Assembly (NCBI RefSeq): GCF_030332225.1
Contig: NZ_JAOWIF010000042.1
Location: forward strand, 30,176-94,175
Source: Citrobacter sp. Cu233
GTDB lineage: Bacteria > Pseudomonadota > Gammaproteobacteria > Enterobacterales > Enterobacteriaceae
DNA length: 64,000 nucleotides
Direction of reading: 5' to 3'
The notes under the pieces were generated by a model. That model was not told the origin of the DNA. It was given only the letters and a program-made list of their open reading frames with translations, and did not search any database. This document shows positions 1 to 64,000 of this stretch, in pieces (the stretch's first letter is position 1; every line of letters begins with the position of its first letter). The position numbers and the translations under genes are program-made.

Positions 1-76
<76 letters not shown>

Positions 77-345
77 AATTCTTATCTCAATAAAAATATC
101 CACAACGTAGTATCGCGTTGGGGACGTTTTATTTCGCCATTGACATACTTCTGTAAACAGACTTATCCACAGGTCGACGCATCATTCCTTGAATGCAAAT
201 AACTTCGCTGGGTGAATAATATCTTCATAACCAATTGAAATCATTGAGTTAATTATCATTTCAAATTGTTAATACGATCACTTGACGATTTTTTCCTTCT
301 TGAATATCAATGTGTTTTTATTTTTATACACAAGCTGTGGATGAC
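77..345. other. DnaA-box cluster, candidate datA-like site
   Basis: This AT-rich spacer has no gene. It holds two exact matches to the DnaA box consensus TTATNCACA (163-171 TTATCCACA and 324-332 TTATACACA) and two 8-of-9 matches (96-104, and 336-344 on the minus strand). Near-matches to the IHF consensus lie at 239-251 and 305-317. In E. coli the DnaA-titrating, DnaA-ATP-hydrolysing locus datA maps beside glyVXY and queG, so position and content agree. A weak inverted repeat CAACG/CGTTG (103-120) followed by a T-rich stretch may terminate the tRNA transcript. The datA function is inferred, not shown. Confidence 0.6.
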
Positions 346-1483
346 TTAAGCATCGCGTGGCAATCCTTTTTCAACGACCCTGATCAGACGTTGTTTCTTC
401 GGTAACTGCACTTCCACTACGCAGGCATTTCGCTTCTCAATTTGCCGGGCAATCGCCCACTCTATGTGCTCGTCGAGAAGTGGGTGCTCACCTCTGCGAC
501 TTTCCAGCGCATTGATTACGGCTTCATCACAGGGGGCATTTCCCAGCGCAACGGCGATATTCCGCAACCAGCGCAGATGGCCAATACGACGAATGGCAGA
601 ACCTTCCGTCACTTTCAAAAACCGCGCCTCGTTCCAGCCAAACAACTCAATTAACTCTGGTGCATGAAGTTGCTTGCGCGGGTTGAAGTCATCTTCGGTA
701 GTCAGTTGCGAATAGCGGTTCCAGGGGCAGATGAGCTGGCAGTCATCGCAGCCATAGATGCGGTTCCCCAGTAGCGGGCGAAACTCTTCCGGGATAGCAC
801 CTTCCAGCTCGATAGTCAGATAAGAAATGCAGCGGCGGGCATCGACAGTATACGGTTCAACGATAGCACCGGTAGGACAAATGGTCATACAGGCCACGCA
901 TTTCCCGCATCCTTCTTCGACTGGCTTATCAACCGGGAGAGGCAAATCGATCAGTAGCTCACCGAGAAAGAAGAATGAGCCAGCCTCACGGTTGAGGATA
1001 AGTGAGTGCTTACCCGTCCAGCCAAGCCCTGCTTTTTCCGCCAGTGGACGCTCAAGAATGGGCGCAGAATCGACAAAAGGTCTAAAATTCAGCGAAGCGC
1101 AGTGCTGTTGAATCATCTCGCCCAGCTTTTTTAAGCGGTTACGTAGCAACTTATGGTAGTCACGTCCAAGCGCGTACCGGCTGACGTAGCCCAGAGAGGC
1201 ATTTTTCAACGTACTGGCAAAGGCTGCGTTGGCAGGAAGATAGTTCATTCGTACGCTGACAACGCGTAATGTACCGGGCAATAATTCATGAGGTCGGGCG
1301 CGCATCATGCCGTGACGGGCCATCCAGTCCATCTCGCCGTGATAGTGTTTATCCAGCCAGTCCTGCAGTTTGGGTTCGGCTTCGCTGAGGTTGGTATCGG
1401 CAATACCGACCTGCTGAAAGCCAAGTTCCAGCCCCCACTGCTTAATATTTTGCGCTAACTGATTGAGATCGAGGGGCTCTGAC

Positions 1484-1485
<2 letters not shown>
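346..1485 (-). CDS. queG: Epoxyqueuosine reductase QueG
   Basis: QueG carries out the last step of queuosine synthesis, reducing epoxyqueuosine in the wobble position of GUN-anticodon tRNAs with a cobalamin cofactor in the cytoplasm. The 379-residue length equals E. coli QueG. Two ferredoxin-like [4Fe-4S] motifs are visible: C193-C196-C199-C203 and C246-C249-C253 with C219. The Asp in PFVDSAP (D139) lies where the catalytic acid is expected. The frame is open 96 bases further upstream, but MSEPLDL is the conserved start. That ATG overlaps the start codon of nnr on the other strand (shared CATG at 1483-1486). Confidence 0.95.
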
Positions 1486-3464
<1,979 letters not shown>

Positions 3465-3480
3465 CCTTAAGGGTGGCGGG

Positions 3481-4803
3481 ATGATTTATCGCATCAGAAA
3501 CTGGCTGATGGCAACCCTGGTCCTGCTGTGCGCGCAGGCAGGGGCCGCCAGCCTCTCCGATCTTCAGGTTTCCAATGGCGATCAACAGGCGCGGATTACG
3601 CTGAGCTTTATCGGTGAGCCGGAATACGCTGTGTCGCAGGAGGGGAAACGAACGGTCACGCTGGATATTAAACAAACAGGTGTGATTCAGGGATTACCAC
3701 TGCTGTTCAGCGGTAATAATCTGGTGAAGGCGATCCGTTCTGGTACGCCAAACGATGCCCAGTCTCTGCGGCTGGTCGTCGATTTAACCGAAAACGGAAA
3801 AGCTGAAGCCGTAAAACGACAAAACGGTGGCAATTACACCGTTGTGTTTACGATTAAAGCTGATGCGCCGCCGCCGCCACCTGTGGTGGTCAAGCGTGTC
3901 GAGGCACCGGCCGTTGCTCCACGTCCCGTTGAGCCAGCACGTAATCCGTTTAAAGCAGAAAATGATCGCACCACCGCTGTGACCAGCAGCAATACGGCCA
4001 CGAGACCGGCAGCTCAGGCTCGCGTCAGCAACGGCGATAAAGTTGTTATTGCTATCGATGCCGGGCACGGCGGACAGGACCCTGGGGCGATCGGCCCTGG
4101 TGGTACACGCGAGAAAAACGTCACTATTGCTGTTGCGCGCAAACTGCGCGGCTTGCTGAATGATGATCCGATGTTTAAGGGGGTACTCACCCGTGACGGC
4201 GATTACTTTATCTCGGTGATGGGCCGTTCCGATGTTGCGCGTAAACAAAATGCCAACTTCCTGGTCTCTATTCATGCGGATGCCGCACCAAACCGCGATG
4301 CGACTGGCGCTTCAGTATGGGTGTTGTCAAACCGTCGTGCCAACAGTGAAATGGCCGGTTGGCTGGAGCAACACGAGAAACAGTCGGAATTGCTGGGCGG
4401 CGCGGGTGATGTGCTGGCTAACAGTCAGTCCGATCCATATCTCAGTCAGGCCGTACTGGACCTGCAGTTCGGTCATTCGCAGCGTGTCGGGTATGATGTG
4501 GCGACCAGCATGATCGGTCAGTTAGAGCGAATTGGTTCGATGCACAAACGCCGCCCGGAACACGCCAGCCTTGGCGTATTGCGCTCGCCGGATATCCCGT
4601 CAGTCCTGGTCGAAACCGGCTTTATCAGCAACAACAGCGAAGAACGGCTGTTGGCAAGCGATGATTACCAGCAGCAGCTGGCCGAGGCGATTTACAAAGG
4701 ACTGCGTAACTATTTCCAGGCGCATCCGATGCAAACCGGCCCACAGGGCGCACCGGCGCAAACTGCCAGCGCCGTATCGCCTGGCAGCACGTTAACAAAC
4801 TAA
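3481..4803 (+). CDS. amiB: N-acetylmuramoyl-L-alanine amidase AmiB
   Basis: AmiB is a periplasmic zinc amidase that splits septal peptidoglycan during daughter-cell separation and is activated by EnvC in E. coli. A signal peptide (cleavage near AGA-AS, residue 23) is followed by an AMIN septal-targeting domain (about 25-125), a Pro/Ala-rich linker and an Amidase_3 domain (about 187-410). Zinc and catalytic residues are visible: H196 (DAGHGG), E211, H265 (SIHAD) and E378 (VETGF). The length of 440 is close to the 445 of E. coli. The gene lies 16 bases after tsaE and 9 before mutL. Confidence 0.95.
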
Positions 4804-4812
4804 GGATTAGCC

Positions 4813-6675
4813 ATGCCGATTCAGGTTCTACCGCCACAGTTGGCGAACCAGATTGCCGCAGGCGAGGTGGTGGAACGACCTGCGTCGGTGGTTAAAGAGC
4901 TGGTAGAAAACAGCATCGATGCGGGTGCTACGCGCATCGATATTGATATCGAACGCGGCGGGGCGAAGCTTATCCGTATTCGTGACAACGGCTGTGGGAT
5001 TAAAAAAGACGAGCTGGCGCTGGCGCTGGCGCGTCATGCCACCAGTAAAATTGCCTCGCTTGATGATCTCGAAGCTATCGTCAGCCTTGGATTTCGTGGA
5101 GAGGCACTGGCGAGTATCAGCTCGGTTTCCCGTTTAACCCTGACATCGCGTACGCAAGAACAACCCGAAGCCTGGCAGGCCTATGCTGAAGGGCGTGACA
5201 TGGATGTGACGGTTAAACCCGCTGCGCATCCGGTGGGGACCACGCTGGAAGTACTGGATCTGTTTTACAACACGCCAGCACGACGCAAGTTTATGCGCAC
5301 GGAGAAAACGGAATTTAACCACATCGACGAAATTATCCGCCGCATTGCGTTGGCGCGTTTCGATGTGACGATTAATCTGTCGCATAACGGCAAAATGGTG
5401 CGCCAGTATCGTGCCGTAGCGGCGGATGGACAAAAAGAGCGTCGACTGGGTGCTATTTGCGGGACGCCGTTTCTGGAGCATGCTCTGGCGATTGAATGGC
5501 AGCATGGCGATTTGACGCTGCGCGGCTGGGTGGCCGATCCGAACCACACGACAGCGGCGCTGGCAGAAATCCAGTACTGCTATGTGAATGGCCGGATGAT
5601 GCGCGACAGACTGATCAACCATGCCATTCGCCAGGCTTGTGAAGATAAGCTGGGCGCCGATCAGCAACCCGCATTTGTACTGTATCTGGAAATCGACCCG
5701 CATCAGGTAGATGTAAACGTGCACCCAGCCAAACATGAGGTACGTTTTCACCAGTCTCGTCTGGTGCATGATTTTATTTATCAAGGGGTGTTAAGCGTCC
5801 TGCAACAGCAGTTGGAAACCTCGCTGCCGTTGGCTGATGATGAAGAACCCGCCCCGAGACACATCCCGGAAAATCGCGTGGCGGCAGGGCGTAACCATTT
5901 TGCCGAACCTGCGGCAGCGCGTGAACCTGCTACTCCCCGTTATTCTGCCTCTTCCAGTAGTGGAAGTGGTCGCCAGGGGCAGGCAAGCGCCAGTTGGCCA
6001 CATGCCCAGCCTGGATACCAAAAGCAGCAGGGCGAAATTTATCAGCGCCTGCTGCAGACACCGGCTCCGATGCACAAACCACCTGTCGCTGAAACAGCGG
6101 CGGTACCTCTTACCGGGAACAGTCAGGGGTTTGGACGGGTGCTGACTATCGTAGGGACAGACTGTGCATTACTGGAAAGCGATGGCCAGATTCGGCTGCT
6201 GGCGTTACCTGTTGCGGAACGGTGGTTGCGTCAGGCGCAGCTTACGCCTGGGCAGGGCCCTGTTTGCGCTCAGCCACTGCTGATCCCGTTGCGTCTAAAA
6301 GTCACCGCTGATGAAAAAGCAGCGTTGCAAAAAGGACAAAGCCAGCTGGCCGATTTGGGGATTGAATTTCAGCTGGATGCGCAGCATGTGACCATCCGAG
6401 CGGTGCCTTTACCCTTACGCCAACAAAATTTACAAATCTTGATTCCTGAACTGATAGGCTACCTGGCGCAGCAAACCGTATTCGAACCGGGCAACATTGC
6501 GCAGTGGATTGCTCGTAACCTGATGAGCGAGCATCCGCAGTGGAGCATGGCCCAGGCGATTACGCTGTTGGCGGATGTTGAGCGGCTATGCCCACAACTC
6601 GTGAAGGCGCCGCCGGGTGGTCTGTTACAACCTGTTGATTTACATTCGGTAATGAACGCCCTGAAACATGAGTGA
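4813..6675 (+). CDS. mutL: DNA mismatch repair protein MutL
   Basis: MutL couples mismatch recognition by MutS to strand incision by MutH and to UvrD helicase. The N-terminal GHKL ATPase shows E29 and N33 (motif I), DNGCGI at 58-63 (motif II) and [11 protein letters not shown] at 93-103 (motif III). A Pro/Ser/Gln-rich linker at about 345-435 precedes the C-terminal dimerisation domain. No DQHAxxE(x)4E endonuclease motif is present, as expected in organisms with MutH. At 620 residues it is slightly longer than the 615 of E. coli, the difference probably lying in the linker. It overlaps miaA by 8 bases. Confidence 0.96.
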
Positions 6676-7618
6676 TACCTGTAAGGCGAGCCTGCCAAAG
6701 GCAATTTTTTTAATGGGGCCGACGGCCTCCGGTAAAACGGCATTAGCAATTGAATTGCGTAAAGTTTTGCCCGTAGAGTTGATAAGCGTTGATTCCGCCC
6801 TTATTTACAAGGGGATGGATATCGGCACCGCGAAACCTGATGCTGATGAATTGAAGGCCGCACCACACCGATTGCTGGATATTCGTGATCCGGCGCAAGC
6901 GTATTCTGCAGCGGATTTTCGTCGCGATGCGTTAGCCGAGATGGCCGATATCACCGCAGCGGGGCGTATCCCGCTGTTAGTGGGTGGCACAATGTTATAT
7001 TTCAAAGCGTTGCTTGAAGGGTTGTCACCGTTACCGTCGGCGGACCCGGAGGTCAGGGCCAGAATCGAGCAGCAGGCGGCAGAGCGTGGATGGGACGCGT
7101 TACACCGACAGCTTCAGGAGAATGACCCGGTAGCTGCGGCGCGGATTCATCCAAATGATCCGCAAAGACTTTCCCGGGCACTGGAAGTTTTTTTCATTTC
7201 GGGTAAAACTTTAACGGAGCTGACGCAAACGTCAGGAGATGCTTTGCCGTATGAGGTGCACCAGTTTGCGATCGCTCCGGCGAGCCGTGAACTGCTCCAT
7301 CAGCGAATTGAGCAGCGTTTTCATCAGATGTTAGCTTCAGGTTTTGAAGCAGAAGTCCGGGCGCTTTTTGCCCGAGGAGATTTGCATACGGATTTGCCTT
7401 CCATTCGTTGTGTCGGGTATCGCCAGATGTGGTCATACATTGAAGGCGAAATTTCATACGATGAAATGGTTTATAGAGGTGTTTGCGCCACGAGGCAGTT
7501 AGCGAAGCGGCAGATAACCTGGTTGCGTGGTTGGGAAGGGGTGCACTGGCTTGACAGTGAAAAGCCTGACCAGGCGCGAAACGAAGTATTACAGGTTGTT
7601 GGTGCTATCGCGAACTGA
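6668..7618 (+). CDS. miaA: tRNA dimethylallyltransferase MiaA
   Basis: MiaA transfers a dimethylallyl group to N6 of A37 in UNN-decoding tRNAs, the first step to ms2i6A. The P-loop GPTASGKT is at residues 17-24, followed by the conserved [16 protein letters not shown] block and, in the C-terminal part, IRCVGYRQ. The 316-residue length matches E. coli. Its start overlaps the mutL stop by 8 bases. In E. coli heat-shock and sigma-70 promoters for hfq lie within and after miaA; I did not try to place them here. Confidence 0.96.
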
Positions 7619-7690
7619 ATGTGTACAATTGAAACGTATCGTGCGCAATTTTTCAGAATCGAAAGGTTCAAAGTACAAATAAGCATATAA

Positions 7691-8011
<321 letters not shown>

Positions 8012-8031
8012 GGTTTTAGGCTGTTTTACAC

Positions 8032-8061
8032 ACGGGGAGCCAGAGATCCTGCGTTCCCCGT
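8032..8061 (+). terminator. Hairpin in the hfq-hflX spacer
   Basis: ACGGGGA (8032-8038) and TCCCCGT (8055-8061) form a 7-bp perfect stem followed by an AT-rich but not purely T tract. It may attenuate or partly terminate hfq transcripts, or protect their 3' end. It is not a canonical intrinsic terminator. Confidence 0.4.
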
Positions 8062-8085
8062 TGATATATATTAAGGGGTTGACGC

Positions 8086-9366
8086 TTGTTTGACCGTTAT
8101 GATGCCGGTGAGCAGGCGGTACTGGTACACATCTATTTTTCGCAAGACAAAGATATGGAAGACCTCCAGGAGTTTGAATCTCTGGTTTCTTCCGCCGGTG
8201 TCGAAGCAATGCAGGTGATTACCGGGAGCCGTAAAGCACCGCACCCGAAGTATTTTGTTGGTGAAGGTAAGGCAATCGAGATTGCTGAAGCCGTAAAAGC
8301 GACTGGCGCTGCGGTGGTGATTTTTGATCATGCTCTAAGCCCTGCCCAGGAACGTAACCTGGAACAGTTATGCCAGTGTCTTGTTATCGACAGGACTGGT
8401 CTTATTTTAGATATTTTTGCCCAGCGTGCGCGGACCCATGAGGGGAAGTTGCAGGTTGAGCTGGCGCAGTTGCGCCATATGGCTACACGCCTGGTCCGTG
8501 GCTGGACTCACCTTGAAAGGCAAAAAGGCGGGATTGGTTTGCGTGGTCCGGGTGAAACCCAGCTCGAAACCGACCGTCGTTTGCTGCGTAATCGCATTTT
8601 GCAAATACAGTCGCGCCTGGAAAAAGTTGAAAAGCAACGTGAGCAGGGGCGGCAGTCGCGCAAGAAAGCGGATGTCCCAACCGTATCACTGGTGGGATAT
8701 ACCAACGCCGGAAAATCCACCCTGTTCAACCAGATAACCGAAGCCCGGGTTTACGCAGCGGATCAACTGTTCGCGACCCTGGATCCGACGCTTCGTCGAA
8801 TAGACGTTGCGGATGTCGGTGAAACCGTGCTGGCGGATACCGTAGGGTTTATCCGTCATTTGCCGCACGACCTGGTGGCGGCGTTTAAGGCCACTTTGCA
8901 GGAGACTCGTCAGGCAACCTTGCTGTTGCACGTTATTGATGCGGCAGATTTTCGTGTGCAGGAAAACATTGAGGCCGTCGACACGGTTCTTGAAGAGATC
9001 GATGCAAATGAAATCCCGACGCTGCTGGTAATGAATAAGATCGATATGCTGGATGATTTTGAACCGCGTATCGACAGAGATGAAGAGAATAAACCCATTC
9101 GCGTGTGGGTCTCAGCGCAAACGGGAATTGGCATACCACAGCTTTTTCAGGCTTTGACAGAGCGACTTTCCGGTGAGGTTGCGCAACATACGTTGCGTCT
9201 GCCGCCGCAGGAAGGACGACTGAGAAGCCGGTTTTACCAACTTCAGGCAATAGAGAAAGAGTGGATGGAGGAAGACGGTAGCGTAGGTCTGCAAGTACGT
9301 ATGCCGATCGTAGACTGGCGTCGCCTCTGTAAACAAGAACCGGCACTGGAAGACTATGTTGTCTGA
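8086..9366 (+). CDS. hflX: Ribosome-rescue GTPase HflX
   Basis: HflX is a ribosome-binding GTPase that splits stalled 70S ribosomes, notably after heat stress. Residues 1-195 form the HflX N-terminal domain with the glycine-rich [13 protein letters not shown] helix-linker, and the G domain follows: GYTNAGKST near 204, DTVGFI, and NKID. The length of 426 equals E. coli. Translation starts at TTG 8086, preceded by AAGGGG seven bases upstream; no ATG gives the conserved N terminus [10 protein letters not shown]. An ERIC repeat fills the space before hflK. Confidence 0.95.
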
Positions 9367-9410
9367 CCTGACGGATATGGCCTGAAGATTTTTTCGCCTC
9401 TATTCCTCGT

Positions 9411-9526
9411 GGATTTTCTGCGGCAGGAAGGCGGCAAGTCCTGAAATCTCCAGGAGCATAGTCAACTATGTGACTGGGGGTGAAAGACGTAGCCAACGCA
9501 TCTGCAGCGCAAAAGACGCAGGTATA
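9411..9526. repeat. ERIC element between hflX and hflK
   Basis: The segment matches the enterobacterial repetitive intergenic consensus: AGGCGGCAAG, then a CTCCAGGAG core, TGACTGGGGGTGA, GCCAACGCA and a GGTATA end. The central inverted repeat is CATAG (9457-9461) / CTATG (9466-9470). It is about 116 bp, against a typical 127 bp, and the left boundary is approximate. It sits inside a co-directional gene run and so would be transcribed between hflX and hflKC. Confidence 0.85.
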
Positions 9527-9555
9527 GCATCGCATAACAAATATGGAGCACAAAA

Positions 9556-10809
9556 ATGGCGTGGAATCAGCCCGGTAATAACGGACAAGACCGCGACCCC
9601 TGGGGAAGCAGCAAACCTGGCGGCAACCCTGAGGGAAATGGAAACAAAGGTGGTCGCGATCAGGGACCTCCCGATCTGGATGATATCTTCCGCAAACTGA
9701 GTAAAAAACTCGGTGGTTTGGGTGGCGGTAAAGGTACGGGTTCTGGCGGTGGTAGCTCATCACAAGGCCCGCGTCCGCAACTGGGGGGCCGAGTCTTTAC
9801 TATCGCAGCGGCAGCTATCGTCATTATCTGGGCGGCTAGTGGTTTCTACACCATTAAAGAAGCGGAACGTGGTGTAGTGACACGCTTTGGTAAATTCAGC
9901 CATCTGGTTGAGCCGGGTCTGAACTGGAAACCGACCTTTATCGACGAAGTGACTCCGGTCAACGTTGAAGCTGTGCGTGAACTTGCAGCATCCGGTGTGA
10001 TGCTGACCTCTGACGAAAACGTCGTGCGCGTTGAAATGAACGTGCAGTACCGTGTGACCGATCCGCAGCGTTACCTGTTTAGCGTAACCAGCGCGGATGA
10101 CAGTCTGCGTCAGGCAACTGACAGCGCCCTGCGTGGGGTCATCGGTAAATACACCATGGATCGTATCCTGACTGAAGGGCGTACCGTTATTCGTAGCGAT
10201 ACCCAGCGTGAACTGGAAGAAACCATTCGTCCGTACAATATGGGTATCACCCTGCTGGACGTCAACTTCCAGGCTGCACGCCCGCCGGAAGAAGTAAAAG
10301 CGGCGTTTGATGATGCTATCGCAGCGCGTGAAAACGAGCAGCAGTACATCCGTGAAGCAGAAGCGTATACCAACGAAGTTCAGCCACGTGCAAACGGTCA
10401 GGCGCAGCGTATTCTGGAAGAAGCGCGTGCGTATAAGACCCAGACCATCCTGGAAGCACAGGGTGAAGTGGCTCGCTTCGCAAAAATTCTGCCGGAATAT
10501 AAAGCCGCCCCGCAGATTACTCGCGAGCGTCTGTATATCGAAACCATGGAAAAAGTGCTGAGCCATACCCGTAAAGTACTGGTTAACGATAAGGGCAGTA
10601 ATCTGATGGTTCTGCCGTTGGATCAGATGCTGAAAGGCGGTACTGCGCCAGCAGCTAAGACTGACAGCAGTTCAAATCTGCTGCGTCTGCCACCGGCAAC
10701 GTCTTCCAGCACTGGAGCAAGCAACACCTCGTCCACCAGTCAGGGCGATATTATGGACCAACGCCGCGCGAATGCGCAGCGTAACGACTACCAGCGTCAG
10801 GGGGAATAA
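9556..10809 (+). CDS. hflK: FtsH protease modulator HflK
   Basis: HflK and HflC form a large SPFH-family cage around the membrane protease FtsH and tune its degradation of membrane proteins and lambda CII. The N-terminal 75 residues are Gly/Pro/Ser-rich and cytoplasmic. One membrane helix (about 80-100, VFTIAAAAIVIIWAASGFY) precedes the SPFH domain, which starts around IKEAERGVVTRFGKF, and a coiled-coil region with Ala/Glu repeats. The tail is Ser/Thr-rich. The length of 417 compares with 419 in E. coli. hflC follows after 2 bases. Confidence 0.95.
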   Translation: MAWNQPGNNGQDRDPWGSSKPGGNPEGNGNKGGRDQGPPDLDDIFRKLSKKLGGLGGGKGTGSGGGSSSQGPRPQLGGRVFTIAAAAIVIIWAASGFYTIKEAERGVVTRFGKFSHLVEPGLNWKPTFIDEVTPVNVEAVRELAASGVMLTSDENVVRVEMNVQYRVTDPQRYLFSVTSADDSLRQATDSALRGVIGKYTMDRILTEGRTVIRSDTQRELEETIRPYNMGITLLDVNFQAARPPEEVKAAFDDAIAARENEQQYIREAEAYTNEVQPRANGQAQRILEEARAYKTQTILEAQGEVARFAKILPEYKAAPQITRERLYIETMEKVLSHTRKVLVNDKGSNLMVLPLDQMLKGGTAPAAKTDSSSNLLRLPPATSSSTGASNTSSTSQGDIMDQRRANAQRNDYQRQGE

Positions 10810-10811
10810 CG

Positions 10812-11816
10812 ATGCGTAAGTCAGTTATTGCGATTATCATCATCGTTCTGGTAGTTCTGTTCATGTCAGTCTTTGTGGTCAAAGAAGGCGAGCGCGGGAT
10901 TACCCTACGCTTTGGTAAAGTTCTGCGTGACGATGACAACAAGCCGCTGGTGGTTGCACCAGGCCTGCACTTCAAGATTCCGTTTATTGAATCCGTGAAG
11001 ATGCTGGATGCGCGTATTCAGACCATGGACAACCAGGCCGATCGCTTTGTTACCAAAGAGAAGAAAGACCTGATCGTTGACTCCTACATCAAGTGGCGCA
11101 TCAGTGACTTTAGCCGCTACTACCTGGCAACGGGCGGTGGTGATGTTTCTCAGGCAGAAGTGTTGTTGAAACGTAAGTTCTCTGACCGTCTGCGTTCTGA
11201 AATCGGTCGCCTGGACGTGAAAGATATCGTTACCGATTCCCGTGGTCGTTTGACCCTGGAAGTCCGTGACGCGCTGAACTCCGGTTCTGCTGGCACAGAA
11301 GATGAAGTCGCGACTCCGGCGGCGGATAGCGCGATTGCCGAAGCGGCTGAACGTGTGCAGGCTGAAACGAACGGTAAAGTCCCGGTCATCAACCCGAACA
11401 GTATGGCGGCACTGGGTATCGAAGTGGTCGATGTGCGCATCAAGCAAATCAACCTGCCAGCTGAAGTGTCCGAGGCTATTTACAACCGTATGCGCGCTGA
11501 GCGTGAAGCGGTAGCCCGTCGCCATCGTTCACAGGGTCAGGAAGAAGCGGAAAAACTGCGTGCAACAGCGGACTATGAAGTCACCAAAACGCTGGCAGAA
11601 GCTGAGCGTCAGGGCCGCATTATGCGTGGTGAAGGCGATGCAGAAGCCGCTAAACTGTTTGCTGACGCATTCAGTCAGGATCCTGACTTCTACGCCTTCA
11701 TCCGTAGCCTGCGCGCTTACGAGAAGAGCTTCGAAGGAAACCAGGATGTAATGGTCATGAGCCCGGACAGCGATTTCTTCCGTTACATGAAGACGCCGAA
11801 TAGCGCAACACGCTAA
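10812..11816 (+). CDS. hflC: FtsH protease modulator HflC
   Basis: HflC is the SPFH partner of HflK. An N-terminal signal-anchor helix (residues 4-22) is followed by the band-7 domain (KEGERGITLRFGKV onward) and a charged Ala/Glu coiled coil near RAEREAVARRHRSQGQEEAE. The product is 334 residues, the usual family size. It starts two bases after the hflK stop, which supports coupled translation. A strong terminator at 11843 ends the long operon. Confidence 0.95.
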   Translation: MRKSVIAIIIIVLVVLFMSVFVVKEGERGITLRFGKVLRDDDNKPLVVAPGLHFKIPFIESVKMLDARIQTMDNQADRFVTKEKKDLIVDSYIKWRISDFSRYYLATGGGDVSQAEVLLKRKFSDRLRSEIGRLDVKDIVTDSRGRLTLEVRDALNSGSAGTEDEVATPAADSAIAEAAERVQAETNGKVPVINPNSMAALGIEVVDVRIKQINLPAEVSEAIYNRMRAEREAVARRHRSQGQEEAEKLRATADYEVTKTLAEAERQGRIMRGEGDAEAAKLFADAFSQDPDFYAFIRSLRAYEKSFEGNQDVMVMSPDSDFFRYMKTPNSATR

Positions 11817-11842
11817 AATAGCTCCAGCGGTTTTAGACCAGC

Positions 11843-11885
11843 AAAACCACCGGCATCCCCAGGGATGCGGTGGTTTTCTTTTTAT
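11843..11885 (+). terminator. Intrinsic terminator after hflC
   Basis: AAAACCACCGGCATCCC (11843-11859) pairs with GGATGCGGTGGTTTT (to 11876), with one bulged G. A T-rich tail CTTTTTAT follows. It ends the hfq-hflXKC operon just before yjeT. Confidence 0.9.
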
Positions 11886-11898
11886 ATAAGGACGACGG

Positions 11899-12096
11899 AT
11901 GAACTCAACAATTTTGCTGGCGCTCGCGCTGGTTTTGGTGCTGGAAGGCCTGGGTCCTATGCTGTATCCCCGCGCCTGGAAGAAAATGATCTCGGCGATG
12001 GCACAACTTCCTGAAAATATTTTGCGTCGTTTTGGTGGAGGTCTTGTGGTCGCGGGCATTGTCGTCTACTACATGTTGAGGAAAACGATTGGCTGA
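11899..12096 (+). CDS. yjeT: DUF2065 small inner-membrane protein YjeT
   Basis: This is a 65-residue protein with two predicted membrane helices (about 3-19 and 42-60) separated by a short basic segment (YPRAWKKM). It matches E. coli YjeT (DUF2065), which has no established function; the gene between hflC and purA is conserved in enterobacteria. The start has AAGGA seven bases upstream. Its place right after a terminator suggests either readthrough expression or its own promoter. Confidence 0.88.
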   Translation: MNSTILLALALVLVLEGLGPMLYPRAWKKMISAMAQLPENILRRFGGGLVVAGIVVYYMLRKTIG

Positions 12097-12195
12097 TCAA
12101 TAAGTAGACTAATTTGCGGATTTTTGGATGCAAAAAGTGCTGTATATCTGAAAAAGCGGTGGTAGAATCCATTTTTAAGCAAACGGTGATTTTGA

Positions 12196-13497
<1,302 letters not shown>

Positions 13498-13554
13498 TCA
13501 TGTTTGGCGCAGTGCTGCTGGCGCTGCGCATATCAGGCCTGCATGTGTTATTTT

Positions 13555-13590
13555 GTAGGCCGGATCAGGCGCTTTTCACCGCCATCCGGC
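13555..13590. repeat. REP/BIME-type palindrome after purA
   Basis: GTAGGCCGGATCAGGCG and CGCCATCCGGC flank a short T-rich loop. This is the usual enterobacterial REP pattern with GCCGGAT arms, and lies between purA and nsrR. Confidence 0.75.
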
Positions 13591-13725
13591 TTAACAAAGA
13601 GTGAATTCCTCGCTTTTTTCCTTCCCGAACTGAAATAAATTAGCGACCTGGCTGGTGGCTGGTTTATCATCAATATAATTAATACTACCAGGCTTATCCG
13701 TTTTATCCCTTTTCCTGAGGTTGAT

Positions 13726-14151
13726 GTGCAGTTAACAAGTTTCACCGATTACGGATTACGTGCGCTAATCTACATGGCGTCGCTACCCGAAGGACGTATG
13801 ACCAGTATTTCTGAGGTGACAGAAGTCTACGGCGTGTCCCGTAATCATATGGTCAAAATAATCAATCAACTTAGCCGGGCGGGCTTCGTTACTGCTATTC
13901 GTGGAAAAAATGGCGGCATCCGCCTGGGCAAACCGGCTAAAGCTATTGGAATTGGTGATGTGGTTCGCGAGCTGGAACCCTTATCGCTGGTTAACTGTAG
14001 CAGCGAGTTTTGCCACATTACCCCCGCCTGCCGACTCAAGCAGGCGCTTTCTAAGGCAGTGCAAAGTTTTCTCACGGAACTGGACAACTACACACTTGCT
14101 GATTTGGTTGAAGAGAATCAACCGCTTTATAAATTATTGCTGGTGGAGTGA
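13726..14151 (+). CDS. nsrR: Nitric-oxide-sensing repressor NsrR
   Basis: NsrR is a Rrf2-family repressor whose iron-sulfur cluster reacts with nitric oxide, releasing NO-detoxifying genes such as hmp and ytfE. A winged helix fills residues 1-80, and cluster ligands C91, C96 and C102 are visible in [14 protein letters not shown]. The length of 141 equals E. coli. The start is GTG 13726; an ATG two bases earlier is out of frame. A probable target operator stands upstream of ytfE in this same window (36644-36666). rnr and rlmB follow in the same direction. Confidence 0.95.
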
Positions 14152-14189
14152 CGAAAATCTTCATCAGAGCTGACAATGGAGGAACCTCG

Positions 14190-16652
14190 ATGTCACAAGA
14201 TCCTTTCCAGGAGCGCGAAGCTGAAAAATACGCGAACCCTATCCCGAGCCGGGAATTTATCCTCGAACATTTAACTAAACGTGAAAAACCGGCCAACCGC
14301 GATGAGCTGGCCGCTGAACTCAATATTGAAGGTGAAGAGCAGCTGGAAGCGCTGCGTCGCCGGCTGCGCGCGATGGAGCGTGACGGGCAACTGGTCTTTA
14401 CCCGTCGTCAGTGCTACGCGCTGCCGGAGCGTCTTGACCTGCTAAAAGGCACCGTTATTGGCCATCGTGATGGCTACGGTTTCTTGCGCGTCGAAGGACG
14501 CAAAGATGATTTGTACCTGTCCAGCGAGCAGATGAAAACCTGCATCCATGGCGATCAGGTACTGGCACAACCGCTGGGTGCGGATCGTAAAGGCCGCCGC
14601 GAAGCACGTATCGTGCGCGTACTGGTACCAAAAACTAGCCAGATTGTTGGTCGCTACTTTACTGACGCTGGTGTGGGATTTGTCGTACCGGACGATAGTC
14701 GACTGAGTTTTGACATCTTGATCCCGCCTGAAGAGGTGATGGGTGCTCGTATGGGCTTTGTGGTGGTGGTTGAACTCACCCAGCGCCCGACTCGCCGTAC
14801 CAAAGCGGTGGGTAAAATTGTCGAAGTGCTGGGCGATAATATGGGCACCAGCATGGCCGTTGATATGGCCCTGCGTACTCATGAAATTCCCTATATTTGG
14901 CCGCAGGCAGTAGAGAAACAGGTCGCCGGTCTGAAAGAAGAAGTACCGGAAGAAGCGAAAATCGGGCGTGTTGATTTGCGCGATTTGCCGCTGGTTACTA
15001 TCGATGGTGAAGATGCGCGTGATTTCGATGATGCCGTCTATTGCGAGAAAAAGCGTGGCGGCGGCTGGCGTTTGTGGGTGGCGATTGCTGACGTAAGTTA
15101 TTACGTTCGCCCACCGACCCCGCTGGACCAGGAAGCCCGTAGTCGCGGTACATCCGTGTACTTCCCGTCGCAGGTCGTACCGATGCTGCCGGAAGTGCTT
15201 TCCAACGGATTGTGTTCGCTCAACCCGCAGGTGGACAGGCTGTGTATGGTGTGCGAAATGACCATTTCGTCAAAAGGTCGCTTAACCGGCTTTAAATTCT
15301 ACGAAGCGGTAATGAGCTCCCATGCTCGTCTGACCTACACCAAAGTCTGGCATATGCTGCAGGGCGATCAGGAACTGCGTGAGCAGTACGCGCCGTTGGT
15401 GAAACATATTGAAGAGCTGCATAACCTCTACAAAGTGCTGGATAAAGCGCGTGAAGAGCGCGGCGGTATTTCGTTTGAAAGTGAAGAAGCGAAGTTTATC
15501 TTCAATGCTGAACGCCGTATCGAGCGTATTGAACAGACGCAGCGTAATGACGCGCACAAGCTGATTGAAGAGTGCATGATCATGGCGAATATCTCAGCGG
15601 CGCGATTCGTTGAGAAAGCCAAAGAGCCTGCACTGTTCCGTATTCACGATAAGCCAACGACCGAAGCGATTAACTCTTTCCGCTCGGTACTGGCCGAGCT
15701 GGGACTGGAGCTGCCGGGTGGTAACAAACCAGAGCCGCGTGATTATGCCGAGTTGCTGGAGTCGATTGCTGACCGACCTGACGCAGAAATGCTGCAGACC
15801 ATGTTGCTGCGCTCCATGAAACAGGCCATTTACGATCCGGAAAACCGTGGTCACTTTGGTCTGGCGCTGCAATCTTATGCGCACTTTACCTCACCGATTC
15901 GTCGTTACCCGGACCTCTCGTTGCACCGTGCAATCAAATATTTGTTGGCGCAGGAGCAGGGCCATAAAGGTAACACCACGGAGACGGGTGGCTACCATTA
16001 CTCGATGGAAGAGATGCTGCAACTGGGCCAGCACTGTTCTATGGCAGAGCGCCGTGCTGACGAAGCCACGCGCGATGTCTCTGACTGGCTGAAGTGTGAC
16101 TTTATGCTGGATCAGGTCGGTAATGTCTTTAAGGGCGTTATTGCCAGCGTGACGGGTTTTGGCTTCTTTGTTCGTCTTGATGAGCTGTTTATCGACGGTC
16201 TGGTGCATGTCTCCTCGCTGGATAACGACTACTATCGTTTTGACCAGGTAGGGCAACGCCTGACAGGCGAATCCAGCGGTCAGATGTATCGCCTTGGCGA
16301 TCGTGTGGAAGTCCGTGTGGAAGCTGTCAATATGGACGAGCGCAAAATCGACTTTAGTCTGATTTCCAGCGAACGTGCTCCGCGCAATGAGGGTAAAACC
16401 GCGCGCGAAAAAGCCAAAAAAGGCGATGCAGGTAAGAATACCGGTAAACGTCGCCAGATGGGAAAAAAGGTGAATTTCGAGCCGGACAGTGCTTTCCGCG
16501 GTGAGAAAAAAGGCAGAGCCAAACCTCAGGCGGATAAAAAAGCGGCTGAGAAAAAAAGCGACAAAAAAGCGAAAAAGCCATCGGCGAAAACGCTTAAAAT
16601 CGCTGCCGCCACCAAAGCCAAACGCGCGGCGAAAAAGAAAGTCACGGAATAA
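14190..16652 (+). CDS. rnr: Exoribonuclease R
   Basis: RNase R is a processive 3'-5' exoribonuclease able to degrade structured RNA, important in cold shock, rRNA quality control and trans-translation. The order is an N-terminal helix-turn-helix (about 20-90), two cold-shock domains, the RNB catalytic domain with [15 protein letters not shown] (metal-binding Asp residues), an S1 domain (about 640-725) and a very basic Lys/Ala tail. At 820 residues the tail is slightly longer than in the 813-residue E. coli enzyme. ATG 14190 with GGAGG upstream is chosen over an in-frame ATG at 14148 that overlaps nsrR. Confidence 0.95.
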
Positions 16653-16662
16653 GCCATAAACC

Positions 16663-16696
16663 GTAAGCCGGGTGGCCAGCGTGCCGCCCGGCGTAC
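16663..16696. repeat. REP-like palindrome between rnr and rlmB
   Basis: GCCGGGTGGC (16667-16676) pairs with GCCGCCCGGC (16683-16692), with GTA flanks typical of REP units. It may stabilise the rnr mRNA 3' end. Confidence 0.7.
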
Positions 16697-16721
16697 ACCT
16701 AAACTATTAACGAGTACATTC

Positions 16722-17453
16722 ATGAGTGAAATGATTTACGGCATCCATGCGGTGCAGGCTCTGTTGGAGCGTGCGCCTGAGCGCTTTCAGGACGTCTTTA
16801 TTCTCAAAGGTCGTGAAGATAAACGTCTGCTGCCGCTGATCCATGCGCTGGAAGCACAGGGTGTTGTCATCCAGTTAGCTAACCGCCAGTTCCTGGATGA
16901 GAAAAGTGAGGGTGCGGTTCATCAGGGGATTATTGCGCGAGTGAAGCCGGGTCGTCAGTATCAGGAAAACGATCTTCCGGATCTGATTGCGGAACTCGAC
17001 CAGCCGTTCTTTTTGATCCTCGATGGCGTCACCGATCCGCATAACCTGGGCGCATGCCTGCGTAGTGCAGACGCTGCCGGTGTGCATGCGGTTATCGTGC
17101 CGAAAGATCGTTCTGCACAATTGAATGCGACGGCGAAAAAAGTTGCCTGTGGCGCGGCAGAAAGCGTACCGCTGATCCGCGTGACCAACCTGGCGCGCAC
17201 CATGCGTATGTTGCAGGAAGAGAACATCTGGATCGTTGGCACCGCAGGCGAAGCTGACCATACGCTGTATCAGAGCAAAATGACCGGGCGTCTGGCGCTG
17301 GTAATGGGCGCAGAGGGCGAAGGTATGCGTCGCCTGACCCGTGAACATTGTGATGAACTGATCAGCATCCCAATGGCCGGGAGCGTTTCATCGCTTAACG
17401 TCTCTGTCGCGACGGGAATTTGCCTGTTCGAAGCTGTTCGTCAGCGCGGGTAA
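16722..17453 (+). CDS. rlmB: 23S rRNA (guanosine-2'-O-) methyltransferase RlmB
   Basis: RlmB methylates the 2'-O of G2251 in 23S rRNA using S-adenosylmethionine. It is a SPOUT/TrmH-type enzyme: a small N-terminal substrate-binding domain (about 1-75), then the knotted catalytic domain with [37 protein letters not shown] and [18 protein letters not shown]. The length of 243 equals E. coli. It follows rnr after a REP element and is closed by the terminator at 17472. Confidence 0.96.
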
Positions 17454-17471
17454 TTGACTCCCTCTTCTCTT

Positions 17472-17498
17472 AAGCCATCCTTCGGGATGGCTTTTTTG
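17472..17498 (+). terminator. Intrinsic terminator after rlmB
   Basis: AAGCCATCC - TTCG - GGATGGCTT forms a perfect 9-bp stem with a UUCG tetraloop, followed by TTTTTG. It closes the nsrR-rnr-rlmB unit. Confidence 0.93.
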
Positions 17499-17572
17499 TG
17501 ACCGTTATCCCAGGCACTCTCTTCTCTGACTGGCCATACTTATGGCGACGGCCATTGACGGAGGGAGACACA

Positions 17573-19195
17573 ATGCACTGGCAAACGCATACCGTTTTTA
17601 ACCAACCTGTACCGCTCAATAACAGCAACTTATACCTGTCCGATGGCGCACTGTGTGAAGCCGTTGTTCGCGAAGGCGCGGGCTGGGACAGCGATCTTCT
17701 CGCCAGTATTGGCCAGCAATTAGGGACCGCAGAATCACTTGAGTTGGGTCGCCTGGCCAATACCTTTCCCCCCGAATTATTGCGCTACGACTCGCAGGGA
17801 CAGCGACTGGACGATGTGCGTTTCCATCCCGCCTGGCATTTGCTGATGCAGGGACTGTGCGCCAACCGTGTGCATAACCTGGCCTGGGAAGAGGAGGCCA
17901 GACAGGGTACGTTTGTTGCCCGGGCTGCACGTTTTATGCTGCATGCGCAGGTGGAGGCGGGCACCTTGTGCCCGATAACCATGACCTTTGCCGCCACGCC
18001 GCTGTTATTACAGATGCTACCTTCACAATTTCATGATTGGTTTACGCCACTGCTAAGCGATCGTTATGACTCGCATTTACTGCCGGGGGGGCAAAAGCGT
18101 GGTTTGTTGATTGGTATGGGAATGACGGAGAAGCAAGGTGGCTCAGATGTGCTGAGCAATACCACTCAGGCTGAACGTCTTGCTGATGGCTCATATCGCC
18201 TGGTGGGACATAAATGGTTTTTCTCCGTGCCGCAAAGCGATGCGCATTTGGTGCTGGCGCAGACAAGGGGGGGATTGTCCTGCTTTTTTATGCCGCGATT
18301 CTTGCCTGATGGTCGGCGCAACGCCATCCGCCTTGAACGCCTGAAAGATAAGCTCGGTAATCGTTCTAATGCCAGTTGTGAGGTCGAGTTTCAGGATGCT
18401 ATCGGCTGGCTACTGGGCGAGGAAGGGGAAGGTATTCGCCACATCCTGAAAATGGGCGGTATGACGCGTTTCGACTGCGCGCTTGGTAGCCACAGCATGA
18501 TGCGACGTGCTTTTTCCGTGGCGATTTATCATGCACATCAGCGGCAGGTATTTGGTAAGCCTTTGATCGAACAACCGATGATGCGTCAGGTACTAAGCCG
18601 AATGGCGTTGCAGTTGGAAGGGCAGACCGCGTTACTGTTTCGGCTGGCGCGAGCCTGGGATCGCCGCACCGATACGAAAGAAGCCCTGTGGGCCAGATTA
18701 TTCACACCCGCAGCGAAATTTGCCATCTGCAAAAATGGCATGCCGTTTGTTGCCGAGGCGATGGAAGTACTGGGCGGGGTGGGATATTGCGAAGATAGTG
18801 AGTTGCCCCGTTTGTACCGTGAAATGCCGGTGAACAGTATCTGGGAGGGTTCCGGCAACATTATGTGTCTTGATGTATTGCGGGTGCTGACGAAACAACC
18901 CGGCATGTACGATATGCTCAGTGAGGCTTTTGCTGAAGTAAAAGGGCAAGATCGTCATTACGATCGGATGGTACGTCAGTTGCAGCAACACCTACGTAAG
19001 CCCAGTGAGGCGTTGGCGAGGGAGATTACGCAGCAGCTTTTTCTGCTCGGGTGTGGCGCGCAGATACTGCGTTATGCCTCTCCGCCAGTCGCACAGGCCT
19101 GGTGTCAGATGATGCTGGATACGCGTGGTGTAAAACAGTTGTCTGCACAGGTGCAGGGTGATTTGCTACTGCGGGCAACGGGGGGAATACGGTAA
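17573..19195 (+). CDS. aidB: Acyl-CoA dehydrogenase-like protein AidB
   Basis: AidB is a flavoprotein of the acyl-CoA dehydrogenase superfamily that is part of the adaptive response to alkylation. The E. coli protein binds DNA and isovaleryl-CoA, and its gene is controlled by Ada. Visible motifs are GMGMTEKQGGSDV (FAD-contacting), HKWFFSVPQSDAHLVLAQT, and GGVGYCEDSELPRLYREMPVNSIWEG-type C-terminal signatures. The length of 540 compares with 541 in E. coli. ATG 17573 (MHWQTHTVFNQ) is the family start. In K-12 yjfI to yjfC lie between rlmB and aidB; here the spacer is only 119 bases. Confidence 0.94.
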   Translation: MHWQTHTVFNQPVPLNNSNLYLSDGALCEAVVREGAGWDSDLLASIGQQLGTAESLELGRLANTFPPELLRYDSQGQRLDDVRFHPAWHLLMQGLCANRVHNLAWEEEARQGTFVARAARFMLHAQVEAGTLCPITMTFAATPLLLQMLPSQFHDWFTPLLSDRYDSHLLPGGQKRGLLIGMGMTEKQGGSDVLSNTTQAERLADGSYRLVGHKWFFSVPQSDAHLVLAQTRGGLSCFFMPRFLPDGRRNAIRLERLKDKLGNRSNASCEVEFQDAIGWLLGEEGEGIRHILKMGGMTRFDCALGSHSMMRRAFSVAIYHAHQRQVFGKPLIEQPMMRQVLSRMALQLEGQTALLFRLARAWDRRTDTKEALWARLFTPAAKFAICKNGMPFVAEAMEVLGGVGYCEDSELPRLYREMPVNSIWEGSGNIMCLDVLRVLTKQPGMYDMLSEAFAEVKGQDRHYDRMVRQLQQHLRKPSEALAREITQQLFLLGCGAQILRYASPPVAQAWCQMMLDTRGVKQLSAQVQGDLLLRATGGIR

Positions 19196-19198
19196 TAC

Positions 19199-19275
19199 TA
19201 TGCCAGATGGCGATGCTGTCGCGTCGTATCCTGCCTGCGTTCAATGTAGGCAGGATACGTTTATGCCATCCGACA
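19199..19275. terminator. Two-way terminator / REP-like element between aidB and yjfN
   Basis: CGTATCCTGCCT (19225-19236) and AGGCAGGATACG (19248-19259) form a perfect 12-bp stem with an 11-base loop. It is flanked by REP-like arms TGCCAGATGGC and GCCATCCGACA. The genes on both sides converge, so it most likely ends transcription from both. Confidence 0.7.
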
Positions 19276-19280
19276 ATCTG

Positions 19281-19556
19281 TTATGCATAAAGTATGGCCT
19301 GTACGCGCCAGTTATCTGGCTGCTGTTCTTCATACATCTGAATAATCCGGTACCATGAGGCACCTTGTTCATCCGCTTTTAACGCCACAACACGTTCTAC
19401 GTCCTGCGGGTTTCCTGCAATGTTACTGACCGATATCAGGCCAATTTCGTTCAGGCCTGTTACGCAGTCAGCACTGGCGAACTCAGCAGACTGCGCCGTT
19501 GTACCTACCAGTCCGGCAGAAAGCAGCAGTGAGGATAAGGCAAGTGATTGTTTCAT
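19281..19556 (-). CDS. yjfN: DUF1471 family periplasmic protease activator YjfN
   Basis: This is a 91-residue secreted protein of the YhcN/BhsA (DUF1471) family. In E. coli YjfN has been reported to activate the periplasmic protease DegP. A signal peptide (MKQSLALSSLLLSAGLVG...AQSA) precedes the small domain with the family pattern GLNEIGLISV, KADEQGASWYRI and the C-terminal VQAILYA. ATG 19556 is chosen because GGAG lies six bases upstream; a start four codons earlier lacks this spacing. The neighbour bsmA belongs to the same family. Confidence 0.88.
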   Translation of the reverse strand: MKQSLALSSLLLSAGLVGTTAQSAEFASADCVTGLNEIGLISVSNIAGNPQDVERVVALKADEQGASWYRIIQMYEEQQPDNWRVQAILYA

Positions 19557-19703
19557 CGTCAGCTCCATTATTCGTACCCCTACACATGGCAGGGCATTCC
19601 ATCGCGATAATAAACCTCAAGCTCCCTGCTGTTGGTTTATTGTGCACAGGTAAACGCATAGGGGCGCAAAGCAATGTAAAGCTGACTAAATTTCAACCCA
19701 ATG

Positions 19704-20033
19704 TTATTTACGATACAAAATAGCCTGTGAATACCATTGGCCTGTCACTACGGTCTCATCAACTAATAAGACAACGTAATAATCAGCTTTAGCCGCGACG
19801 GCTTTGGCACGGATCTCTGCCAGCGCATCATCTGGAGAGCCTCTTACCAGCGCATTGACTGTCCCTATTCGCTGCAACCCGTTGCTCTGGTCGCGGCGGA
19901 TCTCTTGCGGGTGGTCGGCTACGGGCGGTGCAGGTTGTGGTGTACCCTGTAACACGCTACAGGCGCTTAAAAACGTCACCAGCAACAAAGAGGCAAACCG
20001 ACGCATAACTCTATCTCGTTTCCTGATAGCCAT
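19704..20033 (-). CDS. bsmA: Biofilm peroxide-resistance lipoprotein BsmA
   Basis: This DUF1471-family lipoprotein is associated in E. coli with peroxide stress in biofilms and with motility control. A hydrophobic leader ends in the lipobox LSAC (C25), followed by a Pro-rich linker and the DUF1471 fold (KAVAAKADYYVVLLVDE ... WYSQAILYRK). The 109-residue length equals E. coli. An internal ATG at 20006 (MRRFASLLL) would give a 100-residue lipoprotein with a more typical signal length and remains possible. Confidence 0.88.
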   Translation of the reverse strand: MAIRKRDRVMRRFASLLLVTFLSACSVLQGTPQPAPPVADHPQEIRRDQSNGLQRIGTVNALVRGSPDDALAEIRAKAVAAKADYYVVLLVDETVVTGQWYSQAILYRK

Positions 20034-20214
20034 AGTGTAGTGCCTTATTAAATTCCCTTTAGGGGAATGTTCCCGAATTGTTATCTCTCACGCGATTTTC
20101 GAATGAAAATGTTGCGAAAGCGTAACCCAGTTCTCAACATTATGAATCATTGCTGAACACATTCACTTGCGTTAAGTATTTCTCCATGGCATACCAGAAA
20201 AAAAGAGGCGACAA

Positions 20215-20964
20215 ATGATAGAAATTGAAACACGCCAGCTGGCTGGTATCCCTGTCCTGCACGCAGTTCCTGCGGGTAAACGCGAGTGTCCACTTCCTTG
20301 TATTATCTTCTATCACGGGTTTACCTCCTCCGGTCTGGTCTACAGCTATTTTGCCGTTGCTCTGGCACAGGCCGGATTCCGGGTCGTGATGCCAGATGCG
20401 CCCGATCATGGTGCCCGCTTCACTAGCGATGTACAGGGGAGAATGTATCGCTTCTGGCAGATTTTGCAGCAAAATATGCAGGAGTTTACGACGTTACGTG
20501 CGGCGCTGGTGGCGGAAAATTGGCTATCAGATGAACGTCTTGCCGTTGGGGGGGCCTCAATGGGGGCAATGACGGCTCTGGGCATTATGGCACGCCATCC
20601 TGACGTAAAATGTGCAGCTAGCCTGATGGGGTCGGGTTATTTTACCCGGCTTGCACAAACGCTTTTTCCCCCTGTAGCGGTTCAGACGCCAGAACAGCGG
20701 GCGGAATTTGATAAGATTATCGCCCCACTGGCCGAGTGGGATGTTACACATCAGTTGCAACGTCTGGCCGACAGACCATTGCTGTTGTGGCATGGTCAGG
20801 ATGACGATGTGGTTCCGGCTGTGGAAACTTTCCGTTTGCAGCAGGCGTTAATTCAGGCAGGTCTGGATAACAATCTAACCTGCCTGTGGGAAGCGGGTGT
20901 CCGACACCGCATCACGCCAGAAGCGCTCGCTGCGACAGTATCGTTTTTCCGCCAGCACCTTTAA
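20215..20964 (+). CDS. yjfP: Esterase YjfP (alpha/beta hydrolase)
   Basis: The 249-residue protein matches E. coli YjfP, a cytosolic carboxylesterase of broad activity. The alpha/beta-hydrolase features are the oxyanion HGFTSSG loop, nucleophile S115 in GGASMG, an acid within WHGQDDD (196-198) and H231 in RHRITPE. No signal peptide is present. Its stop overlaps the stop of ulaR on the other strand (TTAA at 20961-20964). In K-12 it also borders ulaR, but no link to ascorbate metabolism is established. Confidence 0.92.
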
Positions 20965-21716
20965 ACCCGTAAAATGTTCACGCCCTGAGCTTCAAGTTGT
21001 TCCAGGATCTCAGGGTTAGCATTTTTGCCGGTAATCAGCATATCGATTTGATCGGCACGGCTGAACAACATTCCCGCGCGTTCTCCAACTTTACTGCTAT
21101 CGACCAGCACGACCAGTTTGCCGACCACGTTAAGCATCTTTTGCTCTGCCATTGCCGTCAGCATATCGGTTTTATACAGTCCATCAGCGGTCAGTCCTTT
21201 ACCACTCGTAAACATCCAGTGTCCGGCATACAGGCTATTCTCGCTGCCCTGTGGGCTAAGTGTGATGGATTGGCTCTTGTTGTATTGCCCTCCCATGATG
21301 ATCACGCTTTCATGCTCCTGGTCGATCAGATAGTTTGCCAGCGGCAGATAATTCGTGATGATCTGCACGGGTTTGCCGCACATTTCACGTCCGAGCAGGA
21401 ATGCGGTTGAGCCGCAGTTGATCACCACGCTTTCACCTGCATTCACTAACTGGGATGCCGCTTTGGCAATGCGAACTTTTTCATCGTGATTCTGTGCCTG
21501 GTGCAGATTCATCGGTGTCCAGCGTGGGCGCTGCTGGGTAATGGCTTCTGCACCGTTACGGACTTTCTTGAGTTTGCCGCTCTCGTCGAGTTTGTTGATA
21601 TCCCTGCGTGCTGTGGCCGGTGAAATCCCCAGGCGCTCAATCACGTTCTCAACGGTAACAAAGCCCAATTGCGCCAGCATATCCAGCAATATTTGATGTC
21701 TTTGTGCTTCAGTCAT
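20961..21716 (-). CDS. ulaR: Ascorbate-regulon repressor UlaR (DeoR family)
   Basis: UlaR represses the divergent ulaG and ulaABCDEF transcription units and is released by L-ascorbate 6-phosphate. The N-terminal DeoR helix-turn-helix (about 6-57, with [18 protein letters not shown]) is followed by the sugar-phosphate-binding DeoRC domain with the conserved [11 protein letters not shown] and [11 protein letters not shown] segments. The length of 251 equals E. coli. Its stop overlaps that of yjfP. Upstream is the yagU homologue and not ulaG as in K-12. Confidence 0.95.
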
Positions 21717-21977
21717 GAGCTATTCCGATACAAATTGATTTTAAAAGATGATATTTGAAATAGCCTGAAAATACTAAAGTAAAAGCTGAAAAGCATCTTC
21801 AATGTGCTGAACTCTACGGCAAATGCTGACTTGAGTGAGTGGTAGTACCCGCCGTCCATCGCTCTTTCTGGTGTCACAACGTCAGGAATCGCTCGCCTGT
21901 TGCTGAAGATTCCCGGCGTCATGAAACTAATACTGCCCCCTTAGTCACAGGAAGAGGGAACTGGTTAAGGGGACGTA

Positions 21978-22592
21978 TTATCGTAGTATGCCTGATGAAA
22001 CTTCAGGGTCTGGTTCCCGCGTTATTCTATTACGTAAATCCCGGCGAATAATCTCAATAGACCAGAACCACACTAAATGACCAAATATTTCTGATACGTG
22101 TTCATACCAGGGTAGGGTGAAGAGAGAGGGGGTTAACCCCATGATAGGGAATGAAATCATGTGGACAAAAAGTTGGGCTAACGCACCGGCCAATAACCCC
22201 TGCCATAGCTTGATTTTTGGGAATATTTCGGCCACAACGCAGTATCCTACGGCGAACACAACCGAAAAGATGATGTGCGTTACACCAACCCAATTGAATA
22301 CATGTCCGGCAAAAATATAAACCGCAGAATTAGGGTCCGCTACACCAAGCCAGTCGCGAAGAAAAATATAGGGTGGATTGAGAAAATTTCGAGAGCAGTC
22401 TATTTGTCCTGCTGCTCTCATTAATGATTCTGGTCCGCAAGCGCTTATAAATAGGTCTGTTGGGCTACGTGGAGGAAGAGGGACTTCGGCTCCCCATTTC
22501 ACAAATGCGGAAACAATCCCGGCAATTAAGCCAATAAATGTAGCCAGCCCATAATGCCTGCGACTGGGAAGTGTCCGTTCTAATATATTCAT
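21978..22592 (-). CDS. yagU: YagU family inner-membrane protein (DUF1440)
   Basis: The 204-residue product reads almost throughout like E. coli YagU, an inner-membrane protein linked to acid resistance. Shared blocks include [50 protein letters not shown] and [23 protein letters not shown], each with few changes. About four or five hydrophobic segments are visible. In K-12 yagU lies far away (about 6 min); here it sits between ulaR and ulaG on the same strand. The in-frame region upstream to 22784 is ignored because it overlaps ulaG. The Shine-Dalgarno is weak. Confidence 0.88.
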
Positions 22593-22613
22593 CTTTTTGC
22601 CATTATTTTTTTT

Positions 22614-22638
22614 ACGCCGGGCTTCCCCGGCGTTTTTT
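22614..22638 (+). terminator. Perfect hairpin with plus-strand T tract between yagU and ulaG
   Basis: ACGCCGGG (22614-22621), CTTC, CCCGGCGT (22626-22633) and then a T run form an ideal intrinsic terminator, but on the plus strand. Both flanking genes are on the minus strand. It therefore reads as a stop against antisense transcription into ulaG, while on the minus strand it is a simple hairpin followed by an A tract. Confidence 0.6.
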
Positions 22639-22641
22639 AAC

Positions 22642-23706
22642 TCACAGGAAGGATTTAAACGGTAAATCCGGCTCGATCGTGAAGCAATCGTCAAATCCAC
22701 GGGGATAGTGGTACTCGAAATTATCTTTATCCAGTGGCCAGGTGAATTTGCCGCCAACCTGCCAGATAAACGGCTTAAAGCCATATTTCAAACGATCTTT
22801 TTTCATCTCCCACAGAATACGGATCTCCTGCGGATCGGCCTGGAAGTTTGACCAGATATCATGATGGAAAGGGATCACCACTTTGGTGTTCAGTGCTTCC
22901 GCCATACGCAGCATGTCGGAACTGGTCATCTTGTCCGTAATACCACGCGGGTTCTCACCGTAGGAGCCGAGCGCCACGTCGATCTGATGTTCGTTGCCGT
23001 GTTTCGCGTAGTAGTTGGAGTAGTGGGAGTCACCGCTGTGGTACAACGTACCTCCCGGTGTTTTGAACAGGTAGTTTACTGCGCGTTCGTCCATGCCGTC
23101 CGGCAGTACGCCCGCTGCTTTTTGATCGGCTGGAAGGGTGATCAGAGCCGTACGGTCAAACGCGTCAAGTGCATGAATTTCAATGTCTTTCACTTTCACC
23201 ACATCGCCCGGTTTGACCACGATACAACGCTCTTTCGGCACGCCCCAGCCAATCCATAAATCCACACAGGTTTTTGGTCCGATAAACGGGACATCGGCAG
23301 CGCAGTTTTGCATGACGGCTGCTGCGACGTTCACATCAATGTGATCGTTATGATCGTGAGTGGCCAGTACCGCGTCGATCTGACGAATGGCGAAAGGATC
23401 GAGAACAAACGGCGTGGTGCGCAGGTTTGGCTGCAGTTTCTTCACACCTGCCATGCGCTGCATCTGATGGCCCGCTTTCATCAGTGGATTACCGTGACTC
23501 TGCTTGCCTGTTCCGCACCAGAAATCGACGCAGACGTTCGTCCCGCCTTCTGATTTCAGCCAAATTCCGGTACAGCCCAGCCACCACATAGCAAAGGTGC
23601 CTGGCGCAACCTGTTCCTGTTCGATCTCTTCGTTTAGCCAGCTACCCCACTCCGGGAACGTGCTCAGGATCCATGATTCACGCGTGATACTTTTTACTTT
23701 ACTCAT
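22642..23706 (-). CDS. ulaG: L-ascorbate-6-phosphate lactonase UlaG
   Basis: UlaG is a cytosolic metallo-beta-lactamase-fold enzyme that opens the lactone ring of L-ascorbate 6-phosphate to give 3-keto-L-gulonate 6-phosphate. The metal motif THDHNDH (H117, H119, D121, H122) is clear, with further His in SGDSHYS and IPFHHDIW. The length of 354 equals E. coli. ATG 23706 has GAGGG eight bases upstream; an in-frame start five codons earlier is less likely. It diverges from ulaABCDEF across a 367-base control region. Confidence 0.96.
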
Positions 23707-25471
<1,765 letters not shown>

Positions 25472-25486
25472 TAAGGAGTTCCGATT

Positions 25487-25792
25487 ATGACCGTACGTAT
25501 TCTGGCTGTATGTGGCAATGGACAGGGCAGTTCCATGATCATGAAAATGAAGGTGGATCAGTTTTTAACTCAGTCAAATATTGACCACACGGTGAATAGC
25601 TGCGCAGTGGGTGAGTACAAAAGTGAACTGAGCGGCGCGGATATCATCATCGCCTCTACCCATATCGCCGGCGAAATTACCGTTTCTGGCAATAAGTATG
25701 TAGTGGGGGTGCGCAACATGCTGTCTCCCGCTGATTTTGGTCCAAAACTGCTGGAAGTGATTAAAGAACACTTTCCACAGGACGTGAAATAA
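25487..25792 (+). CDS. ulaB: PTS ascorbate transporter subunit IIB
   Basis: The 101-residue cytosolic EIIB relays phosphate from UlaC to incoming ascorbate. The phosphorylated residue is C9 in [10 protein letters not shown], the P-loop-like motif of PTS IIB proteins of the ascorbate/galactitol group. Length and sequence match E. coli UlaB. It lies 15 bases after ulaA and 9 before ulaC. Confidence 0.96.
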
Positions 25793-25801
25793 GGGCTCGC
25801 T

Positions 25802-26269
25802 ATGAAACTACGTGATTCGCTGGCAGAAAATAACTCCATCCGCTTGCAGGCTGAAGCGGAGACCTGGCAGGAGGCGGTGAAAATCGGCGTCGATCTGCTG
25901 GTGGCTGCAGATGTGGTTGAACCACGTTACTACCAGGCCATCCTCGACGGAGTAGAACAGTTTGGTCCGTACTTTGTGATTGCGCCTGGCCTTGCTATGC
26001 CGCATGGACGTCCGGAGGAAGGGGTCAAGAAAACCGGTTTTGCGCTGGTCACGCTGCAAACACCGCTGGTGTTTAACCACGAAGATAATGACCCGGTCGA
26101 TATCCTGATAACGATGGCGGCAGTTGATGCCAACACGCATCAGGAAGTCGGCATCATGCAGATTGTGAACCTGTTTGATGATGAAGCCAATTTTGACCGT
26201 TTACGCGCCTGCCGCACCGCGCAGGAAGTGCTGGATTTAATTGATAACGCCACTGCGGCGGCTGTTTAA
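25802..26269 (+). CDS. ulaC: PTS ascorbate transporter subunit IIA
   Basis: UlaC is the EIIA component (mannitol/fructose IIA fold). It accepts phosphate from HPr at H68 in [12 protein letters not shown] and passes it to UlaB. The product is 155 residues, against 154 in E. coli. The C-terminal part shows the usual acidic helix ([23 protein letters not shown]). The ulaD start follows after 12 bases. Confidence 0.95.
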
Positions 26270-26281
26270 AGGAACAATAAA

Positions 26282-26932
26282 ATGCCATTACCTATGTTGC
26301 AGGTTGCGCTGGATAACCAATCAATGGCTTCTGCGTATGAAACAACACGGTTGATTGCCGAAGAGGTGGATATCATCGAGGTCGGCACCATCCTTTGTGT
26401 TGCAGAAGGCGTACGTGCCGTTCGCGATCTGAAAGCACTCTACCCGCATAAAATCGTGCTGGCAGACGCCAAAATCGCCGATGCGGGCAAAATCCTCTCT
26501 CGTATGTGCTTCGAAGCCAACGCTGACTGGGTCACTGTGATTTGCTGTGCAGATATCAACACCGCTAAAGGTGCGCTGGACGTAGCGCACGAGTTTAACG
26601 GCGACGTACAGATTGAACTGACTGGCTATTGGACGTGGGAACAAGCACAAGAGTGGCGCGAAGCGGGCATTGGGCAGGTGGTTTATCATCGCAGTCGTGA
26701 CGCACAGGCCGCAGGCGTGGCGTGGGGCGAAGCGGACATTACGGCGATCAAACGTCTGTCCGATATGGGCTTCAAAGTCACTGTTACCGGGGGGCTGGCG
26801 CTGGAAGACCTACCGCTGTTCCAGGGGATTCCGATTCATGTCTTTATTGCCGGTCGCAGTATCCGAGACGCCGCCTCTCCTGTGGAGGCTGCGCGTCAGT
26901 TCAAACGTTCCATTGCCCAACTGTGGGGATAA
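26282..26932 (+). CDS. ulaD: 3-keto-L-gulonate-6-phosphate decarboxylase UlaD
   Basis: UlaD is a Mg-dependent decarboxylase of the OMP-decarboxylase superfamily. It converts 3-keto-L-gulonate 6-phosphate to L-xylulose 5-phosphate. The catalytic DAKIAD motif (about residues 62-67) and a C-terminal phosphate-binding segment (VTGGL, then [10 protein letters not shown]) are visible. The length of 216 equals E. coli. It lies between the PTS genes and ulaE, with ten-base spacing. Confidence 0.96.
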
Positions 26933-26941
26933 GGAGCGGAT

Positions 26942-27796
26942 ATGTTATCCAAACAGATCCCACTTGGCATCTATGAAAAAGCGCTCCCCGCCGGGGAGTG
27001 CTGGCGGGAAAGGCTGCAACTGGCGAAAACGCTAGGGTTCGATTTTGTCGAGATGTCGGTGGATGAAACCGACGATCGCCTGTCGCGTCTGGACTGGAGC
27101 CGCGAGCAACGTCTGGCGTTGGTGAATGCGATTGTCGAAACCGGCGTGCGTGTGCCTTCTATGTGTCTCTCTGCGCATCGTCGCTTCCCGCTGGGTAGTG
27201 AAGACGACGCCGTGCGGTTGCAGGGGCTGGAGATTATGCGTAAAGCCATCCAGTTCGCGCAGGACGTGGGTATTCGCGTGATCCAACTGGCGGGCTATGA
27301 CGTTTACTATCAGGAAGCGAACAACGAAACGCGTCGCCGTTTCCGGGACGGGCTGAAAGAGAGCGTCGAGATGGCAAGCCGTGCGCAGGTGACGCTGGCG
27401 ATGGAGATCATGGATTATCCGTTGATGAACTCCATCAGCAAGGCGCTGGGCTATGCCCACTATCTCAACAACCCGTGGTTCCAGCTTTACCCGGATATCG
27501 GCAATCTGTCAGCGTGGGACAACGACGTGCAGATGGAATTGCAGGCTGGAATGGGGCATATCGTCGCGGTTCACGTCAAAGACACTAAACCGGGCGTCTT
27601 CAAAAACGTCCCGTTTGGCGAAGGCGTGGTGGATTTCGAACGTTGCTTCGAAACGCTCAAACAGAGTGGCTATTGCGGGCCCTATCTGATTGAGATGTGG
27701 AGCGAAACGGCTGAAGACCCGGCGGCGGAAGTGGCGAAAGCGCGTGATTGGGTGAAAGCGCGTATGGCCAACGCAGGTCTGGTGGAGGCGGCATAG
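26942..27796 (+). CDS. ulaE: L-ribulose-5-phosphate 3-epimerase UlaE (L-xylulose-5-phosphate 3-epimerase)
   Basis: UlaE interconverts L-xylulose 5-phosphate and L-ribulose 5-phosphate. It has a TIM-barrel (AP endonuclease 2 / xylose-isomerase-like) fold. Conserved metal-site neighbourhoods include [39 protein letters not shown] and LIEMWSE. The length of 284 equals E. coli. Its TAG stop shares a base with the GTG start of ulaF. Confidence 0.96.
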
Positions 27797-28482
27797 TGCA
27801 AAAGCTGAAACAGCAGGTGTTTGAAGCCAACATGGATCTGCCGCGTTACGGGCTGGTGACCTTTACCTGGGGCAATGTCAGTGCCATCGACCGTGAAAGC
27901 GAGCGGGTGGTGATCAAGCCCAGCGGCGTCGCTTATGAAACCATGAAAGCGGACGATATGGTGGTGGTCGATATGTCTGGCAAGGTGGTGGACGGGCAGT
28001 ATCGCCCGTCATCAGACACCGCGACGCATCTTGAACTCTATCGCCGTTACCCGTCGCTTGGTGGCATTGTCCATACCCACTCCACCCATGCCACCGCATG
28101 GGCGCAGGCGGGGCTGGCGATCCCGGCGCTAGGCACCACGCATGCGGACTACTTCTTTGGCGATATTCCCTGTACCAGGGCGTTAAACGAAGCAGAAGTG
28201 CAGGGCGAGTACGAACTGAACACCGGCAAAGTGATTATCGAAACGCTGGGCGACGCCGAGCCGCTGCATATGCCGGGAATTGTGGTGTATCAGCACGGGC
28301 CGTTTGCCTGGGGGAAAGATGCCCACGATGCGGTGCATAACGCGGTGGTGATGGAAGAAGTGGCGAAAATGGCGTGGATTGCGCGCGGCATCAACCCGGC
28401 GCTAAACCCCATTGATGGTTATTTGATGAAAAAGCATTTTATGCGTAAGCATGGACCTGATGCTTATTACGGGCAGACGTGA
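27796..28482 (+). CDS. ulaF: L-ribulose-5-phosphate 4-epimerase UlaF
   Basis: UlaF converts L-ribulose 5-phosphate to D-xylulose 5-phosphate, the last step before the pentose phosphate pathway. It belongs to the class II aldolase/AraD family. Zinc ligands lie in [14 protein letters not shown] (about 93-106) and a further His in [10 protein letters not shown]. The length of 228 equals E. coli. The start is GTG 27796, which overlaps the ulaE stop by one base (TAGTG); in-frame codons upstream lie inside ulaE. Confidence 0.96.
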
Positions 28483-28553
28483 AACGGTTGCCCCGGGCTA
28501 CGTACACTTCTGGGTGTGTGTAACCGATCGATCCGCTCGGGGTAACGCCTTCA

Positions 28554-28582
28554 TGCAAAAAAAAGCCCCCAATGAAGGGGGC
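28554..28582 (-). terminator. Intrinsic terminator after yjfY
   Basis: On the minus strand GCCCCC - TTCATT - GGGGGC (28565-28582) is followed by a run of eight T. It serves yjfY and may also help end ulaF transcripts from the other side. A second pair, GTTGCCCCG (28487-28495) with CGGGGTAAC (28538-28546), could fold just after ulaF. Confidence 0.85.
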
Positions 28583-28624
28583 AAGTTAAACTGTGGCAAT
28601 GTTCTTGTTGGTTATTTCCGGGTG

Positions 28625-28900
28625 CTAGCGATAAATGTCTGCGCTGGCGTGTATGTTACCGTTACTACCGGGTTCTCTGATGAGGATCTCATGGTAGTAA
28701 GTTGCGCCTTGCGCATCTGTCTCTTCGTTCAGAGCCTGAGTGGCTTCACTTTCAGTGGCGAAGTTATGATTTATGTAAATTACGCCTAAGCTCTGTACAT
28801 CATCCATATTTCTGGCCTGATGATTGTCAATTTTGATGGCTGCCATTGCATTTGCGCTAAGCAAAAGCACAGCCAGAAGGGTCAAAACACGGGCTCGCAT
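28625..28900 (-). CDS. yjfY: DUF1471 family protein YjfY
   Basis: The 91-residue secreted protein has a signal peptide ending near ANAMA-A (residue 20) and one DUF1471 domain (VQSLGVIYINHNFATESEATQAL ... ATYYHEILIREPG). It matches E. coli YjfY in length and order. No specific function is known; family members answer envelope and oxidative stress. A strong GGAGG lies upstream of the ATG. It is the third DUF1471 gene in this region, after yjfN and bsmA. Confidence 0.88.
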   Translation of the reverse strand: MRARVLTLLAVLLLSANAMAAIKIDNHQARNMDDVQSLGVIYINHNFATESEATQALNEETDAQGATYYHEILIREPGSNGNIHASADIYR

Positions 28901-29198
28901 ATGTACCTCCTCGACTGCGGTCTTTGGTTGCTTGTCTCCTGTGAGTCGTTAGCTTCTGATGTAATTTTAACCGCAACCAACGTAGTCGATAGCGACCATT
29001 TCTGATGCAGTTGTTCAAAAAATTACCGCATTGCCATCTTTCCTTTAATTAACAGTCAGCTGATATCTACCGCTGCGATAAAAAATACCTGTTTACCAGG
29101 CATAAACTCTTACCAAATTGTCAATTTAACCAGAGGAGTACGCCGTTTATAGTGGGCCTTATAATCAACATAACTTTATGATTATAAGGAAAAAACTT

Positions 29199-29963
29199 AT
29201 GGATACTTCATTCATGGATTTCAGCTACTTTGTGATTATGTTTATGTTCGCGCTGGTGGCTGGCTTTATTAACGTGGTGTCAGGTGGCGGCGGGTTTCTC
29301 TCTATTGGCGCATTACTGATTTCCGGTTTACCCCCGGCTAACGCGCTAGCAACCAATAAGATTCAGGCGTTGGGCAGTTCGCTTACCTCTGGGATTTACT
29401 TTTTACGCCGGGGGCACATCAACGTACAGGAACATAAGTATGTGTTCTTATCTGCTTTTATTGGTTCGGCATTAGGTACGACGCTTATTCAGTTCATTGA
29501 ACCAGAACTGCTGAAAAAACTGCTGCCAGTACTGATTATTGCCGTCGCTATCTACTTTATTTTTGCGCCTAATCTTAGCGAACCGAAGAGAAAGCAAAAG
29601 ATCTCCCTGTTTCTCTTTTCGTTGATCGGTGGTGGTTGCATTGGTTTTTATGATGGATTTCTCGGGGCTGGGGCCGGCTCTTTTTATACGCTCAGCTATA
29701 TCTTGTTGTGGGGATACAGCATCGATAAGGCGCAAATTCACTCTAACTTTATTAATCTGGCGTCGAATATCGCTTCGATTTTGTTTTTCATTTTCGGCGG
29801 TAAAATGATCTGGTCGCTGGGGCTGGTGATGTTTGCCGGGCAGTCCCTCGGAGCACGTCTTGGCGCGACGGTTGTACTGACGCGCGGGAAGAAAGTTATC
29901 CGGCCGATGATTGTCGTTGTCTCCATTTGTATCAGCGTCAAAATGCTGCTGGATATGTATTAA
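29199..29963 (+). CDS. TSUP (TauE/SafE) family permease
   Basis: A 254-residue membrane protein with about eight hydrophobic segments and the TauE/SafE duplicated signature. The first half has GFINVVSGGGGFLSIGALLISGLPPANALATNKIQALGSS and the second GFYDGFLGAGAGSFYTLSYILL with the matching NFINLASNIAS. Family members carry sulfite, sulfonates or other small organic or sulfur anions; the substrate here is unknown. ATG 29199 has AAGGA seven bases upstream, which the in-frame ATG 29178 lacks. K-12 has no gene between yjfY and rpsF, so this is an accessory gene here. E. coli yfcA is the nearest type I can name. Confidence 0.85.
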   Translation: MDTSFMDFSYFVIMFMFALVAGFINVVSGGGGFLSIGALLISGLPPANALATNKIQALGSSLTSGIYFLRRGHINVQEHKYVFLSAFIGSALGTTLIQFIEPELLKKLLPVLIIAVAIYFIFAPNLSEPKRKQKISLFLFSLIGGGCIGFYDGFLGAGAGSFYTLSYILLWGYSIDKAQIHSNFINLASNIASILFFIFGGKMIWSLGLVMFAGQSLGARLGATVVLTRGKKVIRPMIVVVSICISVKMLLDMY

Positions 29964-30061
29964 TGGCGGCATGGTAAATAATCGTACAAGCACCTTGAGT
30001 TTAGCGGCTGACCTCAGTATTATGACGCGTCATTTTTCAGCCGACCTTTAACACGTTCCTT

Positions 30062-30096
30062 GCCTCCATGGGCCTCGGCTGACCCAGACAGGAGGC
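30062..30096 (+). promoter_or_regulatory. Candidate S6:S18 autoregulatory leader of the rpsF operon
   Basis: GCCTCC (30062-30067) pairs with GGAGGC (30091-30096), and TGGG (30069-30072) with CCCA (30083-30086), leaving an internal bulge and a CCTCGGCTGA loop. The structure lies directly before the rpsF ribosome site. A conserved leader of this kind in bacterial rpsF operons binds the S6:S18 complex for feedback control; the match is by eye. Confidence 0.65.
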
Positions 30097-30103
30097 TGAA
30101 TAA

Positions 30104-30517
<414 letters not shown>

Positions 30518-30523
30518 TTTCTG

Positions 30524-31070
<547 letters not shown>

Positions 31071-31099
31071 TCGGTCACGGTCCATTAATACGACTTTGA

Positions 31100-31561
<462 letters not shown>

Positions 31562-31589
31562 GTTTTTATTCTGACAATTTCGTAAAAAG

Positions 31590-31612
31590 CGCCGGCCTTG
31601 TGTCGGCGTTTT
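31590..31612 (+). terminator. Intrinsic terminator after rplI
   Basis: CGCCG (31590-31594) and CGGCG (31604-31608), extended by AAAAG/CTTTT-like flanks, are followed by TTTTGCTTTT. It ends the rpsF operon. Confidence 0.8.
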
Positions 31613-31704
31613 GCTTTTCTACCCTCCTGTTTTTCGCTCTGGCTATTCTTTGTCCTTTTCGGGATAATCATAAAAATAAAACATTATTTCAAAGTGGTGA
31701 TGGA

Positions 31705-32628
31705 ATGGAACCAACGCACCAACCTCTGTTCGCGCGTAAAAATGTTGTCTACCTGGGCGCAGCTTTCTGTTGCCTGTTGTGGGGAAGCGCTTATCCGGCG
31801 ATAAAAAGCGGATACGAGGTTTTCCAGATTGCCACGGATGACATTCCGTCAAAAATTGTCTTTGCCGGATACCGTTTCCTGTTTGCGGGATTATTGCTGT
31901 TGCTGCTGGCGATGGTGCAACGTAAACCGATTGGCAGGTTAAGCCCGCGTCAGTTTGGCCAGCTTACGCTCCTTGGGTTGACGCAAACCTCGCTGCAATA
32001 CATTTTCTTTTATATCGGTCTGGCGTTCACGACGGGCGTGAAGGGCTCAATCATGAATGCCACCGGTACGTTCTTTAGCGTGTTGCTGGCCCACTTTATC
32101 TATCAAAATGACAAGCTGAGTTACAACAAAACTCTGGGCTGTATTCTGGGCTTTACCGGCGTGATGGTGGTGAACTTCAACAGTGGAATGGATTTTAGTT
32201 TCAACCTGTTAGGGGACGGTTCAGTCGTGATGGCGGCCTTTATTCTCTCTGCGGCCACGCTATACGGTAAACGCATTTCTCAGACGGTAGACCCAACGGT
32301 CATGACAGGTTACCAACTGGGGATGGGCGGTCTGGCGTTAGTTATCGGCGGTTATGCTTTTGGCGGGACACTGACCGTACACGGCTCTGCTTCAGTGGCT
32401 ATTCTGGGTTACCTGACGTTGCTTTCATCGGTGGCCTTCGCTTTGTGGAGCATTTTGCTCAAGTACAACCGCGTGGGAATGATCGCGCCGTTTAACTTCC
32501 TGATCCCGGTTTCAGGGGCGGTGCTGTCGTCAATTTTTCTCGGTGAGAACATTCTCGAATGGAAATATGCGGTGGCGCTGGTGCTGGTCTGTTCGGGGAT
32601 TTGGTGGGTGAATAAGGTGAAGCGTTAG
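31705..32628 (+). CDS. EamA/DMT-family transporter
   Basis: A 307-residue membrane protein with about ten hydrophobic segments and two EamA repeats (first around GAAFCCLLWGSAYPAIKSGYE, second after about residue 165, ending in LENILEWK-type loops: FLGENILEWKYAVALVLVCSGIWW). Such proteins export amino acids, nucleosides or other metabolites; the substrate here cannot be told. The ATG at 31705 is preceded by a GGTGATGG ribosome site; upstream in-frame codons overlap the rplI terminator. K-12 lacks this gene between rplI and ytfB, so it is accessory. Confidence 0.85.
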   Translation: MEPTHQPLFARKNVVYLGAAFCCLLWGSAYPAIKSGYEVFQIATDDIPSKIVFAGYRFLFAGLLLLLLAMVQRKPIGRLSPRQFGQLTLLGLTQTSLQYIFFYIGLAFTTGVKGSIMNATGTFFSVLLAHFIYQNDKLSYNKTLGCILGFTGVMVVNFNSGMDFSFNLLGDGSVVMAAFILSAATLYGKRISQTVDPTVMTGYQLGMGGLALVIGGYAFGGTLTVHGSASVAILGYLTLLSSVAFALWSILLKYNRVGMIAPFNFLIPVSGAVLSSIFLGENILEWKYAVALVLVCSGIWWVNKVKR

Positions 32629-32668
32629 TGCTTCACCTTGATGCCTGATGACGCTATGCGCATCAGGC
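32614..32668. terminator. Tandem hairpins between the EamA gene and ytfB
   Basis: AAGGTGAAG (32614-32622) pairs perfectly with CTTCACCTT (32631-32639), with the TAG stop in the loop. GCCTGATG (32643-32650) then pairs with CATCAGGC (32661-32668), which resembles a REP arm. The genes converge here, so the pair probably acts as a two-way stop, although T tracts are poor. Confidence 0.6.
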
Positions 32669-32686
32669 CTGTTGACTGAGACGGTC

Positions 32687-33337
32687 TTAGCGTGCGCGAA
32701 TAAAGCTGCCGTTGGGCTGGCGGGTAAACAATACCTGCTGACCATTTCCACTATCAATGGTTAACCCGGTCACCACCCCGTTAGCATTCTGCCTGATTTG
32801 GATCATCTGACCGTCTTTCAGGTTGCTCAGCGGTTTTCCTGCGCCTTCTACCTGCGCCATTGCGTACACATCGGTCGGTGGAAGATTATGGTCCCGGAAG
32901 ACCTGGGCCAGCGTTTTTCCGGAATCTACGCGGTAGGTACGCCACTGCTGCTCAATACCACTATTTTGCTGAAAGGGCTGCGTCTGAGGCTGTGATTGCT
33001 GGCTCTGTGTCTGTGTATCGGGATCGCCTTCCTGGATGGGTTCCGGTGCAACTGGAGCCACCTGGCCGGGATCATTTTGTGGTGCGATCAACTGCGCCTG
33101 AAGCTGCGCTTCAGTTGGCGGCTGGGACTGCGACTGCAAATCCAGCTGTGCATTACGCGTGACCACCGGGGTATCGTTGGTGTCACTGGAAGGAAGCAGG
33201 AAACCTATCACCAGCACGATGGCAGCAGCAATAATGCCACGGCGATGCATAGGCGGTAGCGGGTCCATAATGCGAAAATTGTCCGGTGCATGCCAGATTT
33301 TCGCCAGGGTTGGTTTTAATTCAAAGCGCCCGGGCAT
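32687..33337 (-). CDS. ytfB: Cell-division-associated protein YtfB (OapA family)
   Basis: The 216-residue type II membrane protein has a cytoplasmic N terminus (about 30 residues), one helix (RGIIAAAIVLVIGFLLP, 33-49), a Gln/Pro-rich periplasmic linker and a C-terminal OapA/LysM-like domain (WRTYRVDSGKTLAQVFRDHNLPPTDVYAMAQVEG). E. coli YtfB (212 residues) binds glycan and affects division and adhesion. The extra residues lie in the Gln-rich linker. It diverges from fklB. Confidence 0.9.
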   Translation of the reverse strand: MPGRFELKPTLAKIWHAPDNFRIMDPLPPMHRRGIIAAAIVLVIGFLLPSSDTNDTPVVTRNAQLDLQSQSQPPTEAQLQAQLIAPQNDPGQVAPVAPEPIQEGDPDTQTQSQQSQPQTQPFQQNSGIEQQWRTYRVDSGKTLAQVFRDHNLPPTDVYAMAQVEGAGKPLSNLKDGQMIQIRQNANGVVTGLTIDSGNGQQVLFTRQPNGSFIRAR

Positions 33338-33555
33338 GGCTTTCCTCCTGCTCCGCGTCTCGTTCCTCTGTCATAGAGTATAGATCGCTAACTCTATGAT
33401 ACTTGTTCAGGTACCCGCTTTCGTGACATTGGTGCGGGCAATAGCATTGTTTCTTTTTCCTCGCGATTTGTCATCTGTTCCAGAGACAAAGTTTTACCGG
33501 ATGCGGCATGGCTGATATGCTGCCCGCTACTTTACATCCGATGAAAGGAAATATG

Positions 33556-34176
33556 ATGGCTACCCCGACTTTTGACACTATCGAAGCGCAAGCAAGCTAC
33601 GGCATTGGTTTGCAGGTAGGACAGCAGCTGAGCGAATCCGGTCTGGAAGGGCTGTTGCCTGAAGCGCTGGTAGCGGGTATCGCTGATGCGCTGGAAGGTA
33701 AACACCCGGCAGTGCCTGTTGATGTTGTGCACCGTGCGCTGCGTGAAATTCACGAACGTGCTGATGCAGTACGTCGCGAGCGTTTTCAGGCTATGGCGGC
33801 TGATGGCGTCAAATATCTGGAAGAAAACCGTGAGAAAGACGGTGTGAACAGCACTGAATCCGGTCTGCAGTTCCGTGTGTTGACGCAGGGCGAAGGTGCT
33901 ATCCCGGCACGTACCGATCACGTTCGCGTGCACTATACCGGTAAACTGATCGACGGTACCGTGTTTGACAGCTCTGTTGCGCGTGGTGAACCGGCGGAAT
34001 TCCCGGTTAACGGCGTGATCCCTGGCTGGATTGAAGCACTGACCCTGATGCCGGTAGGTTCCAAATGGGAACTGACTATTCCTCAGGAACTGGCTTACGG
34101 TGAGCGTGGCGCTGGCGCGTCCATTCCTCCGTTCAGCACGCTGGTATTTGAAGTTGAGCTGCTTGAAATCCTGTAA
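33556..34176 (+). CDS. fklB: FKBP-type peptidyl-prolyl cis-trans isomerase FklB (FKBP22)
   Basis: FklB speeds proline isomerisation in the cytoplasm. An N-terminal dimerising MIP-like helical domain (about 1-85) is followed by the FKBP domain ([63 protein letters not shown]). The length of 206 equals E. coli. ATG 33556 has AAGGA six bases upstream; the open frame before it is not conserved. A GC hairpin (34191-34210) without a T tail follows. Confidence 0.95.
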
Positions 34177-34485
34177 GCAGTGACTTCTGTTCCCCCCGAC
34201 GCAGGGGGGAGCAACAAAATAGCGTGAAAAATCTATTGTTATGCCAATGTCGATATTTTATCTTGCAAATGATGATATTGCGTGTATTTTTGTGAACTGA
34301 TTCTCGCTATCAGAGTGATATGACACTCACTTTAAACATAAAATTAACATTATATCTAAATCTTAGTATTCATCCCGCCGATTCTTACCTAATATCGATG
34401 AGTCCTGCCAACAGGATCGTCGTATCATAGACACACTAAAGGCCGTAGAGCCTGAACAACACAGACAGGTACAGGAAGAAAAAAC
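34177..34485 (+). promoter_or_regulatory. fklB-cycA spacer and cycA leader
   Basis: This 309-base AT-rich spacer has no gene. After fklB there is a hairpin TCCCCCC (34191-34197) / GGGGGGA (34204-34210). The last 60 bases form the cycA leader, rich in CA repeats (AACACAGACAGGTACAGG) close to the start codon. In E. coli the small RNA GcvB represses cycA by pairing with CA-rich mRNA near the start, and this leader fits. I could not fix a promoter with confidence. Confidence 0.5.
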
Positions 34486-35895
34486 ATGGTAGATCAGGTA
34501 AAAGTCGAAGCCGTTGAAGAGGCTTCGTCTGAACAGTCGCTACGGCGCAATCTCACAAACCGTCATATTCAACTTATTGCAATTGGTGGTGCTATCGGTA
34601 CCGGCCTGTTTATGGGGTCCGGGAAAACCATCAGCCTCGCCGGGCCGTCGATCATTTTTGTCTATATGATCATCGGTTTTATGCTGTTTTTCGTGATGCG
34701 GGCAATGGGAGAATTGCTGCTCTCGAATCTCGAATACAAATCCTTTAGTGATTTCGCTTCCGACCTGCTCGGGCCATGGGCCGGGTATTTTACCGGCTGG
34801 ACCTATTGGTTCTGCTGGGTGGTTACCGGGATGGCAGATGTCGTTGCCATTACAGCGTATGCGCAATTCTGGTTCCCCGGACTGTCAGACTGGGTGGCAT
34901 CGCTGGCGGTGATCATTCTGTTGCTGGCTCTTAACCTCGCCACGGTGAAAATGTTTGGTGAGATGGAGTTCTGGTTTGCGATGATCAAAATCGTCGCCAT
35001 TGTCGGCCTGATTGTCGTCGGTCTGGTGATGGTACTGACGCACTTCCAGTCGCCAACCGGCGTTCAGGCCTCGTTCACACATCTGTGGAATGACGGTGGC
35101 TGGTTCCCGAAAGGTCTGAGTGGCTTCTTTGCGGGCTTCCAGATAGCGGTCTTCGCATTTGTCGGTATTGAACTGGTGGGTACGACGGCTGCAGAAACTA
35201 AAGATCCGGAAAAGTCTCTGCCGCGCGCGATTAACTCGATTCCAATCCGTATCATCATGTTCTACGTTTTCGCGTTGATCGTGATTATGTCCGTGACGCC
35301 GTGGAGCTCGGTGGTTCCCACCAGGAGTCCATTCGTTGAACTGTTTGTGCTGGTAGGTCTGCCAGCGGCGGCGAGCCTGATTAACTTTGTGGTGCTGACA
35401 TCAGCGGCCTCTTCCGCAAACAGCGGCGTGTTCTCTACCAGCCGTATGCTGTTTGGTCTGGCTCAGGAAGGTGTTGCGCCAAAAGCGTTTGCTAAGCTGT
35501 CTAAACGTGCGGTGCCGGCGAAGGGCTTGACCTTCTCCTGTATCTGCCTGTTGGGCGGCGTGGTCATGCTCTATGTGAACCCGAGCGTAATCGGTGCGTT
35601 CACTATGATCACCACCGTGTCGGCAATCCTGTTTATGTTTGTCTGGACCATCATTCTTTGCTCTTATCTGGTGTATCGCAAACAGCGTCCACACCTGCAT
35701 GAGAAATCAATCTACAAGATGCCGTTAGGCAAGCTGATGTGCTGGGTATGTATGGCGTTCTTCGTCTTCGTACTGGTGCTGCTGACGCTGGAAGAGGATA
35801 CCCGTCAGGCGCTGATCGTTACGCCGCTGTGGTTTATCGCTCTGGGTCTGGGCTGGTTGTTAATCGGTAAGAAACGTATGGCAGGTGTACGCTAA
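34486..35895 (+). CDS. cycA: D-serine/D-alanine/glycine transporter CycA
   Basis: CycA is a proton symporter of the APC amino-acid family that imports glycine, D-serine, D-alanine and D-cycloserine. The 469-residue protein has 12 predicted membrane helices. The family signature is in the first helices (HIQLIAIGGAIGTGLFMGSGKTISLAGPS, then EL-rich YKSFSDFASDLLGPWAGYFTGWTYW). E. coli CycA has 470 residues. Two hairpins with a T tail close the gene. Confidence 0.95.
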   Translation: MVDQVKVEAVEEASSEQSLRRNLTNRHIQLIAIGGAIGTGLFMGSGKTISLAGPSIIFVYMIIGFMLFFVMRAMGELLLSNLEYKSFSDFASDLLGPWAGYFTGWTYWFCWVVTGMADVVAITAYAQFWFPGLSDWVASLAVIILLLALNLATVKMFGEMEFWFAMIKIVAIVGLIVVGLVMVLTHFQSPTGVQASFTHLWNDGGWFPKGLSGFFAGFQIAVFAFVGIELVGTTAAETKDPEKSLPRAINSIPIRIIMFYVFALIVIMSVTPWSSVVPTRSPFVELFVLVGLPAAASLINFVVLTSAASSANSGVFSTSRMLFGLAQEGVAPKAFAKLSKRAVPAKGLTFSCICLLGGVVMLYVNPSVIGAFTMITTVSAILFMFVWTIILCSYLVYRKQRPHLHEKSIYKMPLGKLMCWVCMAFFVFVLVLLTLEEDTRQALIVTPLWFIALGLGWLLIGKKRMAGVR

Positions 35896-35902
35896 TAAAA
35901 AA

Positions 35903-35958
35903 GAGCCGCGATGCGGCTCTCGTATTCAATCAAGGCGCTCTCGGGCGCCTTTTCTTAT
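35903..35958. terminator. Double terminator between cycA and ytfE
   Basis: The first hairpin is GAGCCGC - GAT - GCGGCTC (35903-35919). The second is AAGGCGC (35932-35938) with GCGCCTT (35945-35951), followed by TTCTTATT on the plus strand. The A run before the first hairpin gives a T tract for ytfE transcripts on the minus strand, so both convergent genes are served. Confidence 0.88.
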
Positions 35959-36617
35959 TCCCCGGCGAGGGCTCGTGGGAACAACACATTGTTTTCCAGG
36001 CTGATGTGTTCCATCAGATCGTCGATCATCTCATTGATGCCGTTATACATGGCTTTCCAGGTGGTGCAGGCTTCTGGCGGCGGCGTTACGTTGTTGGTGA
36101 TGTGCTTGATCACTTCCACCAGTTCGCCGGCCTCGTCGTGTTCGCTTTCCATCACGCTGATTGGTCCCATCGCCTGACTCCCCATTCCCTGTTTGATCAT
36201 TGGGAACAGAATTTGCTCTTCTTTCATCATGTGGCTGGACAGCTCTTCATGCAGCATGGTCAGGTTTTTCGCCAGACCGCGCGGTACGCTCGGCTTGTCG
36301 GCATGAACACGTTCAACTTTAGTGGCCTGCAGGATCAGCTCCGGCAGCTGTTCACGATGGCGGTCATGATAACGTATGACGATATGGTCGATGATTTCTG
36401 CCAGTGCCACGGTGCGCCAGTCTTTTTCCAGCGGCTGCTCAGCCAACTGAGCGAGCTGCGCTTCGATAGCTTCCACATCCAGCTCTTTACGTGCGGCAGC
36501 GCGTGCCAGCGTTTGCTTACCGCCGCAGCAGTAATCCATATCGTACTTACGAAACAGTGCCGACGCGCGAGGAATAGAGAGCGCCAGTTCACCTAAAGGT
36601 TGATCGCGATAAGACAT
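35955..36617 (-). CDS. ytfE: Iron-sulfur cluster repair di-iron protein YtfE (RIC)
   Basis: YtfE repairs iron-sulfur clusters damaged by nitric oxide or peroxide. An N-terminal ScdA-type domain with C30-C31 is followed by a hemerythrin-like four-helix bundle. All di-iron ligands known for E. coli are at the same positions: H84, H129, E133, H160, H204 and E208. The length of 220 equals E. coli. The gene is strongly NsrR-repressed in E. coli, and a matching operator lies at 36644-36666 just upstream, while nsrR itself is in this window. Confidence 0.96.
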
Positions 36618-36643
36618 AGCCGTTACCTCATTCTCAATAATAT

Positions 36644-36666
36644 AAGATGTATTTTAAATGCAACTT
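36644..36666 (-). promoter_or_regulatory. NsrR operator of ytfE
   Basis: The 23-bp site is an 11-1-11 inverted repeat, AAGATGTATTT-T-AAATGCAACTT, with 9 of 11 symmetric pairs. It agrees with the NsrR consensus (AAGATGCATTT half-site). It is 27 bases before the ytfE start. Confidence 0.85.
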
Positions 36667-36795
36667 ATGGCAAAGGATATACCCCTTTCGAGGTGGGGGA
36701 ATTTGTGATAGCTGTCACGAAAATTTCTTATCTCGTTAACATGCTGAATCTTATTGAAAAGGCGTAAAGCGGCGAAAAAAGCCGCGTCAGAAGGT

Positions 36796-36822
36796 TAAAT
36801 AAGCGGGCGCGGCTGCCGATAG
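36796..36822 (+). promoter_or_regulatory. Sigma-28 (FliA) promoter of the chemoreceptor gene
   Basis: The -35 TAAATAAG (36796-36803) and -10 GCCGATAG (36815-36822) are separated by 11 bases. The FliA consensus is TAAAGTTT - N11 - GCCGATAA. The spacing is exact, and only the last base of the -10 differs. Confidence 0.8.
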
Positions 36823-36862
36823 TTAGACCTCAGACAATACCTGCATAACTAAAAGGCAACAG

Positions 36863-38434
36863 ATGTTCAAACGAATCAAAGTGATAACCTTACTTATCAC
36901 CGTGTTACTCGCCCTGGGCGCGATGCAGCTCATTTCCGCAGGCGTTTTTATTGGCGCGCTTAAAAACGATAAGGAAAATTTTAACGTTTCTCAACTTTCC
37001 AGCCAGAACGTGGCGGAGTTTACCGATGCATGGATTAGCCTGAACCAGGCTCGCGTCACGCTCAACCGGGGCATGTTACGTTTGCAGGGCACGATGGCAA
37101 GCGAGGTTAACGGGGGCCAGTTAAAAGAACTGGTGATCACGGCGAACCGCCTGCTGGCAGACGCAAAAGAGCATTACGATAAATACTACGCGCTGCCGGA
37201 AACGCCGGGTCTGGATGAAAGTCTGGCAGACCGACTGGAAGAACAGTACGGCATTTATTCGACAACCCTTGCCAAAATGAATGCGCTGCTGGCTGAAGGC
37301 AAGCTGGAAGACATGTTCAAACAGAATGCCGAGCAAAAGCAGACGGCCATGCAAGAGGTTTATCAGGAGTGGCGTGCCGCGCAAGCCGCGCTGGCGAATG
37401 AGGGAGTACGGGATAACGAAAATGATTACCAGAAAATTATCTGGTTGTTATCCGCCGTACTGTTGATTGTGTTAACCGTCATTATCGTCAGTTGGATTGC
37501 CATGCAGCGTGTCCTGCTGAAACCACTCCACGAGGTGATGGGGCATATTCGCCATATCGCTTCAGGTGATCTGACCCACAATATTACCGCCGATGGCAGT
37601 AACGAAATGGCGCTACTGGCCCAGAACGTCCGTGATATGCAGCAGGCGCTGGCGAACACGGTTAGCGTGGTACGTGACGGTGCGGATACTATCTATACTG
37701 GTGCGGGTGAAATTGCCGCAGGCAGTAACGATCTCTCTTCTCGTACCGAACAGCAGGCTGCCTCTCTGGAAGAAACTGCTGCCAGTATGGAACAGCTCAC
37801 GGCCACCGTAAAACAGAATGCGGACAATGCGCGACAGGCGACCAGCCTGGCAAAAAATGCCTCGCAGACGGCGCAGAAAGGCGGAGCAGTGGTCGACGGT
37901 GTGGTGCGTACGATGGATGAAATCGCCACCAGTTCCAGCAAAATTGCGCAAATTACCACGGTTATTGACGGTATTGCTTTCCAGACGAATATTCTGGCAT
38001 TGAATGCGGCGGTAGAAGCGGCGCGTGCGGGTGAACAGGGGCGCGGTTTTGCCGTGGTGGCAGGTGAAGTGCGCACGCTGGCGCAGCGTAGCGCTCAGGC
38101 GGCGAAAGAGATTAAGGCACTGATTGATGACTCAGGGAATCGGGTCAATGCCGGTACGGCACTGGTGCATGAAGCGGGTGAGACGATGGCGGAAATTGTC
38201 AGTGCCGTCACCCAGGTTACCGATATTATGGGCGAAATTGCGTCGGCGTCCGATGAGCAGAGTCGGGGTATCGATCAAGTCGGGCAGGCCGTTGCCGAAA
38301 TGGATCGTGTGACACAGCAAAACGCCTCGCTGGTGGAAGAGTCTGCCTCTGCAGCTGCCGCGCTCGAAGAGCAGGCCGCACGCCTGAATCAGACTGTGGC
38401 GGTGTTTAAAGTGTCGCGCCGGAAGGCGGCGTAA
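36863..38434 (+). CDS. Methyl-accepting chemotaxis protein, Tsr/Tar-like
   Basis: A 523-residue chemoreceptor. TM1 is at about 7-31, a periplasmic four-helix TarH-type sensor domain at about 32-190 ([12 protein letters not shown] and [17 protein letters not shown] resemble Tsr), TM2 at about 191-213, HAMP to about 265, then the methylation helices and the signalling hairpin [20 protein letters not shown]. The end (VSRRKAA) lacks the NWETF tether for CheR/CheB, so it is a low-abundance-type receptor relying on others for methylation. The ligand is unknown. It lies between ytfE and ytfF, where K-12 has nothing, behind a FliA promoter. Confidence 0.92.
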
Positions 38435-38483
38435 ACGCCTTATCCGGCCTACAAGGCAGGCCGGGTTAGCGTAGCGCCACCGG
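38434..38483. repeat. REP element after the chemoreceptor gene
   Basis: AACGCCTTATCCGGCCTACAA continues into AGGCAGGCCGGGTTAGCG; CCGGCCT (38444-38450) pairs with AGGCCGG (38458-38464). It has the typical REP sequence and lies between two converging genes. Confidence 0.85.
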
Positions 38484-38487
38484 CACA

Positions 38488-39453
38488 TCATGATGGTGAA
38501 ACCACGACGACGCTCGGTTTTTCCGGTTTGGCTCTGACCGCGACCACCACACCGACAACTAACAGTGCGATGCCGCTCAGGGTCAGCAACGGCGGCATCT
38601 CCTGACGCAGAATAAAGGTGTACAACAGGCCTGCCAGTGTTTCAAAGACAATCAGCGGTCCGAGGATCACCGTCGGCAACTTCTGACTGGCGACGTTCCA
38701 GCACAGTGCACCGACCCACGAGCACAATACGGCAATGGCGATCATCAGGCCGATAAACACGTCCGGTCGTGGGCCAAAGGGCAGCGAGAATTCTGGTGTT
38801 TGTCCACGCAGCCACAGACAGGCCGCGATGTACCCCAGCAGCGAAACCGGAAGCGTCACCAGTGCCTGAGCCGTCGCCCACATCATTGGGTGCTTATCCG
38901 GGTTTTCCCGCAGCCAGCGGGCATTGCGTAGCGCATACCAGGCCCAGCACACCACGGAAATCAGCGCCAGAGTGATGCCTGAACCATATCGCCAGCCGCT
39001 AAAATCAGGCAACCCCTGACTCAGCTCAGAGATATTCACACACAGCAGGCCCATGCCGATCAGTACCAGCGCGGGAGCCAGGCGCCACCACGATAATTTG
39101 CCGTCACGTTGGCTATAAAGCAGGTTCGCGAAGACCGGGATCACGACCGGTAATGTGCCGATGATCATGGTTGAAACGGGGGCGCCGGTGCGCTGAATGG
39201 CGCTGGCCAAACAAACATAATAAATCAGGTTGCCCATCATGGTTAACGCCAGAGCGGTTACCCAGTCTTTACACGTCAACTGACGCAGGCGTCCGCGACC
39301 CAGCCAGGCCAACGGTAGTGCGATCAGCCCCAGCGCCAGATAACGCCCCATCGACTGTAATACCGCCGGATATTCCGGTACGATCAACGGTCCGACAAAA
39401 ATTAATCCCCACATCAGCCCGGCCAGCAGGGCATACAACACACCGCTAATCAT
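38488..39453 (-). CDS. ytfF: EamA-family inner-membrane transporter YtfF
   Basis: The 321-residue protein matches E. coli YtfF, a DMT-superfamily member with about ten membrane helices and two EamA repeats (GVLYALLAGLMWGLIFVGPLIVPEYPAVLQSMGRYLALG at the start). It is listed as a cysteine/O-acetylserine-type exporter relative, but its substrate is not established. ATG 39453 (MISGVLY) is the E. coli start; two in-frame ATG codons 15-18 bases earlier are possible. An AraC-type regulator gene lies 76 bases upstream on the same strand and is not part of the K-12 locus. Confidence 0.88.
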   Translation of the reverse strand: MISGVLYALLAGLMWGLIFVGPLIVPEYPAVLQSMGRYLALGLIALPLAWLGRGRLRQLTCKDWVTALALTMMGNLIYYVCLASAIQRTGAPVSTMIIGTLPVVIPVFANLLYSQRDGKLSWWRLAPALVLIGMGLLCVNISELSQGLPDFSGWRYGSGITLALISVVCWAWYALRNARWLRENPDKHPMMWATAQALVTLPVSLLGYIAACLWLRGQTPEFSLPFGPRPDVFIGLMIAIAVLCSWVGALCWNVASQKLPTVILGPLIVFETLAGLLYTFILRQEMPPLLTLSGIALLVVGVVVAVRAKPEKPSVVVVSPS

Positions 39454-39529
39454 TGTTGACATCCACATCATTAAACATAGCGCTGAGTGTAGGCAGGGAA
39501 AACATCACTGTATTGTATGAGATTGCGCA

Positions 39530-40354
39530 TTAGCGCGAATAAACCTGCTTCTGATAGCGTACCGGCGTAATGCCATAGCGATGGGTAAAGGCGCGGGTGA
39601 GGTGTGACTGGTCGGTCAGTCCGGTGGCGGCAGCCACATCTGCAGCAGGCATGCCGTAGGTAAGAAAACCTTTGGCCCGCCACAGGCGGACAGCCATCAG
39701 CATCTGATGCGGTGTGACGTGAAAATGAGACTTGAACTGGCGCTGGAAATGCCAGGGACTGAGTGATGCCACGCGAGCCAGTTCGTCGAGTGTCACAGGG
39801 TGCATATAGTTATCGTGCAGATATTCACGCACGCGTTCGAAACGATGTCCCCCCTCCGGTAATACCGGAGTATGGCGAGCCAGCGGCTGGAATGTATCGA
39901 TCAGATCGAGCAGCAATCCTTTTTGCGCCAGCGGATCTTCGGTGTTCCACAGACCGTGGATCAATGAACAGATCTGACGCGAACGCAGCGGATCGTGACG
40001 GGTAACGTCATGGAACCACCAGTGACGAACCCCGGTGATCTCTTCCAGAAGATCGGGCTCAAGGTAGATCATCCGGTAGCGCCAGCCGTCGGCGGTTTCG
40101 GCTTCACCGGTGTGCAGTTCATCGGGGTTCATGGTGACAACGGAGTGGGCAGGCGCTACGTATTGCGTGCCACGATAGCGAAAACGCTCGGCACCGGCTT
40201 CAATCGCGCCAATGCCGAAAGCTTCATGGGTGTGAGGCTCAAACGCATAACGGGAGATGTGCGCATGATACAGTTCAACGCCTGGCACCTGCGCCAGATG
40301 GCGAAAGCGGGCACTGTCTTTCTCATCAAAAAACTGCTCAGGTACACCTTGCAC
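39530..40354 (-). CDS. AraC-family transcriptional regulator
   Basis: A 274-residue regulator with an N-terminal cupin-type AraC ligand-binding domain (about 20-150, HAHISRYAFEPHTHEAFGIGAIEAG and a MNPDELHTGEA motif) and a C-terminal double helix-turn-helix (about 175-270, LDELARVASLSPWHFQRQFKSHFHVTPHQMLMAVRLWRAK). The start is taken as GTG 40354 with GGAG seven bases upstream; an in-frame GTG at 40369 lacks a ribosome site. Regulators of this domain type often sit next to a small-molecule exporter, and ytfF follows on the same strand, so it may control ytfF. Confidence 0.82.
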   Translation of the reverse strand: MQGVPEQFFDEKDSARFRHLAQVPGVELYHAHISRYAFEPHTHEAFGIGAIEAGAERFRYRGTQYVAPAHSVVTMNPDELHTGEAETADGWRYRMIYLEPDLLEEITGVRHWWFHDVTRHDPLRSRQICSLIHGLWNTEDPLAQKGLLLDLIDTFQPLARHTPVLPEGGHRFERVREYLHDNYMHPVTLDELARVASLSPWHFQRQFKSHFHVTPHQMLMAVRLWRAKGFLTYGMPAADVAAATGLTDQSHLTRAFTHRYGITPVRYQKQVYSR

Positions 40355-40435
40355 GTTATCTCTCCCCACGCATCATCTTGTCATTATCAGAGAGGATGCG
40401 TGAGGATGCCACCACAATTAACCGATTTTTAACAC

Positions 40436-41284
40436 TTACACGATACCTTTGACGCTGTCCGCCAACGATGTGGTTGGTCGACCAATCAGTTTGCTCAGCG
40501 TATGGCTGTCGTCAAAGAGTCCGCCTTTGGAGGCGCCGACGTCAGAGTCGGCCAGCATGTCCGCCAGTCCGGCAGGCAGACCAAAACCTTTTAGCGCGGC
40601 GGCAAAATCGGCTTCACTCAGGTTCTGATACACCACCTTTTTACCACTCTGTTTGGCCAGTTCAGCGGCCAGTTGGCTCAGCGTCCAGCCCTCATCGCCT
40701 GCCAGCTCGTAGATTTTACCGGCGTGACCATCTTCGCTGATAACGCGCGCGGCGGCAGCAGCATAGTCGGCGCGGGTCGCCGAGGCGATTTTGCCTTCTC
40801 CTGCTGCCCCAATAAACACGCCATGCTCCAGTGCGGCTGGCGCACTCGCCAGATAGTTTTCGGTGTACCAGCCGTTACGTAACAACGCGTAGGCAATGCC
40901 GGAGTCTGCCAGCATCTTCTCGGTTGCCACATGCTCATCAGCCAGCCCCAGCGGGGAGGTATTGGCGTGAAGCAGGCTGGTATAGGCGATAAATTTCACG
41001 TGGGCAGCTTTCGCTGCGTTAATCACGTTGCGATGCTGCGGAGTACGTTGCCCGACTTCGCTCGACGAGATCAGCAGCAGCTTGTCGATACCCTGCAAAG
41101 CGGTCGTAAAGGCGGCTTCGTCGGTGTAATCCGCCTGACGGACTGTAATACCCTGCTGGCTGAGCGCAGTCGCTTTGGCTGGGTTACGTACAATCGCCAC
41201 TATCTGGCTGGCAGGTACGGTTTTCAACAGGCTTTCAATAACGTGTTGGCCCAGTTGGCCAGTGGCGCCGGTAATCGCAATCAT
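40436..41284 (-). CDS. qorB: NAD(P)H:quinone oxidoreductase 2 (QorB/YtfG)
   Basis: An atypical short-chain dehydrogenase of the NmrA group that reduces quinones with NADPH. The N-terminal nucleotide-binding loop GATGQLGQHVIESL (residues 5-18) and NRNP-type IVRNPAK are clear. The C terminus ends IVADSVKGIV-like and is four residues shorter than the 286 of E. coli. It diverges from the HxlR regulator ytfH, and the 83-base space between them carries a palindrome. Confidence 0.92.
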   Translation of the reverse strand: MIAITGATGQLGQHVIESLLKTVPASQIVAIVRNPAKATALSQQGITVRQADYTDEAAFTTALQGIDKLLLISSSEVGQRTPQHRNVINAAKAAHVKFIAYTSLLHANTSPLGLADEHVATEKMLADSGIAYALLRNGWYTENYLASAPAALEHGVFIGAAGEGKIASATRADYAAAAARVISEDGHAGKIYELAGDEGWTLSQLAAELAKQSGKKVVYQNLSEADFAAALKGFGLPAGLADMLADSDVGASKGGLFDDSHTLSKLIGRPTTSLADSVKGIV

Positions 41285-41332
41285 GGGGAACTCCTTGGTA
41301 TTTGTCTTGTGTTTAGTAAAACTAGCACCTAA

Positions 41333-41349
41333 ACTTACTTTTAGTAAGT
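41333..41349. promoter_or_regulatory. Candidate operator for the HxlR regulator (qorB-qorR)
   Basis: ACTTAC - TTTTA - GTAAGT is a perfect 6-5-6 palindrome between the divergent genes. Related half-sites TAGTAAAACTA and GTAAGT occur on each side. HxlR/QorR proteins bind such repeats and the regulator probably controls both genes. Confidence 0.65.
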
Positions 41350-41367
41350 ACGTACAAAAAGGTAAGT

Positions 41368-41754
41368 ATGAAGATGATCACGCAGACCCTTTCTCAACAA
41401 TTGCGCGACGGCAATTTGTTTGCCGAGCAGTGTCCCTCCCGCGAGGTGTTAAAACACGTCACCAGTCGCTGGGGCGTATTGATTCTGGTGGCGCTACGTG
41501 ACGGTACGCACCGGTTCAGCGATTTACGTCGCAAAATGGGCGGCGTCAGCGAAAAGATGCTGGCGCAGTCACTGCAGGCGCTGGAGCAGGATGGGTTTAT
41601 CAACCGGGTGTCGTATCCGGTTGTACCGCCGCATGTGGAGTATAGTCTGACCCCGTTGGGCGAGCAGGTGAGCGATAAAGTTGCTGCGCTGGCAGACTGG
41701 ATTGAAATGAATTTGCCGCAGGTGCTGGCGCAACGGGACGAACGGGCGGCGTAA
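41368..41754 (+). CDS. qorR: HxlR-family redox-sensing regulator QorR (YtfH)
   Basis: A 128-residue winged-helix protein (HxlR domain about 20-110: CPSREVLKHVTSRWGVLILVALRDGTHRFSDLRRKMGGVSEKMLAQSLQ). C20 in EQCPS is the conserved N-terminal cysteine used for oxidation sensing in this family. It is two residues longer than E. coli YtfH, all in the variable N terminus. It diverges from qorB, which it presumably represses. Confidence 0.9.
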   Translation: MKMITQTLSQQLRDGNLFAEQCPSREVLKHVTSRWGVLILVALRDGTHRFSDLRRKMGGVSEKMLAQSLQALEQDGFINRVSYPVVPPHVEYSLTPLGEQVSDKVAALADWIEMNLPQVLAQRDERAA

Positions 41755-41760
41755 AGTATT

Positions 41761-41792
41761 GCCGGATGGCGCTGTGGACTGCGTCATCCGGC
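41761..41792. repeat. REP palindrome between qorR and cpdB
   Basis: GCCGGATGGCGC and GCGTCATCCGGC flank an 8-base loop, the standard REP palindrome. It lies between converging genes. Confidence 0.88.
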
Positions 41793-41799
41793 ATTAACG

Positions 41800-43743
41800 T
41801 TACTTACTCAAATCCAACTGATAAATCGCAAAGCCGACATCGTCGGTGGCGACTTTCTTCAGCGGATACTGTCCTTTGTCTTTGATAAACGCCGCGGCCT
41901 TATCGGACGGTGACGTTTCAAATCGAATATCCAGTTTCTTATCGCTGTGAATCGGTGCCAGACGCCAGTTGTTATCAGCCGCCGGGTGAATTTCACCGGC
42001 GCTTTTCGTTTGAGCGCTTATCCATGCAGCCAGCACCGCGCGGTTTTCATCCGGCGACGCAAAGGCGATATGGCTGTCGCCGGTACCGGCGAACTTGCCG
42101 CCATAGGCGCGATAGTTATTGGTTGCGACCAGGAAAGTGGCATTCGGGTCGATCGGTTTTCCGTTAAAGGTCAGGTTTTTAATACGTTCCGCTTGCGGGT
42201 TTATGGTCTGGCACTCGCCGTCGTAACGGGCCGGCTGTGAAACATCAATCTGGTAATCCACGCCGTCAATGACGTCAAAGTTATAGGTACGGAACCTATC
42301 CCAGTTAATCAACGACTGCGGCTTGCTGCTGTGAATATCTATCTGATTAAACTGGCCGGCGGAACATTCCAGCCACTCTTTAACCTCTTTACCGCTGGCT
42401 TTTACCACCACCAGGGTGTTGGGATAGAGATACAAATCAGCGGCATTACGGAAGGTCAGCTGGCCTTTTTCGACTTCCACAAAACTTGCCGGATCGTTCT
42501 TACGCCCGCCGACCTTAAATGGCGCGGCGGCGGAGAGCACCGGCAGTTTTGCCAGGTCCGGGTCCCCCTGGATAAAGTGCTCCACATACGCTTTCTGCGC
42601 GTTGTTCACGACCTGCACGGTGGGATCGTCCTGCACCAGTGCCAGATAGCTGTACATGTTGTCGGCGGATTTGCCGATGGGTTTGCTGACGAACTCGCGC
42701 GTGGCGTCGTGATCGCCCTTCAGGATCTTAACGATTTTCGTGTCTTCAGCGGCCAGGGATTTTTTCGCTGCGGCGTCGTAAATCGGGCGTGCCTCGGCTT
42801 TCGCCTGGGTGACCTGCCATTTCCCGCTGTCGTTATTCAGCACCAGGTCGACCACGCCCAGATGATCGCCCCACATGCCCGGCATGACTGCAGGTATGCC
42901 ATTGAGCGTACCTTTCGTGATATCTGCCCCTTTGATGTTGGCAAAATCTTTCCCCGGGAAGACGGCATGAGCATGGCCAAACATAATGGCGTCCACGCCC
43001 GGGACTTCGCTGAGGTAATAAACGGAGTTTTCCGCCATGGTCTGATACGGGTCGGCAGAAAGGCCGGAGTGAGCAATCACTACTACTATATCCGCGCCTT
43101 TTTCCCGCATCTCCGGAATATATTTACGTGCGGTTTCGGTGATGTCGTTCACGGTCACTTTACCGCTGAGGTTGGCTTTATCCCAGGTCATGATTTGCGG
43201 CGGCACAAAGCCGATGTAGCCAATTTTCAGCGTTTGCTTGTTACCCTCTTTATCGACAACCTCGGTGTCTTTAATCAGATAAGGGGTAAACAGCGGCTTT
43301 TGGGTCTTAACGTCGATGATATTGGCGTTTACGTAGGGGAATTTCGCGCCAGCGAGTGCCTTATGCAGATAGTCGAGGCCGTAGTTAAATTCATGATTAC
43401 CAAGGTTGCCAACTGCGTAGTCCAGCGTGTTGAGCGCTTTATATACCGGATGTGTTTCACCCGCTTTAAGCCCTTTGGCCGCCATGTAATCCCCAAGCGG
43501 GCTGCCCTGAATCAGATCGCCGTTATCGACCAGCACGCTGTTTTTGACTTCGTTGCGTGCTGCATTAATCAGACTTGCCGTCCTCACCAGGCCGAATTTT
43601 TCAGTCGCCGTATCTTTGTAATAATCGAAATCCATCATATTGCTATGCAAATCAGTGGTTTCCATTATGCGCAGATCGACGGTCGCGGCATTCACGCTGG
43701 CTGCAATCAGCGTGGCGAGAAGCGTTGCACTAAACTTAATCAT
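41800..43743 (-). CDS. cpdB: 2',3'-cyclic-nucleotide 2'-phosphodiesterase / 3'-nucleotidase CpdB
   Basis: CpdB is a periplasmic enzyme that opens 2',3'-cyclic nucleotides and removes 3'-phosphates, scavenging nucleosides from degraded RNA. A signal peptide ([19 protein letters not shown]) precedes the metallophosphoesterase domain with [25 protein letters not shown] and GHAHAVFPG metal motifs, followed by the 5'-nucleotidase C-terminal domain (from about 370). The length of 647 equals E. coli. ATG 43743 has AGGA eight bases upstream; the ATG three codons earlier abuts that site. Confidence 0.96.
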
Positions 43744-43931
43744 CAGGGGCATCCTTTTAAGATCTAAGCCACAAAAGAAAATGTATATAAATCTTCTTGC
43801 TTACAGAACTGTGAATCATGACATGAATATAGCGTTTAAAACCGCAGACGCTATCACAGTTGGCGGATCCCTTGACGATCGGGTATAAGTAAAACAACGA
43901 GTTAACACCACTGACAGAAACGAGGTGGAGA

Positions 43932-44672
43932 ATGCTAGAACATGTATGCCAGCTTGCACGGAATGCGGGCGATGCCATTATGCAGGTCTACGATGGACTC
44001 AAACCGATGGAGATTACCAGCAAGCAGGATGATTCTCCGGTCACTGCGGCGGATATTGCCGCGCACGCGGTGATCCTCGAAGGATTACTGGCACTCACGC
44101 CGGATATTCCGGTTCTGTCTGAAGAGGCACCTCCGGGTTGGGATGTTCGTCAACACTGGCAGCGCTACTGGTTGGTCGATCCGCTGGATGGGACCAAAGA
44201 GTTCATTAAGCGTAACGGTGAATTTACCGTTAACATTGCGCTTATCGAGAAGGGAAAGCCGGTGCTGGGCGTGGTGTATGCCCCAGTGATGAAAGTGATG
44301 TACAGTGCGGAACATGGCAAAGCGTGGAAAGAAGAGTGCGGTGTTCGCAAGCAAATCCAGGTTCGTGATGCTCGTCCACCGCTGGTGGTGATTAGCCGTT
44401 CACACGCGGACAATGAGCTAAAAGAGTATCTGCAACAGTTGGGCGAACATCAGACCACGTCGATTGGCTCGTCGCTGAAGTTTTGTCTGGTTGCCGAAGG
44501 GCAGGCGCAACTGTATCCGCGTTTTGGACCCACCAACGTGTGGGACACCGCAGCAGGCCACGCGGTTGCCGCCGCTGCCGGGGCTCACGTTCACGACTGG
44601 CAGGGAAAACCTCTGGATTACACCCCGCGTGAATCGTTCCTTAACCCCGGCTTCCGCGTCTCTATTTACTGA
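43932..44672 (+). CDS. cysQ: 3'(2'),5'-bisphosphate nucleotidase CysQ
   Basis: CysQ hydrolyses 3'-phosphoadenosine 5'-phosphate (PAP) to AMP, removing the by-product of sulfate assimilation. It belongs to the inositol-monophosphatase superfamily. Metal ligands are visible in LSEE (64-65) and DPLDGTKEF (D83, D86), with WDTAAGHA near the C terminus. The length of 246 equals E. coli. It diverges from cpdB and overlaps the end of ytfJ by 11 bases. Confidence 0.96.
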
Positions 44673-45219
44673 GCAATGTGTGCAGCAGGGCGATAACCTG
44701 CTGCACCTCTTCCTGCGTTAACGCCCCGTCTTTGGCCCACTGAACGCGTCCGTCCTTGTCGAGTACAGCGATGGCTGAACTCTCTTCATCCAGTTGCCAG
44801 GTTTTGCGCGCGATGCCGTCACTGTCGACAATAAATTGTGACCACGGGTAGAGTTTCTTATTGCTCTCTAAACTGCTGCGCACAAACATGCCGGTGCCAG
44901 GAATGGCATCATCCGTGTTGACGATGGTGGTGGTCTGGTATTTATCATGCGGCAGATTTGCCGCTTTGATGGCTTCAATCAGTGTCGCATTTTTCTCTTT
45001 GGCGGAGGTACGTCCGGCGATGTGTTGCACAATGCGGACTTTCCCTGGCAGTTGCGCGCTATTCCAGTTTTTGTAGCTAAACTTATCATTATCGAGAATC
45101 AGTTCGCCGCGATCGGCAATACCCACCGGCGGCACGCGCTGGTTGGTTTCAAACTTATGCGCAGAGGCCATCATCGGCAGCAACAGGCACGACAGCGCCA
45201 GCAGTTTTTGTAAGGTCAT
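44662..45219 (-). CDS. ytfJ: Periplasmic thioredoxin-fold protein YtfJ
   Basis: The 185-residue protein has a signal peptide (cleaved near ASA-HK, residue 21) and a YtfJ-family domain with a thioredoxin-like fold but no CxxC. It matches E. coli YtfJ (184 residues). Its function is not established. It ends inside the cysQ 3' end on the opposite strand (11-base overlap). Confidence 0.9.
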
Positions 45220-45545
45220 GGGTTTTCCTTCTTTCTTTATTTTGCAGGTGATCCGACCACTTGGGTCTGGAATTTAATCATATGTGCGAATGATGCTTTT
45301 TCCCGCAAGCGCGATGCCAGTTTGCGGACGGGCGCACAAATCCTGCGAAAAATGAAGGCTTATACTGAAGACAGCGAAGCGTTGAAAAGATAATTCTGAA
45401 TAATTGTAACCTGAAGGTAAATAAACTTATACGCGCTGGAAACAACGTAGAGATAGTCTATAGTCATAAGGCATTAAAATTTGCGCCTGAGGATTGTCGG
45501 ACCGATTGTGGTACCGCAAAGGCGTAACGCTCAGCAGGAGATACA
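45220..45545 (+). promoter_or_regulatory. ytfJ-ytfK divergent spacer
   Basis: This 326-base spacer has no gene or clear repeat. Near ytfK a candidate sigma-70 promoter reads CTGGAA (45436-45441), 17 bases, TATAGT (45459-45464). In E. coli ytfK answers PhoB and cAMP-CRP, but I could not identify a convincing Pho box here. Confidence 0.35.
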
Positions 45546-45752
45546 ATGAAAATTTTCCAACGATACAACCCGCTGCAGGTGGCGAAGTACGTGAAGATCC
45601 TGTTTCGTGGACGGTTATATATCAAGGATGTAGGCGCTTTTGAGTTTGATAAGGGTAAGATTCTTATCCCAAAAGTGAAGGACAAACTGCATTTTTCTGT
45701 TATGTCCGAAGTTAACCGTCAGGTTTTGCGTCTGCAGACAGAGATGGCTTAA
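45546..45752 (+). CDS. ytfK: SpoT-activating stress protein YtfK
   Basis: This 68-residue protein matches E. coli YtfK, which binds SpoT and shifts it toward (p)ppGpp synthesis during phosphate or fatty-acid starvation. It is rich in basic residues ([26 protein letters not shown]). The start has AGGAG upstream. Confidence 0.93.
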
Positions 45753-45773
45753 CCAAAGTGCTATGCAGTAGTT

Positions 45774-45799
45774 AAAAAAACGGCTCCTGATGGGAGCCG
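45774..45799 (-). terminator. Terminator after ytfL, shared with ytfK
   Basis: CGGCTCC (45781-45787) pairs with GGAGCCG (45793-45799). The A run at 45774-45780 gives seven T on the minus strand, so it is best read as the end of ytfL; the plus side has a weak T tail for ytfK. Confidence 0.85.
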
Positions 45800-45817
45800 T
45801 TGATGTTTCTGGCGGGA

Positions 45818-47155
45818 TTACGCCCTGGTCTCTTCTTTTGCATCCGGCAGTTTCGGTACCAGGACGCTCGGTTTACTGTCCAGACGTGTTACCAGCAGTT
45901 GATCGATCTTGTAGTTATCGATATCCACCACTTCAAATTTGTAGCCTGAGAACTTCACTGAATCGGTGCGTTTCGGGATTTTACGCAGCATAAACATCAT
46001 GAAACCTCCGATGGTTTCATAGTTACCGGACTGCGGGAATTCGTCGATATCCAGCACACGCATCACGTCATCAATCGGCGTTCCGCCGTCAATCAGCCAT
46101 GAATTCTCATCACGCGCGACGATTTGTTCTTCCAGCCCCTGGCCGACTAAGTCACCCATCAGCGTCGTCATTACGTCATTAAGCGTAATAATCCCCACCA
46201 CCAGTGCATACTCGTTCATGATGACGGCAAAGTCTTCACCTGCGGTTTTGAAGCTCTCCAGCGCCTCAGACAGCGTCAGCGTATCCGGAACAATCAGCGT
46301 ATTGCGGATCTGCACGCCGCTGTTCAGCGCCATGCTTTGGTTTGCCAGTACGCGATTAAGCAAGTCTTTGGAATCCACATAGCCAATGATGTGGTCGATA
46401 TCTTCATTACAGACCAGAAACTTGGAATGCGGATGTTCCGCCACCTTGTTCTTCAGGCTCTGTTCGTCTTCGTGCAGATCAAACCAGATAACATTTTCGC
46501 GCGAGGTCATTGAAGACGGCACGGTACGGGATTCCAGTTCAAATACGTTTTCGATCAGCTCATGTTCCTGCTTACGCAGGACACCCGCCAGAGCCCCCGC
46601 TTCGACCACAGCGTAAATATCGTCAGAGGTGATGTCGTCTTTACGCACCATTGGGATCTTAAACAGACGGAAAATGTTATTTGCCAGACCATTAAAGAAC
46701 CATACCAGTGGGCGGAACACGAGCAGGCAGAAGCGCATCGGGTTGATGATACGCAAAGCCACAGCTTCTGGCGCAATCATACCGATGCGTTTCGGGGTTA
46801 AATCCGCGAACAGGATGAACAGGCCAGTGACCAGAGAGAACGACAGAATAAAGCTCAATTGTTCGGACAGCTCTGGGGCAAAGTATTTCGAGAACAGACC
46901 GTTAAATGCTGGTGAAAACGCTGCGTCACCGACGATACCGCCAAGAATAGCAACCGCATTAAGACCAATTTGCACAACGGTAAAGAACATGCCGGGGTTT
47001 TCCTGCATCTTCAAAACACGCTGTGCATTTACGTTGCCTTCATCGGCAAGCAACTTAAGTTTTATTTTGCGTGATGCGGCGAGCGAGATCTCGGATATCG
47101 AGAAAAACGCACTCACGGCGATCAGGCAGAGAATGACTAAAATACTGTTTAACAT
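45818..47155 (-). CDS. paeA: Polyamine export protein PaeA (YtfL), CNNM/CorC family
   Basis: The 445-residue inner-membrane protein has an N-terminal CNNM (DUF21) domain with four membrane helices (about 1-190), two CBS domains (about 205-335, around VIWFDLHEDEQSLKNK and FAVIMNEYALVVGIIT) and a C-terminal CorC_HlyC transporter-associated domain (about 350-430). In E. coli and Salmonella the homologue PaeA exports cadaverine and putrescine. ATG 47155 (MLNSILVIL) is chosen; the in-frame extension of 17 codons is not conserved. Confidence 0.93.
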   Translation of the reverse strand: MLNSILVILCLIAVSAFFSISEISLAASRKIKLKLLADEGNVNAQRVLKMQENPGMFFTVVQIGLNAVAILGGIVGDAAFSPAFNGLFSKYFAPELSEQLSFILSFSLVTGLFILFADLTPKRIGMIAPEAVALRIINPMRFCLLVFRPLVWFFNGLANNIFRLFKIPMVRKDDITSDDIYAVVEAGALAGVLRKQEHELIENVFELESRTVPSSMTSRENVIWFDLHEDEQSLKNKVAEHPHSKFLVCNEDIDHIIGYVDSKDLLNRVLANQSMALNSGVQIRNTLIVPDTLTLSEALESFKTAGEDFAVIMNEYALVVGIITLNDVMTTLMGDLVGQGLEEQIVARDENSWLIDGGTPIDDVMRVLDIDEFPQSGNYETIGGFMMFMLRKIPKRTDSVKFSGYKFEVVDIDNYKIDQLLVTRLDSKPSVLVPKLPDAKEETRA

Positions 47156-47280
47156 ATCATATCCAGCGTTACGCCAGATCCTCGGAAGGGAGAAGTTGGT
47201 ACTCATCGTCTTTCAGGCTACAGGTGTTTTGTCCTGCAACTCGAAATCCATAAAGTATAAATCCAATGGAAAATTCATTG

Positions 47281-47394
47281 AAAACCGGCTCGTGGAGTTG
47301 AGCCGGTAAATTCAGACGCTAGTATAGCGTAAGGTACTGTAAAGCCGCCAGAGGTCACGTTAAGCGCGTGGAGATCCCGATAAGCGCTATCGGG
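47281..47394 (-). terminator. Hairpins downstream of msrA
   Basis: On the minus strand CCGGCTC - AACTCCAC - GAGCCGG (47284-47305) is followed by TTTTC, a good intrinsic terminator for msrA. A second perfect hairpin CCCGATA - AGCGC - TATCGGG (47376-47394) lies nearer the msrA stop. Confidence 0.8.
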
Positions 47395-47404
47395 CAGTTG
47401 CGGA

Positions 47405-48043
47405 TTAATTCTGCGGTGGCAGGCAAACGCCTATGCCGCCAATGCCGCAGTATCCGTAAGGGTTTTTATGCAGATACTGCTGGTGATCGTCTTCGGCGTA
47501 GTAGAACGGGGTCGCCGTGCTGATTTCCGTTGTAATCTCGCGTTCGTCGCCCGCGGCTGTCATTGCTGCCTGAAAGCGTTCAAGGCTGGCCTGCGCGGCT
47601 GCGCTTTGCTCCGGGGTTAATGGATAAATTGCGGAACGGTACTGAGTACCCTGGTCATTACCCTGACGCATCCCCTGCGCCGGGTCATGATTTTCCCAGA
47701 ACACCTGCAGCAGTTGTTCGTAGCTGATAACATGCGGGTCATAGACGATGCGTACCGCTTCGGCATGGCCCGTATCACCAGAACAAACTTCCCGATAGGT
47801 TGGGTTTGGGGTATAGCCACCGGTGTATCCGGCTGCTGTGCTGTAAACCCCTGGTAGTGACCAGAATAAGCGCTCCACGCCCCAGAAACATCCCATGGCG
47901 AAGAGGGCTATCTCCATGCCGTCGGGCACGTTGGTCATCGAATGCTGATTAACCGCATGCAACGTTGCTACCGGCATCGGGGTATTGCGTCCAGGTAGCG
48001 CATCTGCTTGAGTAACAAGATGCTTTCTATCAAATAAACTCAT
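47405..48043 (-). CDS. msrA: Peptide-methionine (S)-S-oxide reductase MsrA
   Basis: MsrA reduces methionine-S-sulfoxide in proteins and free form. The nucleophile C52 is in [14 protein letters not shown], and the resolving cysteines are in the C-terminal [14 protein letters not shown]. The length of 212 equals E. coli. ATG 48043 (MSLFDRKHL) is chosen over an upstream start. It diverges from tamA across 212 bases that hold no evident gene. Confidence 0.96.
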
Positions 48044-48183
48044 GGCCGTTCTCCCGAAATCAGTCATTTGGGTTAAGGTTGTAACGAGACGCGTCTTTGC
48101 CCACAATAAATAGCGTGAATGCGTCTAGAGTTAAACATAAGAAATATTTGGGTTGTCGTCTGTTTTTCAACTCTTATTGTTGA

Positions 48184-53762
<5,579 letters not shown>

Positions 53763-53764
53763 CA

Positions 53765-54109
53765 ATGCGAATATTTGTCTACGGCAGTTTACGAACCAAA
53801 CAAGGCAACAGCCACTGGATGACCAATGCCCTGTTGCTGGGAAATTTCAGTATCGACAACTACCAGTTGTATAGCCTGGGCCACTATCCAGGCGCAGTTC
53901 CGGGGAACGGAACGGTACACGGGGAAGTTTATCGTATTGACAACGCCACGCTGGCAGAGCTTGACGCTCTGCGTACGCGAGGTGGCGAATATGCACGCCA
54001 GTTAATTCAGACGCCGTACGGAAGTGCATGGATGTACGTGTACCAACGTTCAGTCGAGGGATTAACGCTGATTGAAAGCGGTAACTGGTTAGACCGAGAC
54101 CAGTACTGA
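53765..54109 (+). CDS. ytfP: Gamma-glutamylcyclotransferase-like protein YtfP
   Basis: The 114-residue protein has a gamma-glutamylcyclotransferase (AIG2-like) fold, with the substrate-loop motif VYGSLRTKQGN near the start and a conserved Glu in ELDALRTRGGEYARQ. E. coli YtfP has 113 residues and no proven reaction. It follows tamB after two bases and is the last gene of the tamA-tamB-ytfP unit. Confidence 0.92.
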   Translation: MRIFVYGSLRTKQGNSHWMTNALLLGNFSIDNYQLYSLGHYPGAVPGNGTVHGEVYRIDNATLAELDALRTRGGEYARQLIQTPYGSAWMYVYQRSVEGLTLIESGNWLDRDQY

Positions 54110-54125
54110 TATATCGACTACGAGA

Positions 54126-54159
54126 ATAAACAACGCCGCCTTCGGGTGGCGTTGTTTAT
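54126..54159. terminator. Two-way terminator between ytfP and the TonB receptor gene
   Basis: ATAAACAACGCC (54126-54137) pairs perfectly with GGCGTTGTTTAT (54148-54159) around GCCTTCGGGT. The A/T flanks serve both strands, and the genes converge. Confidence 0.9.
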
Positions 54160-54166
54160 TTAAGGC

Positions 54167-56176
54167 TTAAAACTCTACGCGCGCGCCGAGATTATAGCGA
54201 CGGCCTTCTACCTGAGCGGATTCGTTCCACGCGGTAGTCAGCTTCGGATCTTCATCCAACACGTTGTAGACCCCAGCCATCAGCTGCGTGTGCTTGTTGA
54301 GCTGATAACGTACGCCCACATCAACCATTGTGTAGTCATCGTACTTATAGTTATTGCCGCTGTTGCGGTTACTGCTGCGATAGTTCACCGTACTCCACAC
54401 ATCAAGACTTTGTGTCGCCGCCCAGGTCAGCGACAGATTCGCCATATGACGTGGATAATCGTTCAGCGCGTAACCTTTGTTGACGCCACTTTTCTGCTCG
54501 CTGTGGTTCCAGGTGTAGTTGGCGTTGGCTTTGAGGTCAGCACTAATCTGCCAGTCAGCATTCAGCTCAATGCCGTACACATCGGCTTCGCTGACGTTAA
54601 AGTATTTACTGACGGAGTCGGCGTTGTAACCATTCACCGAGCACTGGTTGGTCGCCGTGGTTTCACAAATGGTTTGTTCCGCAATCTTGTCTTTGAATTG
54701 CGTATAGAAAACGGTGCTATCCAGCGACAGGACATCGCCCGTCCAGTACAGACCTAATTCAGAGTTAACGCTTTTCTCCGGTTTTAGATTGTCATTGCCC
54801 ACCGTCAGGAAGGGATAGGGAACGGTGGAACCGTAAGGGGTGACGAAGTCGCTGGACGTTGCCCGCAGTTCCGGTTTTTTATACCCGGCGGAGACGCCGC
54901 CTTTCAGCGCCCATGCATCGCTGAAGGCCCAGTTGCCGTACATTTTTGGCGTAATATGCGTACCAAAGTTATCGTCCTGATCCATACGCGCCGAGGTGGT
55001 CAGGATGAAATCGTCAATACTCCAGCCATCTTCAGCAAACAGCGCCCAGCCGTTGCGGCTGATTTTGGTTACCGGCTCTGAGCCGGGCAGCGTTTTGTTA
55101 GCCACATCAAAGCGGTCATTTAACTCTTCGCGGGTAAAATTCGCCCCGATGGTCAGTTTATGGTTGTCGAGCGTGAAGGTAGTTTGCGAGTTGGCGACGT
55201 AGTTTTCCATCTGCACATACTGCGGCGACTGGCTGTCATAAACGTACTTCGAACGGCCCTTTTCGTAGTTGATGTAGTTGGTCGTCGCGATAGTGTCGTC
55301 TGCATACCAGCCGGTATGCGTCAGGGTTGCGGCATTACGATCGAACAGCCATGACCACGGCGCACCGCGTTTCTGCGTGCGATTTTTCTCCTGCTCACCG
55401 GTGACCACGTTGAGATCAAACAGGTTATTTTCGCTGGCAGCCAGGCCCAGCGTCATATCAATGGATTTTCGGTTATGTTTGCCAAAATAATTATTGCGAT
55501 CGTCATCGCGGCGGTCGAGCCAGTCCGCCGCCACGCTTAAACCCAGCACATCAGGGACAAGGGGACCCATTGTAAACAGGTTCATCTGACTGGTATTGCC
55601 AAGATACTGGTGTTCCTGAAGCCAGGTATTCGCCGCAATCGCCGTCGTCCAGTCTTTCGCGCCGTAAGGCTTTTTGGTGATGACGTTGACGACGCCACCG
55701 ATAGCGTCTGAACCGTACAGCGATGACATCGGCCCGCGAATAACCTCGATACGCTCAATGGCTTCCATAGGTGGTAAGAAGTTGGCTTCGGTACCAATAT
55801 CATGGCCGTAGGGGCGCGACTCACCGGTATTCTGTTTGACGCTGTTAACCATGAAGGCCGTGTAAGACGGGTCCATACCGCGGATCATAATGCTGCCCGC
55901 GTTCATGCCGCTGCTGTTCGTGACTGAGACACCGGGAAGATTTTTAATGGCTTCACCGATGTTACGGTCCGGCTGAATATCCAGTGTTTTACGGTCGATT
56001 ACTGAAATTGTGGCAGGGGCTTCTCGTTTCTGCTGTGAGAAACCTGATGCGGTGATCACCATTTCATCTTCGGTATTGCGGGAGGCCTCGCTTAATTCCT
56101 CGGCCTGTGAGGGAAAGATAACGCCGCCTGAGAATGCAACGATCCCCGTCAGCGTAATAAGTTGACGCGTTTTCAT
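54167..56176 (-). CDS. TonB-dependent outer-membrane receptor, CirA/FepA-like
   Basis: A 669-residue receptor: signal peptide (MKTRQLITLTGIVAFSGGVI...QA-EE), TonB box DEMVITAS (about 37-44), plug domain (about 50-165, APATISVIDRKTL, GVSVTNSSG, IRGMDPSYTAFMV, RIEVIRGPMSSLYGSDAIGGVVNVITKKP) and a 22-strand barrel ending in aromatic RVEF. The plug reads like catecholate-siderophore/colicin I receptors such as CirA, but the barrel is distinct and the ligand is unknown. ATG 56176 is preferred over GTG 56188. It follows a YncE-like propeller gene; E. coli yncD-yncE is a comparable pairing. It is absent from this K-12 locus. Confidence 0.88.
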   Translation of the reverse strand: MKTRQLITLTGIVAFSGGVIFPSQAEELSEASRNTEDEMVITASGFSQQKREAPATISVIDRKTLDIQPDRNIGEAIKNLPGVSVTNSSGMNAGSIMIRGMDPSYTAFMVNSVKQNTGESRPYGHDIGTEANFLPPMEAIERIEVIRGPMSSLYGSDAIGGVVNVITKKPYGAKDWTTAIAANTWLQEHQYLGNTSQMNLFTMGPLVPDVLGLSVAADWLDRRDDDRNNYFGKHNRKSIDMTLGLAASENNLFDLNVVTGEQEKNRTQKRGAPWSWLFDRNAATLTHTGWYADDTIATTNYINYEKGRSKYVYDSQSPQYVQMENYVANSQTTFTLDNHKLTIGANFTREELNDRFDVANKTLPGSEPVTKISRNGWALFAEDGWSIDDFILTTSARMDQDDNFGTHITPKMYGNWAFSDAWALKGGVSAGYKKPELRATSSDFVTPYGSTVPYPFLTVGNDNLKPEKSVNSELGLYWTGDVLSLDSTVFYTQFKDKIAEQTICETTATNQCSVNGYNADSVSKYFNVSEADVYGIELNADWQISADLKANANYTWNHSEQKSGVNKGYALNDYPRHMANLSLTWAATQSLDVWSTVNYRSSNRNSGNNYKYDDYTMVDVGVRYQLNKHTQLMAGVYNVLDEDPKLTTAWNESAQVEGRRYNLGARVEF

Positions 56177-56210
56177 AATATAAGACACCTGAAAAGAAAA
56201 AATAAGGCAT

Positions 56211-56240
56211 CACCTTGCTGCTTAGAATAGCGGCAAGGTG
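56211..56240 (-). promoter_or_regulatory. Hairpin between propeller and receptor genes
   Basis: CACCTTGC (56211-56218) pairs with GCAAGGTG (56233-56240), and the stem extends inward with GCT/AGC. On the minus strand it is followed by ATGCCTTATTTTTTC. It could partly terminate transcription from the propeller gene, or process the message so that the two products differ in amount. Confidence 0.55.
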
Positions 56241-56257
56241 GAAAATAATATTGATTG

Positions 56258-57328
56258 TTAGAATTTAGACAGATCGATTTTCAGAACGTAGTCGGGTTTT
56301 ATGCCAATCATCTTTTCCGACAGCTTTACACTGACATACAAGGTGTTAGCATCAGCCGAAAGCGCCAGACTGTTAGGTAACGCCTGAGTTTCGATGCTTT
56401 GTTTCACCTGATAGGTCTTGCTGTCCACGATGCTGATACGTTTTGCATTGCGGTGGGTGATATACACTTCCTGGCGTTTTTCGTTATAAATTACGGCCAG
56501 TGAATTAATGACCTTGATCGGTGCAATGACCTTACCGGTATTAATGTCGACGACCAGAACATCCGCTAAATCCGGATCGGTGAGGAACGCTCGATTATTT
56601 TTGGTATCAAGCGCGATATTCAGGAAGAAATGTTTTTTGTCAGATTCAATGGTAAAACGGTTAATAATTTTAAGGCTGGTGGTATCCAGCGTAATCAGTT
56701 CATTTCGGCCATTCACGACATACAAGCGATCTTTATCAGCATCAACGGCCATACCGGTCGGGTACTGACCCATGTTTTCAAGAGTGGCAATTTTTTCACG
56801 TTTTTGTGTATCCACGACCCATACAATGCCTTTTTCAGCCACGCCGGAAACATACAGGCGGTGATGCTGTGTATCGAGCACCATTTCACGGGTATGGACA
56901 ATGTCTTTCGGGTTGCTGGTTTCGCTCAGTTGCAGTATCGCCAACTCTTTACCGCTGCGGGTATCGATTAAGGTGACTGAACCTTCCAGCGTATTACCGA
57001 CGTACAGCACCTGATTTTCTTCATCCATCGCCGTTGCAAAGGCACGGCGGCTGGTCTTGATGAGTTCGGTGGTGGTGAGCTTTTCCAGATCGAGCTTGTA
57101 GATAAGCCCGCTGGTTTTGTCTTTATCAAATGACGGAGACGAGGCGGCAAAAAGCGAGTTCTGCTGACTATCAACCGCCAGTTCATATACGCCGTTACCG
57201 ACATCGTGGGTCAGAAAATTTTTTTCAGGCAGCGTCTCTGCCGTACTGGGCAGGCTGGTAAATAACAGCGCCGTGACGAGTGCTACGCCGGAATAGTGTT
57301 TCAGGGACTTCACAGTGTGGAGGTTCAT
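56258..57328 (-). CDS. YncE-like secreted beta-propeller protein
   Basis: A 356-residue protein with a signal peptide (cleaved near STA-ET, residue 31) and a seven-bladed propeller of YVTN type: repeated blades such as ENQVLYVGNTLEGSVTLIDTRSGKELA, HHRLYVSGVAEKGIVWVVDT and KRQEVYITHRNAKRISIVDSKTY. It aligns by eye over its whole length with E. coli YncE (for example LPNSLALSADANTLYVSVK) but is clearly divergent. YncE is periplasmic, iron-regulated and its role is unsettled. It is first in the unit with the TonB receptor, behind a Fur box. Confidence 0.86.
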   Translation of the reverse strand: MNLHTVKSLKHYSGVALVTALLFTSLPSTAETLPEKNFLTHDVGNGVYELAVDSQQNSLFAASSPSFDKDKTSGLIYKLDLEKLTTTELIKTSRRAFATAMDEENQVLYVGNTLEGSVTLIDTRSGKELAILQLSETSNPKDIVHTREMVLDTQHHRLYVSGVAEKGIVWVVDTQKREKIATLENMGQYPTGMAVDADKDRLYVVNGRNELITLDTTSLKIINRFTIESDKKHFFLNIALDTKNNRAFLTDPDLADVLVVDINTGKVIAPIKVINSLAVIYNEKRQEVYITHRNAKRISIVDSKTYQVKQSIETQALPNSLALSADANTLYVSVKLSEKMIGIKPDYVLKIDLSKF

Positions 57329-57363
57329 TGACTTTTATTCACATTTATTTACGTGTTGCGAAT

Positions 57364-57382
57364 GATAATGAGATCTAATCTC
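57364..57382 (-). promoter_or_regulatory. Fur box upstream of the propeller gene
   Basis: GATAATGAGATCTAATCTC matches 13 of 19 positions of the Fur consensus GATAATGATAATCATTATC. It is nested in a larger palindrome with arms TGCGAATGA and TCATTCGCA (57357-57389). Iron repression of the propeller-receptor unit is therefore likely. Confidence 0.75.
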
Positions 57383-57482
57383 ATTCGCAAATAAGATAAA
57401 TGAAATGTGACTACCCAATCTGGTAGGTCAAAAAGAAACCAGTGAGCTACCGGGGAAATGAAGGAAGGGAAAGTACAGGCAT

Positions 57483-57523
57483 AAAAAAACCCTTACTAAC
57501 CAGAGGCTGGTGTTCAGGGTTTT
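57483..57523 (-). terminator. Terminator after ppa
   Basis: On the minus strand AAAACCCT (57516-57523) pairs with AGGGTTTT (57486-57493), with an inner CCAG/CTGG stem, and a run of T follows. Confidence 0.88.
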
Positions 57524-57537
57524 CAGCGCAGACGAAA

Positions 57538-58065
57538 TTATTTCTTCGCGCGCTCGAAGGAAGCAACGATTTCAGCTTTAGCTGCTTCAGCGTTGTCCCA
57601 ACCGTCAACTTTCACCCATTTGCCCGCTTCGAGGTCTTTATAGTGCTCGAAGAAGTGAGTGATCTGCGCTTTCAGCAGGTCCGGCAGGTCGTTCACATCT
57701 TTGATGTGATCGTATTCTTTGCTCAGTTTGGTGTGCGGCACGGCAACCAGTTTTGCATCTTCACCGGATTCGTCGGTCATTTTCAGTACGCCAACCGGAC
57801 GGCAACGAATGACAGAACCTGGTTCCAGCGGGTACGGAGTCGGGACCAGAACGTCTACCGGGTCACCATCCAGAGACAGGGTGTGGTTGATGTAACCGTA
57901 GTTGCACGGATAGAACATCGCGGTGGACATGAAGCGGTCAACGAACAGGGCGCCGCTCTCTTTGTCAACTTCGTATTTGATCGGATCTGCGTTTGCAGGG
58001 ATCTCGATAACAACGTAGATATCTTCCGGCAGATCTTTACCGGCAGGGACGTTGAGTAAGCTCAT
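57538..58065 (-). CDS. ppa: Inorganic pyrophosphatase
   Basis: This is the essential type I cytosolic enzyme that hydrolyses pyrophosphate and drives biosynthetic reactions forward. The signature DGDPVDVLV (metal-binding Asp residues, about 66-74) and the [11 protein letters not shown] and EDAKLVAVP segments are present. The product is 175 residues against 176 in E. coli. ATG 58065 ([17 protein letters not shown]) is the family start; the open frame upstream to 58224 is spurious. Confidence 0.97.
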
Positions 58066-58374
58066 GTCTGTTTCCTTTAAATAAGCTATGGCAAACAAGT
58101 GGCGGGTATTATAGCCAACTCGCGCCGAATGTCTCCGCTTGTTTTCGATTTCACGGCGCACATTTTCTTCTTTTTTCTTCTCTTTAATGACAGAAAAATC
58201 CATATCTTCAGCTGCATTTTTCATAGTGATATGAAAGCGATTACAAAGTTGTGATTAACGTTTTATTTACTTTTTTGAAGTGTGATGTAACGCAATTCGT
58301 TACATGCTCAATTGTCTATAGTTTTTTCGCGACTGTTTATTAATCAACAATAATCACCCTACGAGGATGCACTT
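58066..58374 (+). promoter_or_regulatory. ppa-ytfQ divergent control region with palindrome
   Basis: This 309-base spacer has no gene. TGTAACG - CAATT - CGTTACA (58286-58304) is a perfect 7-5-7 palindrome, preceded by TGTGA (58281-58285), a CRP half-site. A candidate -10 TATAGT is at 58317-58322, so the palindrome overlaps the -35 region of the probable ytfQ promoter, a position typical of a repressor operator. The cognate regulator is not in the window. Confidence 0.55.
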
Positions 58375-59331
58375 ATGTGGAAGCGCTTACTTTTAGTCAC
58401 AGCAGTTTCGACAGCCATGTCGTCTATGGCAATGGCAGCCCCTTTAACCGTAGGATTTTCGCAGGTTGGCTCTGAATCCGGCTGGCGCGCGGCGGAAACC
58501 AATGTGGCGAAAAGCGAGGCCGAAAAGCGTGGTATTACGCTGAAAATCGCTGACGGCCAGCAAAAACAGGAAAACCAGATTAAAGCCGTACGCTCATTTG
58601 TTGCGCAGGGTGTGGATGCCATCTTCATTGCGCCGGTGGTGGCAACGGGTTGGGAGCCGGTGTTAAAAGAAGCGAAAGATGCCGACATTCCGGTCTTTTT
58701 GCTCGATCGTTCCATCGATGTAAAAGACAAATCTCTCTATATGACTACCGTTACTGCCAATAACGTGCTGGAAGGTAAATTAATCGGCGACTGGCTGATT
58801 AAAGAGGTGAACGGCAAACCGTGTAACGTGGTTGAGCTGCAAGGGACCGTTGGTGCCAGCGTGGCGATTGACCGTAAAAAAGGTTTTGCCGAAGCTATCG
58901 CCAGCGCGCCAAACATCAAAATTATTCGCTCTCAGTCCGGAGACTTCACCCGCAGCAAAGGTAAAGAAGTCATGGAGAGCTTTATCAAAGCTGAAAACAA
59001 CGGCAAGAACATCTGCATGGTTTACGCTCATAACGATGACATGGTGATCGGGGCTATCCAGGCGATTAAAGAAGCGGGTCTGAAGCCGGGCAAAGATATT
59101 CTGACTGGTTCAATCGACGGCGTGCCGGATATCTATAAAGCGATGATTGATGGCGAAGCCAACGCCAGCGTCGAGCTGACGCCAAATATGGCAGGGCCAG
59201 CATTCGATGCGCTGGAGAAATTCAAGAAAGACGGCACGATGCCTGAGAAGCTAACCATTACCAAATCCATCCTCTATCTGCCGGATACGGCGAAAGAAGA
59301 GTTAGAGAAGAAGAAAAACATGGGCTACTAG
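58375..59331 (+). CDS. ytfQ: Galactofuranose ABC transporter substrate-binding protein YtfQ
   Basis: YtfQ is the periplasmic receptor of the galactofuranose importer. A signal peptide (MWKRLLLVTAVSTAMSSMAMA, cleavage after 21) is followed by a periplasmic-binding-protein type I domain (TVGFSQVGSESGWRAAETNVAK, then GVDAIFIAPVVATGWEP, VYAHNDDMVIGAIQAIKEAG). The length of 318 equals E. coli. A double REP element follows before ytfR, which fits higher expression of the binding protein. Confidence 0.96.
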   Translation: MWKRLLLVTAVSTAMSSMAMAAPLTVGFSQVGSESGWRAAETNVAKSEAEKRGITLKIADGQQKQENQIKAVRSFVAQGVDAIFIAPVVATGWEPVLKEAKDADIPVFLLDRSIDVKDKSLYMTTVTANNVLEGKLIGDWLIKEVNGKPCNVVELQGTVGASVAIDRKKGFAEAIASAPNIKIIRSQSGDFTRSKGKEVMESFIKAENNGKNICMVYAHNDDMVIGAIQAIKEAGLKPGKDILTGSIDGVPDIYKAMIDGEANASVELTPNMAGPAFDALEKFKKDGTMPEKLTITKSILYLPDTAKEELEKKKNMGY

Positions 59332-59350
59332 TTTTCACTGAGCACAACCC

Positions 59351-59428
59351 GTAGGCCTGATAAGCGCAGCGCCATCAGGCGTTGAGATGCCGGATGGCGA
59401 TGCAAATGCGCCTTATCCGGCCTACAGC
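59351..59428. repeat. BIME: two REP units between ytfQ and ytfR
   Basis: GTAGGCCTGATAAGCGCAGC...GCCATCAGGC is followed by GATGCCGGATGGCGATGC...GCGCCTTATCCGGCCTAC, two inverted REP units. It lies inside the transporter operon. Confidence 0.92.
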
Positions 59429-59460
59429 CAGACCGGTTTAAACAATGCCGGAGGAATGCC

Positions 59461-60963
59461 ATGGTCACCGAACAACATCAGGAAATCCTCCGCACCGAAG
59501 GATTAAGCAAATTCTTTCCCGGCGTTAAGGCGCTGGATAATGTGGATTTCAGTTTGCGTCGTGGCGAGATTATGGCGCTGCTGGGAGAAAACGGGGCCGG
59601 AAAATCGACGCTGATCAAAGCGCTGACCGGCGTTTATCATGCCGATCGCGGCACGATCTGGCTTGAAGGCCAGACCATCTCCCCTAAGAATACCGCTCAT
59701 GCCCAGCAACTGGGGATTGGAACCGTATATCAGGAAGTAAACCTGCTGCCCAATATGTCGGTGGCAGATAATCTGTTTATTGGTCGTGAGCCGCGGCGCT
59801 TCGGTTTGTTGCAACGCAAGCAAATGGAAAAGCGTGCCGCGGAGCTGATGGCTTCTTACGGTTTTTCGCTTGATGTACGCGAGCCGCTGAACCGTTTTTC
59901 GGTGGCGATGCAGCAGATAGTCGCCATCTGTCGGGCGATCGATCTCTCTGCGAAAGTGCTGATCCTCGATGAACCCACCGCCAGCCTGGACACCCAGGAA
60001 GTTGAAATGCTGTTCGGTCTGATGCGCCATCTTCGCGATCGTGGCGTCAGTCTGATCTTCGTCACCCATTTCCTCGATCAGGTATACCAGGTCAGCGATC
60101 GCATCACTGTCCTGCGTAACGGCGGGTTTGTTGGCTGTCGTGAAACCCGCGAATTGCCGCAGATCGAACTGGTGAAAATGATGCTCGGTCGTGAACTGGA
60201 TACCCATGCACTACAGCGCGCGGGCCGTACATTGCTGAGCGAAAAACCGGTGGCGGCATTCAGTGATTTTGGTAAGAAAGGCACGATTGCACCGTTCGAT
60301 CTGCAGGTTCGTCCCGGCGAGATCGTTGGGCTGGCGGGGCTGCTGGGATCGGGACGAACAGAAACGGCGGAAGTGATCTTCGGTATTAAACCTGCTGACA
60401 GCGGTAGCGCGCTGATCAAAGGTAAACCGCAGGTACTGCGATCGCCGCATCAGGCTTCGTGTCTGGGGATCGGCTTCTGCCCGGAGGATCGCAAAACGGA
60501 TGGCATCATTGCCGCGGCTTCGGTGCGTGAAAATATCATTCTGGCCCTGCAGGCGCAGCGCGGCTGGCTACGGCCCATTGCGCGAAAAGAACAAAACGAG
60601 ATCGCCGAGCGCTTTATTCGTCAGCTCGGTATCCGTACGCCTAATGCCGAACAGCCGATTGAGTTTCTCTCCGGCGGCAATCAGCAAAAAGTCTTGCTCT
60701 CGCGCTGGTTGCTGACCAAACCGCAGTTCCTGATCCTCGATGAACCCACGCGGGGGATCGATGTCGGCGCGCATGCTGAGATCATCCGCCTGATCGAAAC
60801 GCTGTGCGCCGACGGTCTGGCGCTGCTGGTGATTTCATCCGAACTGGAAGAGTTAGTGGGTTATGCCGATCGGGTCATTATCATGCGCGATCGCAAACAG
60901 GTAGCCGAGATCCCGCTGGCTGAATTGTCCGTACCGGCGATCATGAACGCCATTGCGGCCTAA
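59461..60963 (+). CDS. ytfR: Galactofuranose ABC transporter ATP-binding protein YtfR
   Basis: A 500-residue duplicated sugar ABC ATPase of the RbsA/MglA type. The first domain has Walker A GENGAGKST (about 40-48) and Walker B ILDEPTASL. The second has a degenerate Walker A (GLLGSGRTE), signature LSGGNQQK and ILDEPTRGIDVG. The length equals E. coli. The permease gene ytfT begins 10 bases after its stop. Confidence 0.96.
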   Translation: MVTEQHQEILRTEGLSKFFPGVKALDNVDFSLRRGEIMALLGENGAGKSTLIKALTGVYHADRGTIWLEGQTISPKNTAHAQQLGIGTVYQEVNLLPNMSVADNLFIGREPRRFGLLQRKQMEKRAAELMASYGFSLDVREPLNRFSVAMQQIVAICRAIDLSAKVLILDEPTASLDTQEVEMLFGLMRHLRDRGVSLIFVTHFLDQVYQVSDRITVLRNGGFVGCRETRELPQIELVKMMLGRELDTHALQRAGRTLLSEKPVAAFSDFGKKGTIAPFDLQVRPGEIVGLAGLLGSGRTETAEVIFGIKPADSGSALIKGKPQVLRSPHQASCLGIGFCPEDRKTDGIIAAASVRENIILALQAQRGWLRPIARKEQNEIAERFIRQLGIRTPNAEQPIEFLSGGNQQKVLLSRWLLTKPQFLILDEPTRGIDVGAHAEIIRLIETLCADGLALLVISSELEELVGYADRVIIMRDRKQVAEIPLAELSVPAIMNAIAA

Positions 60964-60973
60964 GGAGACTATG

Positions 60974-61999
60974 GTGATGCCTCAATCTCTCCCTCAATCC
61001 AATCCGCCTGAGCGGCGGTTTCGCTGGCCAAAGGGAATGCCACAACTGGTGGCGCTGCTGTTGGTGCTGCTGGTGGATAGCCTGGTCGCTCCGCACTTCT
61101 ATCAGGTGATTTTGCAGGATGGCCGCCTGTTCGGCAGCCCGATTGATATTCTCAACCGCGCAGCGCCCGTGGCGCTGCTGGCGATTGGCATGACGCTGGT
61201 GATTGCCACTGGCGGCATCGATCTTTCTGTTGGGGCGGTGATGGCCATTGCGGGGGCGACAACCGCTGCGATGACGGTTGCCGGGCACAGCTTACCCGTG
61301 GTGCTGCTTGCTGCCTTAGGCTCCGGTCTTCTGGCGGGATTGTGGAACGGGATTCTGGTGGCGATCCTCAAGATCCAGCCGTTTGTCGCGACGCTGATCC
61401 TGATGGTGGCTGGGCGCGGTGTTGCGCAGTTGATCACCTCCGGGCAGATCGTCACCTTCAACTCCCCTGATCTGTCGTGGTTTGGCAGTGGCTCGCTCTT
61501 ACTGTTCCCCACGCCCGTGATTATCGCATTGCTAACGCTGGTGGTGTTCTGGTTGCTGACCCGAAAAACGGCGCTGGGCATGTTTATTGAAGCGGTAGGC
61601 ATCAACATTCGCGCGGCGAAAAATGCCGGGGTCAACACCCGCATCATTGTGATGCTTACCTATGTACTGAGCGGCCTGTGCGCGGCGATTGCCGGGATTA
61701 TCGTCACCGCAGATATTCGCGGAGCTGATGCCAATAACGCCGGGTTATGGCTGGAGCTGGATGCCATCCTGGCGGTGGTTATTGGCGGTGGTTCGCTGAT
61801 GGGCGGACGTTTTAACCTGCTGCTATCGGTAATTGGCGCGTTGATCATTCAGGGGATGAACACCGGGATTTTACTGTCGGGCTTTCAGCCGGAACTGAAT
61901 CAGGTGGTCAAAGCCATCGTGGTGTTGTGCGTGCTGGTCGTGCAGTCACAACGCTTTATCAGCCTGATAAAAGGAGTACGCGGTCGTGATAAAACGTAA
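60974..61999 (+). CDS. ytfT: Galactofuranose ABC transporter permease YtfT
   Basis: A BPD_transp_2-family permease with eight to ten helices and the conserved GMTLVIATGGIDLSVGAVMA and ANNAGLWLELDAILAVVIGGGSLMGGR segments. GTG 60974 gives 341 residues as in E. coli and has GGAG six bases upstream; ATG 60971 and ATG 60977 are close alternatives. It forms the channel together with YjfF, whose gene overlaps it by 14 bases. Confidence 0.94.
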   Translation: MMPQSLPQSNPPERRFRWPKGMPQLVALLLVLLVDSLVAPHFYQVILQDGRLFGSPIDILNRAAPVALLAIGMTLVIATGGIDLSVGAVMAIAGATTAAMTVAGHSLPVVLLAALGSGLLAGLWNGILVAILKIQPFVATLILMVAGRGVAQLITSGQIVTFNSPDLSWFGSGSLLLFPTPVIIALLTLVVFWLLTRKTALGMFIEAVGINIRAAKNAGVNTRIIVMLTYVLSGLCAAIAGIIVTADIRGADANNAGLWLELDAILAVVIGGGSLMGGRFNLLLSVIGALIIQGMNTGILLSGFQPELNQVVKAIVVLCVLVVQSQRFISLIKGVRGRDKT

Positions 62000-62987
62000 T
62001 TTACCGCTGATGATCACCCTCGGGGTCTTTATTTTGGGCTACCTCTACTGCCTGACGCAATTTCCGGCTTTTGCCTCCACCCGGGTGATCTGCAATATTC
62101 TGACTGATAACGCCTTTTTAGGGATTATCGCCGTGGGTATGACTTTCGTCATTCTCTCCGGGGGGATCGATCTTTCCGTCGGGTCGGTGATTGCCTTTAC
62201 GGGTGTATTTTTAGCAAAGGCGATTGGTTACTGGGGGATTTCGCCACTGCTGGCGTTTCCTTTGATTCTGGCAATGGGCTGTGCGTTTGGTGCGTTTATG
62301 GGGTTGCTGATTGATGCCCTGAAGATCCCGGCATTTATCATTACCCTGGCGGGGATGTTCTTCCTGCGCGGTGTTAGCTATCTGATTTCCGAAGAGTCGA
62401 TTCCGATCAACCATCCTGTTTATGACGCCCTCTCCAGTTTGGCATGGAAGATCCCCGGCGGTGGTCGCCTGAGTGCGATGGGATTGCTGATGCTAGGGGT
62501 CGTCATCATCGGTATATTCCTGGCACACCGTACGCGCTTTGGTAATCAAGTTTATGCCATTGGCGGCAACGCCACTTCGGCCAACCTGATGGGGATCTCA
62601 ACCCGCAGCACGACAATCCGCATCTATATGCTGTCTACCGGGCTTGCGACGCTGGCCGGAATCGTCTTTTCCATTTATACCCAGGCCGGTTATGCGCTGG
62701 CAGGTGTCGGGGTAGAACTGGATGCTATTGCCTCGGTAGTGATTGGCGGTACGTTGCTCAGCGGTGGGGTTGGTACGGTTTTAGGTACCTTATTTGGGGT
62801 TGCCATTCAGGGGCTGATTCAGACCTATATTAATTTTGATGGCACATTAAGTTCCTGGTGGACAAAAATCGCGATTGGCATTTTATTGTTTATTTTTATT
62901 GCCTTACAACGTGGTCTCACGGTACTTTGGGAAAATCGTCAGAGCTCGCCGGTCACCCGCGTGAGCACGGCTGAAGTACCAAAGTAA
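61986..62987 (+). CDS. yjfF: Galactofuranose ABC transporter permease YjfF
   Basis: The second permease (333 residues; E. coli 331) has the same signature as YtfT (GMTFVILSGGIDLSVGSVIAF, VGVELDAIASVVIGGTLLSGG). The start is GTG 61986 inside the ytfT 3' end, so translation is probably coupled. It ends the operon. In K-12 fbp follows on the other strand, but here a chemoreceptor gene comes next. Confidence 0.95.
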   Translation: MIKRNLPLMITLGVFILGYLYCLTQFPAFASTRVICNILTDNAFLGIIAVGMTFVILSGGIDLSVGSVIAFTGVFLAKAIGYWGISPLLAFPLILAMGCAFGAFMGLLIDALKIPAFIITLAGMFFLRGVSYLISEESIPINHPVYDALSSLAWKIPGGGRLSAMGLLMLGVVIIGIFLAHRTRFGNQVYAIGGNATSANLMGISTRSTTIRIYMLSTGLATLAGIVFSIYTQAGYALAGVGVELDAIASVVIGGTLLSGGVGTVLGTLFGVAIQGLIQTYINFDGTLSSWWTKIAIGILLFIFIALQRGLTVLWENRQSSPVTRVSTAEVPK

Positions 62988-63019
62988 CATCATGATTTTC
63001 CAGGAAACATTTAAATACC

Positions 63020-63046
63020 TAAACTTTTTCCGGTTGTAGTCGATAG
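63020..63046 (+). promoter_or_regulatory. Sigma-28 (FliA) promoter of the terminal chemoreceptor
   Basis: The -35 TAAACTTT (63020-63027) is one base from TAAAGTTT. After exactly 11 bases comes the -10 GTCGATAG, two bases from GCCGATAA. The arms of a 13-bp inverted repeat (63027-63039 and 63071-63083) start in this promoter. Confidence 0.8.
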
Positions 63047-63090
63047 GTTCTGTACAGGTCTGTTTTATCCCTACAACCGGAAATATAACG

Positions 63091-64000
63091 ATGCCAAAAT
63101 CCCTTTCAATTCGATCAAGTTTGTTGGTGTTATTGTCTCTGCTGACGTTTCTTCTGTTGCTGACCGGCGGTATGGGGCTTTATGCCGCTACCCGAGTTAT
63201 TAACTCTTTGGTTTATCACGGTATTATGAGTGCTGCTATGTTGGCTGCTATTGCGTTGCTGGCGGTCATTTGGTTTATGCTGCGAAATAAGTTTCTTAAA
63301 CCCCTGGATAACATTATTGAACAGCTGGAACGTCTGGCGACAGGCGATTTGTCGCCTGTTAGCACGTTATCGGCCAGCGCTGAATTCAACCGCCTTAACG
63401 CTGCAATGGATGAAATGCGCCATGCGTTGGGGGATTCTGTGCAGCGTGTGCGTGAAGCCAGCTCGCAAATTGATGTTGGCAGCCGCGAATTGAGCGCCGG
63501 TAACCAGCATTTGGCGCAACGTACAGAATCCACCGCCACGTCGCTGGAACAGACTGCTGCCAGTATGGAAGAACTCACCGCGACCGTGAAACAAAATGCG
63601 GAAAACGCAGAACAGGCGCATCAGCTGGCGAAATCGGTATCGGATACCGCCGATCGGGGCAGTGAGATGGTGTGCTATGTAATTGAAAAAATGCGCGATA
63701 TTTCCGGCAGCTCCAGCCGAATTGCCGATATCCTTAGTGTGATTGACGGTATTGCTTTCCAGACCAATATCCTGGCACTCAATGCCTCCGTTGAAGCGGC
63801 GCGCGCGGGTGAGCAAGGCCGTGGTTTTGCGGTGGTAGCAGGGGAAGTACGCAATCTTGCCAGCCGTAGCGCCGAGGCGGCAAAAGAGATCCGTACATTG
63901 ATTAGCGATTCCCATACGCATGTGGGTGAGGGAAGTGAACTGGCGCAACAGGCGGGTGAAACCATGGATGAAATCGCGACCGAGGTTATGCGTATGACCA
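63091..64000 (+). CDS. Methyl-accepting chemotaxis protein without periplasmic sensor domain (partial, runs off the window)
   Basis: An open frame from ATG 63091 to the window end gives 303 residues without a stop. TM1 (about 10-33) is followed by only about 14 residues ([14 protein letters not shown]) before TM2 (about 46-64), so the usual 150-residue sensor domain is missing. HAMP (about 65-115), methylation helix and the signalling tip ([37 protein letters not shown], 217-253) are intact, with Ser233 in place of the usual Ala. No frameshift is seen. It could be a naturally sensor-less receptor or an in-frame deletion of a Tsr/Trg-type gene. A FliA promoter precedes it. Confidence 0.9.

Follow-up and report, generated by a model that had tools for sequence, protein, structure and literature searches.

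How does a chemoreceptor come to be kept when its two membrane helices are joined by a short turn, and what might it still respond to? These questions are raised by a gene at the end of the window analysed here, a stretch of 64,000 nucleotides from Citrobacter sp. Cu233 (contig NZ_JAOWIF010000042.1, positions 30,176 to 94,175).

A two-helix receptor without a ligand-binding domain

The gene lies on the forward strand at 63091..64000 and was identified by its reading frame and a domain search as coding for a transmembrane chemoreceptor (MCP) that lacks a ligand-binding domain (LBD). The frame begins with an ATG at 63091 and is open up to the window end; when the rest of the gene was read past 64000 in the genome contig, as the sequence-only reading had proposed, it remained intact as far as a stop at window-equivalent 64203, giving a protein of 370 aa.

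The protein has the order TM1, loop, TM2, HAMP and intact signalling hairpin. A hydropathy scan, assessed by eye, placed the TM helices at residues ~9-31 (TM1) and ~43-64 (TM2), with 8-14 residues separating them. An AlphaFold2 model has helices at 4-34 and 39-83 with a short turn between them, at a low confidence (mean pLDDT 66.4, pTM 0.31, 10 sequences) that makes it usable for helix boundaries alone. A Pfam search returned HAMP (64-113, E 2.2e-06) and MCPsignal (178-332, PF00015, E 6.7e-55) and no third match, and in this search a TarH/4HB ligand-binding domain was absent between TM1 and TM2. The description given from sequence alone, of two membrane helices and no periplasmic domain, was therefore borne out.

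Other features are those of an MCP, namely an MCPsignal domain with a conserved tip together with the two TM helices and HAMP. Between the hairpin tip and that of a Tsr-like paralogue there are 2 differences. At the four methylation sites of Tsr, whose positions we assume, the window MCP carries E or Q at three and serine at the first; this serine is also present in 4 of the 5 longer orthologues displayed (see below), while L172 has E there. No C-terminal pentapeptide of the NWETF kind was found among the fbp-locus receptor rows compared, short or long; own-genome paralogues L001, L002, L004 and L005 end in one (NWETF or HWETF). Its open frame, 387 aa long and 370 aa when counted from the ATG, makes the window MCP the shortest of the 15 MCPs found in its genome, followed by L012 (419 aa), which by eye is sensor-less too.

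Distribution of the short form

Within Citrobacter, the short form was found in 14 of 17 genomes (the window's own and 16 others), with at least 94% identity across the matched part. Twelve of these copies are intact, while that of C. youngae CCUG 30791 is frameshifted and that of Citrobacter sp. MGH106 has a stop 17 codons early (L047 and L048). The remaining three genomes (G003, G012 and G016) have no MCP at the locus; an MCP remnant was considered there and rejected, as by-eye reading of the yjfF-fbp gap of ~640 nt suggests a small gene of another kind. The gap ORF (L102 in G003, L103 in G016, L104 in G012) is small and, again by eye, has CxxC pairs and hydrophobic stretches. With disruptions in 2 of the 14 Citrobacter copies and no copy at all in 3 of the 17 genomes, the MCP is dispensable in some lineages.

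Across the Enterobacteriaceae, a survey of 392 genomes found the short form in at least 16, spread over eight genera; the count is a lower bound because the best 13 or fewer and 5 or fewer candidates were scored per genome and the best matches listed. These comprise 4 Citrobacter genomes, 9 under six further genus labels (including Yokenella and C. amalonaticus) and 3 of genus g72, in which the N-terminus has diverged. Genome G403 has another 388-aa frame that weakly matches the TM2-HAMP part. Megablast against E. coli gave partial matches in 102 of 5,426 genomes, none of which spanned 80% of the query, and all 20 matches listed fall in tap; a plasmid search for the MCP gave only 5 weak partial Salmonella matches.

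The upstream genes are ones we take to be ytfQRT-yjfF, a sugar ABC transporter operon, whose last gene, yjfF, lies at 61986..62987 on the forward strand. In all 16 short-form loci checked, fbp adjoins the MCP on its downstream side, and yjfF precedes it in 13. Two of the others, L091 (C. amalonaticus) and L096 (G355), have no yjfF or ytfT match in the stretch fetched, yet their MCP is full-length and the hairpin described below is kept; L095 (G410) has a yjfF piece only, and its receptor is also full-length.

A longer orthologue at the same locus

Longer homologues, 74-82% identical from roughly residue 45 onward, were identified in 60 of the 392 genomes; one has an internal stop. Of the 39 long-form loci fetched, 38 have yjfF upstream and 36 have fbp downstream, and two of the three in which fbp was not seen end at a contig or stretch edge. 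These 39 long forms measure 517-523 aa, most often 521, against 370 in the window MCP. L126, the single long orthologue tested, has a TarH domain (Pfam, E 6.9e-20). More distant fbp-linked relatives that lack yjfF are full length as well (518-534 aa), and for this reason the long form is likely to be the ancestral state. The alignments thus indicate that the window MCP is a derived fbp-linked receptor, which lost ~151 codons in frame around present residues 41-45, and that the part lost corresponds to the TarH ligand-binding domain.

This loss is old and happened once or twice. Trees of the signalling region, from protein and from DNA, separate the 3 short forms of g72 from the remaining 21 and require two changes, but constraining the gene tree to a single short-form clade was not rejected (AU p 0.443). 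Similarly, the fbp tree requires four changes, and one clade is again not rejected (p 0.431). Because the short forms are near-equal in length and align without gaps, we favour a single deletion event, as far as the sequences can tell.

Selection on the short receptor

We then compared dN/dS along the gene. Within Citrobacter (66 pairs) the values were 0.072 for TM1, 0.112 for the loop, 0.061 for TM2, 0.062 for the HAMP region and 0.021 for the signal domain. For the remaining short-form genera in the larger cluster, compared in 36 pairs, the corresponding values were 0.169, 0.070, 0.272, 0.139 and 0.035, and for long-form pairs the signal domain gave 0.046. The short protein is under purifying selection. 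In g72 the loop is hardly constrained (dN/dS 0.78 over 14 codons and 3 pairs). Loop positions Y31, A32, I37 and S39 are invariant in all 21 members of the larger short cluster.

These results bear on the possibility that the short form is a recent deletion, a pseudogene or an assembly error. Longer orthologues do exist and two Citrobacter copies are broken, as such an explanation would have it; however, receptors of 370-373 aa with a common junction recur across eight genera in separate assemblies, with low dN/dS, and we attach almost no probability to it. The genome survey refutes a recent deletion or assembly error, and occurrence in one strain only is contradicted by the same counts. Of the earlier suggestion of a recent in-frame deletion, the deletion itself stands, since other genera carry longer orthologues at this locus, and its recency does not; what recurs in several genera is a conserved sensor-less type. 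The view that the gene looks functional and is not decaying is supported in so far as the receptor is mostly intact, under selection and conserved.

A further reading is that the window MCP senses nothing and acts as array filler or kinase-bias setter, its fixed output shifting the baseline of mixed arrays. Absence of the sensing domain, the strongest constraint falling on the signal domain and the missing pentapeptide-like end in the fbp-locus receptor rows all speak for it, whereas purifying selection on TM1, loop and TM2 in the 21-member cluster, with its four invariant loop residues, speaks against it, and we hold it to be possible, on the unlikely side. The faster evolution of the TM region than of the signal domain would fit a sensor, and a mere anchor as well.

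As a separate observation, within Citrobacter the first 30 codons (63091-63180) have a dS of 0.175, compared with ~0.6-0.7 elsewhere in the MCP gene, hinting at an additional RNA constraint.

A promoter with an embedded inverted repeat

Upstream of the MCP, a FliA (sigma-28) type promoter, TAAA-N15-GTCGATAG, was matched on the forward strand at 63020..63046, using what we take to be the FliA consensus; its -10 element differs from GCCGATAA at two positions. A match of this type, with at most 2 mismatches in the -10, precedes the MCP in every one of the 76 rows scored, short-form and long-form, although the last base of TAAA is changed in four (L151, L153, L155 and L159). The FliA promoter noted earlier is thus supported as a sequence match, and we infer that the MCP is transcribed from its own FliA-type promoter.

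The same region contains an inverted repeat of 13 bp, assigned on pairing and covariation, whose left arm (63027..63039, forward strand) lies within the promoter spacer and whose right arm (63071..63083, forward strand) lies over the likely Shine-Dalgarno (GGAAA) of the MCP. In the window, the local RNA fold reaches -22.6 kcal/mol (z -3.07), a value matched by 1 of 200 shuffles. Pairing between a row's own arms scored 26.5 on average across the 76 rows, compared with 17.7 when dissimilar rows swapped arms and 12.0 when the right arm was shuffled, and it exceeded the 99.9th percentile of shuffles in 56 rows. Covariation was assessed in 43 of the 76 rows, with 13 set aside beforehand (12 without yjfF, and L152). 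In these aligned arms 90.5% of cells are paired and covariation is 0.387 (shuffled mean 0.187, with 0 of 500 as high), while slid arm alignments gave 23.8-53.7% paired and 0.030-0.143; seven pairs changed on both sides, a number equalled in 80 of 500 shuffles and so not exceptional. Among the other MCPs of the genome, 11 of 14 were scanned, and the best pairing score was 22, against 32 for the window MCP. It belongs to L011 (an MCP with a 654-aa open frame), which shows a weaker 10-bp complementarity between its FliA-type spacer and its Shine-Dalgarno region.

With a cut-off score of 18, the helix was scored as present in 59 of the 61 rows that have yjfF upstream and in 3 of the 15 that do not (Fisher p 1.2e-9, kinship uncorrected). 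This cut-off was chosen after the scores were known and is lenient, as the hairpin-less paralogue L006 also reaches 18 by chance. Two of the three helix rows without yjfF (L056, C. amalonaticus; L096, G355) fall within the short cluster, in which yjfF is otherwise present. Within one tree clade, yjfF and hairpin are jointly missing from L150 and L166-L168 and jointly present in L151, L153 and L156; in L161 yjfF is present and the hairpin degenerate.

Since the left arm sits between the -35 and the -10, it is absent from the FliA transcript. With one arm in the spacer and the other over the Shine-Dalgarno, read-through ytf-yjfF messages should therefore fold shut and the FliA message be translatable. 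The predicted mean unpaired probability of the Shine-Dalgarno agrees with this. For the 62 hairpin rows it is 0.12 in the read-through message and rises to 0.49 in the FliA message, and for the 14 rows without hairpin the two values are 0.41 and 0.48; L151 is among the rows lacking a predicted contrast (0.17 in both messages). From this arrangement we infer hairpin regulation of MCP translation, with the yjfF operon as the supposed source of read-through.

It could be argued instead that the repeat is a protein-binding operator, as operators are commonly inverted repeats and this one overlaps a promoter. However, the arm spacing varies from 18 to 60 nt over the 62 loci, the arms co-change between genera and the repeat tracks the upstream gene yjfF, which makes an operator quite improbable and an RNA hairpin our preferred reading.

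A proposed mode of action

We consider it rather probable that the explanation as a whole is that of an fbp-linked receptor without TarH, which takes input through TM/HAMP or neighbours, is made under FliA and carries a hairpin that blocks read-through. At the sequence level, the protein retains the parts required for work in an array, with both TM helices and the HAMP domain, most of the methylation sites and a hairpin tip that is nearly identical to that of a paralogue. It should join mixed trimers of dimers and arrays. As there is no outside domain, signals such as membrane state, cytoplasmic pH, aromatic compounds or temperature would most likely enter through the TM helices and HAMP, a route to which we, as a matter of judgement, give about an even chance; another possible route is by way of neighbouring receptors in the mixed trimers of dimers. 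The sequence-only reading had put forward membrane state, temperature, cytosolic pH, energy and a helper role, all of which would be candidates here. Because the window MCP is without the C-terminal CheR/CheB pentapeptide, its adaptation would have to lean on such neighbours.

Sensing might also be done by a membrane partner of the TM helices, perhaps the adjacent YtfT/YjfF transporter, much as archaeal HtrII pairs with sensory rhodopsin. The MCP does follow yjfF in 13 of 16 short-form and 38 of 39 fetched long-form loci, but full-length receptors persist where no yjfF/ytfT match was seen in the stretch fetched (L091, L096) or a yjfF piece is left (L095), and long-form relatives adjoin fbp also without yjfF. 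Such loci without ytf genes weaken any dependence on the ytf transporter, and we judge a membrane partner of this kind improbable.

For the preferred reading, in which input would come through TM/HAMP or neighbours, expression would follow from the promoter and repeat. The FliA-type promoter would drive MCP transcription; in a read-through ytf-yjfF message the arms would pair and hide the Shine-Dalgarno, while in the FliA message the missing left arm would leave the ribosome site free, and the MCP would be made only during flagella building. In E. coli Tar, mutants have been used to map the sensing of Ni2+, of aromatic compounds and of osmotic shock to TM, HAMP and sub-HAMP parts (PMC6062612). 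By analogy, a receptor reduced to its TM/HAMP parts would most simply be a specialist for such input, or an array bias setter. The orthologues with and without a sensor domain, paired at one locus, form a natural counterpart to the Tar mutants, and through these pairs the capability of an LBD-less receptor becomes directly testable, in a short form that is long-lived and spread over eight genera.

Comparison with known systems

Sensor-less MCPs have been described before: Salmonella Tip, an MCP of unknown function with locus tag STM1657 (PMC4742279), is described as sensor-less (PMC5315404). Tip is the nearest known parallel to the window MCP, both being sensor-less. The window's own genome has a second sensor-less two-TM MCP (L059:6792-8027) beside a zntB-like gene, with 34% identity to the window MCP and no HAMP match in Pfam. 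In Salmonella, the Tip gene presumably adjoins zntB, and by this linkage L059 is probably the Tip counterpart; orthology of the window MCP to Tip, known here by description and gene neighbourhood, is unlikely.

The long TarH-type receptors at the yjfF-fbp locus share with the window MCP their locus, promoter type, hairpin and signalling domain, and differ in length (517-523 aa in the 39 fetched) and in TarH, present in the one tested. We found no functional description of them in the open-licence literature, and likewise no description there of a sensor-less form that is widely retained and has a sensor-bearing orthologue at the same locus, or of the promoter-embedded hairpin of this locus, which is not proof of absence. 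In Tls of E. coli B2, a truncated Trg, the sensing part was similarly lost and the gene kept; all that Tls retains is a portion of the cytoplasmic signalling domain, and it acts as a repressor of FlhDC activity (PMC12623472), whereas the window MCP has both TM helices and HAMP.

For the repeat, the comparison is with phage T4 late genes and homing endonucleases (I-TevI, soc, e), in which the promoter's transcript is without part of a ribosome-site hairpin found in longer messages (PMC2988022). At the sequence level the two are alike in the overlap of promoter and upstream arm, in a downstream arm over the ribosome-binding site and in conserved pairing; they differ in that the promoter here is of sigma-28 type, the gene is a bacterial chemoreceptor and the block is a prediction from sequence. 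That this T4-late-gene logic acts at a receptor locus, together with a long-kept LBD-less receptor whose TM helices and HAMP serve as a natural sensor, is a tentative proposal that we place somewhat below even. If true, it would extend the silencing of read-through messages known from phage to a bacterial motility gene.
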